From NCBI GenBank assembly GCA_007693335.1, contig REDU01000060.1, forward strand, positions 1-64,000: 64,000 bases of DNA, written 5' to 3'. A model generated the notes under the pieces. It searched no databases. It was given only the letters and a program-made list of their open reading frames with translations, and was not told the origin of the DNA. Below are positions 1 through 64,000 of the stretch, piece after piece (the first letter of the stretch is position 1; every line of letters starts with the position of its first letter). Source of the DNA: Ilumatobacter sp. (GTDB lineage: Bacteria; Actinomycetota; Acidimicrobiia; Acidimicrobiales; Ilumatobacteraceae). The translations under genes were made by a program, and so were the position numbers.

Positions 1-602
1 TGGAGATCATCCCGGTGCACCGTTCCGACGGTTCGGGCACCACGTCGGTGTTCACGACCTACCTCGACTGGGCCGTCGGTGACGGTTCGGGCGACTTCGA
101 GGGTGTCGAGGGCTCCAACTGGCCACTCGGCAACGGCACCGAGGTCCAGTGGGTGGCCGGCACGATCGGCGGCCAGGGCAACGAGGGCGTCACCGCCGGC
201 ATCGAGCAGAACCCGGGCGGTCTCGGCTACGTCAACCAGGCGTACGCCCTGATCAACCAGCTGCCCACCGCTGCGGTCATCAACTCCGACGGCAACGCCG
301 TACAAGCCACCATCGAGGCCACCACCGAGGCCCTCGAGGTGCTCGAGGTTCCCGACACCTACCAGTTCGACATCCTCGGTGTCGGCGGCGACGGGTTCCC
401 GATCACCGGCGCCGTGTGGACCTTCTTCTACGAGTGTGGCTACGAGGAGAACACCAAGAACATGCTCCTCGACTACTGGACCTGGGCGATCGCCAGCGAC
501 ACCGCGATCAACCTGGCCACCGATCTGGGGTACGCACCCCTCGGCTCGGGCCTCCGGGGCCGGGTGCTGGAGACCATCCAGCGCATCGGCATCGAGGACT
601 GA
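1..602 (+). CDS. pstS: Phosphate ABC transporter substrate-binding protein PstS (3' part)
   Basis: This is the C-terminal ~200 residues of PstS; the 5' end lies before the window. PstS binds phosphate outside the membrane and delivers it to PstC/PstA. The reading frame enters at base 3 and reads EIIPVHRSDGSGTT; RSDGSGTT is the phosphate-contacting signature of PstS. Further on it has the GYVNQAYA and FYECGY regions typical of high-GC PstS. A perfect 12-bp hairpin follows the stop before pstC, consistent with separate expression of the abundant binding protein. Identification is secure; only the length is unknown. Confidence 0.95.
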   Translation, partial: EIIPVHRSDGSGTTSVFTTYLDWAVGDGSGDFEGVEGSNWPLGNGTEVQWVAGTIGGQGNEGVTAGIEQNPGGLGYVNQAYALINQLPTAAVINSDGNAVQATIEATTEALEVLEVPDTYQFDILGVGGDGFPITGAVWTFFYECGYEENTKNMLLDYWTWAIASDTAINLATDLGYAPLGSGLRGRVLETIQRIGIED

Positions 603-632
603 ACCAGTCACTCCATACCTGACGTGAGGTGA

Positions 633-660
633 GGGGGTGGCGCCGGCTGGCGCCACCCCC
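633..660 (+). terminator. Intercistronic hairpin between pstS and pstC
   Basis: A perfect 12-bp stem (633-644 with 649-660) and a GGCT loop, followed by TTCTCC. There is no real U-tract. Its place between pstS and pstC suggests a partial terminator or 3' stabiliser that keeps pstS mRNA more abundant than the membrane subunits. Confidence 0.75.
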
Positions 661-709
661 TTCTCCACACCATTCGATCACTCACCCCATCGACGAGGAG
701 GCCATCCCG

Positions 710-1702
710 GTGACGACAACCGATACGCCCGCCCCACCCGGGCCCCAACTCGCCGGACGCGGCCTCGGCCGGTTCGCCGATCGCGCGTTCGCGTTGGTGC
801 TGCTCGGCGCGGGCCTCTCGGTCCTCGTGATCCTCGCCGCCATCGTCATCCGGACCACCGTGGACGCCTGGCCGGTGTTCCAGTACCAGGGCTTCTTCTC
901 GTTCATCACCGGCACCGAGTGGCGCGCTGGATTCTCCCGCAACGAGTTCACCGGCACCTACGGAGCATTCCCGTTCGTGTTCGGCACGTTGTTCGTGGCG
1001 GGGATCGCTCTGGTCTTCGCACTCCCCCTGGCGATCGCCGTGTCCGTCTACATCGTGCACTACGCACCGCTGAAGCTGCGCACGTCGCTCTCGTACGTGG
1101 TCGAGGTGCTGGCCGCCGTGCCGTCGATCATCTTCGGTCTGTGGGGCCTGCTGTGGTTCGTGCCCACGTTCATCCAGCCGGTCTCGAACTGGACCGCCCG
1201 GAACCTCGGCTTCATCCCGTTCCTCGACGGCCCGGTCGCCAACGTCAACTACTTCCACGCCGGCTTCGTGCTGGCGATCATGATCCTGCCGATCATCACG
1301 GCGCTCACCCGGGAGATCATCGCCGCCGCGCCGATCAGCGAACAGGAAGCCGCGTACGGCCTCGGTGCCACCAAGTGGGAGGTCATCCGATCGGTCGTGC
1401 TGCCCCGCAGCTTCTCCGGGATCGTGGGCGCCTCGATGCTCGGGCTCGGCCGGGCGCTGGGTGAGACGATCGCCGTCTTGATGCTGGTGGGTGGCTCGCA
1501 GCGCTACGGCTTCCGTCTGTTCTTCTCCGGCGACACCATGGCCGCCCACATCGCGGCCACCTTCCAGGACGCCGCACCCGAGACGATCACCGCCCTCCTC
1601 GGCATCGGGGTGGTGCTCTTCCTGGTCACCATGGTCGTCAACATGGTGGCCCGCGGCATCGTCTGGAGATTCGGCTTCAAGGCGACGGGAGACGCGATAT
1701 GA
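710..1702 (+). CDS. pstC: Phosphate ABC transporter permease PstC
   Basis: One of two integral membrane subunits of the high-affinity phosphate importer, 330 residues. About six hydrophobic segments are visible, and the EAA loop that contacts the ATPase is present (EQEAAYGLGATKWEV, about residue 215). The GTG at 710 was chosen because GAGGAG lies 9 bases upstream; the more upstream in-frame start would translate the intercistronic hairpin. The stop overlaps the pstA ATG by 4 bases (ATGA), so the two permeases are translationally coupled. Confidence 0.95.
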   Translation: MTTTDTPAPPGPQLAGRGLGRFADRAFALVLLGAGLSVLVILAAIVIRTTVDAWPVFQYQGFFSFITGTEWRAGFSRNEFTGTYGAFPFVFGTLFVAGIALVFALPLAIAVSVYIVHYAPLKLRTSLSYVVEVLAAVPSIIFGLWGLLWFVPTFIQPVSNWTARNLGFIPFLDGPVANVNYFHAGFVLAIMILPIITALTREIIAAAPISEQEAAYGLGATKWEVIRSVVLPRSFSGIVGASMLGLGRALGETIAVLMLVGGSQRYGFRLFFSGDTMAAHIAATFQDAAPETITALLGIGVVLFLVTMVVNMVARGIVWRFGFKATGDAI

Positions 1703-2613
1703 GCCTCACCACCGACCCGACCCTCGAACGACCCGAGGTCAAGCCTCTGCGGATGAAGCAGGGAAACGCCCGGCGCCGACAGAACAGCGATCGCGTCCTG
1801 CGGGTGATCTTGACGTTCCTGATGGTGGTCGCGTCGATCCCGCTGTTCCTGATCATGTACCAGGTCATCCAACGCGGCGCGGGCGTGATCAGTTGGGAGT
1901 TCCTCACCGCTCGCGAGTTCCCCCCGGCCCGCGAGGGTGGGGGCTACGCCGCCGGCTTCGTCGGCACCGGCATCATGGTGACGTGGGCGGCGCTGATGGC
2001 CGTGCCCACCGGCATCCTGGCCGCGGTCTACCTCGTGGAGGTCGGTCGCGGCCCGCTCGCTGCGGCCATCCGCTTCTTCACCGACGTGATGACCGGCATC
2101 CCCTCGGTGTTCGTGGGTCTCGCCATCTACTTCCTGATCATCGCCAACACCGGGTTCACGTTCGGTGCCTTCCCGGGTGCACTCGCCCTCGGCGTGATCA
2201 TGCTGCCGATCGTGGTCCGGTCGTCGGAGGAGATCCTGCGCACGGTGCCCGACGAACTCCGCCAGGGATCCCTGGCCATGGGCGCGCGCCGTTGGCAGAC
2301 GACCATGAAGGTGGTGCTCCCTGCCGCCGCCCCCGGCCTCACCACCGGCGCCATGCTGGCCGTGGCCCGTGCCGCCGGCGAGACCGCACCACTCATCCTC
2401 ACGGCGTTCGGCAACATCAACATCATCACCGATCTGTTCAACGTGGCCATCGGCGCCGTCCCGCTCCAGATCTACAACGGCGCCCGGCAGCCGTTCGCCC
2501 CCGGCATCGAGCGGGCGTGGGGCGGGGCGCTGTGCCTCCTGGTGCTCGTGCTCACCCTCACGGTGATCGCTCGCTACATCGGCGGCCGCTTCAACAAGAT
2601 CGGTAACCGCTGA
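1699..2613 (+). CDS. pstA: Phosphate ABC transporter permease PstA
   Basis: Second membrane subunit of the phosphate importer, 304 residues with about six membrane segments. The EAA-type loop VPDELRQGSLAMGARRW is at about residue 190 and is followed by KVVLPAAAPGL. Coupled to pstC by a 4-base overlap. In most bacteria pstB (ATPase) and phoU follow directly; here the next features are hairpins and a tRNA on the other strand, so the ATPase must be encoded elsewhere, perhaps upstream of pstS. Confidence 0.96.
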   Translation: MSLTTDPTLERPEVKPLRMKQGNARRRQNSDRVLRVILTFLMVVASIPLFLIMYQVIQRGAGVISWEFLTAREFPPAREGGGYAAGFVGTGIMVTWAALMAVPTGILAAVYLVEVGRGPLAAAIRFFTDVMTGIPSVFVGLAIYFLIIANTGFTFGAFPGALALGVIMLPIVVRSSEEILRTVPDELRQGSLAMGARRWQTTMKVVLPAAAPGLTTGAMLAVARAAGETAPLILTAFGNINIITDLFNVAIGAVPLQIYNGARQPFAPGIERAWGGALCLLVLVLTLTVIARYIGGRFNKIGNR

Positions 2614-2630
2614 CCCCACCGCGAATCCGC

Positions 2631-2688
2631 TCTGGGCTGTGGTTTCGTGAACCTGTTCACGGAGCTGCAGCCCAGACTCGCGTCTGGG
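2631..2688. terminator. Nested and alternative hairpins between convergent pstA and tRNA-Pro
   Basis: An outer perfect 9-bp stem (2631-2639 with 2668-2676) encloses an inner stem (2646-2651 with 2656-2661). A third 7-bp hairpin, 2671-2677 with 2682-2688, reuses the outer 3' arm, so the two folds are mutually exclusive. It lies just after pstA and, on the other strand, 48 bases after tRNA-Pro. A bidirectional terminator is the simplest reading; there is no U-tract. Confidence 0.6.
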
Positions 2689-2735
2689 GGTGTGCTCGAC
2701 CGCCGAGCAGGTGTGCGGACCCACCGAGTGGGCCC

Positions 2736-2813
2736 TGGTCGGGGTGGGGAGATTTGAACTCCCGGCCTCCACGTCCCGAACGTGGCGCGCTAACCAAGCT
2801 GCGCTACACCCCG
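2736..2813 (-). tRNA. tRNA-Pro (anticodon CGG)
   Basis: The minus strand folds into a full cloverleaf: 7-bp acceptor (2807-2813 with 2740-2746), D stem GCGC, 5-bp anticodon stem CCACG/CGTGG around loop TTCGGGA (anticodon CGG), and T arm GGGAG-TTCAAAT-CTCCC. The discriminator is A and the CCA end is encoded (2736-2738). A -10-like TAGCAT at 2825-2830 lies 11 bases upstream of the mature 5' end and overlaps the stop codon of the preceding receiver gene. Confidence 0.95.
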
Positions 2814-2827
2814 TAGCGGGCCCGATG

Positions 2828-3301
2828 CTATCCGGCCGGGACGGCTTCTTCCTCGGCGGCCCCGGCGTCGTCGGACACATCAGCGGGGTCCGGATCGGGT
2901 GTGACCGCAGGGCTGGGCACGCCCTCGGTGAAGGTCCCGCCGGCAACCACGGCTGCCGCCGCACGGGCGAGACGCAGTGAGTCGAGCGGCTTCACCAGCC
3001 ACCCCTCGGCACCGGATCGGCGGGCGAGGTGCACGTCGGCCACCCGGTCGAGCAGCATCAGCACCCGCACGTGCGGGAGCGCACCCGACGACTCGTCGAG
3101 ACGCAACGCCATCGTGACCGCCATGGCCCCCATCGAGCCGATCTGCAGGTCGAGGACGGCGAGATCGGGCGTACGTTGCTCGACCACGTCGGTCACCACC
3201 CGCCCTTCACGGCAGACGGTGAACGAGGTGTCGGGTCCGCCGAGGGCGGCGGTGACCTCGTCGACGATCCAATCGGCATCGGTGGCGAGCAGGATGTGCA
3301 C
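2828..3301 (-). CDS. Stand-alone response-regulator receiver-domain protein
   Basis: 157 residues: one CheY-like receiver domain (about 1-120) plus an acidic, Pro/Ala-rich tail of about 35 residues. Visible receiver elements are the N-terminal acidic DAD, the phosphoacceptor Asp in AVLDLQIG (about residue 50) and the Lys-Pro of WLVKPLD (about 105). There is no output domain, so it would act through protein contacts. It lies in the same direction as, and 19 bases downstream of, the two ATPases at 3321-5398, so the three may be one operon. The partner kinase is unknown. Confidence 0.8.
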   Translation of the reverse strand: MHILLATDADWIVDEVTAALGGPDTSFTVCREGRVVTDVVEQRTPDLAVLDLQIGSMGAMAVTMALRLDESSGALPHVRVLMLLDRVADVHLARRSGAEGWLVKPLDSLRLARAAAAVVAGGTFTEGVPSPAVTPDPDPADVSDDAGAAEEEAVPAG

Positions 3302-3320
3302 GACAGCGACGTTACCCGGG

Positions 3321-4424
3321 TCACCCGGGTCCGGTCAGATGGGAGCCGATCTCGGCGAGTGAGGCGAGGTCGTGCACATCGCCGTCCAGCAACGGGACCT
3401 CCAGCAGCGGCGCGTCGCCGAGACGCTCGACCAGGGGGCCGAGTTCGGCGTGCTCACGCTCGGCCACGAGTCGCAGCTCGGCCACATTGGCCCAGAGTGC
3501 GGCCACCGCGGCCTGACCGTCGGCGGCACATCGCGACGCCTCGTCGGCCGCCTGGGCGGCGTCGCCCGTCCCGAAGCGGGGGTGCGCCCGGTTCACCACC
3601 GCGGCCGCCACCTCGAGCCCCTGCTCGACCAGCTGATCGGCGAACCACACCGCCTCGGTGACCGTGTCGCGGCGCGGCGACGCCACCAGCACGAATCGGG
3701 TGTCGGGCGAGTGCAACACCGCCATGACATCCTCGGCCCGTTCGCGGAACCCGACCTCCATCCCCGAGAACGCCTGGAAGAACGCCACGGCATCGGCCAG
3801 CACATCGGAGCCGACCACCTTGCCGATCGCCCGCAGGATCGGCTGGGCCGCCGTGTTCAACACGCGCAGCCCACCGCGGGCCGGCAGCATCAGCAACCGG
3901 AACGCCCGGTGCTCGAGGAACCGGGCGAGCACGCCGGGCGCCTCGAGGAAGTCGAGTGCGTTGCGGCTCGGCGGGGTGTCGACCACCACCAGGTCGAAGC
4001 GGGGGTCGTCGTGGAGCTGGTGCAGGGCCTCTGACGCCATGTACTCCTGGGTGCCGCTGAGCGTCCCGGCGATGTTCTGGTAGAAGCGGTTCTCGACGAT
4101 GCGGTCGGCCTGCTCGTCGCTGCCGGCGTTGGCGCGCACGACCGACTCGAACATGGCGCTCGTGTCGAGCATCATCGCCCAGAGCTCTCCCGACACGTCG
4201 GGCAGCTCGACCCGGGTCGGGGTGTCGGCCAGCCCGCCCGGGAGCCCGAGCGCATCGGCCAGGCGTCGCGCCGGATCGATCGTCACCACGACCGCCCGTC
4301 GGCCGGCACGTGCCGCCTCCAGCCCCAGCACCGCTGCCGTCGTGGTCTTGCCGACGCCGCCGGATCCACAGCACACCACCACCGACGCGTCGTCGAGGGC
4401 GCCACCGAGCAGCGGGGCGCTCAC
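3321..4424 (-). CDS. Get3/ArsA-like P-loop ATPase, second of a pair (Rv3680-like)
   Basis: A 367-residue ATPase of the SIMIBI class related to ArsA/Get3. The P-loop GSGGVGKTTT is at about residues 19-28, switch regions are TIDPAR and VVVDTPPS. The usual intradimer signature lysine of the deviant Walker A (GKGGVGKT) is replaced by Ser, so it may depend on its partner for a complete active site. The GTG at 4424 overlaps the upstream gene's stop (GTGA). Mycobacteria carry a comparable adjacent pair, Rv3679-Rv3680, near a WhiB gene, as here. Not an arsenite pump: no ArsB is adjacent. Confidence 0.82.
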   Translation of the reverse strand: MSAPLLGGALDDASVVVCCGSGGVGKTTTAAVLGLEAARAGRRAVVVTIDPARRLADALGLPGGLADTPTRVELPDVSGELWAMMLDTSAMFESVVRANAGSDEQADRIVENRFYQNIAGTLSGTQEYMASEALHQLHDDPRFDLVVVDTPPSRNALDFLEAPGVLARFLEHRAFRLLMLPARGGLRVLNTAAQPILRAIGKVVGSDVLADAVAFFQAFSGMEVGFRERAEDVMAVLHSPDTRFVLVASPRRDTVTEAVWFADQLVEQGLEVAAAVVNRAHPRFGTGDAAQAADEASRCAADGQAAVAALWANVAELRLVAEREHAELGPLVERLGDAPLLEVPLLDGDVHDLASLAEIGSHLTGPG

Positions 4425-5398
4425 GTCGGGTCCGCCCCGTCGACGAGTCGCGATGCCAGCTCGTCGATGTCGATCGCCGACAACCCCGCCACGCCCAGGG
4501 CCGGGAGATGCACCTGAGCCAGCGGCAGCTCCGCGGCCAACCGTTCGATCTCGCTGCGCTCCATCGAGCGCCGGGAGCGGCGGAAGCGGGCGGCCGCCAG
4601 GAGCACCCCGACATCGTGCGACCCGACATCGTGCGGCCCGACGCCCGCCGCGAGGGCCGCGAGCACCTCGTGGTCGTCGGGGTCGGGGGGTTCGACGCCG
4701 AGGTCCACACCGTTGACGATCACCGGTCCGAGCTGCACCCCGACCTGGTCCTCGAGCGCGAACGCCGTCTCGATCGCCTCGTTCACCGGGGTGGTCTCGG
4801 GGATCGTCACGAGTACCACCTGGCACCGCTCGGCGTCGCGGAGCAGCTCGAGCACATCGGTGGCCTGGGCCCGCACCGGGCCACCCCGTATCGCGTCGAG
4901 CATCCCGCTGGCCGAGGTGAGGAAGGTGATGGCGTGTCCGGCGGCGGGACCGTCCACCACGATCAGATCCCAGTCGCCCGACCGTTCGAGCTGCTTGATC
5001 TTGCCGAGCACCACGATGTCGTCGATACCAGGGGCGGCGGTGCCGACCACGTCGATCACCCCCGTGGCCGACAGGCGTTTGGCGATGCGTCCGAATCCGT
5101 GCTCACGCAGGTACTCGTCGAGGGCATCGGGCGCCGAGATCGCCACGACCTCGATCGCCGGCGCGTCGTCGCTGCCACGTTCGTCACCGGCACGTCCGTC
5201 ACCCGTGACCAGCTCGGCCAGGGTGGGCTTGCCGTCGAGCTCGACCACGAGCACCCGAAGTCCGCGACGGGCTGCGGCTCGCGCCAGAACAGCCGTTACC
5301 GTGGTCTTGCCGACACCCCCCTTGCCGGCCACCACCACGACCCGTGATGCGGTCAACGACGCGACAGCATCCGTGGCCGACACGGCCAACTGATTCAC
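4421..5398 (-). CDS. Get3/ArsA-like P-loop ATPase, first of a pair (Rv3679-like)
   Basis: 325 residues with an intact deviant Walker A, GKGGVGKTTV, at about residues 25-34, then VVELDGKPTL and DLIVVDGPAAGH (switch II). It is probably the partner of the ATPase that overlaps its stop codon. The GTG start at 5398 is taken because the protein then begins directly before the beta-strand leading to the P-loop; upstream sequence in frame is Arg/Pro-rich shadow. Its start is only 17 bases from the divergent NfeD start. A short direct repeat (4609-4641) encodes GPHDVGSHDVG near the C-terminus. Confidence 0.82.
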   Translation of the reverse strand: MNQLAVSATDAVASLTASRVVVVAGKGGVGKTTVTAVLARAAARRGLRVLVVELDGKPTLAELVTGDGRAGDERGSDDAPAIEVVAISAPDALDEYLREHGFGRIAKRLSATGVIDVVGTAAPGIDDIVVLGKIKQLERSGDWDLIVVDGPAAGHAITFLTSASGMLDAIRGGPVRAQATDVLELLRDAERCQVVLVTIPETTPVNEAIETAFALEDQVGVQLGPVIVNGVDLGVEPPDPDDHEVLAALAAGVGPHDVGSHDVGVLLAAARFRRSRRSMERSEIERLAAELPLAQVHLPALGVAGLSAIDIDELASRLVDGADPT

Positions 5399-5415
5399 GC
5401 TTTCCGGAGGCACCT

Positions 5416-6813
5416 GTGCGCAGACTAGCGATCGCCCTGCTCTGCTCCGCCGCGCTGGCGGGGTTCGCTGGATCCGCGAGCGCCCAGACCGACGCCGGCC
5501 AGACCGACGCCGGCCAGACCGACGCCGGCCAGGGCGGGGCCGAGGCGGGGCCCGCACCCGTCGACGTGCTGCAGGTGGACGGACTCCTCGGCGCCATCCT
5601 GGTCGACGAGATCCACGAGGCCATCGACCGCGCCGTCACGCAGGGCTCGCAGGCGCTGATCCTCCAGGTCGATTCGCAGGGGGCGGTGGTCGACACCGAC
5701 GACATGGTGGCGCTCCTGCAGCGCATCGCCGACTCGCCCGTCACGATCGGCATCTGGGTGGGTCCCTCCGGTGCCCGCCTCTACGGGCAGTCGGCCCAGA
5801 TGCTCGGCGTGGCCGATGTCACCGGCATGGCTCCCGGAGCCCGGGTCGGCCACACCGGACCGCTGCTGCAGCTCCCCGATGCCACCGTCGACTTCGGCGA
5901 CGCCGCCGCCGAGATCCGGAACCGGTCGGTCGGGCTGTCCGAGGCTCGCGAGCTCGGCGTGTTCCGCCAGCGCATCTCCGACCAGGGCATCGCCACCATC
6001 GTGAACATGGTGGATGCCCTCGACGGGTACGAGAAGGACGGCGTGGTCCTCGAGACCACGGTCGAGACCGTGACCGACGAGGGCACCGTGCAGCGCGACA
6101 CCGTGGCCACCGTGCGGTTCGCCAAGCTCGGCCTGGTCGACCAGCTGTTCCACACCGTGGCGAGCCCCCCGGTGGCATACCTGCTGCTGCTCATCGGGAT
6201 GGCGCTGCTCGTGTTCGAGTTCTACACCGCCGGCATCGGCATCGCCGGTGTGGTGGGCGCCGGTTCGCTCGTGCTCGCGGCCTCCGGATTGGCGGCGCTC
6301 CCGACGCGGTGGTGGGCGGTCGCGCTGCTCGTGCTCGCGATGGTCGCGTTCGCGGTCGATGTCCAGGTGGGGCTCCCACGGGTGTGGACCGGGGTGGGCG
6401 TGGTGCTCACCATCGTCGGCAGCTGGTGGCTGTTCGAACCGCTCCCCGGTGTGTCGCTGCGCCCCTCGTGGATCACGCTCATCGCCGGCATCGGCGGCGT
6501 CATGCTCGCCTTCATCGTCGGCATGCCGTCGATGGTCCGCACCCGCTTCGCCACCCCCACGATCGGACGCGAGTGGATGATCGGCGAGTTCGGCACGGCC
6601 GTCGAACGCATCGGCCCGGAGGGCATCGTGGAGGTGCGCGAGGCGCAATGGCGGGCCCGCACCAACCGCGCAACACCCGTCGAGGCGGGAGCGCAGGTGC
6701 GAGTGGCCGCCATCGACGGCGTCACCCTCGAGGTCGAGCCGCTCGAGGGTGCAGCCCGCGACTACCGCGAGATGCGAGATCGCGGGGAGGGCTCCGGAGA
6801 ATCCGCGAACTGA
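5416..6813 (+). CDS. NfeD family membrane protein (ClpP-class serine-protease-like, NfeD1b type)
   Basis: 465 residues. A signal peptide ending ASA is at residues 1-24, then a ClpP/crotonase-like domain (about 45-230), four to five membrane segments (about 255-380) and a C-terminal OB-like NfeD domain (about 400-465, beginning EWMIGEFGTAV). NfeD proteins work with stomatins in membrane quality control. The serine-protease region reads GPSGARLYGQSAQ; no clear catalytic lysine is visible, so activity is uncertain. GGAGG lies 5 bases before the GTG at 5416. Three exact 15-bp repeats (5487-5531) encode QTDAG after the signal peptide. Confidence 0.85.
   Translation: MRRLAIALLCSAALAGFAGSASAQTDAGQTDAGQTDAGQGGAEAGPAPVDVLQVDGLLGAILVDEIHEAIDRAVTQGSQALILQVDSQGAVVDTDDMVALLQRIADSPVTIGIWVGPSGARLYGQSAQMLGVADVTGMAPGARVGHTGPLLQLPDATVDFGDAAAEIRNRSVGLSEARELGVFRQRISDQGIATIVNMVDALDGYEKDGVVLETTVETVTDEGTVQRDTVATVRFAKLGLVDQLFHTVASPPVAYLLLLIGMALLVFEFYTAGIGIAGVVGAGSLVLAASGLAALPTRWWAVALLVLAMVAFAVDVQVGLPRVWTGVGVVLTIVGSWWLFEPLPGVSLRPSWITLIAGIGGVMLAFIVGMPSMVRTRFATPTIGREWMIGEFGTAVERIGPEGIVEVREAQWRARTNRATPVEAGAQVRVAAIDGVTLEVEPLEGAARDYREMRDRGEGSGESAN
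5487..5531 (+). repeat. Three tandem 15-bp repeats inside the NfeD gene
   Basis: Three copies of a 15-base unit encoding QTDAG just after the predicted signal peptidase site. Copy-number change would keep the frame and only alter linker length. Confidence 0.85.
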
Positions 6814-6816
6814 CCC

Positions 6817-6846
6817 TTGCGGACCCGGGCCGACTGCGCCTACTTT
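6817..6846 (+). promoter_or_regulatory. Promoter of whiB (leaderless)
   Basis: A -35 TTGCGG (6817-6822), 18-base spacer and -10 TACTTT (6841-6846) end 9 bases before the ATG at 6856. The in-frame TTG at 6817 is therefore promoter sequence, not a start codon. Confidence 0.65.
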
Positions 6847-6855
6847 CGGCAGCAG

Positions 6856-7128
6856 ATGAAGCGCACCGACCCCCCGGTGGCAGCTGATCGACTCGACTGG
6901 CATCACGACGCCGCCTGTCGGGGCGAGTTGGCCGCCGCTTTCTACCCCCCACTCCGACCCGAATCGAAGTCCGAGCGGGTCGAGCGCGAGCGTGAGGCGA
7001 AGTCGGTCTGTCGTTCGTGCCCGGTCCGCACCGAATGCCTCGACCATGCCGTCCGCCACGACGAGCGGTACGGCATCTGGGGCGGGCTCACCGACGTCGA
7101 ACGTCGGCACCTCCCCCGCAGCGCCTGA
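6856..7128 (+). CDS. WhiB-family iron-sulfur transcription factor
   Basis: 90 residues. WhiB proteins bind a 4Fe-4S cluster through four cysteines and control transcription with the primary sigma factor. All four cysteines are present: Cys in DAACRGE, then CRSC and TEC, followed by the G-I-W-G-G turn. There is no AT-hook, unlike the WhiB7-like protein at 38387-38788. The ATG at 6856 follows a promoter at leaderless spacing. A WhiB gene near the ATPase pair is also seen in mycobacteria (WhiB4 by Rv3679-Rv3680), but subtype cannot be settled from sequence alone. Confidence 0.92.
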   Translation: MKRTDPPVAADRLDWHHDAACRGELAAAFYPPLRPESKSERVEREREAKSVCRSCPVRTECLDHAVRHDERYGIWGGLTDVERRHLPRSA

Positions 7129-7138
7129 ACCGGCACGA

Positions 7139-8857
7139 TCACGGATCGGGCAGACGTGGGCCGGCGATGCGCAGGTCCCCGCGACGACGGGTCATCCCAC
7201 GCGCATCGAGCTCCGCCGCGAGCGGCAGCGCGAACTTCCGGGTGACGCCGAGGGCGTCGCGCAGCTCCGAGACCGTGAAACCGTCCGGGCTCGCAGCCAG
7301 CAGACCCGCGGCGATGCGGGCGGCACCCTCGATGGCGTCGGGATGGAACACGATGCCGTCACGCTCCACGAGGTCACCCCGACGGATCAGCTCACGCAGC
7401 TCACCCCGGTCGACGTCGTCGGGCGGGGGCGGCGCGAAACCGCCGGTCAGCACGGTGGCCACGTAGGGGTGATCGGCCAGCGGATCGCTCACACCCTTCG
7501 GCCGCGCCCGTCCCGCCTCCACCTCGACCCCCTCCAGTGTGTCGAGCACGGCGCGTTCGCGCTCGTCGAGACCTGCCACGTCGAACCCCATGTCACCCGC
7601 CGAGGCGACCGCCTCGATGAGCTCGGCCGAGATCGCGTCCACCAACTCGGGCGGTGCCACCCAACGACCCACGATCGGCTCGCGCCGCTCACCCGTGAGC
7701 AGCTCCAGCTCGTGCACCTCCACCCAGCCGCGCTCGGCCACCACCCGATCGACCGAACGGTCGGGCCTGGCCCTCGACGCCGGCAGCACCGGCGCCACGT
7801 CCAGCACCTCACCGCCGCCGATCGTCTCGTCGCGACCCGATTCGCGCATCACGAAGCGATCACCCGGCAACAGTGGGAGCTCCACCGGGAGGAACAGCCG
7901 CACCGTGCCCGACTGTCCCGGCGCGAGCTGCTCGGGACCGAGCACCCGGAGCTTCACCGGCACCTCGCGAGCACCCACGTAGAGGAGGTGGGCGCCACGC
8001 CGCGACACATCGTGGTCGAGCGAGCCCAAGACGTCGAGCCGGGCGTCGAACCGGTCGGTGAGATGCCAGCGATCAGCGGTCACCACCACGTCGCCGCGGC
8101 CGAGGTCGGACTTCGCCACACCGGCGAGATTGAGCGCCACCCGGTGACCGGGGCCGATCCGGTCGACGGCCCGACCCGACGTCTGGATCGACCGGATGCG
8201 GGCGTCCTGGCTCCCGGGCTCGATCACCACCGTGTGGTCGACCGCGAGCTCGCCGTCGGTCAACGTGCCGGTCACGACGGTGCCGCTGCCGGCCGGCGAG
8301 AACACCCGATCGATCCACAAACGGGGACGATCGCGGTCGCGTGCGCCGGGCGTTGCGGTCACCAGGGTGTCGAGCGCACCCCGGAGCTCGTCGAGGCCGA
8401 CGCCCGTGGTGGCCGACACCTTCACCACCGGGGCGTCCGCGAGGAACGTACCGGCCACATGATCCGACACGTCGAGCTCGGCGATCTCACGGGTCTCGTC
8501 GTCCACCAGGTCGACCTTCGTGAGCGCCACCAGCCCACGACGGAGCCCGACCAGCTCCAGGATGCGGAGGTGCTCCTCCGACTGCGGCTTCCAGCCCTCG
8601 GTGGCAGCCACCACGAACATGCAGGCGTCCACCCCACCCACGCCGGCCAGCATGTTCCGCACGAAGCGCACGTGGCCCGGCACGTCGACGAAGCTGATGC
8701 CGGCACCCGACGGCAGGGTCGCATGGGCGAACCCGAGGTCGATCGTGAGCCCGCGACGCTTCTCCTCCTCGAACCGGTCGGGATCGGTGCCCGTGAGCGC
8801 CAGCACGAGCGACGACTTGCCGTGATCGACGTGCCCGGCGGTCGCGACCACTCTCAT
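7139..8857 (-). CDS. selB: Selenocysteine-specific translation elongation factor SelB
   Basis: 572 residues. SelB delivers Sec-tRNA to UGA codons marked by a SECIS hairpin. The GTPase domain has G1 GHVDHGKS, G2/G3 GLTIDLGF and DVPGH, and G4 TKVD; then come EF-Tu-like beta-barrel domains and C-terminal winged helices (about residues 380-572, ending in a typical helix-turn-helix) that read SECIS RNA. The ATG at 8857 starts directly with the first strand (MRVVATAGHVDHGKS). It lies 25 bases after selA in the same direction. Its presence with selA means the organism should make selenoproteins; selC and selD are not in the window. Confidence 0.96.
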   Translation of the reverse strand: MRVVATAGHVDHGKSSLVLALTGTDPDRFEEEKRRGLTIDLGFAHATLPSGAGISFVDVPGHVRFVRNMLAGVGGVDACMFVVAATEGWKPQSEEHLRILELVGLRRGLVALTKVDLVDDETREIAELDVSDHVAGTFLADAPVVKVSATTGVGLDELRGALDTLVTATPGARDRDRPRLWIDRVFSPAGSGTVVTGTLTDGELAVDHTVVIEPGSQDARIRSIQTSGRAVDRIGPGHRVALNLAGVAKSDLGRGDVVVTADRWHLTDRFDARLDVLGSLDHDVSRRGAHLLYVGAREVPVKLRVLGPEQLAPGQSGTVRLFLPVELPLLPGDRFVMRESGRDETIGGGEVLDVAPVLPASRARPDRSVDRVVAERGWVEVHELELLTGERREPIVGRWVAPPELVDAISAELIEAVASAGDMGFDVAGLDERERAVLDTLEGVEVEAGRARPKGVSDPLADHPYVATVLTGGFAPPPPDDVDRGELRELIRRGDLVERDGIVFHPDAIEGAARIAAGLLAASPDGFTVSELRDALGVTRKFALPLAAELDARGMTRRRGDLRIAGPRLPDP

Positions 8858-8882
8858 CGCCGTGACCTCATCGTGTCGCGCC

Positions 8883-10211
8883 TCATCCGAGGGCTCGGAG
8901 CGCATCGACCACCGTCTGATCGTCGCCGGGGTCGACGGTGCGCAGATCGAGCACGGTGCGACCGTCACGCACCCGGGCGATCACCGGCAGGGCGCCGGCC
9001 CGCAGTGCGGTCAGATGATCACCGTCGAGTTGGAGACCGAACGACGGCATGACGATGCCGGGCGCCGATCCCGCACCCGGAAGGGCCTCGGTCGGCACGG
9101 CTCGCAACCCCGCCGACGCGGCGCCGCCACCGGCAGTCCCGACCTGTTCGATCACGTTCCCGGCGCGCTCTTCGAGTTCGGACACCGGCACCGCGACCAT
9201 CCGCCAGAACGGCACGTGGTCGGTCACGTCGCGCCGCAGGTAGGCGAGGGCGAGATCCTGCAGGGCGGCCAACACGAGTCCACCCGGACGGAGGGCCCGG
9301 GCCAGCGGATGCGCCCCGCACCGGGCCACCAGCTCGGCGTCGCCGGCGATGATGCCGGCCTGCGGACCACCCAGCAGCTTGTCCGCGCTGAAGGTCACGA
9401 GCGACGCGCCGGCAGCGAGGGTCTGCAGTGCAGCCGGCTCGTCGGCCAGCCACGCCGGCGGCGCTCCCTTCAACCACGGCACGTTCGCATCGAGCAGCCC
9501 GCTGCCGATGTCGGCCACGACGGGCACCTCCAGCGTGGCGAGCTGCGACACCGGCGCGTCCTCCACGAACCCCTCGACGCGGTAGTTGCTCGGGTGCACC
9601 TTCAGCACCATCGCCACGTCGGCACCGGAGCGGTCGACGGCACGGCGGTAGTCGGCCAGACGTGTGCGGTTGGTGGTGCCGACGTCCACCAGTCGGGCAC
9701 CCGACTGCTCCATCACCTCGGGCACCCTGAACGCGCCGCCGATCTCGACGCTCTCGCCCCGGCTGACCGCCACCTCGCGCCCCTCCGCCAGGGCCGCCAC
9801 CACCAGCAGCACCGCTGCCGCGTTGTTGTTCACGACCATCGCCGCCTCGGCGTCGCACAACCGGGCGAACAGCTGACCCACGGCGCGCTGACGCGATCCC
9901 CGCTCCCCGGTGGCCAGGTCGAACTCGACGGTCTGCGCCCGGGCCGCCTGCGTGTGCGCCACCGGTGCCCGGCCGAGGTTCGTGTGGAGCAGCACCCCGG
10001 TGGCGTTCACCACCGGGGTCAGCAGGGTGCGGCGGAACGCCTCGGCGCGGGCGGGGGCCTCGTCGGGCCGCCCGTCGGCGATGGCCGCCCTGGCGACGTC
10101 CACCAGCACCGGGTGCGGCAGTCCGCTCGCTGCCAACGACCGGGCGAGTACATCCACCGACGGCGGGCGTCCGGAGGCACCCGCGATGTCCGGGTCAGCA
10201 GTCCGCGTCAT
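8883..10211 (-). CDS. selA: L-seryl-tRNA(Sec) selenium transferase SelA
   Basis: 442 residues. This PLP enzyme converts Ser-tRNA(Sec) to Sec-tRNA(Sec) using selenophosphate. The PLP lysine is in FSADKLLGGPQAG (about residue 290), with VNATGVLLHTNLGR and NNNAAAVLL upstream as in the family. The ATG at 10211 is chosen over upstream in-frame codons because a -10 TAGGCT sits 8 bases before it; longer versions would begin in the divergent promoter region. First gene of a selA-selB unit, divergent from dut. A long perfect inverted repeat (10274-10315) lies between selA and dut. Confidence 0.96.
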   Translation of the reverse strand: MTRTADPDIAGASGRPPSVDVLARSLAASGLPHPVLVDVARAAIADGRPDEAPARAEAFRRTLLTPVVNATGVLLHTNLGRAPVAHTQAARAQTVEFDLATGERGSRQRAVGQLFARLCDAEAAMVVNNNAAAVLLVVAALAEGREVAVSRGESVEIGGAFRVPEVMEQSGARLVDVGTTNRTRLADYRRAVDRSGADVAMVLKVHPSNYRVEGFVEDAPVSQLATLEVPVVADIGSGLLDANVPWLKGAPPAWLADEPAALQTLAAGASLVTFSADKLLGGPQAGIIAGDAELVARCGAHPLARALRPGGLVLAALQDLALAYLRRDVTDHVPFWRMVAVPVSELEERAGNVIEQVGTAGGGAASAGLRAVPTEALPGAGSAPGIVMPSFGLQLDGDHLTALRAGALPVIARVRDGRTVLDLRTVDPGDDQTVVDALRALG

Positions 10212-10219
10212 CCCACCCG

Positions 10220-10225
10220 AGCCTA
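10220..10225 (-). promoter_or_regulatory. -10 element of selA
   Basis: TAGGCT on the minus strand, 8 bases before the selA ATG, so the mRNA is expected to begin at or a few bases before the start codon. Confidence 0.5.
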
Positions 10226-10273
10226 CGCGAGCCCCATCACCCCTCCCCCTCGTCCCCCTGCCCATCTCGCTCC

Positions 10274-10315
10274 TGGTCAGAGAATCGACCGACCGTGCGG
10301 ACGATTCTCTGACCA
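10274..10315. promoter_or_regulatory. 14-bp perfect inverted repeat between selA and dut
   Basis: Arms 10274-10287 and 10302-10315 match perfectly over 14 bp around a 14-base centre, which can add three more pairs. It sits between two divergent genes, so it cannot be a shared terminator. A regulator-binding site for selA and/or dut, or a structured 5' region, is possible. No tRNA-Sec fold is seen here. Confidence 0.55.
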
Positions 10316-10383
10316 AGAGGTGACGCCCGAGACGGCCTGGAGGTTCCTTCCGTTCCGGAGGTCTCCCCGAGTTCCCAGCGCCC

Positions 10384-10389
10384 TAACCT
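10384..10389 (+). promoter_or_regulatory. -10 element of dut (leaderless)
   Basis: TAACCT ends 7 bases before the GTG at 10397, the leaderless spacing repeated across this window. Confidence 0.6.
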
Positions 10390-10396
10390 GCCGACC

Positions 10397-10843
10397 GTGA
10401 CGCCCGAGCAGCTCCCGATCGACGTCGTCCGTCTCGACCCCGACCTCGACCTGCCCACCTACGCCCATCCGGGCGATGCCGGCCTCGATCTTCGGGCCCG
10501 GATCGACGGGGTGGTGCCCGCGGGCGGCGGCCGGCTGCTGATGCCCACGGGCATCGCGCTCGCGATCCCGCTCGGGTGGGCCGGCATGGTGCACCCACGC
10601 AGTGGGCTCGCCCTCCGCCACGGCGTCACGGTGGCCAACGCACCCGGACTCATCGACTCGGCCTATCGCGGCGAACTGCAGGTCATCCTGCTCAACACCG
10701 ACCCCACGACCGACTACGCGATCACGCGCGGCGATCGCATCGCCCAGCTCGTGATCCAGCGGGTGGCCGAGGTCGCCTGGCACGAGGTCGACCAGCTCGA
10801 CGGCGAGAACCGCGGCGGCGGCTTCGGCCACACCGGCCGCTGA
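10397..10843 (+). CDS. dut: dUTP diphosphatase (trimeric dUTPase)
   Basis: 148 residues. Converts dUTP to dUMP and PPi, keeping uracil out of DNA. The five dUTPase motifs are visible: HPGDAGLDL (motif 1), HPRSGLALRHG (2), GLIDSAYRGELQVIL (3, catalytic Asp), RGDRIAQLV (4) and a C-terminal RGGGFGHTG that closes over the nucleotide (5). The start is a leaderless GTG. The gene converges on the Nudix gene across repeat copy A1. Confidence 0.97.
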   Translation: MTPEQLPIDVVRLDPDLDLPTYAHPGDAGLDLRARIDGVVPAGGGRLLMPTGIALAIPLGWAGMVHPRSGLALRHGVTVANAPGLIDSAYRGELQVILLNTDPTTDYAITRGDRIAQLVIQRVAEVAWHEVDQLDGENRGGGFGHTGR

Positions 10844-10853
10844 CCCCCACCCC

Positions 10854-10906
10854 CCGAACCGTCCGCGGAAATCCGGCAGGATCACGCCGCTGGCGCGGAC
10901 AGTTGG
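10854..10906 (+). repeat. Intergenic repeat family A, copy A1 (dut/Nudix junction)
   Basis: The left arm (10856-10867) contains GAACCGTCCGCG and the right arm (10894-10904) CGCGGACAGTT; they pair with one mismatch. It ends just outside the Nudix stop codon (10907-10909). It fills most of the gap between two convergent genes. Confidence 0.75.
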
Positions 10907-11674
10907 CTATCGCCAGGCGAAGACGGGTTGTTCGAAGTGGGCGACGCGCTCGCCGGCACGGCCGTCGATGGCCACCCACCGGAACTGCACGAGCACGGCT
11001 CCCGTGGGGGCGTGGATGAGGTCGCCGCCGAGCGGCACCTGCACCACCGGCCGATCGCTCTCGGGGATCGTCACGAATCGCGGCGAGTCGTCGCGACACA
11101 GCTCGTGCAGACCGACCCGGTACGCAGCGAGCACCTCGTCGGGCGACGGACGGAGGTCGAGCTCGCCACCACCCCACACCACCACCGGGGTCACCACGTA
11201 CCCGGATCGCGTCGGGTAGTCGTCGAGCACGCCGAGCACCGACGAGTGGTCGAGCGACACGCCCAGCTCCTCGTCGAGCTCGCGCAACGCCGCGTCGACG
11301 GGTGACTCGCCCTGGTCGAGGCGACCACCCGGCAGCGCCCACTGCGCCGAATGCGAACTGAGGCGCGGCGCCCGACGGCACAGGAGGAACGCCGCACCGC
11401 CGGCCACACCCTGCAAGCGACCGTCGAGACGGTCGAGCATTCGCGGGTCGACCCCCGGGATCACCGACAGCTCCTCCGCCGACACCGTGTGCGGGTCGTG
11501 TCCGTGACGCTCCGCATCGGAGTCGACCACGACCACCGCCACCGCCGCGTGTCGCCGACCGTCGAGGGGCACCGTCACCCGGTCGTGAGCGTCGAGGTTG
11601 GCCCGCATCCGCTCGGCGAGTGCGACGTCGTAGCGGATCTGCGGGCCGGCGGTCAGCGGGCCATCGTCGGTCAC
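10907..11674 (-). CDS. Nudix hydrolase (CoA pyrophosphatase-like)
   Basis: 255 residues. The complete Nudix box GGRLDQGESPVDAALRELDE followed by ELGV (about residues 118-141) binds the metals for hydrolysing a nucleoside diphosphate linked to another group. The N-terminal 90 residues are not recognised. The arrangement resembles NudL/YeaB CoA pyrophosphatases, but the substrate cannot be read from sequence. It starts (GTG) 7 bases after the YibE/F stop, so it is the last gene of the ars-led transcript, although an arsenic role is not evident. Confidence 0.82.
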   Translation of the reverse strand: MTDDGPLTAGPQIRYDVALAERMRANLDAHDRVTVPLDGRRHAAVAVVVVDSDAERHGHDPHTVSAEELSVIPGVDPRMLDRLDGRLQGVAGGAAFLLCRRAPRLSSHSAQWALPGGRLDQGESPVDAALRELDEELGVSLDHSSVLGVLDDYPTRSGYVVTPVVVWGGGELDLRPSPDEVLAAYRVGLHELCRDDSPRFVTIPESDRPVVQVPLGGDLIHAPTGAVLVQFRWVAIDGRAGERVAHFEQPVFAWR

Positions 11675-11681
11675 CGGTCAA

Positions 11682-12929
11682 TCATGGCGTCTCGACGCCC
11701 GAGGTCAGCACCCGGGCCGCCATGTAGGTCGAGATCGGCACCGACGCCACCAACCCGATCGAGCCCACCAGCGCCCGTACGATCTCGACCGCGATGACCT
11801 CGCGCGTGAGTACCCCGGCCACGCTCTGCCCGGCCTCGGTGAAGAGCAGGAGCAGCGGGAGCGCCGCACCGGCGTAGGCCAGGAACAGCGTGTTGACCGT
11901 CGACGAGATGTGATCGCGACCGATGCGCACCACCGGGCGGTAGAGGTCGGCGGTCGACAGGTCGGGACGGGCCCGTTTGAGCTCCCACACCGCCGACACC
12001 TGGGTGACGGTCACGTCGTCGAGCACACCGAGCGACCCGATCACCAGGCCGGCCAACACGATGCCGCGTGCGTCGAGTCCCGAACCGAGACCCACCAGCA
12101 GCAAGCTGGAGTCGTCGGCGTAGCCCGTCAGGTTGGTGGCCACCACGAAGATCCACCCGAGGAAGACGATGAGCGCCAGGCTGATGAACGTCGACAACAG
12201 GGCCACGGCGGTCGAGATGCCGAAACCGTGGGCGAGGAACAGCGCGAGGAACGCGATCACCGAGGCGGTCACCAGCGCCACCATCACCGCGTCGTTGCCC
12301 GCCAGCAGCGACGGCAACGTGAACAGCACGATCACCCCGAGGCTCGCCACGAGACCCGCCAACGCACCCACCCCGCGCCAGCGCCCCAGCAGCAGCACGG
12401 CCGCCACGAAGAACAGCAGCAACAACAGCATCGGCGTGCCGCGCTGGAACTCGTAGAACACGTAGTTGATCTCGCCCTCGGCGCCGCCGTACCCGAGCAC
12501 GTAGATGCCGTCGCCAACGCTCACGCGGTTGTCGATGCTCATCTCCATCGCGCGGATCGTCCCGGCCTCGCTGCCGCCGTCGAGCTCGAAGCCGACCAGG
12601 CGGCAGACGAGCAGCGGGTCGTAGCTGCACGGAACCACATCGGACGTGATGACCGACGCCGGGATCGGATCCGCACCGAGTCCGAGCGGATCGGTCACCC
12701 CCGACCGTTCACCGGGCCACAGGAGTGCCATTCCGATCAGGGTGAGCACCCCGACCACGGCGACCGCGATCCACAACGCCCGGCGAACCGTGGGCGACGT
12801 CACGAGCGTGTCGTCCATGTCGTGGGAGTGCGAGTGGACGTGCACGATCGGCTCGGCCGGCACATGGGCGGGCGCGTCGGGTTCGTGATCGTGCACGTCG
12901 GCCATGCCGCCAGTGTGGCGTACGGTCAC
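11682..12929 (-). CDS. YibE/F family multi-pass membrane protein
   Basis: 415 residues. A cytosolic His/Asp-rich N-terminus (HVHSHSHDMDD, about 30-40) precedes a first membrane helix (about 52-70), a soluble region with two cysteines and a VGDGIYVLGYG strand, then about seven helices with the YibE/F signature GVLDDVTVTQVSAV. The family has no firmly known biochemical role. The GTG at 12929 overlaps the stop of the small Cys-Cys gene (GTGA); an ATG at 12905 (MADVHDHEP) is the alternative. Both placement in the acr3 transcript and the His-rich tail hint at metal or metalloid handling, which is inference. Confidence 0.85.
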   Translation of the reverse strand: MTVRHTGGMADVHDHEPDAPAHVPAEPIVHVHSHSHDMDDTLVTSPTVRRALWIAVAVVGVLTLIGMALLWPGERSGVTDPLGLGADPIPASVITSDVVPCSYDPLLVCRLVGFELDGGSEAGTIRAMEMSIDNRVSVGDGIYVLGYGGAEGEINYVFYEFQRGTPMLLLLLFFVAAVLLLGRWRGVGALAGLVASLGVIVLFTLPSLLAGNDAVMVALVTASVIAFLALFLAHGFGISTAVALLSTFISLALIVFLGWIFVVATNLTGYADDSSLLLVGLGSGLDARGIVLAGLVIGSLGVLDDVTVTQVSAVWELKRARPDLSTADLYRPVVRIGRDHISSTVNTLFLAYAGAALPLLLLFTEAGQSVAGVLTREVIAVEIVRALVGSIGLVASVPISTYMAARVLTSGVETP

Positions 12930-13216
12930 CCCCGATGGCCGTCATCCGCCTCCACGACGAGCCGCTTCCAGCGCAGGATCCCGTCGAGGTCGATGGTCCA
13001 CCACCGCGCGTCGTCGAGCCGTTGATCGACGTAGACCTCCACCCCGTCGAGCAGGCTGAGGTCGAAACCGTTCGGGTCGGCAGGCGGCCCGATCTCGACC
13101 ACGGGCACCAATGCCGTCCCACCGCAGCAGCCGTGACGCGGGCTCGACCGCAGCACCACCGGGCGGCCCGCGAGGTACTCCCGCGCCGCACCGGTGATCC
13201 CCGCCGGGGTGGTCAT
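12926..13216 (-). CDS. Small Cys-Cys (HGCCGG) protein in the arsenic operon
   Basis: 96 residues, soluble. The only conspicuous feature is a vicinal cysteine pair in RHGCCGGTALVP (residues 30-31), a classic soft-metal or selenium/thiol redox site, in a small alpha/beta protein with VEVYVDQRL and WWTIDLDG strands. It resembles a group of small proteins in which one Cys of the CC pair is selenocysteine in some organisms; here both are ordinary Cys codons. The ATG overlaps the acr3 stop (ATGA) and the stop overlaps the YibE/F GTG, so it is tightly coupled between two membrane proteins. Function unknown; arsenite binding or delivery is a hypothesis. Confidence 0.8.
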   Translation of the reverse strand: MTTPAGITGAAREYLAGRPVVLRSSPRHGCCGGTALVPVVEIGPPADPNGFDLSLLDGVEVYVDQRLDDARWWTIDLDGILRWKRLVVEADDGHRG

Positions 13217-14322
13217 CGAACGGTGACGGCTGCGGTGGTCGGGAACTTGTCGCGGGTGCGGTTCGCGTACCGCACGAGCGCGAGCATCACGGGCACCTCG
13301 ACCAGGACGCCCACCACCGTGGCCAGCGCTGCACCCGACTGGAGCCCGAACAGGGCGATGGCCGCCGCGACCGCGAGCTCGAAGAAGTTGCTGGCGCCGA
13401 TCAGCGAACCGGGTGCCGCCACGGCGTGGCGGATCTTCCACGCCCGCATCCAGCGGTAGGCGAGGAAGAAGATGAACACCGTCTGGATGGTGAGCGGGAT
13501 CGCGATCAACAGGATGTGGAACGGGTTGTCGAGGATCCTGTCGCCCTGGAAGGCGAACAGCAGCACGAGCGTGAGGATGAGCCCGGTGGGCGTCACGACG
13601 GCGATGCGCTTCATGAACACCTCGTCGAACCACTGCGCACCCTTCGAACGCAAGAGGAAGAGACGCGTGCCGTAGCCCGCTGCGAGCGGGATGACGATGT
13701 ACAGCAACACCGAGAGCAGCACCGTGTCCCACGGGACCGAGATGTCGGACACCCCGAGCAGGAACACCACGATCGGGGCGAACGCCACGAGCATGATCAA
13801 GTTGTTCAGCGACACCTGGACGAGGGTGTAGGCCGGATCGCCCCTGGTGAGGAGGCTCCAGACGAACACCATCGCGGTGCAGGGTGCAGCGCCGAGCAGG
13901 ATCGCCCCGGCGAGGTACTCACGGGCCAGCGGCTCCTCGATGAACGACTGGAACACCACCAGCAGGAAGAACCAGGAGATCGCGAACATCGTGAACGGCT
14001 TGATGAGCCAGTTCACGATCGTGGTCACGACGAGCCCACGGGGTTCGCGGCGCACGCCCACGATCGACGCGAGGTCGATCTGGACCATCATCGGGAAGAT
14101 CATCGCCCAGATGAGGATGGCGACCGGGATCGACACGCTGGCGTATTCGTACTCCGAGAGCGTGTCGGGGATGCGGGGGAACCACTGTCCCACCGCAACG
14201 CCGACGACGATGGCGATGGCCACCCAGAGGGTGAGGTAGCGACCGAAGACGCCGAGGGCCTCACCCTCGGAGACGGCCACGGTGGCGGCGTCGCTCTCGG
14301 GCCGCTCGTGCTGTTGGGTCAC
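13213..14322 (-). CDS. acr3: Arsenite efflux permease Acr3
   Basis: 369 residues with about ten membrane helices. Acr3 exports As(III) using the proton gradient. The family-defining cysteine is in LLGAAPCTAMVFVWS (about residue 125), and the second half has the ANFFELAVA-like stretch (IGASNFFELAVAAAIALFG). The GTG at 14322 overlaps the arsC stop by 4 bases (GTGA), and the stop overlaps the small Cys-Cys gene. Together with ArsC it forms the reduce-and-export route for arsenate. Confidence 0.96.
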   Translation of the reverse strand: MTQQHERPESDAATVAVSEGEALGVFGRYLTLWVAIAIVVGVAVGQWFPRIPDTLSEYEYASVSIPVAILIWAMIFPMMVQIDLASIVGVRREPRGLVVTTIVNWLIKPFTMFAISWFFLLVVFQSFIEEPLAREYLAGAILLGAAPCTAMVFVWSLLTRGDPAYTLVQVSLNNLIMLVAFAPIVVFLLGVSDISVPWDTVLLSVLLYIVIPLAAGYGTRLFLLRSKGAQWFDEVFMKRIAVVTPTGLILTLVLLFAFQGDRILDNPFHILLIAIPLTIQTVFIFFLAYRWMRAWKIRHAVAAPGSLIGASNFFELAVAAAIALFGLQSGAALATVVGVLVEVPVMLALVRYANRTRDKFPTTAAVTVR

Positions 14323-14999
14323 GGTGCCGACACCTGCAACGACGCCACGAGCGCCTCGACGCGCTGCTTGATGTCGTCGCGGACCTCGCGCACGTACTCG
14401 ACCGACTGGCCGGCCGGATCCTTCAACTCCCAGTCCTCGTAGCGCTTGCCCGGGAAGATCGGGCAGGCGTCGCCACAGCCCATCGTGATGATCACGTCTG
14501 CGGCCCGGGCGATCTCGTCGGTCCAGGGCTTCGGGAACTCGTTGCTGATGTCGATGCCGACCTCGTTCATCGCCTCGATGGCGGCGGCGTTGACCTCGTG
14601 ACCGGGGTCGGAGCCACCGCTGAAGACGTCGACGGTATCGCCCGCGATGCTGCGCAGCCACCCCGCGGCCATCTGCGAGCGGCCGGCGTTGTGCACGCAC
14701 AGGAACAGCACCGACGGGCGATCGGTGCTGCCGTGCTCGATCTTGGCCAGCGCGTTGAGTCGGTCGCGGGTGAACCGCTCGATGAGCACCGGGAGCCAGG
14801 TGTTGAACTTGGCGCGGTGCTCGAGCCGGGTCTGCGAGTCGGTGATGAACCGCTGGATCGTCTCGATGTTGAACATGCCGTCGAACTCGAGCTGGAGGCG
14901 GGTCGCTGCCTGCTTGATCTGCAGCAGCTGCTCGGTCGAGAGCTTGACGCCCTGGCCGTTGTCGTTGTCGGGGGCGTTGTCGGCGGGCTGATCGGACAT
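14319..14999 (-). CDS. arsC: Arsenate reductase (LMW-phosphatase fold, actinobacterial type with N-terminal helical domain)
   Basis: 226 residues. An N-terminal three-helix domain (about 15-80) precedes a low-molecular-weight phosphatase-fold domain. The catalytic CX5R loop is CVHNAGRSQMA (about residue 98), followed by MGCGDACPIFPGK and the general-acid Asp in LKDPAG. This layout is that of actinobacterial ArsC proteins that form an arseno-mycothiol adduct, so mycothiol/mycoredoxin is the likely reductant. ATG at 14999 with GAGGAG just upstream. It is 10 bases after the arsR-arsC fusion and overlaps acr3. Confidence 0.93.
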   Translation of the reverse strand: MSDQPADNAPDNDNGQGVKLSTEQLLQIKQAATRLQLEFDGMFNIETIQRFITDSQTRLEHRAKFNTWLPVLIERFTRDRLNALAKIEHGSTDRPSVLFLCVHNAGRSQMAAGWLRSIAGDTVDVFSGGSDPGHEVNAAAIEAMNEVGIDISNEFPKPWTDEIARAADVIITMGCGDACPIFPGKRYEDWELKDPAGQSVEYVREVRDDIKQRVEALVASLQVSAP

Positions 15000-15009
15000 G
15001 GTGAGCTCC

Positions 15010-15729
15010 TCAGGGGTTGATCGGAATGGTGCGTGGGGCAGTGGCAGCGTCGATGCGGTGCTCGATGGCGTCGGCCGCGCGGTCGAACGCCGCAGGGTCG
15101 TCGACACCCACCGGATCGGGGATCGACCAGTGGAGCGCGTCGGCGGGGAGGTCGATCTCCTCGTGGGCGCGATCGCACACGGTCACGACGAGATCGGCCG
15201 ACACGAGATCGGTGGGTTCGAGTCGGCGTGGTACGGCGCTCGTCATGTCGAGCCCGCGTCGACGCGCTGCCCCGACGGCTCCGGGGTGCACGCGTTCGGC
15301 AGGGTGGGTTCCGGCACTCTGGGCCGCAGCACCCGTGCGATCACGCCAGATCGCCGCCGCGAGTTGCGACCTCGCCGAGTTGTGGGTGCACACGAACAGT
15401 GCCGACCGGCCGTGACGATGATCGACCCGACCGGAGGTGGACGCCAACACCTCGGGGACGGCACGCACGTAACGGCGTCGACGATCACCCGACGAGATCG
15501 TGCGCTCGACCACGCCCACCCGTTCCAGGACGCCCAGGTGGTGGGCGAGCAGGTTGCTCGGCAGGTCGAACCGCGCGGCCAGTTCGGACGGCGAGCGATC
15601 GGAGCGGAGCAGTTCGTCGACGATCGCGAGGCGGACGGGCTCGCCGAGCGCGGCGTGCACCGCGGCCCGTGAGTCGAGGGTCGGGTCGCGCACCACATCG
15701 TGTGCCGGGTCGACGCTGCCAGGATCCAC
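15010..15729 (-). CDS. ArsR-type winged helix fused to an ArsC-like phosphatase-fold domain
   Basis: 239 residues. Residues about 20-90 form an ArsR-family winged helix (PSELAARFDLPSNLLAHHLGVL), and 108-239 an LMW-phosphatase/ArsC domain with the loop CTHNSARSQLA and the Asp of SIPDPVG. The HTH half lacks the arsenite-binding CxC of the stand-alone ArsR next door, so the regulator may sense through the catalytic domain, or not sense at all. The start lies 9 bases after the arsR stop; a -10-like TAGTCT made partly of that stop codon is 6 bases before the GTG. Fusions of this kind occur in other actinobacteria. Confidence 0.88.
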   Translation of the reverse strand: MDPGSVDPAHDVVRDPTLDSRAAVHAALGEPVRLAIVDELLRSDRSPSELAARFDLPSNLLAHHLGVLERVGVVERTISSGDRRRRYVRAVPEVLASTSGRVDHRHGRSALFVCTHNSARSQLAAAIWRDRTGAAAQSAGTHPAERVHPGAVGAARRRGLDMTSAVPRRLEPTDLVSADLVVTVCDRAHEEIDLPADALHWSIPDPVGVDDPAAFDRAADAIEHRIDAATAPRTIPINP

Positions 15730-15735
15730 GAGATC

Positions 15736-15758
15736 AGACTACTCAGTCAACATTGACT
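15736..15758 (-). promoter_or_regulatory. Possible internal promoter/operator at the end of arsR
   Basis: TAGTCT (15736-15741) is a -10 match 6 bases before the fusion gene's GTG, and a 6-2-6 palindrome AGTCAA-CA-TTGACT (15745-15758) covers its upstream side. Both lie in the last codons of arsR, so chance cannot be excluded. Confidence 0.35.
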
Positions 15759-16110
15759 CAACAAACCCTGAGTCACAAGCAGGAGCGAGCGCGGCCCGCA
15801 CCGCGGCGATGCCGTCGGGGCGCACCCGGAACCACGCCCACCGGCCGCGCTGCTCGCGGTCGAGGATCCCGGCGGCCACGAGTTGCGACAGGTGATGGCT
15901 GACGGTGGGCTGCGACCGCCCCAGCGGGGTCGCCAGGTCGCAGGCGCAGACCTCGCCCGCCGGCGCGGCGGCGATCATCGACACCAGACGCAGGCGAACC
16001 GGGTCGGCCAGCGCCTTCAGGACCCCGGCGAGTTCGACGGCGTCGTGCTCGTCGAGTGGCGCCCCGAGCAGCGGCGGGCAGCACAGCGTGGTCGGCGGAT
16101 CGGACGTCAT
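15739..16110 (-). CDS. arsR: ArsR-family arsenite-responsive repressor
   Basis: 123 residues. Winged-helix repressor that releases DNA on binding As(III). The inducer site is EVCACDLATPLGRSQPTVSHHL, with the cysteine pair on the first helix of the DNA-binding motif, and another pair (LCCPPLL, about residue 11) near the N-terminus. The ATG at 16110 is preferred over the GTG at 16116 because a promoter (-35 TTGCCA, 17-base spacer, -10 CAATAT) ends 6 bases before it. Divergent from arsI around an inverted repeat that overlaps this promoter, so autoregulation is expected. Confidence 0.94.
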   Translation of the reverse strand: MTSDPPTTLCCPPLLGAPLDEHDAVELAGVLKALADPVRLRLVSMIAAAPAGEVCACDLATPLGRSQPTVSHHLSQLVAAGILDREQRGRWAWFRVRPDGIAAVRAALAPACDSGFVESMLTE

Positions 16111-16116
16111 GGTCAC

Positions 16117-16155
16117 ATATTGACAGATGTCGATACATCTGGCAACGTATCGACA
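16117..16155. promoter_or_regulatory. arsR promoter with overlapping ArsR-type operator
   Basis: On the minus strand: -35 TTGCCA (16140-16145) and -10 CAATAT (16117-16122), 17 bases apart. A perfect 9-bp inverted repeat, TGTCGATAC (16128-16136) and GTATCGACA (16147-16155), covers the spacer and -35, and further TCGAT half-sites run toward arsI. This fits a repressor site controlling both directions. Confidence 0.7.
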
Positions 16156-16202
16156 GGCATCGATTCATCGGGCGGCCATCGCCCCACCGGAAGGACCACC
16201 AC

Positions 16203-16637
16203 ATGCGCCTGCAACTCGCTCTCAACGTCGACGATCTCGACGTCGCCGTCGACTTCTACACCAAGATGTTCGGCACCGAGCCCGCCAAGCGGAAGCCCGG
16301 GTACGCCAACTTCGCCGTCGAGAACCCCCCGCTCAAGCTGGTGCTCTTCGAGGGTGCCGGCGAGCCCGGGTCGATCAACCACCTCGGCGTCGAGACCGAG
16401 ACCGCGGAGGAGGTGCTGGCCGCCGAGGCCCGCCTCACCGAGTCGGGCCTCGAGACCACCGGCGTCGACGACACGATGTGCTGCTACGCCACCAAGACCG
16501 AGACCTGGCTCGACGGCCCCGACGGCGCCCGCTGGGAGTGGTACGTCAAGACCGGCGACAGCGAGCAGCTCGTGAACACGAGCATGGGCCGCGAGGGTGC
16601 CACCGACCCCGACGCCGGCCAGCGCTGCTGCGTCTGA
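16203..16637 (+). CDS. arsI: ArsI/CadI-family extradiol-type dioxygenase (C-As lyase-like)
   Basis: 144 residues, vicinal oxygen chelate fold in two beta-alpha-beta-beta-beta modules. ArsI uses Fe(II) and oxygen to cleave carbon-arsenic bonds of organoarsenicals such as methylarsenite. The substrate-binding vicinal cysteines are in DDTMCCYAT (about residue 97), and metal ligands are likely His in INHLGVE and Glu in WEWYV. A further CC is at the C-terminus (QRCCV). ATG at 16203, with GGAAGG upstream. Divergent from arsR. Distinguishing ArsI from cadmium-induced CadI proteins needs assay, but the setting favours ArsI. Confidence 0.88.
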   Translation: MRLQLALNVDDLDVAVDFYTKMFGTEPAKRKPGYANFAVENPPLKLVLFEGAGEPGSINHLGVETETAEEVLAAEARLTESGLETTGVDDTMCCYATKTETWLDGPDGARWEWYVKTGDSEQLVNTSMGREGATDPDAGQRCCV

Positions 16638-16641
16638 CCCT

Positions 16642-16694
16642 CCGACCTGTCCGCGATCGACCGGCAGAAACGCCCGATCCCCACAGACAGTTCG
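16642..16694 (+). repeat. Repeat family A, copy A2a
   Basis: Begins CCGACCTGTCCGCG and ends CAGACAGTTCG, the same outward arms as the other A copies. It starts 5 bases after the arsI stop and is the first of a tandem pair. Confidence 0.8.
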
Positions 16695-16705
16695 AGAGCA
16701 CCCCT

Positions 16706-16757
16706 CCGAACCGTCCGCGCCGAACCGGCGGATCCACCCGACCCCGACAGACAGTTC
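16706..16757 (+). repeat. Repeat family A, copy A2b
   Basis: Second tandem copy: CCGAACCGTCCGCG ... GATCCACC ... CAGACAGTTC. Its right arm runs into the stop codon of the convergent hydrolase (TGA within TGAACTGTC on the minus strand). Confidence 0.8.
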
Positions 16758-17619
16758 AGGGGTCGTGGCGCTCGATGAAGTCGAGCACGGCCGCGGTGAA
16801 CACGTCGTTGCGATCGCCGGCGATCATGTGGGCGGCGCCGGCGACATCGACGTCCTCGGCGTGGGGCACCATCTCCCGGAACGCCACCACCTCGTCCTCG
16901 GTCACCAGGTCCGACAGCTTCCCCCGCACGAGCAGCGTCGGGAGCGTCAGCCGGCGAGCCACCGCCTCGAGCTCGTCGTGGTGGCGGTCACGGGCGTGCT
17001 CGCTCGTGCCACCCGTGCGCACGTCGAGGAACGCCGGGTCCCAGTGCCACCGCCACCGCGCGTCCTCACCCAACCGGAGATTCTTGGCGAGACCGGAGAG
17101 ATCCTTCGGGCGCGGCCGGTGCGGCTGATACGCGGCGATCGCGTCGGCCGCCTCGTCGAGCGAACCGAACCCCTCGACGGCACGGTCGGCCATGAACTCG
17201 AGGATCCGCTCGGTGCCCCTCTTCGCCGGCCGGGGCGTGATGTCGACCAGCACGAGGGCGGCGAACCGATCGGTCGCAGCGTCGACCGCGTGCAATCCCG
17301 TCATCCCGCCGAGCGATGCACCCACCCAGACCACTGGCGCGCCCACCCAGTCGACCACGGCCACCGCGTCGTCGCGGTAGGCGGCCATCGAGTAATCGCG
17401 ATCTGCCGCCCACGTCGAGTCACCATGACCCCGCAGATCGATCGACACCACGCGATGACCCCGCTCGGCGAGCGTCCGGGCGGTGCCGCCCCACGAGTGG
17501 CGCGTCTGCCCACCACCGTGGGCCAGCACCACCGGAGAACGGGGACCGGACCAATGGTCGGCCACGATCGTGATGCCGGTCGGGGCCGCGATCTCGAGGC
17601 GCTCGGGGGCGGTCACCAT
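16756..17619 (-). CDS. Alpha/beta-fold hydrolase
   Basis: 287 residues. Alpha/beta hydrolase with oxyanion-hole HGGGQTRHSWG, nucleophile elbow GASLGG (Ser, about residue 102), acid in the LLVRGKLSDLV region and catalytic His in AGAAHMIAGD. Substrate unknown; epoxide hydrolases, lactonases and esterases share this layout. The ATG at 17619 overlaps the nadE stop (ATGA), so it is co-translated with NAD synthetase. The stop codon lies inside repeat A2b. Confidence 0.88.
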   Translation of the reverse strand: MVTAPERLEIAAPTGITIVADHWSGPRSPVVLAHGGGQTRHSWGGTARTLAERGHRVVSIDLRGHGDSTWAADRDYSMAAYRDDAVAVVDWVGAPVVWVGASLGGMTGLHAVDAATDRFAALVLVDITPRPAKRGTERILEFMADRAVEGFGSLDEAADAIAAYQPHRPRPKDLSGLAKNLRLGEDARWRWHWDPAFLDVRTGGTSEHARDRHHDELEAVARRLTLPTLLVRGKLSDLVTEDEVVAFREMVPHAEDVDVAGAAHMIAGDRNDVFTAAVLDFIERHDP

Positions 17620-19364
17620 CAGCCCCGGTACCCGCTGGTGATCGGCAGTCGGCGGTCCTTGCCGAACGCCTTGGGACTCACCCGGACACCTGGCGGGGTC
17701 TGGCGCCGCTTGTACTCGGAGATGTCGACCAACCGGGTGATGCGCCGCACGAGCTCCTCGTCGTGACCCAGTTCAACGATCTCGGCGGCGGTGCGGTCCT
17801 GCTCGACGTAGAGCTCGAGGATCGGGTCGAGCACCTCGTAGGCGGGCAGGCTCTGATCGTCGCGCTGATCGGGACGCAGCTCGGCCGAGGGCGGCTTGGT
17901 GATCACGTCGGGCGGGATGACGTCTCGCCCGGCCGTCTCGTTCACGTACCGACAGAGGTCGTACACCCGCAATTTCAGGAGATCCTTGATCACGGCGTAC
18001 CCACCGACCGAGTCGCCGTAGATGGTGAAGTACCCGACAGCCAGCTCGCTCTTGTTGCCGGTGGTGAGCACCATCCAGCCGAACTCGTTCGACAGAGCCA
18101 TGAGCGTCTGGCCGCGACAGCGACTCTGGATGTTCTCGTACGTGAGCCCGGGTTCACGGCCCTCGAACGGCTCTGCCAGCATGTCGAGGAACGCCTGGAA
18201 CGCCGGCTCGATCGAGATCGTGCGGAAGCTGATACCGAGGTTCTCGGCGAGCAGCTGGGCGTCGCTCTCGGAGTGATCGCTCGAGTAGCGCGACGGCATC
18301 GACACCCCGTGCACGTGATCGGGCCCGAGCGCGTCGGCGGCGATGCACGCCACGAGTGTCGAATCGATGCCACCCGACAGCCCGATCACCACGTCGGTGA
18401 AGCCGTTCTTGCGGCAGTAGTCGCGGGTGCCGAGCACGAGCGCGTCGTACAGCTCGCGATCGGGGTCGAGCGGCTCGGCGATCGGCTGCAACGGCGGGTC
18501 GTCGCCCACGGCCTCCGCGCGCACCGGGGCGTCGCTCACGTGCACCAGCGGCAGCTCGACGTCGATGCGTCGGCCGCGCGGGTCGAGCAGTCGCTTGCGG
18601 TACACCGGCGGGATCGGGATGTCGACCACCATCAGTGATTCGACGAACTGCGGCGCCCGCGCCAGCAGGTTGCCCTCGGCGTCGAACACGAGCGAGCCCC
18701 CGTCGAACACCAGCTCGTCCTGCCCGCCCACCTGGTTGACGTAGACGACGGCGCTGTGCGCATCGGTGGCGCGCGTGGCGAGCATGCGCTCGCGCAGCTC
18801 GGCCTTGCCGACCTCGAACGGGGAGCCGTTGAGGTTGATGTTGAGCTCGGCCCCACCAGCCGACTGGACGGCGAGCGGACCGAACGGGCTCCAGATGTCC
18901 TCACAGATCGAGATCCCGACCTTCACCCCACCGATCACGTAGAGCTCGAGCGGATCGCTGCCCGCACCATTGCGGTCGGTGCCGGGGGTGAAGTAGCGGG
19001 CCTCGTCGAACACCGAGTAGTTCGGCAGGAGCCGTTTGCGGTACGTGTCGAGCACCTCGCCGCGGGCGCACACGGCGGCCGCGTTGTAGAGGTCACGATC
19101 GACGTCGACGAAGCCCACGATCGCGGCGCACCGACCGGTGTGGGCGGCCAACTTGCGCAGCACCGACAGGTTGTCGGCCACGAACCCCGGCTTCAGCACC
19201 AGATCCTCGGGCGGGTACCCGGTGGTGGCGAGTTCGGGGAACGCCACGACGTCGCACCCCGCCGCCTCGGCGCGGTCGTAGGCGTCGATCATCAGAGCGA
19301 GGTTGCCCTCGAGGTCGCCCACGATGGGGTTGATCTGGGCCAGCGCCACGCGCAACACGGTCAC
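17619..19364 (-). CDS. nadE: Glutamine-dependent NAD+ synthetase
   Basis: 581 residues, two domains. The N-terminal glutaminase (about 1-270) has the nitrilase triad: Glu in FPELATTGYPPEDL, Lys in YRKRLLPNY and Cys in ISICEDIW. The C-terminal synthetase has the PP-loop GLSGGIDSTL (about 325) and TTGNKSELAVGY. It makes NAD+ from deamido-NAD+, ATP and glutamine. The GTG at 19364 is preceded at 6 bases by -10 TAACCT, so the mRNA is probably leaderless. Confidence 0.97.
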   Translation of the reverse strand: MTVLRVALAQINPIVGDLEGNLALMIDAYDRAEAAGCDVVAFPELATTGYPPEDLVLKPGFVADNLSVLRKLAAHTGRCAAIVGFVDVDRDLYNAAAVCARGEVLDTYRKRLLPNYSVFDEARYFTPGTDRNGAGSDPLELYVIGGVKVGISICEDIWSPFGPLAVQSAGGAELNINLNGSPFEVGKAELRERMLATRATDAHSAVVYVNQVGGQDELVFDGGSLVFDAEGNLLARAPQFVESLMVVDIPIPPVYRKRLLDPRGRRIDVELPLVHVSDAPVRAEAVGDDPPLQPIAEPLDPDRELYDALVLGTRDYCRKNGFTDVVIGLSGGIDSTLVACIAADALGPDHVHGVSMPSRYSSDHSESDAQLLAENLGISFRTISIEPAFQAFLDMLAEPFEGREPGLTYENIQSRCRGQTLMALSNEFGWMVLTTGNKSELAVGYFTIYGDSVGGYAVIKDLLKLRVYDLCRYVNETAGRDVIPPDVITKPPSAELRPDQRDDQSLPAYEVLDPILELYVEQDRTAAEIVELGHDEELVRRITRLVDISEYKRRQTPPGVRVSPKAFGKDRRLPITSGYRG

Positions 19365-19370
19365 ACGGCC

Positions 19371-19376
19371 AGGTTA
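19371..19376 (-). promoter_or_regulatory. -10 element of nadE (leaderless)
   Basis: TAACCT on the minus strand, 6 bases before the GTG at 19364. Confidence 0.6.
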
Positions 19377-19396
19377 CGACCCCCTCGCCCCCGCCC

Positions 19397-21790
19397 CTAG
19401 CCGGAGAAGGTGCCGAACACGTCGACGATCAGCGACGACGAACCGAACAGGGAGTACGTGACCGAGGCGTCGGTGCCGTACGGGGTGACGGCCAGGGCCG
19501 CCCTGGTCTGGCCCACGCCCGTGGCGTTCACGTTCGACACCTCGGGTGGCGCCGATCCCGCCGGGTACGCAGCGGCGAAGTCGAACCCCGACGTGTCGGT
19601 GATCGTGAGGTTCTGCAGTACGGCCCCGGCGGCGCCGGCACCCGGCACCGCACCGGAGTGGGCGATGGTGACACTGCCGCCCTCGGGGATCGAGGGCGAA
19701 CCCGGCGCCCGCTCGTCGAACAGGCGGACCGGTGCCACGGCGGAGAACAGACCGCTGGACGACACGGGCGCCGATGCCGAGGTCATGTACCCGACCACGT
19801 CGACCAGCACGTGATCGACCCGCACGAGGTCGAGCGCGATCGCGCCGTTGGCGCCGAGCGGCACGACGGCGAGGTTGGCGCGGATGTCGCCGTCGCCGTT
19901 GGTGTTGACGTTCGACGCGTCGGGCGCCGTCGAGCCCGCCGGGTGGGCGGTGACGAAGCCCGAGCGCGGTCCCTGCTCGCCCAGCGCCGTCAGGACCACC
20001 ACGGCGGCCTCCACGGCGCCATCATCGGGCAGGCCGAGTCGACCCGTCAGCGGCACGTCGACCGTGCTGTCGCCGTCGTCGTCGTTCGTGCGCCCGTACT
20101 CGTTCGACGCACCCGAGGCCAGCGCCGCACCGGCTCCCTGTCGGGTGTCGACGACGCGACCCGGATCGATCGGGACGAAACGGCCCGCCGCGACCTGGTC
20201 CGACCCCTCGTGGAACCAGCCCAGCACGTCGACCACCAGGTGCGTGGCGGTGGAAGTGCTCACCACGAACCGACCCAGATCGTCGAGCGTGACCACGGCG
20301 GTGTTGGCGACGTCCTCGCCCGGCTGCACCACGTTGATCACCGACGTGGACGGACGCAGCGCACGCGGTGACCACGCCTGCAAGAAGCCCCACCCGGCAT
20401 TGCCGGTCACGGTCAGGTTGACGAGCGCGGCGCGCACCGACGCCGACGGCGGCTCGACGTCGATCAACCGGGTGGTGGCCGCACGCAGGGGCCCAGCGGC
20501 CGCGCCGAGACCCGCCCGCGAGTCGTACACGCGGGTGGGCGGGACCGGATCGAACGAGAGGTCTGCAGGAGTCGGCGATGGCCCCGCGCCGGTCCAGGTG
20601 ATCTTCCGGAGCTCGTTGTCGGAGTTGAGCGTGTAGTACAGCGACAGGCGACCCTGCTGGTCGAACGCGAACAGCATGTCGGCCAGACCGAACACGCCGG
20701 TGGCCCACGGCTGGTCGTGATCGACCGAGCCGTTCGCGTCGAGCAGGAAGATCGTGCCGGCGCCGCCGTCGGCGTACAGGTACGCCCCGTCGTACTCGGC
20801 CGGCCAGAACCCGTCGGGCACGAACGCTCCCGCGGTGATGTACGTGCCGATCGAACGCGGGTACCAGGCGATCGGATCGGTGAGCCCGGCACCGACGCCC
20901 GGCTCGCACGGGCCCTCGCACAGGTTCCAGCCGTAGTCGAGACCGGCACCACCCTCGTTGACCTCCTCGGCGGTCACCTGCCCGACATCGTTGATGAAGA
21001 AGCGGTCACCACCACCGTTCGGGTCGAACGCGAAGCGGTACGGGTTGCGGAGCCCCGACGCGAAGATCTCCTGGCAGGTGGTGCCGGGTGTGTCGGGCCC
21101 CGCACCCCGGAACGCGCACCGGTCGGTCCCCGCGCCCAGGTACGGGTTGCCGGGGGCCGGTGCGCCGTCGGTGGTGATCCGCAGGACCTTGCCGCTGAGG
21201 TGCGACAGGTCGCGGGCGGCCGCGTTCGACGAACCCGACCCGGAGATGCCGCGGGGATCGCGCCCGGCGTCGCCGATCGACACGTAGAGGAATCCGTCGG
21301 ATCCGATGTCGAGATCACCACCGTTGTGGTTGCCGTTGATCGACGAGATGTCGTCGAGCAGCACCACCTCGCTGGTCGGATCGATCACGGCACCCATCTC
21401 GAACCGGCTGACCCGGTTGGCGCACCCACCGGGCGCGTCGGGCGCAGTGCGGGTGTAGTACACGTACACGTGGCGGTTCGTGAGGAACCCGGGGTCGTGG
21501 GTGAACCCCAGCAGGCCGCGCTCGGGACCCACGCAGATGCTCGGGATCTGCAGGACCGTGTCGAACGACGTGCCCGGCTGTCCGGCGCGGGCACGACCGC
21601 CCTGCTCGAGCAGCACGAGTCGGCCATCGGGGAGCGACTCGATGCCCGTGGGTGACGGCGCCGTCGCCACGAGCTCGTCCACGAACCCGTCGGGCACCGC
21701 GGCCGCCGTCACCGGTCGCTCACCTTGGGTGACGAGCACGCCACTGGTCGCGGCGAGGGAGCAGAGCACGATCGACCAGGCACGACGCAT
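19397..21790 (-). CDS. Secreted PQQ-type aldose sugar dehydrogenase-like protein with three C-terminal repeat domains
   Basis: 797 residues. Signal peptide (1-30), then a six-bladed propeller of the soluble glucose/aldose dehydrogenase family (about 35-410), with LLGFTHDPGF, NHNGGDLDIGSDG and ASGLRNPYRFAFDP. The remaining ~380 residues are three copies of a ~125-residue beta-rich module, each opening with PxRVYDSR, RVVDTRQG or RLFDERAP and ending LVDVLGWF, LVDVVGYM or IVDVFGTF. Such modules are common in secreted acidimicrobial proteins and may bind polymer or the surface. The ATG at 21790 has -10 TACGGT 6 bases before it. Confidence 0.85.
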   Translation of the reverse strand: MRRAWSIVLCSLAATSGVLVTQGERPVTAAAVPDGFVDELVATAPSPTGIESLPDGRLVLLEQGGRARAGQPGTSFDTVLQIPSICVGPERGLLGFTHDPGFLTNRHVYVYYTRTAPDAPGGCANRVSRFEMGAVIDPTSEVVLLDDISSINGNHNGGDLDIGSDGFLYVSIGDAGRDPRGISGSGSSNAAARDLSHLSGKVLRITTDGAPAPGNPYLGAGTDRCAFRGAGPDTPGTTCQEIFASGLRNPYRFAFDPNGGGDRFFINDVGQVTAEEVNEGGAGLDYGWNLCEGPCEPGVGAGLTDPIAWYPRSIGTYITAGAFVPDGFWPAEYDGAYLYADGGAGTIFLLDANGSVDHDQPWATGVFGLADMLFAFDQQGRLSLYYTLNSDNELRKITWTGAGPSPTPADLSFDPVPPTRVYDSRAGLGAAAGPLRAATTRLIDVEPPSASVRAALVNLTVTGNAGWGFLQAWSPRALRPSTSVINVVQPGEDVANTAVVTLDDLGRFVVSTSTATHLVVDVLGWFHEGSDQVAAGRFVPIDPGRVVDTRQGAGAALASGASNEYGRTNDDDGDSTVDVPLTGRLGLPDDGAVEAAVVVLTALGEQGPRSGFVTAHPAGSTAPDASNVNTNGDGDIRANLAVVPLGANGAIALDLVRVDHVLVDVVGYMTSASAPVSSSGLFSAVAPVRLFDERAPGSPSIPEGGSVTIAHSGAVPGAGAAGAVLQNLTITDTSGFDFAAAYPAGSAPPEVSNVNATGVGQTRAALAVTPYGTDASVTYSLFGSSSLIVDVFGTFSG

Positions 21791-21796
21791 GCTCCG

Positions 21797-21802
21797 ACCG
21801 TA
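21797..21802 (-). promoter_or_regulatory. -10 element of the sugar dehydrogenase gene
   Basis: TACGGT on the minus strand, 6 bases before the ATG at 21790; leaderless spacing. Confidence 0.55.
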
Positions 21803-21844
21803 CTCCCCAGCAACAGTGCGGTTGTCGCTCTCGTGATCCGCCGG

Positions 21845-21882
21845 TTCACACAGCATTCACATGGGGGCAACGGCATCGAAAC
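21845..21882 (+). promoter_or_regulatory. GlnR-like box upstream of glnII
   Basis: Four 5-mers, each ending in AC and each separated by exactly 6 bases: TTCAC (21845-21849), TTCAC (21856-21860), GCAAC (21867-21871) and GAAAC (21878-21882). This 11-base periodicity matches the actinobacterial GlnR box (four half-sites, n6 spacing). It lies 58 bases before the glnII start, and a GlnR-like regulator is encoded two genes downstream. Confidence 0.75.
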
Positions 21883-21940
21883 GGCCCGCTGACAGGGTGC
21901 GCTCGCCCCTACATCCGTTCCATCCGAAAGAGGACACATC

Positions 21941-22957
21941 GTGCCCTACCAGGCTGAATACATCTGGCTCGACGGCTCAACGCCCACCCAGCAGCTCCGC
22001 AGCAAGACCAAGATCGTGGCAGACGACGTCACCGAGCTGCCCATCTGGGGCTTCGACGGCTCCAGCACCGGTCAGGCCACCGGCGATCACAGCGACTGCG
22101 TGCTCCAGCCCGTGTTCTCCTGTCCCGACCCGATCCGGGGTGGGAAGAACAAGCTGGTGATGTGCGAGGTGCTCGACGCCGACACGCTCAAGCCGCACGC
22201 CACCAACACCCGCGCCATCGCAGCCAAGACCGCCAAGAAGTACGCCAAGTACGAGATGTGGTTCGGTCTCGAGCAGGAGTACACGATGCTCCGCCTCGAC
22301 GGCACGCCCATCGGCTTCCCCGAGGGTGGCGGCTTCCCCGGCCCCCAGGGCCCCTACTACTGCGGCGTCGGCACCGGCAAGATCATGGGTCGCGAGATCG
22401 TCGAGATCCACACCCAGGCGTGCATCGACGCCGGCCTCTCGATCTCGGGGACCAACCCCGAGGTGATGGCCGGACAGTGGGAGTTCCAGATCGGCCCGCT
22501 CGGCGTGCTCGACGTGGGTGATCAGCTGAACGTGGCCCGCTGGCTGCTGCACCGCATCGCCGAGGACTTCGACGTGGTGATCAGCCTCGACGCCAAGCCC
22601 GTCAAGGGCGACTGGAACGGCGCCGGTTGCCACACGAACTTCTCCACCAACGAGATGCGCGAGAGCTACGCCGCCATCGAGAAGGCCTGCAAGGCGATCG
22701 GCAAGAAGTTCGACATGCTCGTGGCCAACTACGGCGACGACATCGAGAGCCGCCTCACGGGCGATCACGAGACCGCCCCGTGGAACAAGTTCTCCTACGG
22801 CGTGTCCGACCGTGGCGCCTCGATCCGCATCCCGTGGCAGGTCGAGAAGGACGGCAAGGGCTACGCCGAGGACCGTCGCCCGAACGCCAACTGCGATCCG
22901 TACACCGTCGCCCGGCTCATCACCGACGTCGTGTGCACCGACGCCGCCGGCAAGTGA
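21941..22957 (+). CDS. glnII: Glutamine synthetase type II (GSII)
   Basis: 338 residues, the eukaryote-like short glutamine synthetase that makes glutamine from glutamate, ammonia and ATP. Visible family motifs are the N-terminal WGFDGSSTGQA, metal-binding GLEQEYTM, GTNPEVMAGQWEFQIGP and NGAGCHTNFST. GTG at 21941 with AAGAGG 7 bases upstream. A GlnR-like box lies upstream, and a strong terminator-like hairpin separates it from the GSI gene. Having both GSII and GSI next to a regulator is like the nitrogen regulons of Streptomyces and Frankia. Confidence 0.97.
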   Translation: MPYQAEYIWLDGSTPTQQLRSKTKIVADDVTELPIWGFDGSSTGQATGDHSDCVLQPVFSCPDPIRGGKNKLVMCEVLDADTLKPHATNTRAIAAKTAKKYAKYEMWFGLEQEYTMLRLDGTPIGFPEGGGFPGPQGPYYCGVGTGKIMGREIVEIHTQACIDAGLSISGTNPEVMAGQWEFQIGPLGVLDVGDQLNVARWLLHRIAEDFDVVISLDAKPVKGDWNGAGCHTNFSTNEMRESYAAIEKACKAIGKKFDMLVANYGDDIESRLTGDHETAPWNKFSYGVSDRGASIRIPWQVEKDGKGYAEDRRPNANCDPYTVARLITDVVCTDAAGK

Positions 22958-23006
22958 CACCCGTGCGGCGCTGAGCCGCCCGGGTGAGTCGCCGCACATC
23001 CGAGCC

Positions 23007-23035
23007 GAGAGGGGCCCCGATGCGGGGCCCCTCTC
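23007..23035 (+). terminator. Hairpin between glnII and glnA
   Basis: A perfect 12-bp stem GAGAGGGGCCCC / GGGGCCCCTCTC (23007-23018, 23024-23035) with a 5-base loop, followed by GCATTT. It should end or attenuate the glnII transcript before glnA. Confidence 0.8.
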
Positions 23036-23074
23036 GCATTTCCCACCGAACGATCCACCCGCGAGACTGAGGAC

Positions 23075-24421
23075 GTGAGCGGAATGCTCGACCAACACCG
23101 TGAGTACGTGCTACGCACCGTCGAGGAGCGTGGTGTCAGACTCGTGCGCCTCTGGTTCACCGACGTGCTCGGGAACCTGAAGAGTTTCGCCATCAGCCCG
23201 GCGGAGCTCGAGAACGCGCTGGAAGACGGCATGACGTTCGACGGGTCGTCCATCGACGGCTTCTCGCGTGTCCAGGAGTCCGACGTGCTGGCGGTGCCCG
23301 ACCCCGACACGTTCGAGCTCATCCCGTGGGGTGAGCCGGGAGCCGCCGAGGCCCGCGTCTTCTGCGATGTGCACCACCTCGACGGCACGCCGTTCGAAGG
23401 CGATCCCCGACAGGTGCTCCGCCGCCACATGCGCGAGGCCCACGACCAGGGGTTCACGTTCTACGTCGCGCCCGACATCGAGTTCTTCTACTTCGAGCAA
23501 CCCGTGCCCGGTGGGGCGCCACAGCCACTCGACGCCGGCGGGTACTTCGACCTCACCACGAACGACGCCGCCGGCAACCTGCGCAAGCAGACGATCCGCA
23601 AGCTCGAGCAGATGGGCATCCCCGTCGAGTACAGCTTCCACGAGGACGCCCCCAGCCAGCAGGAGATCGACCTCCGCCACACCGACGCCCTCACGATGGC
23701 CGACAGCGTGATGACGTTCCGGCTCGTGGTGCGTGAGGTGGCGGCCAGCCAGGGTGTGTACGCCACGTTCATGCCCAAACCGCTCGAAGGCGTGCAGGGG
23801 TCGGGGATGCACATGCACCTGTCGCTGTTCCGTGGCGACGAGAACGCCTTCCACGATCCCGACGACCCGTACAACCTCTCCGATCTCGCCAAATCGTTCA
23901 TGGCGGGCCTGCTCCGCCATGCGGCCGAGATCACCGCCATCACCAACCAGACCGTCAACAGCTACAAGCGACTGGTGCCCGGCTTCGAGGCACCCGTGCA
24001 CGTGAGCTGGGCCCGCAACAACCGCAGTGGCCTCATCCGCGTACCGGTCCCGAAGAAGGACAACCCCCTCGCGACCCGCATCGAGTACCGCTCACCCGAC
24101 CCGGCGTGCAACCCCTACCTCGCCTTCAGCCTGATGCTGGCGGCCGGGTTGCGCGGGGTGTCGGAGGGCTACGAACTCCCGGTCGAGGCCGACGCCAACC
24201 TGTTCGAGATCGGCGACGACGTGCTGGCGAAGCTCGGCATCGGCCAGCTCCCGCAGTCGCTGGCCGATGCGCTCAAGGTGATGGAGTCGTCCGACCTCGT
24301 GCACGAGGCGCTCGGCGAGCACATCTTCGAGTGGTTCCTGCGCAACAAGCGCGACGAGTGGCGGGCCTACAAGACCCACGTCAGTCGCTTCGAGATCGAC
24401 CGCTACCTGAGGTCGCTGTGA
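23075..24421 (+). CDS. glnA: Glutamine synthetase type I
   Basis: 448 residues, dodecameric bacterial glutamine synthetase. Active-site elements: MTFDGSSIDGF, DIEFFYFE, GSGMHMHLSLF, RLVPGFEAPVHVSWARNNRS and IEYRSPDPACNPYLAFS. The length and the absence of the conserved adenylylation-site tyrosine region put it in the GSI-alpha class, which is not controlled by adenylylation but by feedback and transcription. GTG at 23075, directly after a GAGG-containing ribosome site. The GlnR-like gene follows. Confidence 0.96.
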   Translation: MSGMLDQHREYVLRTVEERGVRLVRLWFTDVLGNLKSFAISPAELENALEDGMTFDGSSIDGFSRVQESDVLAVPDPDTFELIPWGEPGAAEARVFCDVHHLDGTPFEGDPRQVLRRHMREAHDQGFTFYVAPDIEFFYFEQPVPGGAPQPLDAGGYFDLTTNDAAGNLRKQTIRKLEQMGIPVEYSFHEDAPSQQEIDLRHTDALTMADSVMTFRLVVREVAASQGVYATFMPKPLEGVQGSGMHMHLSLFRGDENAFHDPDDPYNLSDLAKSFMAGLLRHAAEITAITNQTVNSYKRLVPGFEAPVHVSWARNNRSGLIRVPVPKKDNPLATRIEYRSPDPACNPYLAFSLMLAAGLRGVSEGYELPVEADANLFEIGDDVLAKLGIGQLPQSLADALKVMESSDLVHEALGEHIFEWFLRNKRDEWRAYKTHVSRFEIDRYLRSL

Positions 24422-24476
24422 TCACCCACGACCGGGCTCCCGGGCAGCGGCGCTCGCGATCGGACGGGAGTCGATC

Positions 24477-25175
24477 GTGAGCCCGGCGGACGGTCTCGGA
24501 TTGCTCGCCGTGTTCGGCGACCCGGTACCGCCCGAGTTGGCGCGCACCCTCGACCTCGCCGGCTACCGCTGGAAGTCGATCGCTTCGGCCGAAGAGGCCG
24601 CCGATCACGAACCCGGCAGCGGCTGGACCGGCGCCATCGTCGACTGCAGCGCCGACCCCGATGCCGGCTGGGCGTTGGCCCGCGCCGTGCGCAAGCGCGA
24701 CACGGTGAGCCTCCCGTTGCTGGTGCTCGTGAGCGGCGGTCAGCTCGCCGACCTCTCGCTGCGCGACGAGCTGTTCGACGATTTCTGTCTCGCTCCGTTC
24801 CACCCCGCCGAGTTCGAGGCCCGCGTGCGACATCTCCTCTGGCAGATCGACGGCGGCACCCGCCCCGAGATGGTCGAGTACGCCGAGCTGGCGCTCAACC
24901 TCGAGACGTACCAGGCATCGATCGCCGGGCGGCCGCTCGACCTCACGTACATGGAGTACGAGCTGCTCAAGTTCCTCGCCCAGAACCCGGGCAAGGTGTT
25001 CACCCGCGAGATCCTGCTGTCACGGGTGTGGGGCTACGAGTACTACGGCGGTGCCCGCACCGTGGACGTTCACGTGCGCCGGCTGCGCGCCAAGCTCAGC
25101 GAGGAGCACGCCGGCCTCATCCAGACGGTGCGCTCGGTCGGCTATCGCTTCGGCCAGTCCCGCTGGACCTCCTGA
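24477..25175 (+). CDS. GlnR-like OmpR-family orphan transcriptional regulator
   Basis: 232 residues. An atypical receiver (about 8-120) in which the N-terminal acidic pair of true response regulators is missing (LLAVFGDPVPPE) is joined to an OmpR winged helix (about 130-228: LDLTYMEYELLKFLAQNPGKV, RTVDVHVRRLRAKL, TVRSVGYRFG). Actinobacterial GlnR is such a phosphorylation-independent regulator controlling glnA, glnII and amtB. Adjacency to both synthetases and the GlnR-like box before glnII support the assignment. Start GTG at 24477. It ends base-to-base against the convergent SGNH gene. Confidence 0.82.
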   Translation: MSPADGLGLLAVFGDPVPPELARTLDLAGYRWKSIASAEEAADHEPGSGWTGAIVDCSADPDAGWALARAVRKRDTVSLPLLVLVSGGQLADLSLRDELFDDFCLAPFHPAEFEARVRHLLWQIDGGTRPEMVEYAELALNLETYQASIAGRPLDLTYMEYELLKFLAQNPGKVFTREILLSRVWGYEYYGGARTVDVHVRRLRAKLSEEHAGLIQTVRSVGYRFGQSRWTS

Positions 25176-25934
25176 TCAATCGGGGGCACCGAGGAGCGTC
25201 TCGACGCCCGAGGCCACCACCTCGGCGAAGCGCTCCACCCCCACGCCGGTGGTGAGGTGCACGCCGTCGCCCGACAGCACACCCTCGTGGCCGGCGTGGG
25301 CCGACCATTCGACCACGTACGAATCGGGCCGGGCACCGATCACGGAGTGGATGGCCGCGTTGACCATCGCGGTCTGCTCGTCACGACCGCGGAACCAGGT
25401 GTCGACCCACACCACCGGCGCACCGGCGGGCAACCGGGAGAGCAACACCTCGATCTGCTCGGCCACCTCGGCCGGGTCACCGTACTGGCCGATGTCGTTG
25501 GTGCCGAGCGCGATCACCCACAGTTCGGGTGAGTGCTCGTGCGCCACCAGCTCGACGATGTCGGCGCCGGTGAACAGCCGGTCGCGCTCGCCCACCGTCA
25601 TCCGTCGACCCACCTGGGCATCGACCACCAGCACCTCGAGATCGAGCGCCGACAGCGCGTCGTCGAGCCGCTCGGCCGAGGCCACCGTGATCGAGTCGCC
25701 CACCATCGCCACCGTCGAGGGACGGTCGGCGAGACCAGAGGGACCAGCTCTGGTCTGACTCTCGACGCTCACGACCGGAGCGGCGGCGCGGGCCACACCT
25801 GCACGGTCATCGGCCGCGTCGGTGGCCGACGTGGCCGACGCACACCCCACCGTGACCGATCCGAGGCCGAGCGCCGTCAATGCCGTCAGTGCGGTCAGCA
25901 GGACGCGTCGCAGCGGCCGCTCGGGGGGAACCAT
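25176..25934 (-). CDS. SGNH/GDSL hydrolase lipoprotein
   Basis: 252 residues. A lipoprotein signal with lipobox TVGC (about residue 26) is followed by an SGNH fold: block I VGDSITVAS (Ser), block III ALGTNDIG (Asn) and block V DGVHLT (Asp, His). It would hydrolyse an ester outside the membrane, for example an acyl or acetyl group on envelope sugars or lipids; the substrate is unknown. ATG at 25934 follows a weak -10 CAGAAT at 7 bases. No intergenic gap to the GlnR-like gene: the stop codons abut. Confidence 0.88.
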   Translation of the reverse strand: MVPPERPLRRVLLTALTALTALGLGSVTVGCASATSATDAADDRAGVARAAAPVVSVESQTRAGPSGLADRPSTVAMVGDSITVASAERLDDALSALDLEVLVVDAQVGRRMTVGERDRLFTGADIVELVAHEHSPELWVIALGTNDIGQYGDPAEVAEQIEVLLSRLPAGAPVVWVDTWFRGRDEQTAMVNAAIHSVIGARPDSYVVEWSAHAGHEGVLSGDGVHLTTGVGVERFAEVVASGVETLLGAPD

Positions 25935-25971
25935 GGGCCACATTCTGGCGGTTCGCACCGGCCGTTCGGGG

Positions 25972-27381
25972 TCATTCGGCGAGACGTTGGACACGTGCCG
26001 CGAGGCGGGCGTGCTCGGCCAGCATCGTCTCGACAGCGGGCGACTCCAGCGCACCGGCGCGCACGATGGGACGGCCGTGCACGATGGTGTCGCGAGCCGA
26101 TGCCGGGCCGCAGCGGAGCCAGGCCTCGACGGGATCGGCCAGCGCACCGGCGTAGCTCGGACCGGTGAGCGACCACACCGCCAGATCGCCCACCGCACCC
26201 GGTTCGATCACCCCCAGCTCGCCCTGGCGGCCGAGACAGGCGGCGCCACCGAGGGTGGCGATCTCGAGCGCCATCCGCGCCGATCCGGAGGCGGCACCGT
26301 CGCGGAGCTTGGTGAGCAACATGGCCTGGCGAGCCTCGAGCCACAGCGAGGCCGAGTCGGCCGACGACGAACCGTCGACCCCCAGCCCCACGTGGACGCC
26401 GGCCGCACGGAGGTCGACCACCGGCGCGATGCCCGAGGAGAGGATCAGATTGCTCGACGGGCAGTGCGCCGCACTCACGCCCGCCGCGCCGAGCCGGCGG
26501 ATCTCGTCGGGTTCGGGCATCACGCAGTGGGCCACCCACGTGCGGTCGGTGCACCAGCCGGTGCGCTCGAGGTACTCCATCGGTCGACACCCGAACGTGG
26601 CGAGGCTGAACTCGTCGTCTTCCGCGTTCTCGGCGAAGTGGGTGTGCAAGCGCACGTCGAGTCGCTCGGCCAGCTCGGCCGTGCGCACCATCAGGTCCTC
26701 GGTCACGCTGAACGGCGAGCACGGCGCCAGGGCGACCCGCGTCATCGCACCCGACGACCGGTCGTGATGACGGGCGACGGCCTCCTCACACGCCGCGAGG
26801 ATCTCGTCGTCGTCGGCCACGACATCGTCGGGCGGCAGGCCTCCGTCCTTCTCCGACAGCGACATCGACCCGCGGGTGGGATGGAAGCGGATACCCAGGT
26901 CACGGGCGGCGTCGATCTCCGCGGTGAGCAGGTCACCGGCCCCGCGGGGGTGGAGATAGAGGTGATCGGTCGAGGTGGTGCACCCCGACAGTGCGAGTTC
27001 GGCCAGACCCACCCACGCCGAGACGTGCACCGACTCGGCGTCGATGGTGCGCCACAGCGGGTAGAGCGACTGCAACCACCCGAACAGCGGCTTGTCGGTC
27101 ATCGGCGGATACGCACGCGTCAGGTTCTGGAACAGATGGTGATGGGCGTTCACCAACCCCGGTGTCACCAGGCAGTCGGTGGCGTCGATCACGGTGGCGG
27201 CATCCGGCGCATCGCCGGTGCCCACGGCGCTCACGAACCCGTCGGTCACGGCCACCCATCCGTCGCTCAGCTCGCGGCGATCGGCGTCCATGGTGGCGAC
27301 GCATCGAGCGCCCCGCACCACGAGGTCGGCAGCACCCCCGGGCAGGTCGGCAGCACCCCCGGGTAGGTCGGCATCAGCCAT
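25972..27381 (-). CDS. Amidohydrolase, 8-oxoguanine deaminase/hydroxyatrazine hydrolase-like
   Basis: 469 residues of the TrzA/AtzB-type amidohydrolase family. Zinc ligands: HHH in GLVNAHHHLFQNLTR, His in LHTHFAEN and in TWVAHCVMP; catalytic Asp in GLGVDGSSSADS. The closest functional class is 8-oxoguanine deaminase, a purine-salvage or detoxification step. The start at 27381 overlaps the end of the PLP decarboxylase gene by 8 bases. Two exact 7-residue repeats DLPGGAA (from 21-bp DNA repeats) open the protein, so the extreme N-terminus is probably unstructured. Confidence 0.85.
   Translation of the reverse strand: MADADLPGGAADLPGGAADLVVRGARCVATMDADRRELSDGWVAVTDGFVSAVGTGDAPDAATVIDATDCLVTPGLVNAHHHLFQNLTRAYPPMTDKPLFGWLQSLYPLWRTIDAESVHVSAWVGLAELALSGCTTSTDHLYLHPRGAGDLLTAEIDAARDLGIRFHPTRGSMSLSEKDGGLPPDDVVADDDEILAACEEAVARHHDRSSGAMTRVALAPCSPFSVTEDLMVRTAELAERLDVRLHTHFAENAEDDEFSLATFGCRPMEYLERTGWCTDRTWVAHCVMPEPDEIRRLGAAGVSAAHCPSSNLILSSGIAPVVDLRAAGVHVGLGVDGSSSADSASLWLEARQAMLLTKLRDGAASGSARMALEIATLGGAACLGRQGELGVIEPGAVGDLAVWSLTGPSYAGALADPVEAWLRCGPASARDTIVHGRPIVRAGALESPAVETMLAEHARLAARVQRLAE
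27327..27368. repeat. Two 21-bp direct repeats at the start of the amidohydrolase gene
   Basis: Tandem 21-base units, nearly identical and encoding DLPGGAA twice. In-frame copy-number change would only lengthen the N-terminal tail. Confidence 0.7.
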
Positions 27382-28765
27382 CCGGCTCCTCCCGGAGCGA
27401 ATCGACGATCGCCTGCACGTCGTCGGCCGAGGTGAGCGGGTTGACGATGCAGATGCGCAAGATGGTCTCGCCGTTCCACGAGCTGGGCGTCACGAACGAC
27501 TGCCCGGTCGCGAGTTGGTGGTCGCTCCACACCTGGTACTGCTCACGGACCCAACCAACCCTCCGGAACATCACGATCGAGAGCTCGGGCTCCATGATCA
27601 ACTCGAGGTGCGGGGCCTCACGCACCAGCGCCGCTGCCTCCCGGGTGACCGTGAGGGTGGTCTCGACGGCCTCGATGTAGGCATCGGTCCCGTGCACGGC
27701 CACGCTGAACCACAACGGGAGCCCGCGCGCCCGACGCGACAGGTGGTGGGCGTAGTCGCTCGGGTTCCACGGCACGTCGAGCGGATCGGCGCCCTGGAGC
27801 ACCTCGAGGTACTCGGCGTGCTGGGTGTGCGCCGCCCGTGCGATGGTCGGGTCGCGGTACACGAGCGCACACGAGTCGAACGGCGCGAACAGCCACTTGT
27901 GCGGATCGACGATGAAACTGTCGGCCCGCTCGATGCCGTCGTAACGGTCGCGGATGCTGGGAGCCAGGAGGCCCGCACCGCCGTACGCACCGTCGACGTG
28001 GAACCACACCTGATGCTCGGCGCACACATCGGCGGTGCTCGCGAGGTCGTCGATCACCCCGGCGTTGGTCGTACCCGACGTGGCGATCACGGCGAAGAGT
28101 CGGTCGAGATCCGACGGGTCCAGCGCGCTCACGGTGGCACGGAGCGCTGCGCCATCGAGGCGTCCCCGCTCGTCGGCCGGCACGGCCATCACATCGGCGT
28201 CCATCGCCAGCGCCGCCTGCGCCACCGACGAGTGCGCGCCCGATGAGGTGATCATCAGGCCACGGGTGCGGTCGTGAGCGCCATCGGCGAGATGGCGCCA
28301 GTGCCAGCGGGCTGCGATCAGCGCGCTGAGGTTCCCGGCCGTGCCACCGCTGACGAACACACCGCCTGCGCCCTCGGGCAGTCCGGCCAGCGAGGCGATC
28401 CACCCCAGCGTCTCGTTCTCGGCGAACACCGCACCGGCCCCCTCGAGCCACGACCCGGCGTAGATGCTCGATGCACCGAGCACCAGGTCGAACAGCATCG
28501 ACGCCTCGGTGGGAGCGGCGGGCACGAAGGACAGGAACCGCGGATGGTCGACGGAGATGCACGCGGGAGCGAGCACGTCGGCGAACACCTCGAGCGCACG
28601 CTGTCCACCGATGCCGGCGGCGGTGATGGTGGGGCCGACGAGGTCCTGCAGTTCGGCGGGGGTGCGAGGAGCGTCGAGTGGGGGCGTCTCCATCGCCATC
28701 CGCTCGACGGAATAGCGGACGACGGCCCGGGTGAGCTCCTCGATCGCGTCGTCGTGACGGTGCAC
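27374..28765 (-). CDS. PLP-dependent decarboxylase (group II, aromatic amino acid/glutamate type)
   Basis: 463 residues. Fold-type I PLP enzyme; the Schiff-base lysine is in DSFIVDPHKWLFAPFD (about residue 293), with VSGGTAGNLSALIAAR, ITSSGAHSSVAQAA, TSGTTNAG and FHVDGAYGGA upstream. It would decarboxylate an L-amino acid to an amine; the substrate cannot be fixed from sequence. GTG at 28765. Preceded at 12 bases by a 51-residue membrane peptide gene and overlapping the amidohydrolase downstream, so the three probably share a transcript. Confidence 0.88.
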   Translation of the reverse strand: MHRHDDAIEELTRAVVRYSVERMAMETPPLDAPRTPAELQDLVGPTITAAGIGGQRALEVFADVLAPACISVDHPRFLSFVPAAPTEASMLFDLVLGASSIYAGSWLEGAGAVFAENETLGWIASLAGLPEGAGGVFVSGGTAGNLSALIAARWHWRHLADGAHDRTRGLMITSSGAHSSVAQAALAMDADVMAVPADERGRLDGAALRATVSALDPSDLDRLFAVIATSGTTNAGVIDDLASTADVCAEHQVWFHVDGAYGGAGLLAPSIRDRYDGIERADSFIVDPHKWLFAPFDSCALVYRDPTIARAAHTQHAEYLEVLQGADPLDVPWNPSDYAHHLSRRARGLPLWFSVAVHGTDAYIEAVETTLTVTREAAALVREAPHLELIMEPELSIVMFRRVGWVREQYQVWSDHQLATGQSFVTPSSWNGETILRICIVNPLTSADDVQAIVDSLREEPDG

Positions 28766-28777
28766 CAGCTGCCCGCG

Positions 28778-28933
28778 CTAGTCGTTCAGCTCGATGAGTT
28801 CACTGCCCTCGTGACGCGTCTCGGCGTCACGTCCGAGCACGAACCCGAGCACTGCTGACGCCACGGCACCGCTCATCATCACGACCACCGGGATCAGCAA
28901 GAGCACCAGGATGATCACCACGGGTCCGACCAT
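28778..28933 (-). CDS. 51-residue single-membrane-helix protein
   Basis: A small gene encoding a hydrophobic helix (residues 4-33, MVGPVVIILVLLLIPVVVMM then SGAVASAVLG) and a charged tail ending HEGSELIELND. Two facts support it as real: a -10 TAGCCT lies 6 bases before the ATG, matching the leaderless pattern of this genome, and the stop is 12 bases before the decarboxylase start. No signal cleavage site is evident, so it is likely an inner-membrane anchor or regulator. No homology recognised. Confidence 0.65.
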   Translation of the reverse strand: MVGPVVIILVLLLIPVVVMMSGAVASAVLGFVLGRDAETRHEGSELIELND

Positions 28934-28939
28934 ACGGCC

Positions 28940-28945
28940 AGGCTA
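28940..28945 (-). promoter_or_regulatory. -10 element of the 51-residue peptide operon
   Basis: TAGCCT on the minus strand, 6 bases before the ATG at 28933. Confidence 0.55.
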
Positions 28946-29015
28946 GCCAGCCGTCGCGAGCGCGGCGCACTCCGCGTGGCCGGAGCAGTCGCACCGCACC
29001 GTGGTCACGACCCGA

Positions 29016-29366
29016 TCACTCGGGCTTGTAGGCCCACGCCTCGACCTCGACGGCCATCCCGGCAGGCAACGCCGACACCTCCACCGTCGATCGGGCCGGA
29101 CGGTGATCGCCGAGCGCGGCGCCGTACGCCGCGTTGAAGGTCACGAAGGTGTCCATGTCGGTGAGGAAGCACGTGGTCTTCACGATGTCACCGAGGCCGG
29201 CGCCCATCTCCGCCAGGCGTTCCTCCAGGTTCACCATGGTCTGTTCCGTCTGGGCGGCCACACCACCTTCGACGATGGCACCGTCCTTCATGCCGCCCTG
29301 GCCGGACACGATGATGAAGTCACCGGCGCGAACGACCGGGGAGTAGGGACCGAGAGGCTTGTTCAT
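29016..29366 (-). CDS. ridA: RidA family enamine/imine deaminase
   Basis: 116 residues, trimeric YjgF/YER057c/UK114 fold. RidA hydrolyses reactive 2-aminoacrylate and other enamines released by PLP enzymes. Family landmarks are the N-terminal PLGPYSPVVRAGDFIIVSGQ, KTTCFLTDMDTF and the substrate-binding Arg in RPARSTVEVSALP, with Glu in VEVEAWA. A PLP decarboxylase lies close by, which fits. The ATG at 29366 follows -10 TACGGT at 7 bases, so the mRNA is probably leaderless. Confidence 0.94.
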   Translation of the reverse strand: MNKPLGPYSPVVRAGDFIIVSGQGGMKDGAIVEGGVAAQTEQTMVNLEERLAEMGAGLGDIVKTTCFLTDMDTFVTFNAAYGAALGDHRPARSTVEVSALPAGMAVEVEAWAYKPE

Positions 29367-29373
29367 GGCCTCG

Positions 29374-29379
29374 ACCGTA
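29374..29379 (-). promoter_or_regulatory. -10 element of ridA (leaderless)
   Basis: TACGGT on the minus strand ends 7 bases before the ATG at 29366. It lies between ridA and the stop of the upstream 2Fe-2S fusion gene, so ridA need not depend on that transcript. Confidence 0.55.
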
Positions 29380-29383
29380 GCCG

Positions 29384-30967
29384 TCAGGTGCGGCCCTCCG
29401 CGTTGCGATCGGTGGGCCACTCGGGCGGGAGGCCTGCGTGACGCCACGCGGCCGCGGCCACCGCCGCGAAGACGGCATCGGAGCCGTTCACCATCGTCGC
29501 GGACATGTCGTCTCCTGCGTCGCGATCGTTCGAGCCCGCCTCGAGTTCGACGTGCACGAGCGGGGTGTCCACGGCCCGCAGCACACCGAACGAACGGATC
29601 GTGAGGTCGAGGGGCACCCCGTCGTCGCCGATCGACAGCGCCTCGCTCCGCACCCAACCGAGTGCCATGTGCGCCGCACCCACGCAGTAGCTCCTGGTGA
29701 TCACCGACTCGACGGGGTCGTCGTGGTCCACACCGCAGCGCACGCGCACGTGCACCGCACCGTCGTCGGAGAGCCGCGCCGCAGCCACCGCGCCCGCTGG
29801 CGAAGTGACCACGCACTCCGGACCGTCGCCGAGCGTGGCCAGCACCGCCGCGACCTCGGCCCACCCAGCGGCTCGGAGCCGGGTCGACGTGCGCGGGCCC
29901 ACCACGTCGACCTCCTCCACCTCGATGCCCGGTGCCACCGAACCGATGGCCTCGACGACGCCGGGGGTGCGCACCACCCGAACGAGTCCGGTACCGTCGG
30001 GCCGCACGCCGATGGCCATCGGCGGACGCTTCGGGCCCAGCCGAACCACGTCTTCGCGGGTCGAGAGCACTCTGACCGAGCAACCGTGCTCATCGGCCAG
30101 TCGGCGCGCCACGCTCGAGACCTCACTGTCGAGCTTCCCACCGAACGCGCCGCCGTTGCCGAGGGGACCAGCCGGTTCACCGCCGGGTTCGCACCACGCC
30201 GCGTCGGGCTCGAGGTACGCGGGCTCGACCCACGTGGTCCGCAACGTGCGGGCCCACGAGCCGGAGGGCAGGTCGAGCGGCCACCGCACCGGGGCCGTGG
30301 TCCGTCGACCCTGCACCTTGCCACTGGCCGCTCGGGCCGCCGCCAGGTCGGCCCCCACCGCCCACGAGCCGTCACGACGACGCACCGCGACCAGGGCATC
30401 ACCGGGTGCGTGATCGTCGGCGAACCCGCCCCGTCCGAGTGCCACGTCGGGGCCGAGCGACTGCGGCACGCCGCCCTCGATCGCCGCCCGCTCGAGCGAT
30501 CGGTTCGAGACCGCCCACTGCCCGGTGCCCGCCGCACGGTCGAACGCAGCGACGGCCTCGATGACCGTCTGCCATCCGGTGCAGCGGCAGAGGTGCGCGA
30601 GCAGTGCCCTGGCCACGGCATCCGGCGACGACCGCTGCTGCTCCGTGAGCGCGGCCAACCGCACGATGATGCCCGGCGTGCAGAAACCACACTGGCTGGC
30701 ACCGTGGGCGGCGAACGTCTCGGCCCAACGCCGGGCATCGGCGAGGCCATCCACCGTCGTGATCGACCGGCCCGACACGCGGGTCACCGGGGTCACGCAC
30801 GCCACGCGAGGGGTACCGTCCACCCACACGGTGCAGCACCCGCACTGCCCCTGCGGGCTGCAGCCGTCCTTCACCGATCGAACACCGAGATGCTCGCGCA
30901 GCGCATCGAGGAGCGATCCGCCCGCGGGCACCTCGACGGGGGTGCCGTCGAGATCGAACCCGATCAC
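29384..30967 (-). CDS. 2Fe-2S protein fused to a truncated molybdopterin-binding (xanthine dehydrogenase-like) region
   Basis: 527 residues. Residues 1-160 form a complete CoxS/XdhC-type electron-transfer subunit: plant-type 2Fe-2S motif CSPQGQCGCC and a second cluster with CGFCTPG and CRCTG. The rest resembles pieces of the molybdenum subunit: LGNGGAFGGKLDSEV and ARRLADEHGCSVRVLSTRED. It is only ~370 residues against ~750 in functional subunits, and the C-terminal active-site Glu region is not recognisable, so molybdenum catalysis is doubtful. GTG at 30967 overlaps the upstream gene (GTGA). A divergent family or a decaying fusion; no FAD subunit is adjacent. Confidence 0.75.
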   Translation of the reverse strand: MIGFDLDGTPVEVPAGGSLLDALREHLGVRSVKDGCSPQGQCGCCTVWVDGTPRVACVTPVTRVSGRSITTVDGLADARRWAETFAAHGASQCGFCTPGIIVRLAALTEQQRSSPDAVARALLAHLCRCTGWQTVIEAVAAFDRAAGTGQWAVSNRSLERAAIEGGVPQSLGPDVALGRGGFADDHAPGDALVAVRRRDGSWAVGADLAAARAASGKVQGRRTTAPVRWPLDLPSGSWARTLRTTWVEPAYLEPDAAWCEPGGEPAGPLGNGGAFGGKLDSEVSSVARRLADEHGCSVRVLSTREDVVRLGPKRPPMAIGVRPDGTGLVRVVRTPGVVEAIGSVAPGIEVEEVDVVGPRTSTRLRAAGWAEVAAVLATLGDGPECVVTSPAGAVAAARLSDDGAVHVRVRCGVDHDDPVESVITRSYCVGAAHMALGWVRSEALSIGDDGVPLDLTIRSFGVLRAVDTPLVHVELEAGSNDRDAGDDMSATMVNGSDAVFAAVAAAAWRHAGLPPEWPTDRNAEGRT

Positions 30968-31542
30968 GGCGTGCGTCCGGAGGGCGGGGTCGATCTGATC
31001 GAGGCGGCCAGCGCACGGAACTCGTCCCACCGACCATCGGCCAGCAGCCGCGCCTGCTCCTGCCACGTGGTCGGATCGTGCACCTGGAAGCGGGCACCCG
31101 CATCGTCGAGCATGGTCCGCAGCAGCGACGTCTCGGTGTCAGCCAGATCGGCCCAGGTCAGGATCCCGATGCCGTGGCACAGGTCACGAACTCCCGGACC
31201 CAAGCCCTCGATCACGGTCAGGTCGTCGCGGACGATCGCCGGATCACCGGTGCCCGGACCCGTCGCGGCCGATGGCGCCGGAGCCGCGGCCGGAGCGGCT
31301 GCGGCCGTCTCTTCCGCCGCCTCTTCCGCCGCCTTGGTCTCGGCCCGCGCTGCGGCGAGTGCCGACTCGAGCTCGTTCACCCGGCTCCGCAGCCGGTCGA
31401 GCTCATCGCGATCGGTCGAACCGGATCGGGCACTCGCCAGCTGGCGGCGGGCCGTCACGCTGCGCAGCGCCGCCCCGACCACCACGCCCAACACGAGCGC
31501 GACGGCGAACCAGAGCAGGCCCATCGACAACGTGTACGGCAT
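30964..31542 (-). CDS. Membrane-anchored coiled-coil protein with C-terminal helix-hairpin-helix-like domain
   Basis: 192 residues. One N-terminal membrane helix (about 5-28), a short coiled coil (ELDRLRSRVNELESALAAAR), an Ala/Pro-rich linker, and a ~90-residue domain DLTVIEGLGPGVRDLCHGIGILTWADLA ... HDPTTWQEQARLLADGRWDEF. That last domain is a helix-hairpin-helix relative found appended to membrane or electron-transfer proteins. A GGAGG ribosome site precedes the ATG. Translationally coupled to the 2Fe-2S fusion downstream; function unknown. Confidence 0.75.
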   Translation of the reverse strand: MPYTLSMGLLWFAVALVLGVVVGAALRSVTARRQLASARSGSTDRDELDRLRSRVNELESALAAARAETKAAEEAAEETAAAAPAAAPAPSAATGPGTGDPAIVRDDLTVIEGLGPGVRDLCHGIGILTWADLADTETSLLRTMLDDAGARFQVHDPTTWQEQARLLADGRWDEFRALAASIRSTPPSGRTP

Positions 31543-31662
31543 CAGCTCACCTCCCGTTCGGTCCGCGGCGTCACGGTCGACCCGCTCGCGCTCGAAGCGG
31601 TGGCCAGCTTCACCGTGCGGGCCGTCGACGTCAACACCCCCGAGCGGCCATCACCGCGATCC

Positions 31663-33285
31663 TCACTCGACGCGCTCGACCACGAGCTCGACGCGTCGGC
31701 TGGCGGCTGGATCCTCGACGCCGCCGACCAGCACCGGCGCCTCCCCGCCCCGCCCGACGAAGTCGAGCTGCTCGGGCGGCACACCCCGCTGGATGAGCCC
31801 GAGGTAGACCACGGCCGCCCGGAACTCGCTGAGGTCGAGGTTCGTCCGGGGGTTGCCGGCCGTGTCGGTGTGCCCCTCGACGGTCACGAGCAGACCGTCG
31901 AAGCGCTTCACCAGTGCGGCCAGCACGTCGAGGCGTGCCTCGGTGCCCTCGGCCAGGTCCGCGCTGTCCGGCTCGAACTCGAACGGGAACTCGTCGACGA
32001 ACTCGCTCAGCTCGGCCTGCAGTTCCTGGGCATCGTCGCTGGTCGCCACCGGTCGGGCCTCGAGCTCGAGCGTCACGTCGCGTCGTACCGCGATGTCGTC
32101 GAGCACCGCTCGGGCGTCGTCGTCGAGCACGGTGCCGCGGACGAAGACGTTCGTGCCGTCGAAACCGGCCGAACCCGTCGTGAGCGCGGTCGGGAGCACG
32201 GGCAGGAGCTCCAGCAACGTCTCGAGCGGATCGCCGCCGAGCGCGCCGTCAGGATCGACCTCGATGTCGTCGATCACGTTGCCGGGGTCGAGTGCGATCG
32301 ATGCCGCCGTCACGAGCCGCAGCCGCTCCAGCCCGCTCGCGACCGGGCCCGACAGCTCGAGTGACCCCGGACGGAGCACCACCACGAACTCGGGCAGGCC
32401 TGCCAGCGATCGGAGCTCCACACCCTCGGGCATCAGCACCCGGTCGATCGCGTGCACCACCCCGTTACCGGCGTTCAGATCACCATCGCCCACGGTGGCG
32501 TCGTCCACGCGGAGCAGTGAGCCGTCGCGGGTGACGGCGAGGATGCTGCCGTCGAGCGTCTCGATCGGGTCGTCACGGTCGTCACGGTCGTCACGGAGGT
32601 CGGCCAGCGAACGGGCGGCGGGCACCATGTGGTGACGGAGCACCTCGGCCAGCAGCTCGGGCTCGTTGCGGAGCTCGGCCAAGACGTCAGCGGTGAGGGC
32701 GTCGAAGGCGTCATTGTCGGGGGCGAACACCGTGATCGGTCCGGCACCGTCGACCAGGTCGACCAGGTCGGCCTCACCCGCGAGCGAGGCCAACACCGAG
32801 AAGCGGGAACCCGATCGGAGCAGCTCACCCACCGTGTCGAACGCCGCCAACGTGGTGGGGGTCTCCTCGGGGCCGACCGAGAGCTCGTCGGTCCCGCTGC
32901 CGACGTCGGCGGCCGGTGGTGACGACGGAGTGGTCGACGCCGTGACCGTCGGTGCCGAGCTCACCCGACACGACCGGTCGAGCGTCACCACCGCCACGCC
33001 GACGATCTCGTGGGCGAGATGGAGCGTTCCCTCCGGATCGGGCAGCGGCGCCGGGCAACGCAGCACGCCCGCCTGACCCGAGAACGAGGCGGTCAGGCCG
33101 GGGAAGCCCACTTCGGCCAGCTCCTCGGGCACCCGGCGCTCCAGATCACGTTCGATGCCCTGCAGGTACATCGGCGCGCCGATGCTCACGAAGAGCAGGG
33201 CGACGAGGATCCCGAGGCCGACGATACGCCGGCGGTACCGGCTGACGGGAGCGGGGTCTGGGGTCAGGAGAAGCTCTGCCCGCAC
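31663..33285 (-). CDS. Membrane-anchored protein with fasciclin, BON-like and OmpA domains
   Basis: 540 residues. A signal-anchor helix (about 20-40) is followed by a fasciclin domain (about 140-270: ITVFAPDNDAFDAL, GDLNAGNGVVHAIDRVLMP), a BON-like region (about 285-410) and a C-terminal OmpA/MotB peptidoglycan-binding domain (about 420-540: VEGHTDTAGNPRTNLDLSEFRA). It is probably anchored to both membrane and cell wall, like the mycobacterial OmpATb/ArfA. Three 9-bp repeats around 32575-32600 encode RDDRDDRDD in the fasciclin domain. The GTG at 33285 lies 22 bases inside the erpA gene, so translation may be coupled. Confidence 0.82.
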   Translation of the reverse strand: MRAELLLTPDPAPVSRYRRRIVGLGILVALLFVSIGAPMYLQGIERDLERRVPEELAEVGFPGLTASFSGQAGVLRCPAPLPDPEGTLHLAHEIVGVAVVTLDRSCRVSSAPTVTASTTPSSPPAADVGSGTDELSVGPEETPTTLAAFDTVGELLRSGSRFSVLASLAGEADLVDLVDGAGPITVFAPDNDAFDALTADVLAELRNEPELLAEVLRHHMVPAARSLADLRDDRDDRDDPIETLDGSILAVTRDGSLLRVDDATVGDGDLNAGNGVVHAIDRVLMPEGVELRSLAGLPEFVVVLRPGSLELSGPVASGLERLRLVTAASIALDPGNVIDDIEVDPDGALGGDPLETLLELLPVLPTALTTGSAGFDGTNVFVRGTVLDDDARAVLDDIAVRRDVTLELEARPVATSDDAQELQAELSEFVDEFPFEFEPDSADLAEGTEARLDVLAALVKRFDGLLVTVEGHTDTAGNPRTNLDLSEFRAAVVYLGLIQRGVPPEQLDFVGRGGEAPVLVGGVEDPAASRRVELVVERVE

Positions 33286-33587
33286 CCGCAGGTACGAGAG
33301 GCGTTCGGGTTCGTGATCGCGAAGCCCGACTCGTCGAGGCCGTCTTTGTAGTCGAGCATCGCGCCCTGGAGCAGCTGCGCCGACGCCGGATCGACCACGA
33401 CGCGAACCTGATCGCCGAACGTCTCGGTCTCGTCGTCAGCGGCGATGTCACCGTCGAAGAACATCTCGTAGGAGAACCCGCTGCAGCCGCCGGGACGGAC
33501 AGCCACGCGGAGCGCGAGTTCGGCGGCCCCTTCGGCCTCGAGGAGCTCTTTGACCTTGGTGGTGGCGGTGTCGGTGAGGGTGATCAT
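33264..33587 (-). CDS. erpA: A-type iron-sulfur carrier (ErpA/IscA family)
   Basis: 107 residues. Carries Fe-S clusters to apoproteins. The three ligand cysteines are present: GGCSGFSYE (about residue 35) and TCGCGQSF at the C-terminus. Sequence starts MITLTDTATTKVKELL as usual. It lies downstream of a SufR-like regulator in the same direction, across an 18-bp palindrome that may be an operator or terminator. Its 3' end overlaps the start of the fasciclin/OmpA gene. Confidence 0.93.
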   Translation of the reverse strand: MITLTDTATTKVKELLEAEGAAELALRVAVRPGGCSGFSYEMFFDGDIAADDETETFGDQVRVVVDPASAQLLQGAMLDYKDGLDESGFAITNPNASRTCGCGQSFS

Positions 33588-33614
33588 GTGACGTTGCTCC
33601 GTTCAGGGATTCCG

Positions 33615-33632
33615 CCGGATCAGTTGATCCGG
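33615..33632. promoter_or_regulatory. 8-2-8 palindrome between the SufR-like gene and erpA
   Basis: CCGGATCA-GT-TGATCCGG, perfect arms, 28 bases before the erpA ATG. Either a regulator site for erpA or a short terminator after the regulator gene; there is no U-tract. Confidence 0.5.
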
Positions 33633-33657
33633 AGGGGATGCACGGTCAGGGGACATG

Positions 33658-34359
33658 TTATCTGGAGCACACCGACACCCGACAGGGGGTGCGGTGCACG
33701 AGGGTGCAGAACTCGGCGACCTCGGCGTCGCCCATGCGCTCGACGAAACCCGCCACGAGCCCGCGGTGGAGTCCGCACACGAGGTCGGGCTGCTCGGCCG
33801 CCATCTCGTCGAACGGACAGTTGGCGAACGCGACCACCGCGGTGTCGTCGTCGTCGCCCTCGGACACCACGGGGTCGAACCCGAGACGGTCGAGATCGGT
33901 CACCAGCGCCTCGAGGCTCGAGGGCGCACGGTGGAAAGGAGCGGCCCGACGCCGTCCTTCGTCGACGCCAACCGACTCGGCGTCGAGCGCGTCGGCACCG
34001 GCGCGCCGGGCCATCGACAGCACCATGCGGGCGAGCAACGGCATCGTGGGCGGCTCGAGGCCGAGCGACGGGGCGTCGGGAGCGAGCGAGTAGCGGTGCT
34101 GTGGCCGGCCCACCTCACCCCGAGCGCTCACCTCCACGTCGATCAGGCCGACGTCGCGCATGCGCTCGAGGTGCGGGCGCACCGTGTTGGAGTGCAGCTG
34201 GAGGGTCTCGGCGATCTCGGCGGTGGTGCGCGGTCCCGAGGCCCGGGCGAGTTCGAGGTAGATGGCGTAGCGGGTGTTGTCGCCCAGGGTCTTGAGCAGG
34301 TCGAGACGCGACACGCCGATGGCCGACACCACCGCTGGATCTCCCGAACCGACGTCCAC
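33658..34359 (-). CDS. SufR-like Fe-S-sensing HTH regulator
   Basis: 233 residues. N-terminal winged helix of the ArsR/MarR type (about 15-80: TTAEIAETLQLHSNTVRPHLERMRDVGLI, then a wing with GRPQHRYSL) and a C-terminal domain with four cysteines in ANCPFD, DLVCGLH, AEFCTLV and TPCRVSV, as in SufR-type repressors that hold an Fe-S cluster. Neighbouring erpA fits control of cluster supply. GTG at 34359 is preceded at 7 bases by -10 TACTCT; longer in-frame versions run through the promoter. Confidence 0.82.
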   Translation of the reverse strand: MDVGSGDPAVVSAIGVSRLDLLKTLGDNTRYAIYLELARASGPRTTAEIAETLQLHSNTVRPHLERMRDVGLIDVEVSARGEVGRPQHRYSLAPDAPSLGLEPPTMPLLARMVLSMARRAGADALDAESVGVDEGRRRAAPFHRAPSSLEALVTDLDRLGFDPVVSEGDDDDTAVVAFANCPFDEMAAEQPDLVCGLHRGLVAGFVERMGDAEVAEFCTLVHRTPCRVSVCSR

Positions 34360-34366
34360 GGACCCG

Positions 34367-34372
34367 AGAGTA
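34367..34372 (-). promoter_or_regulatory. -10 element of the SufR-like gene (leaderless)
   Basis: TACTCT on the minus strand, 7 bases before the GTG at 34359, flanked by two TCGGGT repeats. Confidence 0.6.
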
Positions 34373-34448
34373 CCCGATCCGAACGAGATAACACGGGCCG
34401 GGCCAGTAAAAGTACGGCGATCGACCACCCCCGACCCCCCCACCACCA

Positions 34449-34505
34449 CGAACTGACCGCGGGTCAAGCATCTCGTCATTGACATTCGCGCGGTGAGAAC
34501 CGCGG
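34449..34505 (+). repeat. Intergenic repeat family B, copy B1
   Basis: 57 bp, 47 of 57 bases identical to copy B2 at 48763-48819 in the opposite orientation. It opens CGAACTGACC, includes TTGACATTCGCG and closes with a hairpin CGCGGT-GAGA-ACCGCG (34489-34504). It lies after the 3' end of the Nudix gene at 34521. Confidence 0.8.
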
Positions 34506-34520
34506 GGCTGGCGGTGCTCC

Positions 34521-35351
34521 TCAGGGCAGATCGTCGTAGCCGGGGTCACCGGGCTCGGCGATCCCGAGCACCTTGCCCTCGTCGTCCACCCGGAGCTTGG
34601 GCAGGATCGTGGGCGGCGGGCCCACCTCGGACGCAGCGGCGAGCGCGTCGTCGGCGGAGTCGTGGCCGAGCAGCGACTCGAGGTTGCGCACCGTGGGTGG
34701 GAACATCCCGAGATCGCCGGAGTGGAACCGGTCGAGCGCTTCCTGCGGACGCACCCACAGGCTCTCGATCGTCTCGCTGTCGTCGTGCAGCGGCTCCTGG
34801 GCCTGCGGCGCCCGGGCCAGGAAGAACCGGGTGTCGAAGCGGCGGCGTTCGCCCACCGGTGTGATCCAGTGACTCACGTAGTGGATACCGCCTGCGGTCA
34901 GGAGCAGGTGCTCCTCGGCGCACAGATCGGCGAGGGCGCGCTCGCCGGCGTACACCGCTGCCCGCTCGCGCTCGAAGCGGGCGGCAACGTCGGGATCGTC
35001 GAAACGCACCACATCGCCGCCGTCATCTTCGTGACGAGCGAGCAGCACGCCCGCCTCCTCGAAGCACTCACGGATGGCGGCCACCCAGTACGCCAGCCCA
35101 CCACGCTCGATCTGGAGCCTGCCGCTGGCCGTGGGGTCGTCGAGACCGTCACAGATCGGCTCCAGCTCGTCGGCATGGTCGGCATCGTCCACACGCCCGC
35201 CCGGGAACACGTACATGCCACCGGCGAACACGGCATTCATCGTGCGACGCAGCATGAACACCTCCATGCCGGCATCTGCGTCACGCAGCAGCATGACGGT
35301 GGCGGCCGGCTTCACCGGCACGGTGGTGGGGTCGAAGCTCGGGTCGCTCAC
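34521..35351 (-). CDS. Nudix hydrolase (NUDT19/acyl-CoA diphosphatase-like)
   Basis: 276 residues. Starts with a beta-strand AATVMLLRDADAGMEVFMLRR and GGMYVFPGGRVDDAD; the Nudix helix is split, with the RECFEEAGVLLA part at about residue 95 after an insertion of ~35 residues, as in the NUDT19/RP2p group that hydrolyses CoA esters. GTG at 35351 has -10 TACCGT 8 bases upstream. A CoA-transferase is divergent from it, so a shared CoA theme is possible. Confidence 0.82.
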   Translation of the reverse strand: MSDPSFDPTTVPVKPAATVMLLRDADAGMEVFMLRRTMNAVFAGGMYVFPGGRVDDADHADELEPICDGLDDPTASGRLQIERGGLAYWVAAIRECFEEAGVLLARHEDDGGDVVRFDDPDVAARFERERAAVYAGERALADLCAEEHLLLTAGGIHYVSHWITPVGERRRFDTRFFLARAPQAQEPLHDDSETIESLWVRPQEALDRFHSGDLGMFPPTVRNLESLLGHDSADDALAAASEVGPPPTILPKLRVDDEGKVLGIAEPGDPGYDDLP

Positions 35352-35359
35352 GATCGGCG

Positions 35360-35365
35360 ACGGTA
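35360..35365 (-). promoter_or_regulatory. -10 element of the Nudix gene
   Basis: TACCGT on the minus strand, 8 bases before the GTG at 35351. Confidence 0.5.
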
Positions 35366-35457
35366 CCGGAGGCGGCGTGACGCGACCGACCCCGGAGAGA
35401 GATCCCGCTCGACACGGCCCCGACGGGTGGCAGCACGCGGCGGCCGTGTCGGTGCTC

Positions 35458-35463
35458 TACCGT
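35458..35463 (+). promoter_or_regulatory. -10 element of the CoA-transferase gene (leaderless)
   Basis: TACCGT, 7 bases before the GTG at 35471. Confidence 0.6.
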
Positions 35464-35470
35464 CGGGGCG

Positions 35471-36781
35471 GTGAACGCGACAGACATCCAGACGGATCGA
35501 ACGGCTCGGCACGTCCAGGAGGGTGTGGCCGACGACGTGCTGGCGCACATCGCGCCCGGCACCCAGATCGTGGTGCCGTTGGCCAATGGCGAACCCACCG
35601 CCGTGCTCGACGTGATCGACGCCGCCGCCGCGGCCGGTGAGATCGAGGGTGTGCGGGTGCACCAGATGCACGCCATCCACGAACGGCCCTATCTGGCCGG
35701 CGCCTACGACGATCGCCTCCGCCATGTCTCGTACTTCCTGTCGCACGTGACCCGCCCGCACTTCAACAGCGGGAACCTCGATCTCGTGCCCGCCCACTTC
35801 TCCGAGGTCTACCGGATCATGCGCGGACGCATGGACGACCCGCTGGTGGTGGCCGCGGCATCGCCGCCCGACCAGCACGGCTACTTCTCGCTCGGCGTCT
35901 CGTCCGATTACACGTCGTCGTTCATCGGGCGGGCCCGGTTCTTCCTCGAGGCCACCGAGACGATGCCGCGCACGTTCGGCCGCAACCAGCTCCACGTGTC
36001 GCAGGTGGTGGGCTGGTGCCGGACCGACCGGCCCCTCGTGATGATCCCGCCCCGCGAGCCGAACGAACTCGATCGGACCATCGCCGGTCACGTGGTCGAG
36101 CGCATCCCGAACCGGGCGACGATCCAGACGGGTATCGGTGCGATCCCGAACGCGATCATGGCGGCACTGCACGATCACCACGACCTCGGCATCCACACCG
36201 AGCTGCTGTCCGACGGTGTGGTCGACCTGGTCGAGGCCGGCGTGGTGAACGGCATCGGCAAGGTCCTCAACCGCACCAAGACCGTCGGTACGTTCGCTCT
36301 CGGGACCGAGCGACTGCACCGGTTCCTCCACGAGAACACCGCCGTCGAGCTGTGGCCGGTGCGGTACGTGAACGACCCGTCGATCATCGGACGTGAGCGC
36401 AACTTCGTGTCGATCAACGCCACCCTGTCGGTCGACTTCCTCGGTCAGTGCGCGTCGGAGACCATCGGTGGCAGCTATTACTCCTCCGCGGGTGGGCAGA
36501 ACGACTTCGCACGCGGGGCGATGAACTCCGAGGGCGGCCAGGGCTTCGTGGTGCTGCACTCGCTCACCGGGCACGGGCACTCGCGTATCGTGCCCCGTCT
36601 GGCATCGGGCGACGCCGTCACCACCCCCAAGAACACCGTCGACAAGGTCGTGACCGAGTGGGGTGTGGCCGAACTCCGAGGCCGGTCGATCCGCGAACGC
36701 ACGAAGGCGCTGATCGCCGTGGCGCACCCCGATCAGCGAGAGCAGCTCATCAGCGCGGCGAAGTCGATGGCGTACCTGTGA
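35471..36781 (+). CDS. Acetyl-CoA hydrolase/4-hydroxybutyrate CoA-transferase family protein
   Basis: 436 residues of the class I CoA-transferase family. Landmarks are VVPLANGEPTAVLD near the N-terminus, QTGIGAIPNAIMAAL, HTELLSDGVVDLVEAG and SSAGGQNDFARGAMNSEGGQG close to the acyl-glutamate site. It would move CoA between an acyl-CoA and a carboxylate (for example 4-hydroxybutyrate or acetate) or hydrolyse acetyl-CoA. Leaderless GTG start. Its last 32 bases overlap the convergent ccdA-like gene. Confidence 0.87.
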   Translation: MNATDIQTDRTARHVQEGVADDVLAHIAPGTQIVVPLANGEPTAVLDVIDAAAAAGEIEGVRVHQMHAIHERPYLAGAYDDRLRHVSYFLSHVTRPHFNSGNLDLVPAHFSEVYRIMRGRMDDPLVVAAASPPDQHGYFSLGVSSDYTSSFIGRARFFLEATETMPRTFGRNQLHVSQVVGWCRTDRPLVMIPPREPNELDRTIAGHVVERIPNRATIQTGIGAIPNAIMAALHDHHDLGIHTELLSDGVVDLVEAGVVNGIGKVLNRTKTVGTFALGTERLHRFLHENTAVELWPVRYVNDPSIIGRERNFVSINATLSVDFLGQCASETIGGSYYSSAGGQNDFARGAMNSEGGQGFVVLHSLTGHGHSRIVPRLASGDAVTTPKNTVDKVVTEWGVAELRGRSIRERTKALIAVAHPDQREQLISAAKSMAYL

Positions 36782-37670
36782 CGACATCGGCGTCGACGTC
36801 GGCGACATCGACGTCGACGACATCGGCGTCGGCGACATCGCCGCCCTCGGCGACATCGTCACCGTTCTTGCGGAACCACACGTACGCGATGGCGCTACCG
36901 ACGATGGCCACCAGCACCACCGCCACCCACTGCCAGTTGCCGCTCAGCTGATTGAGCACCCAGTTCTGGAACCGCTCGACGCGGCTCGTGATCGGGTCGA
37001 TGCTCTCGTTCACGTCGACCACCCAGAAGTAGTACACGAGGTACATCCCCGACAGGATCACGAACACCGCGGCGATCGTCTCCACGTGTTGCATCCCGCC
37101 GCGCAGCACCTTGAGCAACCCGGTGTTGGCGACGGCGAGGGCCACTGTGAGCGCCGTGACGAGCAGCGCCATCCCGGCGCCGTACGCCGCCACGTTCGCG
37201 ACGCCGCTCGCGATGCCGTCGCGACGGGTCGAGAACAACGTGGCGAGGAACAACCCGATCGTGCACCCGATCGAGGCCACGGCGTAGGCGATGCCGAACA
37301 CGAACATCGACCCGACGCCCCGGGTGCGCCCGCCGGCATCGATGCGGGGCGTGCTGATCGGGAGCTTGAAGCCGAGCAGCATGGCGACGCCGAGCGTGAT
37401 GAGTCCGACACCGATCCCCACGGTGGCGTACTTCGCGTTCTGGTTGATCCAGGTCGTGAAGTGGTAGGCGATCAGGCCGGCCACCACGAACACCGACATG
37501 AAGCCCGCCGACAGCGATCCGCTCACCAGCAGGGCTCGACGGATGGTGGCACGCTGCGTGCCGGGTAACTGACCCTGCATCCCGAGGAAGTACATGAGGT
37601 AGGTCGGCAACAGGATGAACCCGCACGGGTTCACGGCGGCCACCAGACCTCGCAGGAATGACAGTCCCAT
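36750..37670 (-). CDS. CcdA/DsbD-type thiol-electron transport membrane protein
   Basis: 306 residues, six to seven membrane helices. The two redox cysteines of CcdA proteins are in AAVNPCGFILLPTYL (helix 1) and AVASIGCTIGLFLA (helix 4). It carries reducing equivalents across the membrane for cytochrome c maturation or other extracytoplasmic thiol proteins. The ATG abuts the tlpA-like stop (TAGATG). The C-terminal 35 residues are a low-complexity Asp/Val/Ala tail from GTCGGC/GACATC-type repeats (36781-36860), and the 3' end overlaps the CoA-transferase gene by 32 bases. Confidence 0.88.
   Translation of the reverse strand: MGLSFLRGLVAAVNPCGFILLPTYLMYFLGMQGQLPGTQRATIRRALLVSGSLSAGFMSVFVVAGLIAYHFTTWINQNAKYATVGIGVGLITLGVAMLLGFKLPISTPRIDAGGRTRGVGSMFVFGIAYAVASIGCTIGLFLATLFSTRRDGIASGVANVAAYGAGMALLVTALTVALAVANTGLLKVLRGGMQHVETIAAVFVILSGMYLVYYFWVVDVNESIDPITSRVERFQNWVLNQLSGNWQWVAVVLVAIVGSAIAYVWFRKNGDDVAEGGDVADADVVDVDVADVDADVVTGTPSTSPR
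36781..36860. repeat. Hexamer-like low-complexity repeat in the ccdA tail
   Basis: Degenerate repetition of GACATCGNCGTCG-type units encoding DVADADVVDVDVADVDADV. It sits at the 3' junction of two convergent genes. Confidence 0.7.
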
Positions 37671-38258
37671 CTAGAAGTGCTCCTCGATCAGCTCGCGCAG
37701 GTCGTCGGCGTGCACCTCGCCGACCTCGGCCACGATGATGCCAGAGGCATCCACCAGGTAGGTGCGGGGGAAGCTGGTCAGCGAGACGGCGTCGAGGAAC
37801 GACCCGTCGATGTCGCGCAGCAACTCGTAGGTGACATCACGCTCGGCGGCGAACTCGACCATGCGGCCCGGCTGATCGAACGGGTTGACACCCACGAAGC
37901 GAACCCGGTCGGCCACCTCGTGGTGCACCTCGGCGAAGTCGGCCAGTTCGCGTGCGCAGGGAGGGCAGGTCGAGAACCACACATTGATCACGAGGGGCCC
38001 GCCCGTCAGCGAACTCGTGGGCACCGGGGCGTCGTCGACGTCGACCAGCACGACATCGGGCAGGGTGTCGCCAGGGGTCCGCGCGGCCTGGAGGTCGGCC
38101 AGGTGCGGATCGAGCGGCTCCTGGTACTCACCCGGTTCGTTCATCACGACGGCATCGGTGCGATCGGAGGTGACCTGGTACATCGCCCAGCCACCGACCA
38201 CCCCGACCATCAGTGCCACGGCCAGGGACACCACGAGGAGCCGGGGCCGCAGAGCCAT
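37671..38258 (-). CDS. TlpA/ResA-like membrane-anchored thioredoxin
   Basis: 195 residues. N-terminal signal-anchor (about 6-28), then a thioredoxin fold with the active site FSTCPPCARELADF (about residue 97) and cis-Pro in SFPRTYLVD. It acts outside the membrane on haem-attachment or other cysteines and would receive electrons from the CcdA-like protein encoded directly after it. ATG at 38258 has -10 TAGCCT 6 bases before it. Confidence 0.9.
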   Translation of the reverse strand: MALRPRLLVVSLAVALMVGVVGGWAMYQVTSDRTDAVVMNEPGEYQEPLDPHLADLQAARTPGDTLPDVVLVDVDDAPVPTSSLTGGPLVINVWFSTCPPCARELADFAEVHHEVADRVRFVGVNPFDQPGRMVEFAAERDVTYELLRDIDGSFLDAVSLTSFPRTYLVDASGIIVAEVGEVHADDLRELIEEHF

Positions 38259-38264
38259 GACGTC

Positions 38265-38270
38265 AGGCTA
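38265..38270 (-). promoter_or_regulatory. -10 element of the tlpA-ccdA unit (leaderless)
   Basis: TAGCCT on the minus strand, 6 bases before the ATG at 38258. Confidence 0.55.
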
Positions 38271-38320
38271 ACGACACACCTGCCGCCCTGCCCCGCCCCC
38301 CACGAAACACCTGCGGAACG

Positions 38321-38380
38321 CCCCCGAACTGTCTGCGGAGATCAGGTGGAACCACCGGATCCACGCGGACAGTTCGGGGG
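38321..38380 (+). repeat. Repeat family A, copy A3 (longest stem)
   Basis: The arms CCCCCGAACTGTC (38321-38333) and GACAGTTCGGGGG (38368-38380) pair perfectly over 13 bp and continue four more pairs with one G-T. The core contains GGATCCAC. It begins 6 bases beyond the whiB7 stop codon. Confidence 0.85.
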
Positions 38381-38386
38381 TGTCGG

Positions 38387-38788
38387 TCAGGCGACCTCGA
38401 CCCCGACCCCGACCTGGACCTCGACCTGGACCCCGACCACGCCCATCTCGTCGATGACGGGTTCGGGGCGTGGGTGCTTGGGTGGACGCCCGCAGGGGCG
38501 CTTGACGGCCACGATGCGGCCGCCGCTCAACAGTTCGCCACCCCAGACGCCCCACGGTTCCGCTCGTTGCAGGGCGTCGTCGAGACATCGTTCCCTGAGC
38601 ACGCACCTGGCGCAGATGGCCTTGGCGCGACCGATGTCGACGAGGTGATCGGAGAAGAACAGGGGTGTCAGGGTGCCGTTGCCGTCGGCACAGCGCGCCC
38701 GGTCGAGCGGGAGCTCGTCGGCGAACAGCACGTCCGGGCCGATCTCGGGGTCGAGGTCGGGGTCGAGGTCGGTGGAGAAGATGGTCAT
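38387..38788 (-). CDS. whiB7: WhiB7-like transcription factor with AT-hook
   Basis: 133 residues. Four Fe-S cysteines (ARCADG, then CARC and ERC), the turn WGVWGGELLSGGRIV, and directly after it an AT-hook-like KRPCGRPPKHP. The GVWGG turn followed by this hook is characteristic of WhiB7, the activator of intrinsic ribosome-antibiotic resistance in mycobacteria and Streptomyces. The canonical RGRP reads CGRP here. The C-terminal ~20 residues are a Val/Gly/Glu repeat from GACCTC/GACCCC hexamers. ATG at 38788 with AGGA 7 bases upstream. A leader ORF and terminator precede it, as known for whiB7 genes. Confidence 0.85.
   Translation of the reverse strand: MTIFSTDLDPDLDPEIGPDVLFADELPLDRARCADGNGTLTPLFFSDHLVDIGRAKAICARCVLRERCLDDALQRAEPWGVWGGELLSGGRIVAVKRPCGRPPKHPRPEPVIDEMGVVGVQVEVQVGVGVEVA
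38388..38450. repeat. Hexamer repeats at the 3' end of whiB7
   Basis: Degenerate tandem hexamers GACCTC/GACCCC/GACCTG encoding VQVEVQVGVGVEV; similar hexamers occur at the 5' end (about 38745-38775, STDLDPDLDPE). Confidence 0.75.
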
Positions 38789-38863
38789 GTCGGGTCCTGT
38801 GTCGATGGGTGGGTGAGCGGGGAGCGGTCGATGGACGGGGCGGCGCGAGCCGAAAAACGACGA

Positions 38864-38892
38864 AGGCCGCCGGGATCGGATCCCGGCGGCCT
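38864..38892 (-). terminator. Rho-independent terminator in the whiB7 leader
   Basis: A perfect 12-bp stem, AGGCCGCCGGGA / TCCCGGCGGCCT, with a 5-base loop. On the minus strand it is followed by TCGTCGTTTTT, a real U-run and the best in the window. It lies between the leader ORF and whiB7, so read-through is needed for whiB7 expression. Confidence 0.85.
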
Positions 38893-38935
38893 CGGAGGAG
38901 GTGGTTCGACGATGGTCTACGTCGAGGCTCCGAGG
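38890..38935 (-). promoter_or_regulatory. Candidate attenuator fold overlapping the leader ORF stop
   Basis: Alternative fold: outer stem CCTCGGAG/CTCCGAGG (38928-38935 with 38890-38897) and inner stem TCGACG/CGTCGA (38920-38925 with 38906-38911). The inner loop holds the TAG stop of the leader ORF, and the outer 3' arm shares three bases with the terminator stem. Confidence 0.55.
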
Positions 38936-39114
38936 GGCCGGGAGGCGTACTTGGTCGAGAATCCACCCGTGGTCGGGGTGCCGGTGACGGGCGAGACGTG
39001 GACCTGGCGCGCGCCTGCATGCCAGTCGCCACGGACGGCGATCGGGTTCACGCGGATGCGCGCGACCACGACCATGCCGCCGAGGCGATACATGTCGGTC
39101 GAGTTGCTGATCAT
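38917..39114 (-). CDS. 65-residue leader ORF upstream of whiB7
   Basis: MISNSTDMYRLGGMVVVARI... ending PLGAST; no recognised domain. A strong ribosome site (GAGAGGGA) lies 6 bases before the ATG. The stop codon sits in the loop of a hairpin just before the whiB7 leader terminator. Upstream ORFs that couple ribosome stalling to read-through are known for whiB7 in mycobacteria and Streptomyces, usually shorter than this. It may be a real protein, a sensor ORF, or both. Confidence 0.65.
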   Translation of the reverse strand: MISNSTDMYRLGGMVVVARIRVNPIAVRGDWHAGARQVHVSPVTGTPTTGGFSTKYASRPLGAST

Positions 39115-39170
39115 CGTGATCCCTCTCGGTCGTGGGCGGAGCGTCGCACATCGCGCGGGTGCGCGATCGG

Positions 39171-39205
39171 GGTCAACACAACCACGGAGGGAGCCGGAGG
39201 GTCAA
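39171..39205 (-). promoter_or_regulatory. Possible promoter region of the whiB7 leader
   Basis: Two TTGACC -35-like hexamers (39200-39205 and 39171-39176) on the minus strand; the first has GAAAC just upstream, recalling the AT-rich patch of WhiB7-dependent promoters. No convincing -10 is seen. Confidence 0.3.
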
Positions 39206-39290
39206 GAGGGTTTCGCGATCGACCGCGCACGCGAAGAAACGGACGAGCGGAGTCGTGCGGTGGGCGGTGTCGTGTGCGGGTCGACCGTAT

Positions 39291-40394
39291 GTGAACATCG
39301 CGGCCGTGGACGATGCAGCGAACGCCCTGGTGGACGCGTTCGCCACGCACGGGACCCGCTTCGGACCGTTCGTCTTCGGATGGCTGGCCGGATGGTTCCT
39401 CCTCTGGCGCACCCGTCCGCTACCAGCCGCACCCGGACCTCGCCGACCGGTGGCCGTGGTCATCCCGGCGCGCGACGAAGCCGAGGCCCTCCCCCATCTG
39501 CTGCCGCCACTGGTGGCGTCGCTCGCCCCGGACGATGAGCTCGTGGTGGTGGACGACCACTCCACCGACGGCACCGGCCAGATCGCCCGATCGCTCGGGG
39601 CCACCGTCGTGACCCCTCCCGAGCTCCCCCACGGGTGGCTGGGCAAACCCCACGCGTGCTGGCACGGCGCCCGCTCCACCAGTGCCCCGGTGCTCGTCTT
39701 CCTCGACGCCGACGTGCGACCCGACGCATCGCTGCTCGGTCGGCTCGGTGGTGCGGTGGACGCGCACCCCGGCGAGGTGGTGTCGGTGCAACCGTGGCAC
39801 GTGATGGAGCGGGCGAGCGAGCAACTCAGCCTGTTCTGCAACGTGACGGCACTGATGGGTGTGGGGCGGTTCTCGATGCTGGGCGGACGCGTCCGGCCGC
39901 AGGCAGCGTTCGGTCCCGTGCTCGCCCTCGACCGCGAGACGTACGACCGCACCGGCGGACACTCGCGACCCGATGTCCGCACGATGCACACCGAGGACAT
40001 CGGCATGGCGCGCGCCGTGGGTCGCACCCAGCTGTACACCGGGCGACCCGACATCACGTTCCGGATGTACCCCGGCGGACTCTCCGACCTGGTGCGCGGG
40101 TGGACCCGCAGTATCGCCACCGGTGCCACGTCGGTGCCGTGGTGGGCAGCGCTGCTCACCCTGGCATGGGTGTGGTCGCTCGCTGCCGGGTGGCTGGTGA
40201 GCCCGTGGTTGCTGTTGCCGAGCACGGTGCAGGTCTGGGTGCTCGGCCGGCGTGCCGGTCGCTTCTCACCGATCGTGGCGGTGGTCTACCCGGTGGCGCT
40301 GATCGTGTTCGTGGTGGTCTTCCTCCGGAGCCTGTTCGCGCTCGTGTTCAAGCGCGACGTGACCTGGAAGAACCGTCGCGTCGCATCACGCTGA
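39291..40394 (+). CDS. Membrane glycosyltransferase family 2 protein
   Basis: 367 residues. One N-terminal membrane helix (about 22-40), a GT-A domain (PVAVVIPARDEAEALPHLL; DDHSTDGT; DXD-like FLDADVRPDASLL; ED in HTEDIGMARAV) and three C-terminal helices (about 285-355). The layout resembles carotenoid-type and other lipid glycosyltransferases (CrtQ-like), but the acceptor is unknown. The start is uncertain: GTG at 39291 is used, GTG at 39306 is possible. No clear ribosome site for either. Confidence 0.78.
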   Translation: MNIAAVDDAANALVDAFATHGTRFGPFVFGWLAGWFLLWRTRPLPAAPGPRRPVAVVIPARDEAEALPHLLPPLVASLAPDDELVVVDDHSTDGTGQIARSLGATVVTPPELPHGWLGKPHACWHGARSTSAPVLVFLDADVRPDASLLGRLGGAVDAHPGEVVSVQPWHVMERASEQLSLFCNVTALMGVGRFSMLGGRVRPQAAFGPVLALDRETYDRTGGHSRPDVRTMHTEDIGMARAVGRTQLYTGRPDITFRMYPGGLSDLVRGWTRSIATGATSVPWWAALLTLAWVWSLAAGWLVSPWLLLPSTVQVWVLGRRAGRFSPIVAVVYPVALIVFVVVFLRSLFALVFKRDVTWKNRRVASR

Positions 40395-40406
40395 CCCGAC
40401 GGTCGG

Positions 40407-40826
40407 CTACGACACCCGTGTGTGCGCGACGAGCACGTCACACGACGCGTGACGGATCACATCGCCCGCCACCGAGCCGAGCAGGCGGCTCACGCCGGTC
40501 ACCCGCCGATTGCCGACGACGATGGCTCGAGCGTCGAGCCGGTCGGCCTCCGCGCACAGCATCTTGGCGGGGTCGCCGTCGCACACCTTCTTGGTGATCG
40601 AGTCGTACGGGAGCCCGGCGGCGATCTCGTCGAGCAACGCCGACGCCTCGTTCCTCCAGTCCGTGTGGAAGTGGTCACTCCCCACGCTGAACTCGACCGG
40701 CGCCTTCGGCTCGGCGCAGACCACGATGTGGAGGTTCACACCGTAGGCCTCCGCCAACCCAGCCGCGGTCTCGGCTGCGCGGCGCGAGGTGTCGGATCCA
40801 TCGACCCCCACCACGACGTCCTGCAT
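40407..40826 (-). CDS. Universal stress protein (UspA family)
   Basis: 139 residues, one Usp domain. VVVGVDGSDTSRRA begins the first strand; the ATP-binding loop near the C-terminus reads VVGNRRVTGVSRLLGSVAGDV, where the second Gly of the usual GxxG is Arg, so nucleotide binding may be altered. GAGGAGGT is just upstream of the ATG. Converges on the glycosyltransferase gene with a 12-base gap. Confidence 0.9.
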   Translation of the reverse strand: MQDVVVGVDGSDTSRRAAETAAGLAEAYGVNLHIVVCAEPKAPVEFSVGSDHFHTDWRNEASALLDEIAAGLPYDSITKKVCDGDPAKMLCAEADRLDARAIVVGNRRVTGVSRLLGSVAGDVIRHASCDVLVAHTRVS

Positions 40827-40873
40827 GCGGTGACCTCCTCGTCGAGCGCGTGCCGAAGAGTACCGGATCCGGA

Positions 40874-41857
40874 TCAGGTGGTCGCCACATCGAGGAGGAT
40901 CTTGCCGATGTTGGCGTCGGCCTCCATGTGACGGTGGGCGTCGGCGGTGCGTTCGAGCGGGAACCGCGAGTCGATCACCGGGTGCAGCGCGCCGGCGTCG
41001 AACAGCGGCAGCACCTCGGCGATGAAGCGCTGGCACACGTCGATCTTCTGCTCGAGGGGTCGGGCCCGCAACGTGGTGCCGATCCAGTGCACACGCTTGG
41101 TGAGCAGCAACCCGAGGTTCACCGGCGTGCGGCCACCACCCATGAGCCCGACCTGCACGATGGTGCCCTCGCGCCGCACCACCTTCAAGTTGCGATCGAC
41201 CTCGTCGCCACCGATCACGTCGAGCACCACGTCGACGCCGTCGGGCACCAGCCCCGTCAGCTCGGCCGCCCAGTCGTTCGGGCTGCGCTCGAGCACGATG
41301 TCGGCGCCGAGGGTGGAACACGCCTGCATCTTCCCGGCCGAGCACGTGACGGCGATGCGCGCCCCGATCGCCTTGGCGATCTGGATGGCCGCGGTGCCCA
41401 CCCCGGACGCACCGGCGTGCACCAGCGCCCATCGCCCGCTCGTGAGACCACCCTGCACCACGAGCGCGTCCCATGCGGTGAGGAACACCTCGGGCACGGC
41501 AGCGGCGTCGCGGAGGTCGAGCCCGTCGGGAACCGGCAGGGCCTGGCGCTCGTGGGTGACCACGAGCTCGGCGTAGCAGGCACCCGCTTCGATCCCCATC
41601 ACCCGGTCACCCACCGACCAGACCGTGACGCGGTGACCCACGGCCTCGACCGTTCCGGCGAACTCGAGACCGGGGATCTCGACGTCGCGACGCACCGGGT
41701 CCGGGTAGCCGCCCATGCGTTGCAGCGTGTCGGCGCGGTTCACCGCCGAGTGCGCCACCCGCACGAGGATCTCGTCGGGTCCTGGCACCGGGTCGGGCAC
41801 CTCGGCCAACGTCAGGACCTCGGGGCCGCCGTGTTGGGGAAGCGTGATGGCTCGCAT
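40874..41857 (-). CDS. NAD(P)H:quinone oxidoreductase, zinc-free MDR family (PIG3/QOR-like)
   Basis: 327 residues. Starts MRAITLPQHGGPEVLTLAEV as PIG3-type reductases do; the NADPH-binding motif is HAGASGVGTAAIQIAKAIGA (about 150), and the zinc cysteines of alcohol dehydrogenases are absent. It reduces quinones or conjugated enones. The ATG at 41857 is preferred: the upstream in-frame stretch encodes a repetitive SGPRWVAPGPRWV from the orn-tail repeats, which is not part of the family. Confidence 0.88.
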   Translation of the reverse strand: MRAITLPQHGGPEVLTLAEVPDPVPGPDEILVRVAHSAVNRADTLQRMGGYPDPVRRDVEIPGLEFAGTVEAVGHRVTVWSVGDRVMGIEAGACYAELVVTHERQALPVPDGLDLRDAAAVPEVFLTAWDALVVQGGLTSGRWALVHAGASGVGTAAIQIAKAIGARIAVTCSAGKMQACSTLGADIVLERSPNDWAAELTGLVPDGVDVVLDVIGGDEVDRNLKVVRREGTIVQVGLMGGGRTPVNLGLLLTKRVHWIGTTLRARPLEQKIDVCQRFIAEVLPLFDAGALHPVIDSRFPLERTADAHRHMEADANIGKILLDVATT

Positions 41858-41867
41858 CACGCCAGCA

Positions 41868-42497
41868 TCACACGGTCGGGGTCCCGCCGTCACCCACCGG
41901 GGACCCGGCGCCACCCACCGGGGTCCCGACGTCACCCACCGGGGTCCCGGCCGGCTCGGCGGGCTCGGTGCGGAACACGCGGTCGCGGTAGAACTGCAGC
42001 TCCTCGACGCTCTGGCGGATGTCGTCGAGCGCGCGGTGGGTGCCCGGCTTGTGCGGTCGCGTCCCGTTGAGCCCCGGGTACCAGCGCTTGACCAGCTCCT
42101 TCACACTCGACACGTCGATCGAGCGGTAGTGGAGGTACTCCTCGATCTCGGGCAGGTACGCGGCGAGGAAACGGCGGTCGGTGCCGATCGAGTTCCCGCA
42201 GAGCGGCACGGTGGCGGCCTCGGGTACGTGCTCTCGGATGAACGCGAGCGTGGCGTCACCCGCCTCGGCGAGCGACACGGTCGAGGCACGGATCGCGTCG
42301 AGCAGACCCGACTTCGTGTGCATGTCGACCACGAACGGATCCATCCGTTCGAGCACGTCGTCGGGTTGGTGAACCACGAGATCGGGTCCCTCGGCCACGA
42401 TCTGCAGTTCGTCGTCGGTCACCAGGGTGGCGATCTCGACGATGACATCGCTCGTGTGGTCGAGGCCGGTCATCTCCAGGTCCATCCACACCAACAT
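41868..42497 (-). CDS. orn: Oligoribonuclease
   Basis: 209 residues. DEDDh exonuclease that finishes RNA decay by degrading 2-5-mers and pGpG. Exo I WMDLEMTGLD, Exo II GNSIGTDRRFL and Exo III HRALDDIRQSVEEL are all present. The last ~26 residues are an extra tail of GTPVG-like repeats (21-bp DNA units, 41880-41945). ATG at 42497 with -10 TAGAGT at 7 bases; CCGGAGG also precedes it but too closely to be a normal ribosome site. Confidence 0.95.
   Translation of the reverse strand: MLVWMDLEMTGLDHTSDVIVEIATLVTDDELQIVAEGPDLVVHQPDDVLERMDPFVVDMHTKSGLLDAIRASTVSLAEAGDATLAFIREHVPEAATVPLCGNSIGTDRRFLAAYLPEIEEYLHYRSIDVSSVKELVKRWYPGLNGTRPHKPGTHRALDDIRQSVEELQFYRDRVFRTEPAEPAGTPVGDVGTPVGGAGSPVGDGGTPTV
41880..41945. 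repeat. Three 21-bp tandem repeats in the orn tail
   Basis: Units built on CCCACCGGGGTCCCG, three copies, encoding the GTPVGDVGTPVGGAGSPVG tail. They lie against the start of the quinone reductase gene. Confidence 0.8.
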
Positions 42498-42504
42498 CCT
42501 CCGG

Positions 42505-42510
42505 ACTCTA
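42505..42510 (-). promoter_or_regulatory. -10 element of orn (leaderless)
   Basis: TAGAGT on the minus strand, 7 bases before the ATG at 42497. Confidence 0.55.
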
Positions 42511-42549
42511 CGCGTCGACGGCCGGCGCCACCCGTGTCACGATGGCCCG

Positions 42550-43182
42550 ATGGCCGATGTCGTCGACGTGAACCGTGACCATCGCCTCGACTTCGCCGAG
42601 TTGCTCGCGGCCCCTGGTGTCGAGGAGCACTGCGAGCTCCGCAGCACCTTCGGGTTCATGGCGTACCACGGCGGTGCGCTCGAGGAGATGACCGACGTGA
42701 TCGCCCGCCACGCCGCCGAGCAGGCCGGAGCGAGCTACTACGGCGTGCACCAGCCACGGGGCATGCGCAACCACATCTCGTCCACGCGCGTGCGGCCGGA
42801 GGAGTCCGAACGGCTGGCGGCCTACCTCGGCCACGTCCACGTGGTCGTGACCGTGCACGGCTTCGGTCGGCGCGGTCTGTTCGCCTCGCTCCTGCTCGGT
42901 GGTCGTAACCGGCTGCTGGCCGATCATGTGGCGTCGCACCTCCGGCCGAGTCTGCCCGCGTACGACGTCGTGACCGAACTCGACCGGATCCCGTCGGAGC
43001 TGCGCGGCCAACACCCGCTCAACCCGGTCAATCTCCCACGCGGCGGCGGCGTGCAGATCGAGCTCCCGCCGCGGGTGCGCGGCTCGAGCCCGCTGTGGTG
43101 GGACTGGGAGGGTGGGCTCACGCCGCACACCGAGGCGCTCGTGGCTGCGCTCGCCGACGCTGCGATGGCCTGGTCAGACTGA
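42550..43182 (+). CDS. Poly-gamma-glutamate hydrolase family protein (PghP-like)
   Basis: 210 residues. The family, known from phage PghP, is a zinc peptidase fold cutting poly-gamma-glutamate. Visible landmarks are FMAYHGGALEEMTDVIARHAAEQAG (Zn ligands His and Glu), HVHVVVTVHGFGRRG (second His) and GVQIELPPRVRG (catalytic Glu). No signal peptide, so it would act in the cytoplasm or on released substrate. Followed 4 bases later by an SDR gene. Confidence 0.82.
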   Translation: MADVVDVNRDHRLDFAELLAAPGVEEHCELRSTFGFMAYHGGALEEMTDVIARHAAEQAGASYYGVHQPRGMRNHISSTRVRPEESERLAAYLGHVHVVVTVHGFGRRGLFASLLLGGRNRLLADHVASHLRPSLPAYDVVTELDRIPSELRGQHPLNPVNLPRGGGVQIELPPRVRGSSPLWWDWEGGLTPHTEALVAALADAAMAWSD

Positions 43183-43186
43183 GCCG

Positions 43187-44056
43187 ATGAGCTCCGCCGA
43201 CCCGTCGACCCCCGCCGCCTCCACCGCCACGCACCGCCTCGACGGGCAGGTCGCGCTCGTCACCGGTGGTGGCAGCGGCATCGGCCTGGCCTGCGCCCGC
43301 GCGCTCGCCGCCGACGGGGCCACGGTGGTGCTGGCCGGTCGCAGTGCCGAGCGACTGTCCTCGGGGCGCCACGAGGTCCTGGCCGCCGTTCCCGACGCCG
43401 AGGTCGTCACGTCCACGTGCGATGTGACCGACGAGGATGCCGTGGCCGCCACCTGCGCCACCGCCACCGAGCACGGCACGTTCACGATGGTGGTCGCCAA
43501 TGCCGGGTTCGGCTCGGCGGCGCCGTTGCACCTGACCACCCTCGACGAGTGGAACTCGGTGCTCGCCACCAACCTCACCGGTGCGTTCCTCACCATCAAG
43601 CACTCGGTCGGACCGCTCGCGGCTGCGGTTCGCTCCGGAGCACCATCCACCTCGATCGTGGCGATCTCGTCGATCGCCGGTGCCGTCACCCACCGCTACA
43701 TGACCCCGTACGACGTGTCGAAGGCCGGTCTCGAGATGCTGATCCGCCAGACCGCCGACGAGCTGGGGCACGTGGGCATCCGTGCCAACGCCGTGCGGCC
43801 GGGTCTCGTGCCGACCGATGCGTCGCAGACGCTGATGAACACGCCGGAGATCCACGACGACTACCTCGAGCAGATGCCCCTCGGTCGCGTGGGCGACGCC
43901 GATGACATCGCCCGCCTCGTCCGCTTCCTCCTCGGACCCGAGAGCAACTGGATCACCGGCACGTGCATCAGCGCCGACGGCGGCCACCATCTCCGTCGGG
44001 GCCCCAACCTCGACCCGGTGATGCGCGCCGTCCTCGGTGACCAGGCCAGCCCCTGA
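43187..44056 (+). CDS. Short-chain dehydrogenase/reductase
   Basis: 289 residues, classical SDR. NAD(P) motif VTGGGSGIGLA (about 27-37), NAG in VANAGFG, and the catalytic set Ser in AISSIAG and YxxxK in MTPYDVSKAGLEM. C-terminal WITGTCISADGGHHLRRG is typical of actinobacterial ketoreductase-like SDRs. Substrate unknown. Start ATG at 43187, 4 bases after the preceding stop; probably co-transcribed. Confidence 0.9.
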   Translation: MSSADPSTPAASTATHRLDGQVALVTGGGSGIGLACARALAADGATVVLAGRSAERLSSGRHEVLAAVPDAEVVTSTCDVTDEDAVAATCATATEHGTFTMVVANAGFGSAAPLHLTTLDEWNSVLATNLTGAFLTIKHSVGPLAAAVRSGAPSTSIVAISSIAGAVTHRYMTPYDVSKAGLEMLIRQTADELGHVGIRANAVRPGLVPTDASQTLMNTPEIHDDYLEQMPLGRVGDADDIARLVRFLLGPESNWITGTCISADGGHHLRRGPNLDPVMRAVLGDQASP

Positions 44057-44098
44057 CCCGCCCAGACCGCCCAGCGAGGAAGTGAGCGGGGGCCGCGT

Positions 44099-44104
44099 TA
44101 GCGT
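44099..44104 (+). promoter_or_regulatory. -10 element before the DEAD-box/cold-shock gene
   Basis: TAGCGT, 99 bases before the ATG at 44204, so this gene would have a leader of about 90 bases, unlike most genes here. Confidence 0.45.
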
Positions 44105-44112
44105 GTGGGGCT

Positions 44113-44186
44113 GTTGCGACGATCTGGTCGCGACGTGCGCACTCTGGGTCTCGTTGCTCCGGCGAACTGCGCTGTTGATGCAACGA
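44113..44186 (+). promoter_or_regulatory. Structured 5' leader of the DEAD-box/cold-shock gene
   Basis: Two hairpins: GTTGCGAC/GTCGCGAC (44113-44120, 44127-44134; one G-U) near the expected 5' end, and TCGTTGC/GCAACGA (44151-44157, 44180-44186) ending just before the AAGGA ribosome site. This could be a temperature-responsive leader like those of cold-shock mRNAs. Confidence 0.45.
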
Positions 44187-44203
44187 CGAAGGACTTCCCC
44201 CCA

Positions 44204-45682
44204 ATGACCATCATCGATTCCCTCCCCGACGCGCGCGCCGACGTGCCCGCCGCCGAGACGTTCAGCGATCTCGGCCTCCCGCCGTCGATCTGCACGCTGC
44301 TCACCAAGAGCGGCATCCTCGCTCCGTTCCCGATCCAGGTCGCCGTGATCCCCGACGTGCTCGCCGGGCTCGACGTGTGCGGCCGCGCCCCGACCGGTTC
44401 GGGGAAGACACTCGGCTTCGGTCTGCCCATGGTGTCGCGTCTGGCGGACGCCCGCCGGCGTCGCCCGGTGGCGCTCGTGCTGGCCCCCACCCGCGAGCTG
44501 GCCGAGCAGATCTCGGTCGAACTCACCCCCTATGCCCGGGCCCTCGGCCACCAGGTCGCCGCCGTCTACGGCGGGGTCGGCTACCGCGACCAGCGCAAGG
44601 CGCTCGACAACGGCGTGGAGCTCCTGGTCGCCTGTCCCGGCCGCCTCGAGGATCTCCTCCAGATGGGCGCCCTGACACTCGACGAGGTCACCACCGTGGT
44701 GATCGACGAGGCCGACCAGATGGCCGACATGGGCTTCTTGCCCGCCGTCCGTCGTCTCGTCGAGGCCACCCACTCCTCCCGCCAGGTGCTGCTGTTCTCG
44801 GCCACCCTCGACGGACCGGTTGCGAAGCTCATCAAGGACTTCCAGCACGACCCCGCCCGTCACGAGGTGGGCGAGCGCGGTCCCGACATCACGAGCGCCC
44901 GTCACCTCTTCTGGTCGATCGACCGCACGAAGCGGACCGACCACGTGGCCGACATCGTCCGGGCCACCGGCTCGTCGGTGGTGTTCACCCGCACCCGCCA
45001 CGGCGCCGATCGCCTCGCCAAGCAGCTCGCCAAGGTGGGAGTGCGTGCCGAGGCCATCCACGGCGGCCGGAGCCAGTCGCAACGCGACCGTGCCCTCGAG
45101 GCGTTCAAGGGTGGACGCACCTCGGCCCTCGTGGCCACCGATGTGGCCGCTCGCGGCGTGCACGTCGACGATGTCGCCTCGGTCGTGCACTTCGACCCGC
45201 CGGCCGATTCGTCCACGTACCTCCACCGCTCGGGCCGCACGGCTCGCGCCGGAGCCACCGGCATCGTCGTCTCGCTCCTCGACAGCTCGATGACCAAGGA
45301 TGCGAAGAAGATGCAGCGCGACATCGGTCTCGACGTCCGCATCGCCGCACCCGACCACGCCGAGCTGGGCGCCATCGCCCGCAACTCACCAGCGGCCACG
45401 TCCGGGTCCACCGCCGCGGCCCCGGTCCGGCAGGAACGACCCGCCCCGACACCGCACTCGCAGAGCGGCGACGCGAGCACCGGCGAGACCGGCACCGTCA
45501 AGTTCTTCAACTCCAGCAAGGGCTACGGGTTCATCACCCGTCCCGACGGCGCCGATCTGTTCGTGCACTTCTCGAACATCGACGTGACCGGGTTCAAGAG
45601 CCTCGACGAGGGCCAGCCGGTGCGCTTCGCGGTTCGCGCCGGCAAGCGTGGCCCCGAGGCGTTCGCGGTCACCCCGGCCTGA
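44204..45682 (+). CDS. DEAD-box RNA helicase fused to a cold-shock domain
   Basis: 492 residues. N-terminal RecA domains with Q-motif [26 protein letters not shown], Walker A APTGSGKT, Ia [12 protein letters not shown] in [16 protein letters not shown], and the C-terminal [18 protein letters not shown] and [10 protein letters not shown] (VI). After a linker (about 385-420) comes a complete cold-shock domain: [20 protein letters not shown] and DLFVHFSNI (RNP1/RNP2). Helicase and RNA chaperone in one chain should help refold RNA in the cold. AAGGA lies before the ATG. Confidence 0.94.
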
Positions 45683-45703
45683 CCCGGCGCCGAGCGGCAG
45701 TTG

Positions 45704-45709
45704 TAGCGT
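45704..45709 (+). promoter_or_regulatory. -10 element of the alpha-mannosidase gene (leaderless)
   Basis: TAGCGT, 7 bases before the GTG at 45717. Confidence 0.6.
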
Positions 45710-45716
45710 CGGGCGC

Positions 45717-48700
45717 GTGCACGACCGACGGGCCCTCGCCGAACGACGGATCACCCGCGAGGTGACCCAACGGGTACTCGCACTGGTGCACCCCGAGGTG
45801 CTCGCCCTCACCGTCGAGGCCGGGCCCTCGCCCGATGAGCTCGAGCCGTTCCGGGTGGGTGAGCGCTGGGGACCGCCGTGGGCCACGACCTGGTTCCGGA
45901 TCTCCGGCGAGGTCCCCGAACCCTGGTTCCCCCTGCGTTCCCACCGACGCATCGAGGCGGTGATCGATCTCGGCTTCCACCCCGACGCCGCCGGGTTCCA
46001 GTGCGAGGGCCTGGTGGTGGACGGCGAGCGCCGGCCCGTGCAGGGCATCCATCCGCGACGTACCTGCTTCGAGCTCCCCGCCGAAGCCGGGCCCTTCGAC
46101 ATCATGGTCGAGGCGGCATCGAACCCGGCCTTCGTGCAGTTCCGCCCCTCCGCCCTCGGCGATCCCGCCACGCTGCCCGATCACCACGACGGGCTCTACC
46201 GCTTCAGGCGCGCCGACCTCGCGCTGGTCGACACCGAGGCCGAGGCACTCGCCCACGACCTCGATGTGCTCGACGGCCTGATGCGAACCCTGCCCGTGGA
46301 CGACCCACGCCGGCCCCGTCTGCTCCGTGCGATCGAGGGAGCCCTCGACGCCGTTCCCGACGTGGTGGCAGCTCGCCGAGCGCTCCGACCCGCGCTCGAC
46401 ATCCCCGCTCGTGCCAGCGCGCACCAGATCGTGGCGACCGGCCACGCCCACATCGACACGGCCTGGTTGTGGCCGATCCGTGAAACGATGCGCAAGTGCA
46501 CCCGCACGTTCGCATCGGCCGTGCGGCTGATGGACGAGTGGCCCGAGTACCGGTTCGTCTGCTCGCAGGCACAGCAGTACGCGTGGATCGAGGAACAGCA
46601 CCCCGATCTCTTCGCGCGGATCACCGAGAAGGTGGCGACGGGCCAGTGGGTACCCGTGGGCGGTTCGTGGGTCGAAGCCGACATGAACCTCCCGTCGGGC
46701 GAGAGCCTGGTGCGCCAGATCGTGTTCGGGCAGCGCTACTTCGAGGGGCGCTTCGGCGTGCGCTGCACCGAGATGTGGATCCCCGACGTGTTCGGCTACC
46801 CGGCCACGCTGCCGCAGATCTTCGCCGCCGGTGGCATGCGCCGTTTCGTCACCCAGAAGCTCTCGTGGAACAAGCAGAATCGTTTTCCCCACCACACGTT
46901 CCGCTGGGAGGGTCTCGACGGCACCCGGGTGCTCACCCACTTCCCGCCCGTCGACACCTACAACGCCGAGATCACACCGGTCGAGTGCGCCCACGCATCG
47001 TCGAACTTCGCCGAGCACGCGTGGAGCAACTGGTCGTTGATGCCGTTCGGTCACGGCGACGGTGGCGGCGGGCCCACCCGGGAGATGCTCGAGCGTGCGC
47101 GCCGGATGGCCGATCTCGACGGAGCGCCGCGGGTGGGGATGGGCACACCGGCGGAGTTCTTCGACCGCGTCGAGCACGAGATCCTGATGGGCGCCGACGC
47201 ACCCGTGTGGCGCGGCGAGCTCTACTTCGAGACCCATCGCGGCACCCTCACCAGCCAGTGGCGCACCAAGGCCGGGAACCGTGACTGCGAGCGTCTCTTG
47301 CGCGAGGTCGAGCTGTGGGCCGCTGCTGCCGGAGTCCCGGCCGATGTCGATCACCTCTGGCGCGAGGTGCTCACCCAGCAGTTCCACGACATCATCCCCG
47401 GCTCGTCGATCGCCTGGGTGCACGACGACGCCGAGGCGGCGCACCGGCGCGCCATCATCGAGCTCGAACATCGCGCTGCCGAGTTGCTCGACGGTCTCGT
47501 GCCGGCGGCCCCAGCCCTCACGAACCCGGCGAGCCAGCCGCGCGACGAGGTCGTGATCGTGTCGAGCGAGAGCCTCGAGCCGAGCGGCGACGGTCCACGC
47601 CAGTCGATCGCGCCGTCGGCCGGCCGATCGAGCTCGGGACGTACCGAAGCGTTCCGGGCCGTGATCCCCGCGTGCGGGACCTCGCCGGCCGAGGCGCTCC
47701 CGATCGACGATCGGGTCGTGGTGGGCGATCGTTCGATGACCAACCGCCACCTCGCCGTGCGATGGGACCATGCCGGCAACCTCACGTCGATCATCGATCT
47801 CGCCCGAGCGCGCGAGCTGATCACCGAGGGCGAGCTCGGGGCCGTGCTCGAGCTGGCCGCCGACCATCCGGTCGAATACGACGCATGGGACGTCGAGGCG
47901 TGGACCGTCGACTCGGGCCGTCCGATCACCACCGCCGACCACATCGAGGTGCTCACCGACGGGCCACTCGTCGGGATGGTCCGCGTCGAACGATCCCACG
48001 GACCGTCCACGTTCGTCGTCACGTACACGATGCGCGCCGGCAGCCCACGCCTCGACATCGACGTCTCCGTCGACTGGCAGCACCGCGAGCACCTGTTGTC
48101 GATGGCGTTCCCCCTCGACGTGCGTGCCGACACCGCCGACTGCGACATCCAGTTCGGCGTGGTGCCCCGGCCCACCCATCCGTCCACGTCGTGGGACGCC
48201 GCCAAGTTCGAGGTGTGCGCCCACCGCTTCGTCGATCTCTCCGAGCCCTCGTTCGGGGTGGCGATCCTGAACGACGGCCCGGGCTACGGCCACGGCCTGT
48301 TCGAGAACCGCGTGCGGGTGAGCCTGCTCCGTGCAGCCGCCTACCCCGACCCCGACGCCGACCGCGGCGGGTTCACGACCCGGCTGGCCGTGCTCCCCCA
48401 CGGCCCAGGTCTCGTCGACGTCACCGCGGAGGCCGAGCGGTTCACCCGACCGGTGCGTCTCGTGACCGGCTCCGCCACCGCACCGATGCCGCCCGTGGTC
48501 GAGCTCCACGGTGGCGACGGCGTGGAGCTCGACGCCGTGAAGCCCGCCGACGACGGTTCGGGCGATCTGATCGTGCGCCTCCACGAGCACGTGGGCGACC
48601 GCCGGCGCATCACCGTGTCGTGCCCCGGCCGCCGCATCGTGGCAGCCAGCACCTGCAACCTGCTGGAGGAGCCCGAGCGCGGCCTGGAGGTGGGCGACGG

Positions 48701-48758
48701 CATCGCCGCCCTCACCCTCACCCCGTTCCAGCTGGTCACCCTCCGCCTCGAGCGCTGA
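45717..48758 (+). CDS. Alpha-mannosidase, glycoside hydrolase family 38
   Basis: 1013 residues, Ams1-like cytosolic retaining alpha-mannosidase. Zinc-site and nucleophile regions: ATGHAHIDTAWLWPIRET (His, Asp; about 240), WIPDVFGYPATLPQI (nucleophile Asp, about 358) and HGDGGGGPTREM. Middle helical and C-terminal beta domains follow as in GH38. No signal peptide. It would trim mannose from glycans, possibly recycled polymannan. Leaderless GTG start. The stop lies 4 bases before repeat B2. Confidence 0.93.
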   Translation: MHDRRALAERRITREVTQRVLALVHPEVLALTVEAGPSPDELEPFRVGERWGPPWATTWFRISGEVPEPWFPLRSHRRIEAVIDLGFHPDAAGFQCEGLVVDGERRPVQGIHPRRTCFELPAEAGPFDIMVEAASNPAFVQFRPSALGDPATLPDHHDGLYRFRRADLALVDTEAEALAHDLDVLDGLMRTLPVDDPRRPRLLRAIEGALDAVPDVVAARRALRPALDIPARASAHQIVATGHAHIDTAWLWPIRETMRKCTRTFASAVRLMDEWPEYRFVCSQAQQYAWIEEQHPDLFARITEKVATGQWVPVGGSWVEADMNLPSGESLVRQIVFGQRYFEGRFGVRCTEMWIPDVFGYPATLPQIFAAGGMRRFVTQKLSWNKQNRFPHHTFRWEGLDGTRVLTHFPPVDTYNAEITPVECAHASSNFAEHAWSNWSLMPFGHGDGGGGPTREMLERARRMADLDGAPRVGMGTPAEFFDRVEHEILMGADAPVWRGELYFETHRGTLTSQWRTKAGNRDCERLLREVELWAAAAGVPADVDHLWREVLTQQFHDIIPGSSIAWVHDDAEAAHRRAIIELEHRAAELLDGLVPAAPALTNPASQPRDEVVIVSSESLEPSGDGPRQSIAPSAGRSSSGRTEAFRAVIPACGTSPAEALPIDDRVVVGDRSMTNRHLAVRWDHAGNLTSIIDLARARELITEGELGAVLELAADHPVEYDAWDVEAWTVDSGRPITTADHIEVLTDGPLVGMVRVERSHGPSTFVVTYTMRAGSPRLDIDVSVDWQHREHLLSMAFPLDVRADTADCDIQFGVVPRPTHPSTSWDAAKFEVCAHRFVDLSEPSFGVAILNDGPGYGHGLFENRVRVSLLRAAAYPDPDADRGGFTTRLAVLPHGPGLVDVTAEAERFTRPVRLVTGSATAPMPPVVELHGGDGVELDAVKPADDGSGDLIVRLHEHVGDRRRITVSCPGRRIVAASTCNLLEEPERGLEVGDGIAALTLTPFQLVTLRLER

Positions 48759-48762
48759 CCAC

Positions 48763-48819
48763 CCGCGATTCTCACCGCGCGAATGTCAACGAGAGCACGC
48801 TTGACCCCACGTCAGTTCG
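48763..48819 (-). repeat. Intergenic repeat family B, copy B2
   Basis: 57 bp, opposite orientation to B1. The closing hairpin here is CGCGGT-GAGA-ATCGCG: the one changed base turns a G-C pair into G-U, so pairing is kept. The CGAACTGAC end contains the TGA stop codon of the M20 peptidase gene (48812-48814). Confidence 0.8.
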
Positions 48820-50050
48820 CTGCGGCGAGGTGGTGGAGGGCGACGGCGGTGTAGAGCTGGACACCGGTGGGCATGGCGGCCTCGTCGAACACGACACGGT
48901 TCGAGTGGTTCGGTGCCGCACGCGACGGGTCGCGCTCGGGCGCGGTACCGCCCAGGAACATCATCGTGCCGGGGATCTCGTTGAGCACGTAGCTGAAGTC
49001 CTCGGCGCCCATCACCGGGTGCGGGAGCCGTCGCACCCGATCGGCACCGACCACCTCGTTGGCGACGTCGAGCGTGAAGTCGGCGAAGCGGTCGTCGTTC
49101 GAGGTGACCGGGTACCCGATCACGAGCTCGACGTCGACCTCGGTGCCGTGCGCTGCGGCCACGCCCTCGGCCACCCGCCGGATGCCCTCGTGCACCTCGG
49201 TGCGGGTGTGCTCGCTGACCGCACGGATGGTGCCCTCGATCTCGGCGGTCTCGGGGATGACGTTGTTGGTGGTGCCGGCCACGATGCGCCCCACCGTGAC
49301 CACCGCCGGGTCGAACACGTCGATGCGACGGGTGATCATCGACTGGATCGCCTGCACCATCTCGCAGGCGACAGGGATCGGGTCGACGGCACGGAACGGC
49401 TCGCTGGCGTGACCGCCCTTGCCCGTGACGCGCACCATGAACTGATCGGCCGACGCCATGACGGGTCCCCGACGGGTGCTCAACCAGCCCGTCGGCATCG
49501 CCGAGGTGATGTGCAGCGCGAACGCCCCGGTGACCGGCGACGGTGCACCGTCGATACCCGCCGGCAGGTCGAGCAACCCCTCGTCGAGCATGTGGCGGGC
49601 GCCGTGGTGACCCTCCTCGCCGGGCTGGAACATGAACAGCACCCGGCCCGCCAGCTCCTCCCTGCGTGCCGACAGCAGTCTGGCTGCGCCCACGAGCATC
49701 GCCGTGTGGGTGTCGTGACCGCAGGCGTGCATGTGACCGTCGATCGCCGAGGAGAAGTCCTCATCCGTGTCCTCGTGGAGCGGCAGGGCATCCATGTCGC
49801 CGCGCAGCAGCACGGTCGGACCGGGGCGGCCACCGGTGAGCAGACCGGCGATACCGCTGGTCGACTCGTGGAGGGTGAGGTCGAGCGGGAGACCGTCGAG
49901 CGACTCGAGCACGGCCTCACGCGTGAGCGGCAGCTCGTTGCCCACCTCGGGCCGTTCGTGGAGCCGGCGACGCAGCGCCACGGTCGAGTCGTGGATGTCG
50001 CGGGCCTCGTCGCGGAGGGTCTCCAGTGTCGGCAGCGGTTCGAGCGTCAT
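48812..50050 (-). CDS. M20 family amidohydrolase/peptidase
   Basis: 412 residues of the M20D aminoacylase/IAA-amino-acid hydrolase-like group. Metal ligands: LLRGDMDALPL, HACGHDTHTAML, catalytic FQPGEEGHHGARHM, then HITSAMPTGW and MGAEDFSYVL; the lid domain runs about 190-305. It hydrolyses N-acyl amino acids or similar amides. ATG at 50050 has -10 TAGGAT 6 bases upstream. The last codons lie in repeat B2. Confidence 0.92.
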   Translation of the reverse strand: MTLEPLPTLETLRDEARDIHDSTVALRRRLHERPEVGNELPLTREAVLESLDGLPLDLTLHESTSGIAGLLTGGRPGPTVLLRGDMDALPLHEDTDEDFSSAIDGHMHACGHDTHTAMLVGAARLLSARREELAGRVLFMFQPGEEGHHGARHMLDEGLLDLPAGIDGAPSPVTGAFALHITSAMPTGWLSTRRGPVMASADQFMVRVTGKGGHASEPFRAVDPIPVACEMVQAIQSMITRRIDVFDPAVVTVGRIVAGTTNNVIPETAEIEGTIRAVSEHTRTEVHEGIRRVAEGVAAAHGTEVDVELVIGYPVTSNDDRFADFTLDVANEVVGADRVRRLPHPVMGAEDFSYVLNEIPGTMMFLGGTAPERDPSRAAPNHSNRVVFDEAAMPTGVQLYTAVALHHLAAAN

Positions 50051-50056
50051 GCCCGG

Positions 50057-50062
50057 ATCCTA
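50057..50062 (-). promoter_or_regulatory. -10 element of the M20 gene (leaderless)
   Basis: TAGGAT on the minus strand, 6 bases before the ATG at 50050. Confidence 0.55.
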
Positions 50063-50189
50063 CGAGGTCACCTTCCCTTCGATCCCTGCGGTCGTGCACA
50101 GGCGAGGTGACGGGTCACCCCGCTGCGACTCCGCCGCGGCCGCCACCCATCAGACACGACAGCACCCACCGGACACGAGGAGAACGACG

Positions 50190-50456
50190 ATGACGATGTA
50201 CGGCGCCAACCCCGAGCAGCTCGGCCACCTCGGCCGCACCCTGAACGGCCAGATCGAGGCGGTACGGGCCGTGCGGTCGACCGTGGACGGCGTGCTGTCG
50301 GGCACCACCTGGCACGGACCGGCCCGCGACCGGTTCAGCCAGGAGTGGACCGACTCGTTCACCGTCGCCCTCCGACGCCTCGAGGATGCGTTCGAGATCG
50401 CCGGCCGCGACTGCACGACGCGCGCCGAGGAGCTCCAGCGCATCATGGGCGTGTGA
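50190..50456 (+). CDS. WXG100 family protein
   Basis: 88 residues, predicted helical hairpin with the WxG turn in GTTWHGPARDRF (residue 41). WXG100 proteins (ESAT-6-like) are substrates or scaffolds of type VII secretion; no ESX core genes are in this window, and the C-terminal YxxxD/E export signal is not evident. GAGGAG is 6 bases before the ATG. The stop overlaps the start of the next gene (GTGTGA). Confidence 0.85.
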   Translation: MTMYGANPEQLGHLGRTLNGQIEAVRAVRSTVDGVLSGTTWHGPARDRFSQEWTDSFTVALRRLEDAFEIAGRDCTTRAEELQRIMGV

Positions 50457-50731
50457 TCCGCGCCAGCGCCTACCCTGACGGGGTGCTGCACCTCGAGTTC
50501 ACGATCGAGCCCTTCGTCGAGGGTCGCCCCGGACCACACGTGACGCAGGCGATCGCGGCCGTCGAAGCGTTGGGACCCGCCGTCGAGATCGGGCCGTTCG
50601 GATCGGGCTGCGACGTGGCCGCCGATCGCCTCCCCGACGTGTTGGCCGCGATCGGCCGTGAAGCGTTCGCCCACGGCGCCACGCACGTCAGCCTCCACGT
50701 GAGCACCCCCGATCCGGAGACCCGATCGTGA
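50453..50731 (+). CDS. Thiamine-binding protein (YkoF/MTH1187-like)
   Basis: 92 residues, ferredoxin-like fold: LHLEFTIEPFVEGRPGPHVTQAIAAVEAL, then PFGSGCDVAA, then HGATHVSLHVS. Relatives (UPF0045/YkoF) bind thiamine or hydroxymethylpyrimidine. GTG at 50453 overlaps the WXG100 stop; the stop overlaps the next GTG (GTGA). Confidence 0.7.
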   Translation: MIRASAYPDGVLHLEFTIEPFVEGRPGPHVTQAIAAVEALGPAVEIGPFGSGCDVAADRLPDVLAAIGREAFAHGATHVSLHVSTPDPETRS

Positions 50732-51087
50732 CCACCGACCACCCGCTCGTGGCAGCCGTGCGACCCGTGCTCGACGCCGTGGGCGCGACCCTGATCGAGC
50801 CCGGCCATCGCGAACCCGCCGACGTGCCGCTGCGGTGGGACGGAGAGGTGATCGCAGCGGTGCGGTTGCCGCCGCTGCACGGCGCGCTCGATCGTCTGAT
50901 CGACGCGGTCGAGCACGAGCTGGGTGACCGGCTGCCGGCACTGTCACGCGAGGACAAGCAGCGCGCCATCCGGCTGCTCGACGAGCGCGGGGCGTTCATC
51001 CTCCGTCGCGCCGTCGAAGACGTGGCCGACGCCATGGGCGTCAGCCGGATCACGGTCTACAACTACCTGAACGCGATCCACCGATGA
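50728..51087 (+). CDS. Helix-turn-helix protein with C-terminal DNA-binding motif
   Basis: 119 residues. The last ~45 residues carry a clear HTH, RRAVEDVADAMGVSRITVYNYLNAI; the N-terminal 70 are not recognised. Start (GTG) overlaps the thiamine-binding gene, and the stop overlaps the HAD gene, so the three are translationally coupled. Such HTH proteins are often paired with YkoF-like thiamine-binding proteins in actinobacteria, which suggests control of thiamine genes; that is inference. Confidence 0.75.
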   Translation: MTTDHPLVAAVRPVLDAVGATLIEPGHREPADVPLRWDGEVIAAVRLPPLHGALDRLIDAVEHELGDRLPALSREDKQRAIRLLDERGAFILRRAVEDVADAMGVSRITVYNYLNAIHR

Positions 51088-51803
51088 CACGAGCGTCGAC
51101 CGCCCGCGATCTCACCGACATCGAGGTGATCGGCTTCGACGCCGACGACACCCTGTGGGTCAGCGAGGACACCTTCCACTCAGCCGAGCAACGCTTCTTC
51201 GAACTGCTCGAACCGCACACCCCCGACGGCATCGACCTGCGGGCCGCGCTCACCGCCACCGAGCGGGCGAACCTCCCCATCTCCGGCTACGGCGTCAAGG
51301 CGTTCACGCTCTCGATGGTGCAGGCCGCGGTGACGGTGTCCGACGGCCGGGTGCCGGCGGACGTGATCGGCGAGCTGGTCGGGATCGGTCACTCGATGCT
51401 GACCGGCCCGGTGCAGCTCCTGCCCCACGTGCCAGAAGTACTCGCCGCGGTCGGTCCGTCGTACCGGCTCGTGTTGATCACCAAGGGTGATCTCGTGCAC
51501 CAGACCCGCAAGATCACGACGTCGGGCCTCGAACACCACTTCGAACACGTCGAGGTCGTGCTCGAGAAGGACCCCGAGACCTACGGGCGGATCCTCCGGC
51601 ACATCGACGTCGCGCCCGAACGGTTCTGCATGGTGGGCAACTCGGTACGCAGCGACATCCTGCCCGTGATCGAGCTGGGCGCTCACGGCGTGCACGTCCC
51701 GTACCACCTCACGTGGGAGCACGAACTGGTCGAGCAGCACGAGGAGGAGTTCGTGGAGCTCGACTCGCTGGCCGGCCTGCCGCAACTGTTCGGCGGCGGG
51801 TGA
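51084..51803 (+). CDS. HAD-superfamily hydrolase
   Basis: 239 residues. Motif I GFDADDTLW (nucleophile Asp and acid Asp), motif II LITKGD (Thr), motif III Lys in LEKDPETYGRIL, motif IV GNSVRSDILPVIELG (Asp). A helical cap (about 25-100) follows motif I. A phosphatase of unknown substrate. ATG overlaps the HTH gene stop by 4 bases. Confidence 0.9.
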   Translation: MTRASTARDLTDIEVIGFDADDTLWVSEDTFHSAEQRFFELLEPHTPDGIDLRAALTATERANLPISGYGVKAFTLSMVQAAVTVSDGRVPADVIGELVGIGHSMLTGPVQLLPHVPEVLAAVGPSYRLVLITKGDLVHQTRKITTSGLEHHFEHVEVVLEKDPETYGRILRHIDVAPERFCMVGNSVRSDILPVIELGAHGVHVPYHLTWEHELVEQHEEEFVELDSLAGLPQLFGGG

Positions 51804-51804
51804 T

Positions 51805-51836
51805 CGGATCGAGCCGGATCCGATCGAGCCGGATCC
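51805..51836. repeat. Two exact 15-bp tandem repeats after the HAD gene
   Basis: GATCGAGCCGGATCC twice (51807-51821, 51822-51836). Each copy can form a 6-bp stem such as CGGATC/GATCCG (51805-51810, 51817-51822). It lies between convergent HAD and coaA genes; a terminator role is plausible. Confidence 0.65.
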
Positions 51837-51849
51837 GAACGAGCACGAC

Positions 51850-52779
51850 TCAGAGCCGACGGAGCTCCACCTCGGACACACGGTGGTCGGAGTCCTTGTG
51901 CAGGATCAGTGACGCACGGTCACGGGTGGGGGCGATGTTCTCGCGCAGGTTGAGACCGTTGATGCCGGCCCAGATGCCACGAGCGGTCGCCACCGCCTCG
52001 CGGTCGGTCAGATCGGCGTAGTGCCGGAAGAAGCTGCGTGGGTCCTGGAACACCGATCGCCGCAGCGTGAGGAACCGCTCGATGTACCACGACTCGATGT
52101 CGGCCTCATCGGCATCGACATAGATCGAGAAGTCGAAGTAATCGCTCACGAACTCGCTCGAATCGACCCCCACCTGGAGCACGTTGAGTCCCTCGAGGAT
52201 CAAGATGTCGGGTTGACGCACGGTGACGCACTCGTCGGGCACGATGTCGTAGACGACGTGGCTGTACACGGGGGCATGGGCCTCGGGCGCACCACTCTTG
52301 ACGTCGCGCAGGAACTCCAGCAGCCGCCGGGTGTCGTAGCTCGCGGGGAAGCCCTTGCGATTCATCAGGTCGCGACGGACGAGCTCTGCGTTCGGGAGCA
52401 AGAACCCGTCGGTGGTGACGAGGTCGACCTTGGGGTGGTCGGGCCACTGGGCGAGCAGCGCCTGCAGGATGCGAGCGAACGTGCTCTTGCCGACCGCCAC
52501 ACTGCCGGCCACGCCGATCACGTACGGCACCTTCGGTGAGATCGTGCCGAGGAACGTGGCCGACACGCGGTGCAGGTCCATGGTGGCGCTCACGTACAGG
52601 TTGAGCAGACGGCTCAGCGGCAGGTAGACGGCGGCCACCTCGTCGAGATCGATGCGCTCGTTGATGCCCTGGAGCTCGGCGAGATCGCGCTCGGCCAGCG
52701 TCAGCGGCGTGGCGGCACGCAGCGACGCCCAGGAATCCCGATCGAAGCGAAGGTACCGGTCCGGCACGCCAGCGACCAT
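51850..52779 (-). CDS. coaA: Type I pantothenate kinase
   Basis: 309 residues. First step of CoA synthesis, phosphorylation of pantothenate. P-loop [17 protein letters not shown] (about 90-106), [30 protein letters not shown] and the pantothenate-site region [22 protein letters not shown]. The ATG at 52779 is chosen; a GTG at 52812 would add 11 residues overlapping the divergent methyltransferase gene. The first bases of this start codon are also the -10 of that gene. Confidence 0.94.
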
Positions 52780-52784
52780 AGGCT
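52779..52784 (+). promoter_or_regulatory. -10 element of the DNA methyltransferase gene (leaderless)
   Basis: TAGGCT, 6 bases before the GTG at 52791; it shares base 52779 with the coaA start codon on the other strand. Confidence 0.5.
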
Positions 52785-52790
52785 CGCCGG

Positions 52791-54224
52791 GTGGGGCCGC
52801 TGCAATCGACACCGTCGCAACGACAGCAGGAACGCAAGCAGCTCGGTGCGTGGGCCACCCCGCACGACCTCGTCCAGACCGTGATCGAGCGGAGCATCAC
52901 ATCGGACTGGCTGGCCGCACGATCCGGCCCGGTGCGGGTGCTCGACCCGGCGTGCGGCGACGGACGCTTCCTGCGTGCGGCAGCCCGACGGGTCGCTGAC
53001 CTGGGCGGCAGCAGCGAGCTGACCGGGGTCGACATCGACCCGGCATCGCTCGACCTGATGGCGGGCGACGTCGAGCTGCACGATGTGGAACGGTGGTGCG
53101 CCGACGCCCTGGCGACCGACTGGGGCGACCGCCGCTTCGACCTCGTGGTGGGGAACCCGCCCTATCTGTCGCAGATGTCGGCCCGAACGACCCGCGGTGG
53201 CGCGAGCCGGCACGGCGGCGGACCGTACGCCGACGCCGCCGCCGAGTTCCTCGCGCTGGCGGTGCGACTCGCCGAGACCGATCGCGGCCGGATCGGCCTC
53301 GTGCTCCCACAGTCGATCCTCGCGTCGCGCGACGCCGGCGGAGTGCGCGCCGCCATCGAGCGCTCGGCGGCGATGACGTGGTCGTGGTGGTCGCCCGACC
53401 GGCAGTTCGACGCCGAGGTGGTGGTGTGCGCCCTCGGATTCGAGCGCGCCGCGCCGCTGGCCACCGACCGGGCCGCGCTCGACCCGACCGGGTTCGTTCC
53501 GACCGCGGGAACGGCACTGCCGACGTGGAGCCATGTGGTGGTCGAGCACCTCGGGATCCCCGACCTGCCAGAGCTCCGTGCCGTGGGCACCATCGGCGAT
53601 CGTGCCGGCCTCAACGCCAACTTCCGCGACGAGTACTACGGGCTGGTGCCGGCGGTGGACGATCACGCCGACGGGCCGCCGCTCATCACCACCGGTCTGA
53701 TCGATCCCGGCCGCTGTCACTGGGGCGAACGACCGGTGCGCTTCGCGAAGCGCACCTTCGCAGCGCCACGGGTCGACCGCTCACTGCTCGACGAACGGAT
53801 GCAGCGCTGGGCCTCACGCAAGCTCGTGCCGAAGGTGCTCGTGGCGTCGCAGACGCGCGTGGTCGAGGCCGTGGTCGATGCCGACGGGATGTGGCTCCCG
53901 GGGGTGCCGGTCATCTCGGTGGTGCCGTCGCCGGGGATCGACCCTTGGGAGATCGGCGCGGTCCTCACGTCGCCGGTCGCCACGGTGGCGGTGTGGCACC
54001 AGTCGGCCGGCACCGGGTTGTCGGCCAGCGCGATTCGAATCGGTCCGGCCGGCGTCTCCGCCGTGCCATGGCCGGAGCGCGATCTGGGGCAGGCTGCTCA
54101 GGCACTCCGCGACGGGCAGGTACTCGAGTGCGGCCGGATCGTCACCGACGCGTTCGGCGTGGACGCCGACCATCCGATGGTGGCCTGGTGGACAGAGCGG
54201 ATCGCCCGCCTCTCAGCTGCGTGA
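52791..54224 (+). CDS. N-6 adenine DNA methyltransferase-like protein
   Basis: 477 residues. SAM-binding motif [21 protein letters not shown] (about 50) and catalytic motif [12 protein letters not shown] (about 123) define an N6-adenine methylase of the gamma type; the C-terminal ~230 residues resemble a target-recognition region of class IIG or type I-like enzymes. No endonuclease motif, specificity subunit or phage-defence neighbours are present, so it is probably an orphan methylase. Its 3' end overlaps the convergent anti-sigma gene by 12 bases. Confidence 0.82.
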
Positions 54225-54863
54225 GGTGCGCGCCACCAGGGGTCGGCCTCGCCGGGAGACCCGCTCCCATCCGGGCGACCCGCTGATCATCCACAGCAGG
54301 CCGAGGCCCAGGAGCTCTGCGAGGTGCACCGACTCGGCCAGCACCGTGCTCGATCCGCTCGCGAGGTCGAACACCGCGCCGGCGGACATCGTGACCACGA
54401 GCGCGCCGGCGAACGGCAGGAGACCGAATGCCCGATGCGGGCGCCACGCCGCGTAGAGCAGCCCGATCGCGAGCGCGAACGCGAACGCCCCGAGGTGACG
54501 CGCCACGTGCGTGGGCGCGCCCTCGACCTCGCCGAACACCAGTGGCCCGAGACTCTGCGCCGCGATCACGATCGCGACCCAGGCCAGGGCCGGACGCAGC
54601 CAACCGCCACGGCCGAGACGAGGTGGGCGAGCCCGGTCGAACACCCGCTGGGTCATGTCGGGCACCGGCTCCACCCTGCGGAGGCGAGCGCGTCGGGTGA
54701 GCATGGCCACACGGTCGGCGTGGTCCCGGCATCCGGCACAGTCGGCCAGGTGCGCTTCGAGCAGCGCCTGCTCGTGACGCGTCACCTCGTCGTCGGCCGC
54801 CGCCGACACCAGCTCGCGGACCTGGTGGCACGGAGCGAGGTCGTCGGGCGGAGAAGCTTCCAT
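54213..54863 (-). CDS. Zinc-finger anti-sigma factor-like membrane protein
   Basis: 216 residues. An N-terminal zf-HC2/ZAS domain (CHQVRELVSAAADDEV, HEQALLEAHLADCAGCRDHA; the HxxxCxxC zinc motif at about 38-45), then about four membrane helices (95-200). Such proteins bind an ECF sigma factor at the membrane and release it on a signal. It is divergent from an ECF sigma gene, not co-directional as is usual. ATG at 54863. Confidence 0.85.
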   Translation of the reverse strand: MEASPPDDLAPCHQVRELVSAAADDEVTRHEQALLEAHLADCAGCRDHADRVAMLTRRARLRRVEPVPDMTQRVFDRARPPRLGRGGWLRPALAWVAIVIAAQSLGPLVFGEVEGAPTHVARHLGAFAFALAIGLLYAAWRPHRAFGLLPFAGALVVTMSAGAVFDLASGSSTVLAESVHLAELLGLGLLWMISGSPGWERVSRRGRPLVARTSRS

Positions 54864-54905
54864 GAACGTGACGGTCGACCCTGTGTGTCGAGAAGTTCCC
54901 GGCGA

Positions 54906-54911
54906 GATACT
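54906..54911 (+). promoter_or_regulatory. Possible -10 of the ECF sigma operon
   Basis: GATACT, 6 bases before the GTG at 54918. GTTCCC lies just upstream; no standard -35/-10 pair is evident, so an ECF-type or autoregulated promoter is possible. Confidence 0.4.
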
Positions 54912-54917
54912 GGGAGG

Positions 54918-55496
54918 GTGGATCCCCTCACCCGATTGCTGCTGGACGCCCGGGACGGCGACCGCGACGCGCTCGAGCGGTTCATCGCGCTCACACAGGC
55001 CGACGTGTGGCGACTGTGTCGTCATCTGGGCGACCCCGACACCGCCGACGATCTCGCCCAGGAGACCTACGAGCGTGCCATCGGGTCGCTGCACCGCTAC
55101 CGGGCCGAGGGCCCGGGACGGCACTGGATCCTCACGATCGCCCGCCGAACGTGCGCCGACGGCACCCGTCGACGGTCACGACGCCGTCGCCTCGACGCCC
55201 GTGTCGCCCGGCAACGGAGCATCGAGACCTCGACCACCGAGCGCGTCGAACTGGACGACCTCGTGGCCCGGCTCGATCCCGACCGGCGGGAGGCGTTCGT
55301 GCTCACCCAGGTGCTGGGCCTGCAGTACGCCGAGGCCGCCGAACTGATCGGCTGCCCCGTCGGCACGATCCGCTCTCGGGTGGCCCGGGCCCGGGCCGAT
55401 CTGCTCCACATGTTCGACCCGTCCGAGTCCCGTGACGACGGCACCGACCCCATCGACGGCCCCGGGGAACTCCGCCGGGCCGGCGGACGACCGTGA
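54918..55496 (+). CDS. ECF-type RNA polymerase sigma factor
   Basis: 192 residues. Sigma-2 region LWRLCRHLGDPDTADDLAQETYERAI (about 30-55; WRLCRHLG in 2.1) and sigma-4 LDPDRREAFVLTQVLGLQYAEAAELIGCPVGTIRSRVARARADL (about 112-160). Group 4 (ECF) size, no extra domains. The gene heads a tightly coupled run: its stop overlaps the cytochrome c gene, then SCO1, cupredoxin and a membrane protein follow with 4-base overlaps. The anti-sigma-like gene is divergent. Confidence 0.93.
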   Translation: MDPLTRLLLDARDGDRDALERFIALTQADVWRLCRHLGDPDTADDLAQETYERAIGSLHRYRAEGPGRHWILTIARRTCADGTRRRSRRRRLDARVARQRSIETSTTERVELDDLVARLDPDRREAFVLTQVLGLQYAEAAELIGCPVGTIRSRVARARADLLHMFDPSESRDDGTDPIDGPGELRRAGGRP

Positions 55497-55894
55497 TGGG
55501 TATGCGGCTCCCTCGCGCCCTGGCGGCGCTCGCCACGGCCTCGGTGATCGCGATCGCCGCGGCCTGCGGTGGCTCCGGCCCCGACACCAGCGGTCTCTCC
55601 GCCGTCGCCCAGGACGGTCAGCGGCTGTACGCCAGCCGTGGCTGCGCCGGCTGCCACGGCAGCGACGGCACCGGCGGGATCGGTCCGGCGCTCGCGGGCA
55701 TCGCCGGCACCGAGCGCCAGCTGGTCGACGGCCGCACCGTGGTGGCCGACGAGGAGTACCTCATCCGGTCGATCACCCACCCCGACGACGACATCGTCGC
55801 GGGCTACCGGGTCCGCATGCCCGAGAACGACCTCGGCGCCACCGACGTGGCCGCCCTCGTCGCCTACATCCAGGAACTGGAGTCCACGCCGTGA
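55493..55894 (+). CDS. Cytochrome c lipoprotein (class I, monohaem)
   Basis: 133 residues. Lipoprotein signal with lipobox AAAC (about residue 24), haem site CAGCHG (CxxCH, about 55) and axial Met in YRVRMPEN, as in small c-type cytochromes or cytochrome-oxidase subunit II tails. It would be tethered to the outer face of the membrane as an electron carrier. GTG at 55493 (or ATG 55496) overlaps the sigma gene stop. Confidence 0.9.
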   Translation: MMGMRLPRALAALATASVIAIAAACGGSGPDTSGLSAVAQDGQRLYASRGCAGCHGSDGTGGIGPALAGIAGTERQLVDGRTVVADEEYLIRSITHPDDDIVAGYRVRMPENDLGATDVAALVAYIQELESTP

Positions 55895-56526
55895 TCCGAC
55901 ACCGACCCCGATCCCGACCGGTCCGCACCGTCGCCGCGGCGGTCACGTCCGTGCTGGCAATGATCACCCTCGCCGCGTGCGGTGGTGATCCACCCCGTGA
56001 GCTGGCCGGCTTCGTCCGAGAGCCGGGGCCCACCGTCGACGAGGTGGCGCTCCCCGATCTGAGCCGCGGCGGTGACGAGTTCGCGATGCGGGCCGATCCG
56101 GGCGAGCTCCTCGTGGTCTACTTCGGTTTCACCAACTGTCCCGACGTCTGCCCCACCACGCTGGCCGACCTACGGGCGGCACTCCGCCAGATGGACCCCG
56201 CCGACGCGGCTCGGGTGCAGTTCGCGATGGTGACCGTCGATCCCGACCGCGACTCGCCCGTGCTGGTCGACTACGCCCAGACCTTCGTCGACGACGCCCG
56301 GGCGCTCGCCACCGACGATCCCGCGCTGCTGCGGGCCGCCGCCGACCCGTTCGGGGTGAGCTATGCCATCGAGACCGACGACGACGGCAACATCGAGGTG
56401 GGTCACACCTCGCAGATGTTCGTCGTGGACGATCGAGGTGAACTCGCCCTCACGTGGCAGTTCGGCATCCCGGCCGCCGACATCGCCGCCGATCTCGAGC
56501 AGCTGCTCGCGGAGCGTTCGGCATGA
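55891..56526 (+). CDS. SCO1/SenC family copper chaperone lipoprotein
   Basis: 211 residues. Lipobox LAAC (about residue 27), thioredoxin-like fold with the copper-binding CPDVC in GFTNCPDVCPTTLADL (about 85) and the third ligand His in EVGHTSQMFVVD. SCO proteins load copper into the CuA site of cytochrome oxidase. GTG at 55891 overlaps the cytochrome gene stop (GTGA). Confidence 0.93.
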   Translation: MIRHRPRSRPVRTVAAAVTSVLAMITLAACGGDPPRELAGFVREPGPTVDEVALPDLSRGGDEFAMRADPGELLVVYFGFTNCPDVCPTTLADLRAALRQMDPADAARVQFAMVTVDPDRDSPVLVDYAQTFVDDARALATDDPALLRAAADPFGVSYAIETDDDGNIEVGHTSQMFVVDDRGELALTWQFGIPAADIAADLEQLLAERSA

Positions 56527-56921
56527 GCGCCCCATCGTTCCTCCGGCGACGGGTGATCCCGATCCTGGCGGCTGGTGGTCTGCTGTTCGGCGCCACCGCG
56601 TGCGGCGACTCGGGCACGTCGTCGCCGGGCATCAGCGGTGCGACCGCCGACACCCGGGCCGACTACGAGTACCTCATCCCAGCCGGCACCGGTGAGCGTC
56701 TCGACCAGGGCGAGCGGGTCGAGATCATCCCCGCCGAGCTCGAGGTCAGCGTGGGTGAGGTGCTGCGCATCGTGAACGAGGACGACCGCGGTCACGTGAT
56801 CGGCGCGTTCTACGTGGGTGCCGGTGAGACGCTCAGCCAGCAGTTCTCCACACCGGGCACCCTCGAGGGCGAGTGCTCGGTACATCCGAGCGGATCGTTC
56901 TCGCTCACGGTTCGCGCATGA
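56523..56921 (+). CDS. Cupredoxin-like lipoprotein
   Basis: 132 residues. Lipobox ATAC (about residue 27) and a beta-sandwich with VSVGEVLRIVNEDDRGHVIGAFYVGAGETLSQQF; the copper site could be His in DRGHVIGAF with Cys and His in GECSVHPSG. The expected Met ligand is not obvious, so copper binding is likely but unproved. Overlaps both neighbours by 4 bases. Confidence 0.75.
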   Translation: MSAPSFLRRRVIPILAAGGLLFGATACGDSGTSSPGISGATADTRADYEYLIPAGTGERLDQGERVEIIPAELEVSVGEVLRIVNEDDRGHVIGAFYVGAGETLSQQFSTPGTLEGECSVHPSGSFSLTVRA

Positions 56922-57973
56922 CCCGACGGGCGTGGTCGTCCGCTTCCGGTCGCGCCCTCCTCGCCACCATCGCGGCTGCGGCGGTCCTGCTGATCGCACC
57001 CGCCACCGCCGCGGCCGATCCGGCCGGACCCACCGACTACGAGTCCGAGATCGTCGCCGTCGTCCCGCCCCTCGACACGGTGGAGCTCTCGATCGCCGGC
57101 GGTGACTCGTTCGTCGTGGTCGACGTCGAACGTGGCACCGAGGTCGTGGTGATCGGCAACCAGGGTGAGCACTATCTCCGCATCGACCCCGACGGTCAGG
57201 TGTGGGAGAACCGGCGGTCACCGGACACGTACGCCAACGCCGAGCGCTACGGCATCGGCAGTCTCCCGCCGCAGGCCGATGCCAGCGCCGAGCCCGAATG
57301 GCGACGGGTGGGCAGCGGTGGCACGTGGGCGTGGCACGACCATCGGGCGCACCGGATGGACCCGTTCCCCCCGCTGAACGTCGAACGCGGCGAGGTGGTG
57401 CTCGACGCCGTCGTGCCGCTGCTGGTCGATGGCACCGAGGTGGACGTGCGGGTGTCGAGCGTGTGGATGCCCGCGCCGTCGCCGTGGCCGGGCGTGGTGG
57501 GTGTCGCTCTCGGATTCGCCGCGGTGGTGCTGCTCCGTCGCCGTCCGGCGATCGCGCTGGCGGTCGTGTCGGCCGCCGCGCTCGCGGTCGGCGTGGTCCA
57601 GTTCCGGTCGCTCCCAGCTGCCACCGACCCACTCTGGCTGTGGTGGCTGGCCCCGCTGGTCGGGTTGATCGCGGCGATCGTGGCCGTCGTGCTCGGACGT
57701 CGCAGCTCGAACCGGCGGGAGCACGACACGATCCCCGAGCTGTCGACGATCGGCGCCGTGACCATCTCGGCCCTGCAGCTGCTGGTGTGGTCGTGGGAGC
57801 GACGCAGCGGTCTGTACCGCGCCATCCTCCCCACCGACGCCCCGTTCTGGCTCGATCGACTCGTGACCGGCGCCGCGATCTCGGCGGGCCTGGCTGCGTT
57901 GGTCGTGGTGACCGCGTCGCTGGTGGCCTCGTTCAGGGTGTCGGCGCCAGCGCCCGCTCGATCTCCCGGTTGA
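56918..57973 (+). CDS. Secreted/membrane protein of unknown function in the copper-cytochrome operon
   Basis: 351 residues. Signal peptide (about 10-35, ending AAA), an extracytoplasmic domain (about 36-195; EHYLRIDPDGQVWENRRSPDTYANAERYG and HDHRAHRMD), then about five membrane helices to the C-terminus. The extracytoplasmic part resembles none of the families recognised here; its His-rich WHDHRAHRM could bind metal. The ATG overlaps the cupredoxin stop. Its last 41 bases overlap the convergent tlpA-like gene. Confidence 0.7.
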   Translation: MTRRAWSSASGRALLATIAAAAVLLIAPATAAADPAGPTDYESEIVAVVPPLDTVELSIAGGDSFVVVDVERGTEVVVIGNQGEHYLRIDPDGQVWENRRSPDTYANAERYGIGSLPPQADASAEPEWRRVGSGGTWAWHDHRAHRMDPFPPLNVERGEVVLDAVVPLLVDGTEVDVRVSSVWMPAPSPWPGVVGVALGFAAVVLLRRRPAIALAVVSAAALAVGVVQFRSLPAATDPLWLWWLAPLVGLIAAIVAVVLGRRSSNRREHDTIPELSTIGAVTISALQLLVWSWERRSGLYRAILPTDAPFWLDRLVTGAAISAGLAALVVVTASLVASFRVSAPAPARSPG

Positions 57974-58439
57974 GGTCGTCCACGTCCATCGGTCCGGAGT
58001 GCACCACACTGATCCGACCCTCGGCGTCGGTCACGACCGTGACCGGCAAGGTGACCGTCTCGAGCTCGGCGTTGAGCGCTCCGTCGAAGTCGAGGTAGTT
58101 CTCGAACGTGACACCGACCTCGTCGAGGAACGCCAGCGCCTGGTCTTCTCGATCGCCGATGTTGACGCCGATGAAGCGGACCTGACCCTCGCGTTCGAGG
58201 TGGACCTCCTCGAACTCCGGCATCTCCCGGCGACACGGCGCGCACCACGTGGCCCACAGGTTCACCACCGCCGGGCCCTCCACCGACGCGAGCTGGAGCG
58301 TGCCGGATCCGTCGAGACGGGGCAGCTCGAGATCGGGCAGCGACTGTCCGGTCGCGCCACCACCCGACCCGCAGGCCGACAGCACCAACGCAGCAGCCGC
58401 CACGACCGCCACGATCCGGACCCGCACGTGACCCGTCAT
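57933..58439 (-). CDS. TlpA-like thioredoxin lipoprotein
   Basis: 168 residues. Lipobox LSAC (about residue 23), thioredoxin fold with active site WATWCAPCRREMP (about 66) and cis-Pro in LPVTVVTD. Probably maintains cysteines of the adjacent cytochrome c and SCO1 in the reduced state. Convergent with, and overlapping by 41 bases, the last gene of the ECF operon. Confidence 0.9.
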   Translation of the reverse strand: MTGHVRVRIVAVVAAAALVLSACGSGGGATGQSLPDLELPRLDGSGTLQLASVEGPAVVNLWATWCAPCRREMPEFEEVHLEREGQVRFIGVNIGDREDQALAFLDEVGVTFENYLDFDGALNAELETVTLPVTVVTDAEGRISVVHSGPMDVDDLNREIERALAPTP

Positions 58440-58455
58440 CGGTTGCTCGTGGTCC

Positions 58456-59439
58456 TCAGCGGTCCCAGGGGGCGGAGGGCGACACGGCGCCCTCGCCACC
58501 CGTGAGCACCTCGGCGCCGTCGTCGGTCACGAGGATCGTGTGCTCGTACTGCGCGGTGCGCTTGCCGTCGGTGGTCACGGCGGTCCAGTCGTCGTCCCAC
58601 ATGCGGTGCTGCCACGACCCGAGGGTGATCATCGGCTCGATGGTGAACGTCATGCCGGGCCGCATGATGGTGCTGGCCCGCGAGTCGTAGTAGTGGAACA
58701 CCTGGATGTCGGTGTGGAACTGCTGGCCGATGCCGTGCCCGATGAACGCCCGCACCACGCCGTAGCGGTGCTGTTTGGCGTGCTGCTCGATGGCGGCACC
58801 GATGTCGCTGATGGGCCGACCCGGCTTCACGGCCTCGATGCCGTGCCACATGCACTCCTCGGTGACCCGGACGAGTTCGTGGCTGACCGGGTCGACCTCG
58901 CCCACGAAGAACGTGGCGTTGGTGTCGCCGTGCACGCCACCGATGAAGCCGGTGACGTCGAGGTTCACGATGTCGCCGTCCTGCAGCGCGCGCGAATCGG
59001 GGATGCCGTGACAGATCACCTCGTTGACCGACGTGCACACGCTCTTGGGGTAACCGTGGTAGTTGAGCGGGCTCGGATAGGCGCCACGCTCGATGTAGAG
59101 GTCGTGGACGTACTGGTCGAGCTCATCGGTGGTGAGCCCGGGACGAACGGCCTCGCCGGCCAGCCGCAGGATCTCGGCCGCCACCTTGCCGGCATGGCGC
59201 ATGCGCTCGATCACATCGGGCGACTTGACCCTCGGCTCGTCCCACGGAACGACCTCGCCGGTCTCGGCGTAGGGGGGCCGTTCGATGTGCTCGGGAACCG
59301 GTCGCATCGGCGAGATCGCTCCCGGGAGGACCCGGCCCTCCACCTTGCGGTGGCAGCGCTTGTACTTGCGACCGCTCCCGCACCAGCACGGGTCGTTCGC
59401 CTGCGGCAACGTGCTCGGAGCGTTCGCGATCGTACGCAT
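58456..59439 (-). CDS. map: Type I methionine aminopeptidase with N-terminal SEC-C zinc motif
   Basis: 327 residues. A SEC-C domain NDPCWCGSGRKYKRCH (about 15-32) is followed by the pita-bread fold with metal ligands in LDVTGFIGGVHGDTNATFF (Asp, Asp), HGIGQQFHTD (His) and EPMIT (Glu). Removes N-terminal Met from new proteins; the SEC-C finger may bind the ribosome. ATG at 59439 is preferred to the GTG at 59445: TAGACT is 6 bases before it. Confidence 0.95.
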   Translation of the reverse strand: MRTIANAPSTLPQANDPCWCGSGRKYKRCHRKVEGRVLPGAISPMRPVPEHIERPPYAETGEVVPWDEPRVKSPDVIERMRHAGKVAAEILRLAGEAVRPGLTTDELDQYVHDLYIERGAYPSPLNYHGYPKSVCTSVNEVICHGIPDSRALQDGDIVNLDVTGFIGGVHGDTNATFFVGEVDPVSHELVRVTEECMWHGIEAVKPGRPISDIGAAIEQHAKQHRYGVVRAFIGHGIGQQFHTDIQVFHYYDSRASTIMRPGMTFTIEPMITLGSWQHRMWDDDWTAVTTDGKRTAQYEHTILVTDDGAEVLTGGEGAVSPSAPWDR

Positions 59440-59445
59440 GGCCAC

Positions 59446-59451
59446 AGTCTA
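59446..59451 (-). promoter_or_regulatory. -10 element of map (leaderless)
   Basis: TAGACT on the minus strand, 6 bases before the ATG at 59439. Confidence 0.6.
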
Positions 59452-59485
59452 CGAACGGCCACCCGTGAGCGGTCGGTCGAGCGGG

Positions 59486-60568
59486 TCAACGTGGGAGTCG
59501 GACCTCCACGACGCCGCCGGCGCCGGGCACCACGCCCACGGTGCCCTCGTGGGCCGTGACGATGCCGCGGGCGATGGCGAGTCCGAGACCGGCGGTACCG
59601 GTCACGGTGTTGCGCGATTCGTCACCACGGGTGAAGGCGGCGAACGCACGGTCGACGAGCTCCGGGGGGAATCCGGCGCCCTGATCGGTCACCCGCAGCA
59701 CCGCCTCACCGCTGGCTCCCGCCGCCTCGCCCGCACCGGGACCGCTCACCTGCACCAACACGACCGTGTCGGCTGGAGCATGCCGGATGGCGTTCTCCAG
59801 CAGGTTGCGGATCACCCGGGCCAACTGGGTTCCGTCGCCGTTGACCGACACCCGCTGATCGGCTTCGAGGTGCAGCTCGACACCGTGGTGCGCTGCGAGC
59901 GGACGCACGACCTCGATCGACTCGTCGGCCAGCTCGGTGAGGTCGAGGCGCGACGGGCGGAGCTCGAGGGTGCCGCTCGCGATCCGGGTGTGCAGCTCGA
60001 GGTCGTCCACGAGCGCGGCGAGCGCCCGCACCTGACGTTCCATCCCGACCAGGTACCGCTCGTCGTCGTCCACCAGACCGTCGCGCAGCGCCTCGACGGC
60101 GGCGCGCAACGCGGCCAAGGGCGTGCGGAGGTCGTGGGAGATCGCCGACAACATGAGCGTGCGCTCGGCCTCCACCGCCGCCAGACGCTCGACCATGCGG
60201 TCGAACATCGCCGCTGCCTCCCCGAGCTCGTCACGACGGCGCACTTCGGTGCGGGCGGTCAGATCACCCTCGGCCACGCGTCGTGCGGCCTCGCTGATCC
60301 GGTTCGTGTCGTCGACCAGCGGACGGGCCACGAACAACGCCACCAACGCGGCTGCGGCCACGGCGGGGATGAGCGCCCACATCAGCAGCCCGAGGTCCTG
60401 TTCGTTGATGAACATCGCCTGGGCGGCGATCACGATGAGCGCGAGCGCCACGGCCAGGACGCCGAGCGCGGCGAACAGGAACCGGCGGCCGAGTCGGTTG
60501 GTGCGGCGCCGACGAGGCGGTCGGGCGGGCGGGGCCGGGTTCACGGGCGGGTTCACGGGCGGGGTCAC
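59486..60568 (-). CDS. Sensor histidine kinase
   Basis: 360 residues. Two membrane helices close together (about 28-50 and 60-80), so little extracytoplasmic sensor, then HAMP (about 80-130), HisKA with the phospho-His in AISHDLRTPLAALRAA (about 150) and HATPase with N-box RVIRNLLENAIRHAP and G boxes VTDQGAGFP and GTAGLGLAIARG. GTG at 60568 overlaps the response-regulator stop (GTGA). The N-terminal Pro-rich VTPPVNPPVNPAPP comes from a short repeat. Confidence 0.93.
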   Translation of the reverse strand: MTPPVNPPVNPAPPARPPRRRRTNRLGRRFLFAALGVLAVALALIVIAAQAMFINEQDLGLLMWALIPAVAAAALVALFVARPLVDDTNRISEAARRVAEGDLTARTEVRRRDELGEAAAMFDRMVERLAAVEAERTLMLSAISHDLRTPLAALRAAVEALRDGLVDDDERYLVGMERQVRALAALVDDLELHTRIASGTLELRPSRLDLTELADESIEVVRPLAAHHGVELHLEADQRVSVNGDGTQLARVIRNLLENAIRHAPADTVVLVQVSGPGAGEAAGASGEAVLRVTDQGAGFPPELVDRAFAAFTRGDESRNTVTGTAGLGLAIARGIVTAHEGTVGVVPGAGGVVEVRLPR

Positions 60569-61254
60569 GGCTCGAACCGGTACCCCACACCCCAGACCGT
60601 GGCGATCCAGCGCGGGTGCTCGGGATCGACCTCGATCTTGTTGCGGATGCGGCGGACGTGCACCGTGACCGTGGCCGGATCCTGCCAGTCGGGCGACGAC
60701 TGCCACACCTCGCGGAGCAGATCGGCCCGCGAGAAGACCTGACGGGGCGCGGCCGCCAGGAACGCGAGCAGGTCGAACTCCTTCGGAGTGGTCTCGATCA
60801 GCCGTCCGTCGAGGTACACCTCACGCGATCGACCGTCGACACGGAGCCCCCCGTGTTCGATCACGTCATCGGCCGGGGCGTCCCGCCCGTGCGACCGTCG
60901 GAGCACACCGTTCACCCGCGCCGCGAGCTCACGCGGCGAGAACGGTTTGACCACGTAGTCGTCGGCGCCCAGCTCGAGACCCGTGACGCGGTCGCGCTCG
61001 TCCGCGAGGGCCGTGAGCATGATCACGGGAACGTCGGAGGTGGCCCGCAGACGCCGCAGGATCTCGAGTCCGTCCACCCCGGGCAGCATCAGGTCGAGCA
61101 CCACGAGATCGGGTGGAGAGCTCGCGAGCAGCTCGATGGCCTGGTTACCGTCGACCGCCTCGGTCACCTCGTGGCCATCGCGTCGGAGGTACTGCACGAC
61201 CACGTCGCGCACCGTGGGTTCGTCGTCCACCACCAGCACCCGGGAACCGGCCAT
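60565..61254 (-). CDS. OmpR-family response regulator
   Basis: 229 residues. Receiver with acidic VVDDEP, phosphoacceptor in DLVVLDLMLPG, Thr in VIMLTAL and Lys in YVVKPFSPREL; C-terminal winged helix (ETTPKEFDLLAFLAAAPRQVFSRADLL, VTVHVRRIRNKIE, TVWGVGYRF). Partner kinase follows with a 4-base overlap. ATG at 61254 is used; an earlier in-frame start at 61290 is possible. No target recognised. Confidence 0.93.
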   Translation of the reverse strand: MAGSRVLVVDDEPTVRDVVVQYLRRDGHEVTEAVDGNQAIELLASSPPDLVVLDLMLPGVDGLEILRRLRATSDVPVIMLTALADERDRVTGLELGADDYVVKPFSPRELAARVNGVLRRSHGRDAPADDVIEHGGLRVDGRSREVYLDGRLIETTPKEFDLLAFLAAAPRQVFSRADLLREVWQSSPDWQDPATVTVHVRRIRNKIEVDPEHPRWIATVWGVGYRFEP

Positions 61255-61327
61255 CGTCACAGCCTCGCCGCCGATCGACCGCTCCGCCACCCCCCGGAGC
61301 AGGAGTTTCGCGAACGCTCACCCCCCC

Positions 61328-61377
61328 AACTGTCCGCGGGAAAGCCCCGGATCCACCCGATCACCACAGACAGTTCG
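61328..61377 (+). repeat. Repeat family A, copy A4a
   Basis: AACTGTCCGCGGG ... GGATCCACCCGATCACC ... CAGACAGTTCG. One of a tandem pair 64 bases apart; it differs from A4b by one base in 50. Confidence 0.85.
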
Positions 61378-61391
61378 CCAAGACCACCTCG

Positions 61392-61441
61392 AACTGTCCG
61401 CGGGAAAGGCCCGGATCCACCCGATCACCACAGACAGTTCG
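61392..61441 (+). repeat. Repeat family A, copy A4b
   Basis: Second copy of the tandem pair. Its right arm ends two bases before the pdxH stop codon (61444-61446). Confidence 0.85.
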
Positions 61442-61443
61442 GA

Positions 61444-62127
61444 TCAGGGGGCGAGGCGGGTGGTGTGCCACCGGGAGCCGGTGCGGCGGTACTGGAGGCG
61501 GTCGTGCAGGCGGCTCGGGCGACCCTGCCAGAACTCCCACTCGGTGGGCACCAGCCGCCATCCGCCCCAGTGCGGCGGACGGGGCACGTCGACGCCGGCG
61601 AAGCGCTGCTCGACCTCGGCCACGAGGGTGTCGAGCACCGCACGCCCGGGGATCATCTCCGATTGCGGTGACGCCCACGCACCGATCTGACTGGCTCGCG
61701 GACGGGACGCGAAGTAGGCGTCGCTCTCGGCCTCGGAGACCTCGTCGATCGTGCCGCGCACCCGCACCTGCCGGTGGAGGTCGAGCCAGGAGAACACTCC
61801 TGCCGCCACGGGCGCCGTCGCCAGTTGGCGGCTCTTGGCCGACCGGTAGTTCGTGAAGAACGTGAACCCACGCTCGTCGGCGCCACGGACCAACACGATG
61901 CGCACATCGGGGGTACCGGTGGCGCGAGCCGACACCGACGTGGTGTCGACAGTGGCCAACGAGATCGCGTTCGGCTCGGCCACCCCGGCCTGGTGCGCCT
62001 CGTCGTGCCACCGTTGCCACATCGCCATCGGATCGGGGTCGAGATCGCCGATGTCGAGCCCGTCGGTCTCGTACTGCACGCGCCGATCACGGATCAGCGA
62101 ACGATCGGGGGCAGCCCAGTCGGTCAT
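61444..62127 (-). CDS. pdxH: Pyridoxamine 5'-phosphate oxidase
   Basis: 227 residues. FMN enzyme that makes PLP from PNP or PMP. Landmarks: VRIVLVRGADERGFTFFTNYRSAKSRQL (FMN binding), QVRVRGTIDEV, ESDAYFASRPRASQIGAWASPQSE and the C-terminal EFWQGRPSRLHDRLQYRR, with RLHDR at the PLP site. ATG at 62127 overlaps the serS stop (ATGA). It could supply PLP to SelA and the decarboxylase in this window, which is general biology rather than linkage. Confidence 0.96.
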   Translation of the reverse strand: MTDWAAPDRSLIRDRRVQYETDGLDIGDLDPDPMAMWQRWHDEAHQAGVAEPNAISLATVDTTSVSARATGTPDVRIVLVRGADERGFTFFTNYRSAKSRQLATAPVAAGVFSWLDLHRQVRVRGTIDEVSEAESDAYFASRPRASQIGAWASPQSEMIPGRAVLDTLVAEVEQRFAGVDVPRPPHWGGWRLVPTEWEFWQGRPSRLHDRLQYRRTGSRWHTTRLAP

Positions 62128-63434
62128 GACGCAATGGGTTCGATGCGCTCGAGGCCACGCATGTACGGGCGGAGCACCTCGGGCACGGTGACCGAGCCGT
62201 CGGGCCCACGGAAGTTCTCGACGATGGCCGCCCACACGCGAGGCACGGCCAACGCCGACCCGTTGAGGGTGTGGGCGATCTCGGTTCCCTTCACGGGGTT
62301 GCCCTGGACATCGCGGCGACGGAACCGGACATCGGCCCGCCGGGCCTGGTAATCGCTGAACCAGCTGACCGACGACACCTCGAGCCACTGATCGCAGCCC
62401 GGTGCGTACACCTCGATGTCGAAGCTGCGATGGTGACTCTGGCCGAGATCGCCGGTGCAGATCTCGATGATGCGGAAGGGCAGTCCGAGCGCCTCGATGA
62501 TCCCCTGGGCACGGTCGACGAACTCCTGGAGCAACGCGGGTGCCTGCTCGGGGGTGGCGACCGCCAGGATCTCGACCTTGTCGAACTCGTGGGCTCGCAG
62601 CATGCCGCGCGTGTCGCGCCCCGCCGACCCGGCCTCCCGACGGAACGAGGGAGAGTACGCCATCATCCGGACCGGGAGATCGGCCTCGTCGAGGATCTCG
62701 CCGGCGTAGACCGAGGTGAGGGGGACCTCGGCGGTGGGGATGCACCACAGGTCGTCGCGCTCGATGGCGAACGCATCGTCGGCGAACTTCGGGAGCTGCC
62801 CGGTGGCGGTGAGCGTCGAGGTCAGCACGAGCGACGGCGGTCGGATCTCCTCGAAGGCGTCGGCGTTCCGGTCGAGGGCGAGCTGACACAGTGCCCGGGC
62901 CAAGGTGGCGCCGGCACCACGCTGCATCGTGAACATCGAACCGGAGATCTTCGCGGCCCGCTCGGTGTCGAGGATCCCGAGCGCCGAGGCCGTCTCCCAG
63001 TGCGGGACCCGGGTGTGTTCGGGGAACGTCTCGGGCACGAACGGGCCCGCCACGACCGGATTGTCGGCATCGGTCGCGCCGTCCGGCACGTCGGGGTGCG
63101 GCAGGTTCGGGATGACGAGCAGCAGATCGCGCAGCGCGGCCGCGGTGCGCTCGTGCTCGACGGCGAGCTCCTTCTCGGCTGCACCGAGACCCCGGCTCTC
63201 GACCTGGAGTGACTCGGCAGCCGCGACGTCACCCTCGCGACGGAGTCGGCCGACCTCCTTGGAGAGCTCGTTGATGCGAGCGCGCACCCCGTCACGCTCA
63301 CCCGTGAGATCGCGGAGCCGCTCGTCGAGACGGCGGGCCTGGGTCACCTGGGCGTCGACGTCCTCGCTCGCACGACGGGCGAGCGCGGCCAGGACCGCAT
63401 CGGGTTCGGCACGGAGTCGTCTGACGTCGATCAC
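62124..63434 (-). CDS. serS: Seryl-tRNA synthetase
   Basis: 436 residues, class II synthetase. N-terminal coiled-coil arm (about 25-110), then motif 1 (ALCQLALDRNADAFEEIRPPSLV), motif 2 SPSFRREAGSAGRDTRGMLRAHEFDKVE and motif 3 NGSALAVPRVWAAIVENF. It charges tRNA-Ser and also tRNA-Sec with serine, the first step before SelA. GTG at 63434 begins the usual IDVRRLRAEPDAV. Confidence 0.97.
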   Translation of the reverse strand: MIDVRRLRAEPDAVLAALARRASEDVDAQVTQARRLDERLRDLTGERDGVRARINELSKEVGRLRREGDVAAAESLQVESRGLGAAEKELAVEHERTAAALRDLLLVIPNLPHPDVPDGATDADNPVVAGPFVPETFPEHTRVPHWETASALGILDTERAAKISGSMFTMQRGAGATLARALCQLALDRNADAFEEIRPPSLVLTSTLTATGQLPKFADDAFAIERDDLWCIPTAEVPLTSVYAGEILDEADLPVRMMAYSPSFRREAGSAGRDTRGMLRAHEFDKVEILAVATPEQAPALLQEFVDRAQGIIEALGLPFRIIEICTGDLGQSHHRSFDIEVYAPGCDQWLEVSSVSWFSDYQARRADVRFRRRDVQGNPVKGTEIAHTLNGSALAVPRVWAAIVENFRGPDGSVTVPEVLRPYMRGLERIEPIAS

Positions 63435-63471
63435 AGGGCGTTCACGATACGAGCAACCACCGCGACGCCGC

Positions 63472-64000
63472 TCAACGGCCGTCGTCGACGGCCTGGGTGG
63501 CCGCGAACTCGCGCTCGACGTCGGCCGTGGTGAGCGGGGTCTCGTCGTGACCGACGATCTCCGAGTCGGGCATCCGCCCGCCACGCCGGTACGAGTGCTC
63601 CGCCGAGTAGTCGACGGCGAAGCGCTTGAAGAAGAAATAGACCACGATCGACCAGAGGAAGACGCCACCAGCCAGCTTCATGATGGCGCCGGCGAACTGC
63701 TGATCGGTGATCGCATCGACACCCCAGAGTCGGATCGGCTGCTCGCCGTAGGGGGCGTAGACCACACCCTCGGCGAACACGAGCCATCCGGCGGGGAGAG
63801 TGGGCACCACCGACTGCAGGAACAGGTAGATGCTCGTGGCCAACGGACCCATTCGCCATTCGGGGATGGGGCCGAGCACGGGCATCCACATCAAGAACGC
63901 GGCCGACACGATCATCACGTGGAGGAGGTAGTGCAGGACACCGTTCTCGAGCGACGCGTTGACCAGGTGCGGGATGTGGATGACCATCACCGAGGCGTTG
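63472..64000 (-). CDS. CtaG-like cytochrome c oxidase assembly protein (C-terminal part)
   Basis: At least 175 residues in the window; the 5' end lies beyond 64000, since the frame stays open through NASVMVIHIPHLVN. At least three membrane helices (about 22-40, 48-68, 100-120) and His-containing ends resemble the CtaG/caa3 assembly family (DUF1404-like). The tail is hydrophilic (EIVGHDETPLTTADVEREFAA). Family call rests on helix layout and the HIPHLVN/HYLLHVMIVSAAFLMW pattern, so only moderate confidence. Confidence 0.65.
   Translation of the reverse strand, partial: NASVMVIHIPHLVNASLENGVLHYLLHVMIVSAAFLMWMPVLGPIPEWRMGPLATSIYLFLQSVVPTLPAGWLVFAEGVVYAPYGEQPIRLWGVDAITDQQFAGAIMKLAGGVFLWSIVVYFFFKRFAVDYSAEHSYRRGGRMPDSEIVGHDETPLTTADVEREFAATQAVDDGR

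Follow-up and report, generated by a model that had tools for sequence, protein, structure and literature searches.

Attenuation of whiB7/wblC mediated by an upstream open reading frame (uORF) has been published for Mycobacterium and Streptomyces (Dinan 2014, PMC4128351; reviewed in PMC11550727), a precedent that the first-pass annotation of the present locus had rightly invoked, and Lee, Lee and Roe (2022), according to papers citing their work, likewise describe a whiB7/wblC uORF attenuator. In these systems, disrupted translation of the uORF gives the antiterminator (PMC11550727; PMC13393426). Here we analyze a 64,000-nucleotide stretch of DNA from Ilumatobacter sp. (the window), whose leader has in common with the Mycobacterium and Streptomyces systems a uORF, an intrinsic terminator, an antiterminator, and a WhiB7-type promoter upstream. 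In fact, (I) the downstream gene encodes a WhiB7 orthologue with a WhiB domain, EPWGVWGG, and an AT-hook, (II) a uORF with a start codon and a putative ribosome-binding site precedes the terminator, (III) the terminator lies between the uORF and whiB7, (IV) the antiterminator is built from the end of the uORF and the 5' arm of the terminator, and (V) a candidate AT-rich element stands 3 nt upstream of the −35. We predict, with a probability of roughly 0.9, that in this leader three RNA segments form a transcription attenuator under ribosome control, in front of an autoregulated whiB7. The mechanism is most likely of the already published whiB7/wblC kind, and Acidimicrobiales an extension of its range; we found no report of a whiB7 attenuator in Acidimicrobiales in the literature searched, and the survey of Lee 2022 may already include such genomes. 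On this prediction, ribosome-sensing attenuation of the whiB7 style would extend to a deep-branching order that is mostly uncultured, backed by compensatory changes found in many species.

Table 1 Features of the whiB7 leader in the window, listed from the promoter-proximal end.
Feature	Coordinates	Strand	Details
Leader order	39214 -> 38387	minus	Promoter element, uORF, intrinsic terminator, WhiB7-like gene
Putative WhiB7-type promoter element	39200..39214	minus	GAAACC, CTC, then −35 TTGACC (39205-39200)
Conserved GTGGTT promoter block	39180..39185	minus	14 nt past the −35; present in most relatives
Putative uORF ribosome-binding site	39121..39127	minus	GAGAGGG
uORF, 65 codons	38917..39114	minus	TAG stop 38919-38917; layout repeated in 88 other leaders
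Segment 1, antiterminator 5' arm in uORF	38928..38943	minus	UCCCGGC-C-CCUCGGAG
Stop-codon hairpin	38906..38925	minus	UCGACG/CGUCGA, UAG in loop; helix 3 of the alignment
Segment 2	38881..38897	minus	CUCCGAGG-CC-GCCGGGA; antiterminator 3' arm and most of terminator 5' arm
Intrinsic terminator	38853..38891	minus	12-bp stem 38891-38880/38876-38865, loop 38879-38877, U-run to 38853
WhiB7-like regulator, 133 aa	38387..38788	minus	Four Cys, EPWGVWGGE, AT-hook-like CGRPPK

The whole layout is read toward lower coordinates, with the RNA switch located between the 65-codon uORF and the WhiB7-like gene. The ORF, the terminator, and the outer and inner stems of an alternative fold, all proposed in the first-pass annotation, were each found where it had placed them. 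The putative ribosome site GAGAGGG stands six bases ahead of the ATG, and the terminator, a perfect 12-bp stem followed by UUCGUCGUUUUU, was recovered in a terminator scan (0.2 expected). Both the outer stem (38935-38928/38897-38890) and the inner stem with TAG in its loop (38925-38920/38911-38906) are correct. The alternative fold was nevertheless incomplete as first drawn, lacking a further 7-bp helix between UCCCGGC in the uORF (38943-38937) and GCCGGGA (38887-38881). The full antiterminator thus comprises helices of 7 and 8 bp together with the 6-bp stop-codon hairpin, and takes 9 of the 12 terminator 5'-arm bases; the earlier objection that the two folds overlap little, by three bases, therefore falls. 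A second reservation, that the ORF is longer than known whiB7 uORFs, does not hold either: 65 codons is ordinary among the 89 leaders described below, where uORF length ranges from 46 to 110 codons with a median of 60.

We infer that the uORF is translated, that the leader switches, and that translation inhibitors induce whiB7, by the following route. Segment 1 would be the closing stretch of the uORF, and segments 2 and 3 the 5' and 3' arms of the terminator. A ribosome finishing at the uORF stop would cover most of segment 1 and melt the stop-codon hairpin; segment 2, left free, would pair with segment 3 and transcription would end before whiB7. If ribosomes are stalled or slowed in the uORF body, or never started, segment 1 would pair with segment 2 once it is transcribed, pre-empting the terminator and allowing whiB7 to be expressed. 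The same direction, termination with a finishing ribosome and read-through with a stalled one, had been proposed from the sequence at the outset, and it agrees both with our constrained folding and with what has been published on whiB7/wblC (PMC11550727, PMC13393426).

In constrained folding, the window RNA before the terminator 3' arm reaches −36.5 kcal/mol with the ribosome upstream and −21.4 kcal/mol with the ribosome on the stop codon. For the whole leader, occupancy of the stop by a ribosome changes the energy difference in the terminator's favor by a mean of 6.8 kcal/mol, and by 9.5 kcal/mol in the window. At full equilibrium, whatever the ribosome state, the terminator is favored by at least about 10 kcal/mol, and read-through would therefore rest on the antiterminator forming first, through co-transcriptional kinetics as in other attenuators. 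The antiterminator is also destroyed when the front edge of the ribosome lies within 18 nt of the stop, and effective stalls must therefore occur earlier in the uORF. We also looked in the uORF body for a protector element directed against segment 1, and found pairing no better than in codon shuffles (mean z 0.4); with no selected protector, an untranslated leader should therefore read through.

Selection on the pairing can be read from the uORF end itself. For the window's own leader, pairing between uORF end and terminator arm reaches −27.9 kcal/mol, compared with −17.4 ± 3.1 kcal/mol in synonymous recodings, none of 300 being as good. In a sample of 56 non-redundant leaders (<80% identical), synonymous recoding of the uORF end, with codon frequencies drawn from the uORF bodies, weakens the pairing (z < −1 in 54 of the 56, mean z −2.6). 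Because synonymous recodings pair worse, the pairing is selected in the RNA beyond the needs of the peptide. Similarly, the uORF ends of these 56 leaders form stronger duplexes with their own partner than with swapped ones (mean −26.0 vs −21.5 kcal/mol; 0 of 20,000 permutations as good), a figure that, like the shuffle comparison below, overstates the strength of the signal since related species are not independent, while the synonymous test works within each sequence.

Covariation was counted in a sequence-only alignment of 33 leaders. Here, 80.1% of the cells of the antiterminator and stop-codon hairpin are paired, compared with 28–42% in slid versions, and 36 cells are changed on both sides, compared with 12.9 in shuffles (0 of 500). 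Compensatory changes fall in both antiterminator helices and in the stop-codon hairpin, where five of five pairs carry changes on both sides. The terminator is paired in 99.7% of the alignment. At one informative position of its 5' arm, nine sequences have U in place of C; the terminator keeps a U-G pair in eight of these, and the uORF carries the matching A, giving A-U, in seven. The compensatory changes observed in the alignment support both predicted folds.

WhiB7-like genes were found in 53 of the 61 genomes searched, the window's own counted, and leaders were collected upstream of these genes and from 80 named loci of GTDB genomes (Ilumatobacter nonamiensis, Ilumatobacteraceae, and Acidimicrobiales). 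This gave 89 leaders with a common order of parts, the window's included, nearly all from Acidimicrobiales; a same-genus relative has a matching layout and a nearly identical switch. Comparison with relatives, which had been suggested as a check, thus finds the stop position conserved, 24–44 nt before the terminator (median 30) in the 89 leaders, along with the stems and their compensatory changes. At some more distant loci (e.g., L081, L082, L087, and L103), a leader of this kind was not recognized upstream of whiB7. A covariance model built from the 33 leaders, which now exists for a leader that Rfam did not match, was run against 297 genomes of the order; it detects the element in 174 (E ≤ 1e-4) and gives no match in the other 123. 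Among the best 30 matches, all 30 have a WhiB7-like gene directly downstream, and in a phylum-wide draw of 396 genomes at a stricter cut-off all 23 matches fall in Acidimicrobiales. The other matches in the window's genome lie within coding sequence, as judged by eye, with no WhiB gene near, and we regard them as chance.

We also compared the whiB7 leaders of two named Mycobacterium genomes, which reveal the same architecture in a sequence unrelated to that of the Acidimicrobiales leader. Their uORFs have 50 and 52 codons, with UAA inside a hairpin, and the uORF GUCCGUGG pairs with the terminator CCACGGAC; the Acidimicrobiales uORFs, with the median given above, are somewhat longer. Despite drift in the sequence, the attenuator logic thus seems to be ancient or to have been maintained repeatedly. 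Unlike in Mycobacterium and Streptomyces, some Acidimicrobiales relatives have apparently leaderless uORFs. In 12 loci (L018, L024, L026, L030, L045, L054, L059, L060, L061, L086, L088, and L090), the uORF ATG lies 36–40 nt past the −35 TTG, close to the expected transcription start, and these uORFs are therefore probably leaderless; if so, they would initiate unlike the uORF of the window. With trp/ilv-type attenuators, the leader shares a leader ORF and a mutually exclusive terminator and antiterminator. Unlike that type, the window uORF contains no regulatory run of cognate codons, there is neither a selected protector nor a protector hairpin forming without translation, and the target is a WhiB-family resistance regulator and not a biosynthetic operon. 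With erm-type translational attenuation, the common element is a leader ORF that presumably senses drugs targeting the ribosome; in contrast to that type, the output element in Acidimicrobiales is a terminator with a U-run, and it is therefore transcription that would be controlled.

What the uORF senses is a separate matter, and we hold with less certainty that the trigger would be a general slowing of translation and not a specific arrest peptide; a general sensor of ribosome progress is favored with moderate confidence. An arrest peptide, or a sensor specific for an amino acid as in alanine starvation, is a variant of the attenuator reading (their confidences overlap) that we consider unlikely. 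Mycobacterial whiB7 is reported to respond to alanine starvation (Poulton 2024, as cited in PMC11550727), alanine makes up 17% of the uORF bodies in the set and 14 of 50 and 18 of 52 residues in the two Mycobacterium uORFs, and many relatives have a Lys-Arg pair ahead of segment 1. However, the window uORF has 6 Ala in 65, no codon run, and no Lys-Arg pair, no arrest motif or codon run common to the leader set was found, and it is chiefly the RNA-pairing end that is conserved. Constrained folding also suggests that a ribosome stalled near the Lys-Arg codons would itself cover segment 1, and we set these codons aside as a stall site for that reason. Very different leader peptides joined to one common RNA switch make a natural set for asking what whiB7 leaders sense, namely one particular peptide or amino acid, or just the progress of ribosomes. 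Tentatively, and with the odds somewhat against it, we propose a translation-speed sensor acting through RNA pairing and a long, nearly free uORF, together with a promoter that one clade has re-tuned along with loss of an AT-hook arginine. If true, ribosomes could stall anywhere in the uORF, no arrest peptide or amino-acid code being needed, and the loss of the first AT-hook arginine in that clade would accompany a changed DNA motif in the autoregulatory promoter.

The uORF could instead be an independent gene for a small protein, with the hairpin as its terminator and whiB7 separately transcribed. The perfect terminator after the ORF would suit such a gene, as would the moderate protein-level constraint on the uORF body, where per-site differences are usually higher for synonymous than for nonsynonymous changes, in close pairs often by a factor of two to three, with exceptions. 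A plain terminator, however, needs no pairing with the ORF before it, and here selection acts on the uORF end to keep it pairing with that arm of the terminator; a conserved promoter is placed before the uORF, the best 30 model matches all stand upstream of whiB7, and the peptide is poorly conserved. In fact, a protein-similarity search with the uORF returned nothing useful in relatives, missing even the same-genus relative, since the peptide shows little conservation beyond its RNA-pairing end; the leader family came to light through the DNA upstream of relatives' whiB7 genes. We consider a separate small protein gene very improbable. A ligand-binding riboswitch or T-box, to which the terminator/antiterminator pair alone would be suited, is hardly credible, since the Rfam covariance models gave only sub-threshold chance matches in the leader, and the conserved pairing within an ORF whose stop codon sits in the loop of a hairpin fits a ribosome as the input.

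As for the proposed autoregulation, the promoter-like element upstream of the uORF reads GAAACCCTC-TTGACC (39214-39200, minus strand), and an equivalent motif occurs at the corresponding place in the leaders of relatives. WblC sites have been described as GAAAWY, 3 nt upstream of the −35 (PMC7157823), from which the putative WhiB7 element of the window differs by one base. The exact GAAACYYYCTTGAC occurs once in the window's genome.

We note a relation between the promoter motif and the AT-hook. In 13 leaders, the window's included, the first AT-hook Arg of WhiB7 is replaced by C or G (CGRP/GGRP); 12 of these have GAAACYYYC ahead of the −35, and the 13th, L053, has TTAACTCCC at that position. 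RGRP species mostly have (A/T)AA(A/T)TCRG before the −35. The exact GAAACYYYCTTGAC is present once per genome in eight C/G-GRP genomes and in none of seven RGRP genomes, and the copies located in C/G-GRP genomes all sit at the whiB7 promoter. The C/G-GRP group may be a single clade, and these motifs suggest that the DNA-binding residue and the DNA site possibly changed together. A GAAACYYYC regulon was sought across genomes; outside the whiB7 promoter, one-mismatch matches were at control level.

The label WhiB7-like given earlier to the downstream gene is right, because WhiB7 (7kif) is the solved structure that its product matches best (E = 1.2e-17, against E > 1e-6 for other Wbl proteins), ALQRAEPWGVWGGE is identical over 14 residues in that comparison, and the protein carries the AT-hook-like CGRPPK, in which Cys stands in place of the first Arg. 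The product also matches Pfam Whib (E = 9.5e-13). At both its ends (38392-38431 and 38732-38771), the whiB7 coding sequence contains GACCTC/GACCCC hexamer-like repeats in opposite orientation, 40 nt long and 83% complementary, that encode DLDPDLDP near the N terminus and VQVEVQVGVGVEV near the C terminus; they could pair within the mRNA. In the same-genus relative (L007), short tandem CCGTCCCGTCCA-like repeats lie between the terminator and whiB7. Downstream of whiB7 on the minus strand are a gene assigned by eye to a CcdA-like membrane protein (36750-37670; no meaningful Pfam match) and a gene for a TlpA/ResA-like thioredoxin (37671-38258; Pfam Redoxin, E = 1.4e-16).

Follow-up and report, generated by a model that had tools for sequence, protein, structure and literature searches.

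Why should an ECF sigma factor be encoded in the same gene run as haem and copper proteins? The question is raised by a locus within the 64,000-nucleotide stretch of DNA analysed here (the window; up to 64000, contig and window numbering agree). The original prediction took the run to be translationally coupled and proposed that the sigma factor senses copper or respiratory redox state. Our analysis indicates that the locus probably contains control and effector genes of a copper-limitation regulon serving cytochrome oxidase. The regulon as predicted from sequence is well supported; the signal sensed is, we infer, copper, which is favoured because of the content of the regulon and the published work on Mycobacterium tuberculosis SigC (PMC7924339, as far as its text was available).

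Gene order and its conservation

Re-reading of the sequence and Pfam searches bore out all of the gene positions originally given. An anti-sigma gene (54213-54863, minus strand), whose product combines the expected zinc finger in a cytoplasmic domain (zf-HC2; Pfam 1.3e-08, 35.2 bits against a gathering cut-off of 22.2) with four transmembrane helices, is divergent from the ECF sigma gene (54918-55496, plus strand). The latter is followed on the same strand by genes for a cytochrome c lipoprotein with a CxxCH haem site (55496-55894; Pfam Cytochrom_C, 1.3e-11), a SCO1/SenC lipoprotein in which CxxxC and a distal His are read (55891-56526; PF02630, 5.8e-27, 94.7 bits), a cupredoxin-like lipoprotein (56523-56921) and a membrane protein (56918-57973). 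A gene for a TlpA/ResA-like thiol-disulfide lipoprotein (57933-58439, minus strand; Pfam AhpC-TSA/thioredoxin, 5.1e-17) converges on this run, as had been described, and overlaps the membrane protein gene tail to tail by 41 bases. The stop-to-start overlaps claimed from the sigma factor through to the membrane protein hold for the last three junctions, at 4 bases each, but the sigma/cytochrome c junction is doubtful. There the overlap is 1 base if cytochrome c starts at ATG 55496; a leaderless start at ATG 55502, 10 bases past the CGAC of a predicted promoter (55465-55491), is as likely, and the two genes would then not overlap.

The cupredoxin-like protein was named by eye and matches no Pfam or NCBIfam family above cut-off. 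Of a full type-1 copper ligand set, the H, C and H of its conserved H...CxxHP were read in 8 homologues; the axial Met was not seen at its usual place. The membrane protein was originally left as unrecognised, and indeed no Pfam or NCBIfam family matches it above cut-off. It has a signal peptide, an outer beta domain and five predicted transmembrane helices (AF2 model, pLDDT 91.9). The term His-rich applied to the external domain is too strong: it carries one conserved cluster, WHDHRxHxM (residues 139-147). This cluster is unchanged in all 20 aligned sequences gathered without that pattern (the window protein and 19 relatives of 28 similarity matches); conservation free of pattern-based selection refers to these 20, plus the CopCD loci found via the anti-sigma factor. 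Foldseek against the PDB gave a best E of 0.076, which is no match, and a likeness to a designed beta-trefoil was rejected, the PDB profile search giving only short matches taken as chance. VIA-align covered mainly the helices (201-344), the 50 rows listed lying at Z 6.4 to 11.7; such values are common among helical bundles, so the outer domain is left without an assigned fold, an absence that proves nothing.

Gene order is conserved in relatives, so that one of the two outcomes named beforehand as refuting the original prediction did not occur. Eighty loci were kept from a scan of named genomes, all found by the WHDHRxHxM pattern, and 47 of these have enough flank to be scored. Within 5.5 kb of the membrane protein gene, SCO, whose co-occurrence had been proposed as a check, is present in 37 of the 47 loci, cupredoxin in 36, cytochrome c in 29, the sigma factor in 26, and sigma and anti-sigma factors together in 24, while six lack any copper partner looked for. 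Gene calls came from a simple script and profiles built for this analysis, and the loci are related to each other, so that the counts are not independent. The grouping of these genes across loci is not chance. Copper genes neighbour the membrane protein gene in many loci, including CopC-CopD, YcnI and a P-type ATPase in some relatives, and the unnamed WHDHRxHxM family is thereby placed in copper biology; neither the window protein nor its relative at locus L171 itself matches the CopC, CopD or YcnI Pfam families. The sigma/anti-sigma pair is also found at three loci (L166, L167, L169) without the copper partners looked for.

A SigC-like sigma factor and its putative membrane partner

The sigma factor is ECF-sized (192 aa) with both regions present (Pfam Sigma70_r2 and Sigma70_r4_2), and its best PDB matches are the M. 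tuberculosis SigC domains 2o7g and 2o8x. In a tree built by a short search only, with several long ECF branches, 32 sigma factors from such loci and 10 mycobacterial SigC proteins lie on one side of a branch and 17 other ECFs on the other (SH-aLRT 100). Judged against these 17, the sigma factor falls with the SigC lineage, the ECF36 group of the literature (PMC8999054). Its score for the NCBIfam SigC equivalog NF007231 is 148.2 bits, below the cut-off of 219, and hence we term it SigC-like and do not file it as SigC. The likeness to M. tuberculosis SigC is one of lineage and of a role in copper: according to the available parts of PMC7924339, that protein guards against copper starvation and acts at low copper.

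The AF2 model of the anti-sigma factor (pLDDT 88.6) places helices at residues 89-110, 118-140, 142-169 and 179-193; a fold search returned only weak matches to the anti-sigma domains MucA, RsiW and RslA, at E of 1 or more. The zinc-site residues C12, H38, C42 and C45 are invariant. In a 50-sequence alignment H119 is invariant as well, with E177 and H180 conserved in at least 90%, and by predicted topology these three residues lie on the outer side. Thiol redox sensing, in which the zinc site would be oxidised in the manner of RsrA and oxidative or respiratory redox stress would be answered by the sigma factor, would draw on the invariant zinc site, on a weak match to the RsrA model (4.6e-05, under its cut-off) and on the redox character of cytochrome c, SCO1 and TlpA. 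We nevertheless regard it as unlikely. The membrane-part residue H119 shows the same invariance as the zinc site, with E177 and H180 close behind, which argues against a cytosolic thiol switch, since such a switch would not need them; moreover, the high-scoring promoter sites described below stand mostly ahead of copper chaperones.

A predicted promoter and the genes it precedes

A predicted promoter motif, GGGAAC-N17-CGAC, newly described here, occurs ahead of the anti-sigma gene and of cytochrome c and PCuAC operons. When searched as GGAAC-N(14-20)-CGAC upstream of gene heads, it preceded the anti-sigma gene at 49 of 53 loci (spacing 17 in 48 of 50 matches), 20 of 32 cytochrome c operon heads and 22 of 27 PCuAC heads, leaving 4, 12 and 5 heads, respectively, without it. 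It is missing from 10 of 15 sco, 5 of 7 tlpA and all 9 CopCD heads, and the sigma genes' own upstream regions carry it in only 5 of 52 cases. These counts exclude seven loci that repeat others (L029, L030, L031, L032, L034, L035 and L037), as well as anti-sigma matches that are only partial, with a score of 60 or less or a late start in the profile. L056 is among the cytochrome c heads here and also among the sigma/cytochrome c junctions counted below. Across 3.18 Mb on both strands, spacing 17 gives 191 matches versus a mean of 53.7 for 15 other spacings (10 to 25). The start codon lies 8-11 bases past CGAC at 41 of 49 anti-sigma sites and 23 of 28 cytochrome c sites, a regularity that is weak at PCuAC sites (9 of 26).

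Two sites fall within the window. The predicted promoter of the anti-sigma gene (54874-54900, minus strand) reads GGGAACT-N16-CGAC, with ATG 10 bases downstream, while that of the cytochrome c operon (55465-55491, plus strand) lies within the 3'-terminal part of the sigma gene; 10 of 14 sigma/cytochrome c junctions carry such a site. In the window, no exact motif lies upstream of the TlpA-like gene. The cytochrome c operon has a predicted site of its own and is often apart from the sigma gene in relatives, so the sigma factor and the copper proteins are not linked chiefly by translational chaining. The link itself, which the original prediction drew, is well supported at the sequence level by conserved gene order, SigC kinship and the common motif.

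In the genome to which the window belongs (93.74% complete), GGGAACY-N16-CGAC has 17 exact matches, against 5 for the reversed control. This genome holds exactly two PCuAC genes and one SCO1 gene, the latter in the window operon, and the two best-scoring sites outside the window precede PCuAC genes. The matrix score of the cytochrome c site is modest (16.5), lower than those of three sites not ahead of copper-chaperone genes (21.4, 18.4 and 17.6); the 18.4 site lies where a peroxiredoxin-like gene begins and the 17.6 site is antisense within a copper-ATPase-like gene. Among three relatives, 10 of the 11 sites scoring at least 22 precede genes for PCuAC (3), anti-sigma (2), cytochrome c (2), SCO, a His/Cys lipoprotein and a TlpA-like gene, and three of those ten (L242 PCuAC, L249 and L254) are outside the loci used for the matrix. 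Set against the predominance of copper chaperones behind the high-scoring sites are this TlpA-like gene and, at a middling score, the peroxiredoxin-like gene.

The same sites bear on whether the regulon responds to copper excess rather than shortage. CopC-CopD, YcnI and P-type ATPase genes beside the membrane protein in some relatives would suit excess, and CopD has been interpreted as serving resistance as well as uptake (PMC7558416, in the part available). However, none of the 11 sites scoring at least 22 in the three relatives is ahead of an efflux gene, and the window's genome has a separate CsoR-CopZ-CopA-like locus (L233, recognised by eye) where the only listed site is the antisense one in the ATPase gene. 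SCO1 and PCuAC, furthermore, matter most at low copper (PMC7558416), where SigC also acts (PMC7924339), to go by the accessible text of both. A response to excess is therefore as improbable in our judgement as the thiol switch, and copper shortage is the reading we prefer.

The genome has a single caa3 oxidase operon, starting 5 kb beyond the locus. The Caa3_CtaG gene (63472-64000, minus strand, continuing to contig position 64380) is the 3' end of this gene run, which reaches contig position 73383 and in which Pfam identifies CtaG, COX1, COX2 and UbiA, the other genes being assigned by eye. The suggested motif search upstream of the oxidase genes was negative: across contig 60000-75725, GGAAC-N17-CGAC has a single exact match, at 69062, which lies on the strand opposite to these genes. 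That a c-type cytochrome heads the operon, with the only caa3 oxidase genes 5 kb off, could mean that the anti-sigma factor monitors how the oxidase is assembled or the state of its electron transfer (haem c, CuA) and not free copper. This appears slightly less probable still than either reading set aside above, for the same sigma pair occurs in CopCD-type loci without cytochrome c or SCO.

A putative copper-limitation switch and its mycobacterial counterparts

Under copper limitation, the switch could work as follows. The SigC-type sigma factor would be held at the membrane by the anti-sigma factor until scarce copper outside the membrane empties a putative H119/E177/H180 site at the outer helix ends and frees it. 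The freed sigma factor would then start transcripts, probably leaderless for anti-sigma and cytochrome c, at the predicted promoters of the anti-sigma gene (negative feedback), the cytochrome c-SCO1-cupredoxin-membrane protein operon and the two unlinked PCuAC genes. SCO1, PCuAC and TlpA would load copper into the CuA site of the one caa3 oxidase, and the cupredoxin-like and WHDHRxHxM proteins may bind or hand on copper. Metallation of CuA by SCO1, PCuAC and TlpA is known chemistry in other bacteria. The described TlpA-Sco1-PCuAC assembly (PMC7558416, in part) involves the same three protein types; here, by contrast, SCO1 and PCuAC belong to one predicted ECF regulon to which cytochrome c, cupredoxin-like and WHDHRxHxM proteins are added, with TlpA lacking an exact motif site. 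In the open literature covered, PCuAC, sigma factor, regulon and copper were not found together; the main ECF classification paper, outside that coverage, may contain part of this.

More tentatively, and at somewhat below even chances, we propose that the outer His/Glu/His ring of the anti-sigma factor is the copper sensor. Many mycobacteria carry this module, either as a fusion or beside sigC, with a His/Met loop such as HMHGAMSGEHLMHE; on this proposal it would be the sensor so far missing from SigC-type copper starvation, and M. tuberculosis would have lost it. If true, an ancient actinobacterial copper-limitation switch would use one promoter, GGGAAC-N17-CGAC, to drive the metallation of the oxidase in Acidimicrobiia and, in mycobacteria, PPE/metallophore-type genes. 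With its conserved sigma/anti-sigma pair of SigC lineage, its predicted promoter sequence and a predicted regulon that is small and made up mostly of copper-delivery proteins, the locus offers a model, open to test, of how such bacteria might sense copper shortage; a question raised in PMC7924339, as far as its text was available, can through it be tested in harmless bacteria.

In mycobacteria, SigC relatives resemble the window locus in two ways: they carry a zf-HC2 membrane domain homologous to that of the window anti-sigma factor, and the motif recurs next to sigC. Among the best 30 sigC loci fetched, one open frame runs through anti-sigma and sigma factor in 26; the remaining four have tandem separate frames (L212, L213), a different frame (L217) or a remnant only (L192). 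Differences in the fusion linker by codon position (1/2/3) are 363/287/480, a weak coding signal. DUF2275 (PF10039) matches mycobacterial frames at L183 (149.6 bits) and L193 (119.9 bits). Fusion of ECF36 members to DUF2275 anti-sigma domains is already published (PMC8999054, in the part available), and hence is not claimed as new; the window anti-sigma factor resembles these fusions in being a membrane protein with three to four helices, but it is unfused and does not match DUF2275 at E 0.1. The differences from M. tuberculosis SigC itself, whose translation begins at the short H37Rv start (PMC2897130, in part), are that the window anti-sigma factor is a separate divergent gene, that the window sigma factor scores under the SigC family cut-off, and that the predicted targets are CuA chaperones instead of ppe1-nrp and ctpB. 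CorE and CorE2 of Myxococcus xanthus are likewise ECF sigma factors tied to metal; according to the accessible portion of PMC8999054, CorE senses through a Cys-rich C-terminal extension, whereas the window sigma factor has no Cys-rich tail and is accompanied by an anti-sigma gene.

Gene run and its conservation

The gene run opens with the anti-sigma gene (54213-54863, - strand), which encodes a zf-HC2 membrane protein and is divergent from the sigma factor gene (54918-55496, +). On the + strand follow the genes for cytochrome c (55496 or 55502 to 55894), SCO1 (55891-56526), a cupredoxin-like protein (56523-56921) and a membrane protein, hereafter MP (56918-57973), with a TlpA-like gene converging on them (57933-58439, -). 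Gene calls and Pfam bear out the gene list of the original prediction as given, and overall both the genes and their arrangement are present as described. A lipobox can be seen by eye in the cytochrome c, SCO1, cupredoxin-like and TlpA products, while the cupredoxin-like protein and MP match no family above its cut-off in Pfam or NCBIfam. The AF2 model of MP (pLDDT 91.9) has a signal helix, a beta domain and five membrane helices; the motif WHDHRxHxM in its outer domain is invariant in 20 MP sequences gathered by similarity, which suggests that it forms a putative copper site.

Of 41 genomes searched, covering the own one and others of its genus, family and order, 22 have MP. Scanning named genomes yielded 373 relatives, the best 80 of which were retained; most of their titles name Acidimicrobiia-type organisms or Actinomycetota. 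Neighbours within 5.5 kb were counted in 47 of these 80 loci, namely those with at least 4 kb before and at least 3 kb after MP. SCO, whose co-occurrence with MP had been proposed as a check, is found in 37/47, cupredoxin in 36, cytochrome c in 29, PCuAC in 26, sigma in 26 (24 with anti-sigma as well), tlpA in 17 and CopC-CopD in 3; no copper partner of MP was detected in 6/47. All 26 MP loci with sigma have at least one of SCO, cytochrome c, PCuAC and CopC-CopD. The gene order, on whose conservation in relatives the original prediction was staked, recurs among the 47 loci: sigma-cytochrome c-SCO-cupredoxin-MP occurs in 10, and the same order without sigma directly ahead in 13. Two MP loci (L108, L119) come from records whose titles name Acidobacteria and Thermoanaerobacterales; mislabelling of the assemblies or transfer may explain this. 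In L042 (8132-9115, +) and L044 (4108-5100, -), a lipoprotein-like protein of 327-330 aa follows MP, beside CopC-CopD and P-type ATPase-like genes; the L042 copy has no Pfam match.

Of 296 genomes of the phylum, 200 match the anti-sigma profile, in most cases through the zinc-finger part only; among the matches listed, about two dozen span most of the protein. Eight loci recovered with this profile (L168, L170-L176), all belonging to a single other family within the phylum, hold sigma, anti-sigma, CopC-CopD and MP together, the last three in that order on the same strand. Three others (L166, L167, L169) have the sigma pair, but no SCO, cytochrome c, PCuAC or CopC-CopD nearby.

A predicted promoter and its predicted regulon

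Two results are of most use: the sequence of the predicted promoter, and the finding that each PCuAC gene and the sole SCO1 operon of this genome carry it. The motif was first spotted by eye when divergent anti-sigma/sigma gaps were compared: GGGAAC and CGAC stand at a constant distance, directed at the anti-sigma gene. GGAAC-N(14-20)-CGAC lies upstream of 49/53 anti-sigma genes, with a spacing of 17 in 48 of 50 matches. In L168 and L170-L176, 7 of the 8 anti-sigma heads (first genes of operons) have it. The same search finds it at 20/32 cytochrome c, 22/27 PCuAC, 5/15 sco, 2/4 YcnI, 2/7 tlpA and 2/32 MP heads, and at none of the CopCD (0/9) and cupredoxin (0/3) heads. It occurs at 5/52 sigma genes, overlapping the sigma start codon in three of the five; the window's own sigma promoter region (54861-54920) resembles by eye an ordinary -10 box near the start codon. 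Where sigma directly precedes cytochrome c, 10 of 14 junctions carry a spacing-17 site. When both strands of 3.18 Mb of locus DNA are counted, 191 matches have spacing 17, against a mean of 53.7 for the 15 other spacings from 10 to 25; from this background, we put the odds of a chance site in any 290-base stretch at about 1 in 220.

In 41/49 anti-sigma, 23/28 cytochrome c and 7/9 sco sites, CGAC is followed after 8-11 bases by an in-frame start; PCuAC sites show this less often (9/26). This spacing points to leaderless messages for anti-sigma, cytochrome c and sco. By the same reasoning, 55502, 10 bases after CGAC, is a likely start for the window's cytochrome c.

A stricter pattern, GGGAACY-N16-CGAC, is matched exactly at 17 places in the own genome (3.5 Mb, 93.74% complete), compared with 5 for the reversed control. 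Matches were scored with a weight matrix from 112 sites, two of them in the window. The top scores belong to the PCuAC genes on contig 85 (25.0) and contig 47 (23.9), both outside the training set, and to the anti-sigma gene (23.9). These are the only two PCuAC genes found in the genome (Pfam, 2e-29 and 3.1e-24), and the one SCO1 found lies in the window operon. With a score of 16.5, the cytochrome c site ranks below three that do not precede copper-chaperone genes: one within a transporter gene (21.4, L232), one where a peroxiredoxin-like gene begins (18.4, L230) and one antisense within a copper-ATPase-like gene (17.6, L233). The case for the cytochrome c site therefore comes from where it lies and from the conservation at 10 of 14 junctions, not from its score. 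L233, on another contig, is by eye a CsoR-CopZ-CopA-like copper-efflux locus whose sole listed match is the antisense one.

Three relatives hold 26 matches, 11 of which score at least 22. Ten of these lie upstream of PCuAC (3), anti-sigma (2), cytochrome c (2), one SCO gene, one TlpA-like gene and the gene of a His- and Cys-containing lipoprotein that belongs to no Pfam family; the eleventh falls within an unrelated gene. Loci used for the matrix account for seven of the ten; L242 (PCuAC), L249 (lipoprotein) and L254 (TlpA-like) were not among them.

In other bacteria, TlpA, Sco1 and PCuAC jointly assemble the CuA site; such chaperones are described as mattering most at low copper (both PMC7558416). 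The genome has one COX2 match, in a protein that also has a cytochrome c domain. Its gene run (contig positions 63472-73383) starts 5 kb past the TlpA gene; Pfam identifies four of its genes (Caa3_CtaG, COX1, COX2, UbiA), the others being named by eye. The suggestion that the sigma motif might precede oxidase genes was not borne out, as no exact motif lies upstream of this run.

Kinship with SigC

The nearest solved structures to the sigma factor are both domains of M. tuberculosis SigC (2o7g, 1.7e-19; 2o8x, 2.3e-16). Against NCBIfam, it scores 161 bits for PRK12535 and 148 bits for SigC, each below its cut-off. A quick tree was built from 59 sequences: 32 of the 52 sigmas beside anti-sigma or MP, 10 of 30 mycobacterial SigC, and 17 other ECFs from the own genome and one mycobacterium. 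Window-type sigmas and SigC fall on one side of a branch (SH-aLRT 100) versus the 17 others, with SigC placed among the window-type sigmas (supports 81 to 87). SigC of M. tuberculosis is reported to prevent copper starvation (PMC7924339). Of the idea that the window's sigma factor senses copper or respiratory redox state, the copper part is supported by the genes present and by the predicted regulon; what the signal is, and in which direction it acts, we infer mainly from SigC.

The anti-sigma protein is a putative sensor. Its AF2 model (pLDDT 88.6, pTM 0.62) has three zinc-finger helices and four membrane helices, whose topology places H119, E177 and H180 at the outer face; among 50 anti-sigma sequences, H119 is invariant and E177 and H180 are kept in at least 90%. 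An outer loop with His or His/Met is found in the homologous part of most mycobacterial loci fetched, and L183 and L193 match DUF2275. SigC belongs to group ECF36, some members of which are fused to DUF2275 anti-sigma domains, and such fusion is already in print (PMC8999054); according to PMC7924339, SigC has no known anti-sigma factor. In 26 of the 30 mycobacterial sigC loci (L190-L219), the zf-HC2 membrane part and sigma share a single open frame, and in L192 just a remnant is left.

Among the 30 mycobacterial loci, 23 carry the N17 motif (GGAAC-N17-CGAC) on the opposite strand, just upstream. Thirteen loci (12 of the 30 and L183) were examined by eye, and in each the motif stands before a PPE-like gene; in L183, the PPE gene (6300-7499, +; Pfam PPE) is divergent from the anti-sigma/sigC frame and shares this motif. 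In M. tuberculosis, ppe1 is known as a target of SigC (PMC7924339). Finally, two probable mycobacteria hold a second anti-sigma homologue (L178, 5758-6468, -; L180, 5763-6371, -), with no sigma match beside it in the stretch fetched. In L178 it adjoins, by eye, ArsR-like and cobalt-transport-like genes, and in both loci a GGAAC-N17-CGAC site lies upstream of it.
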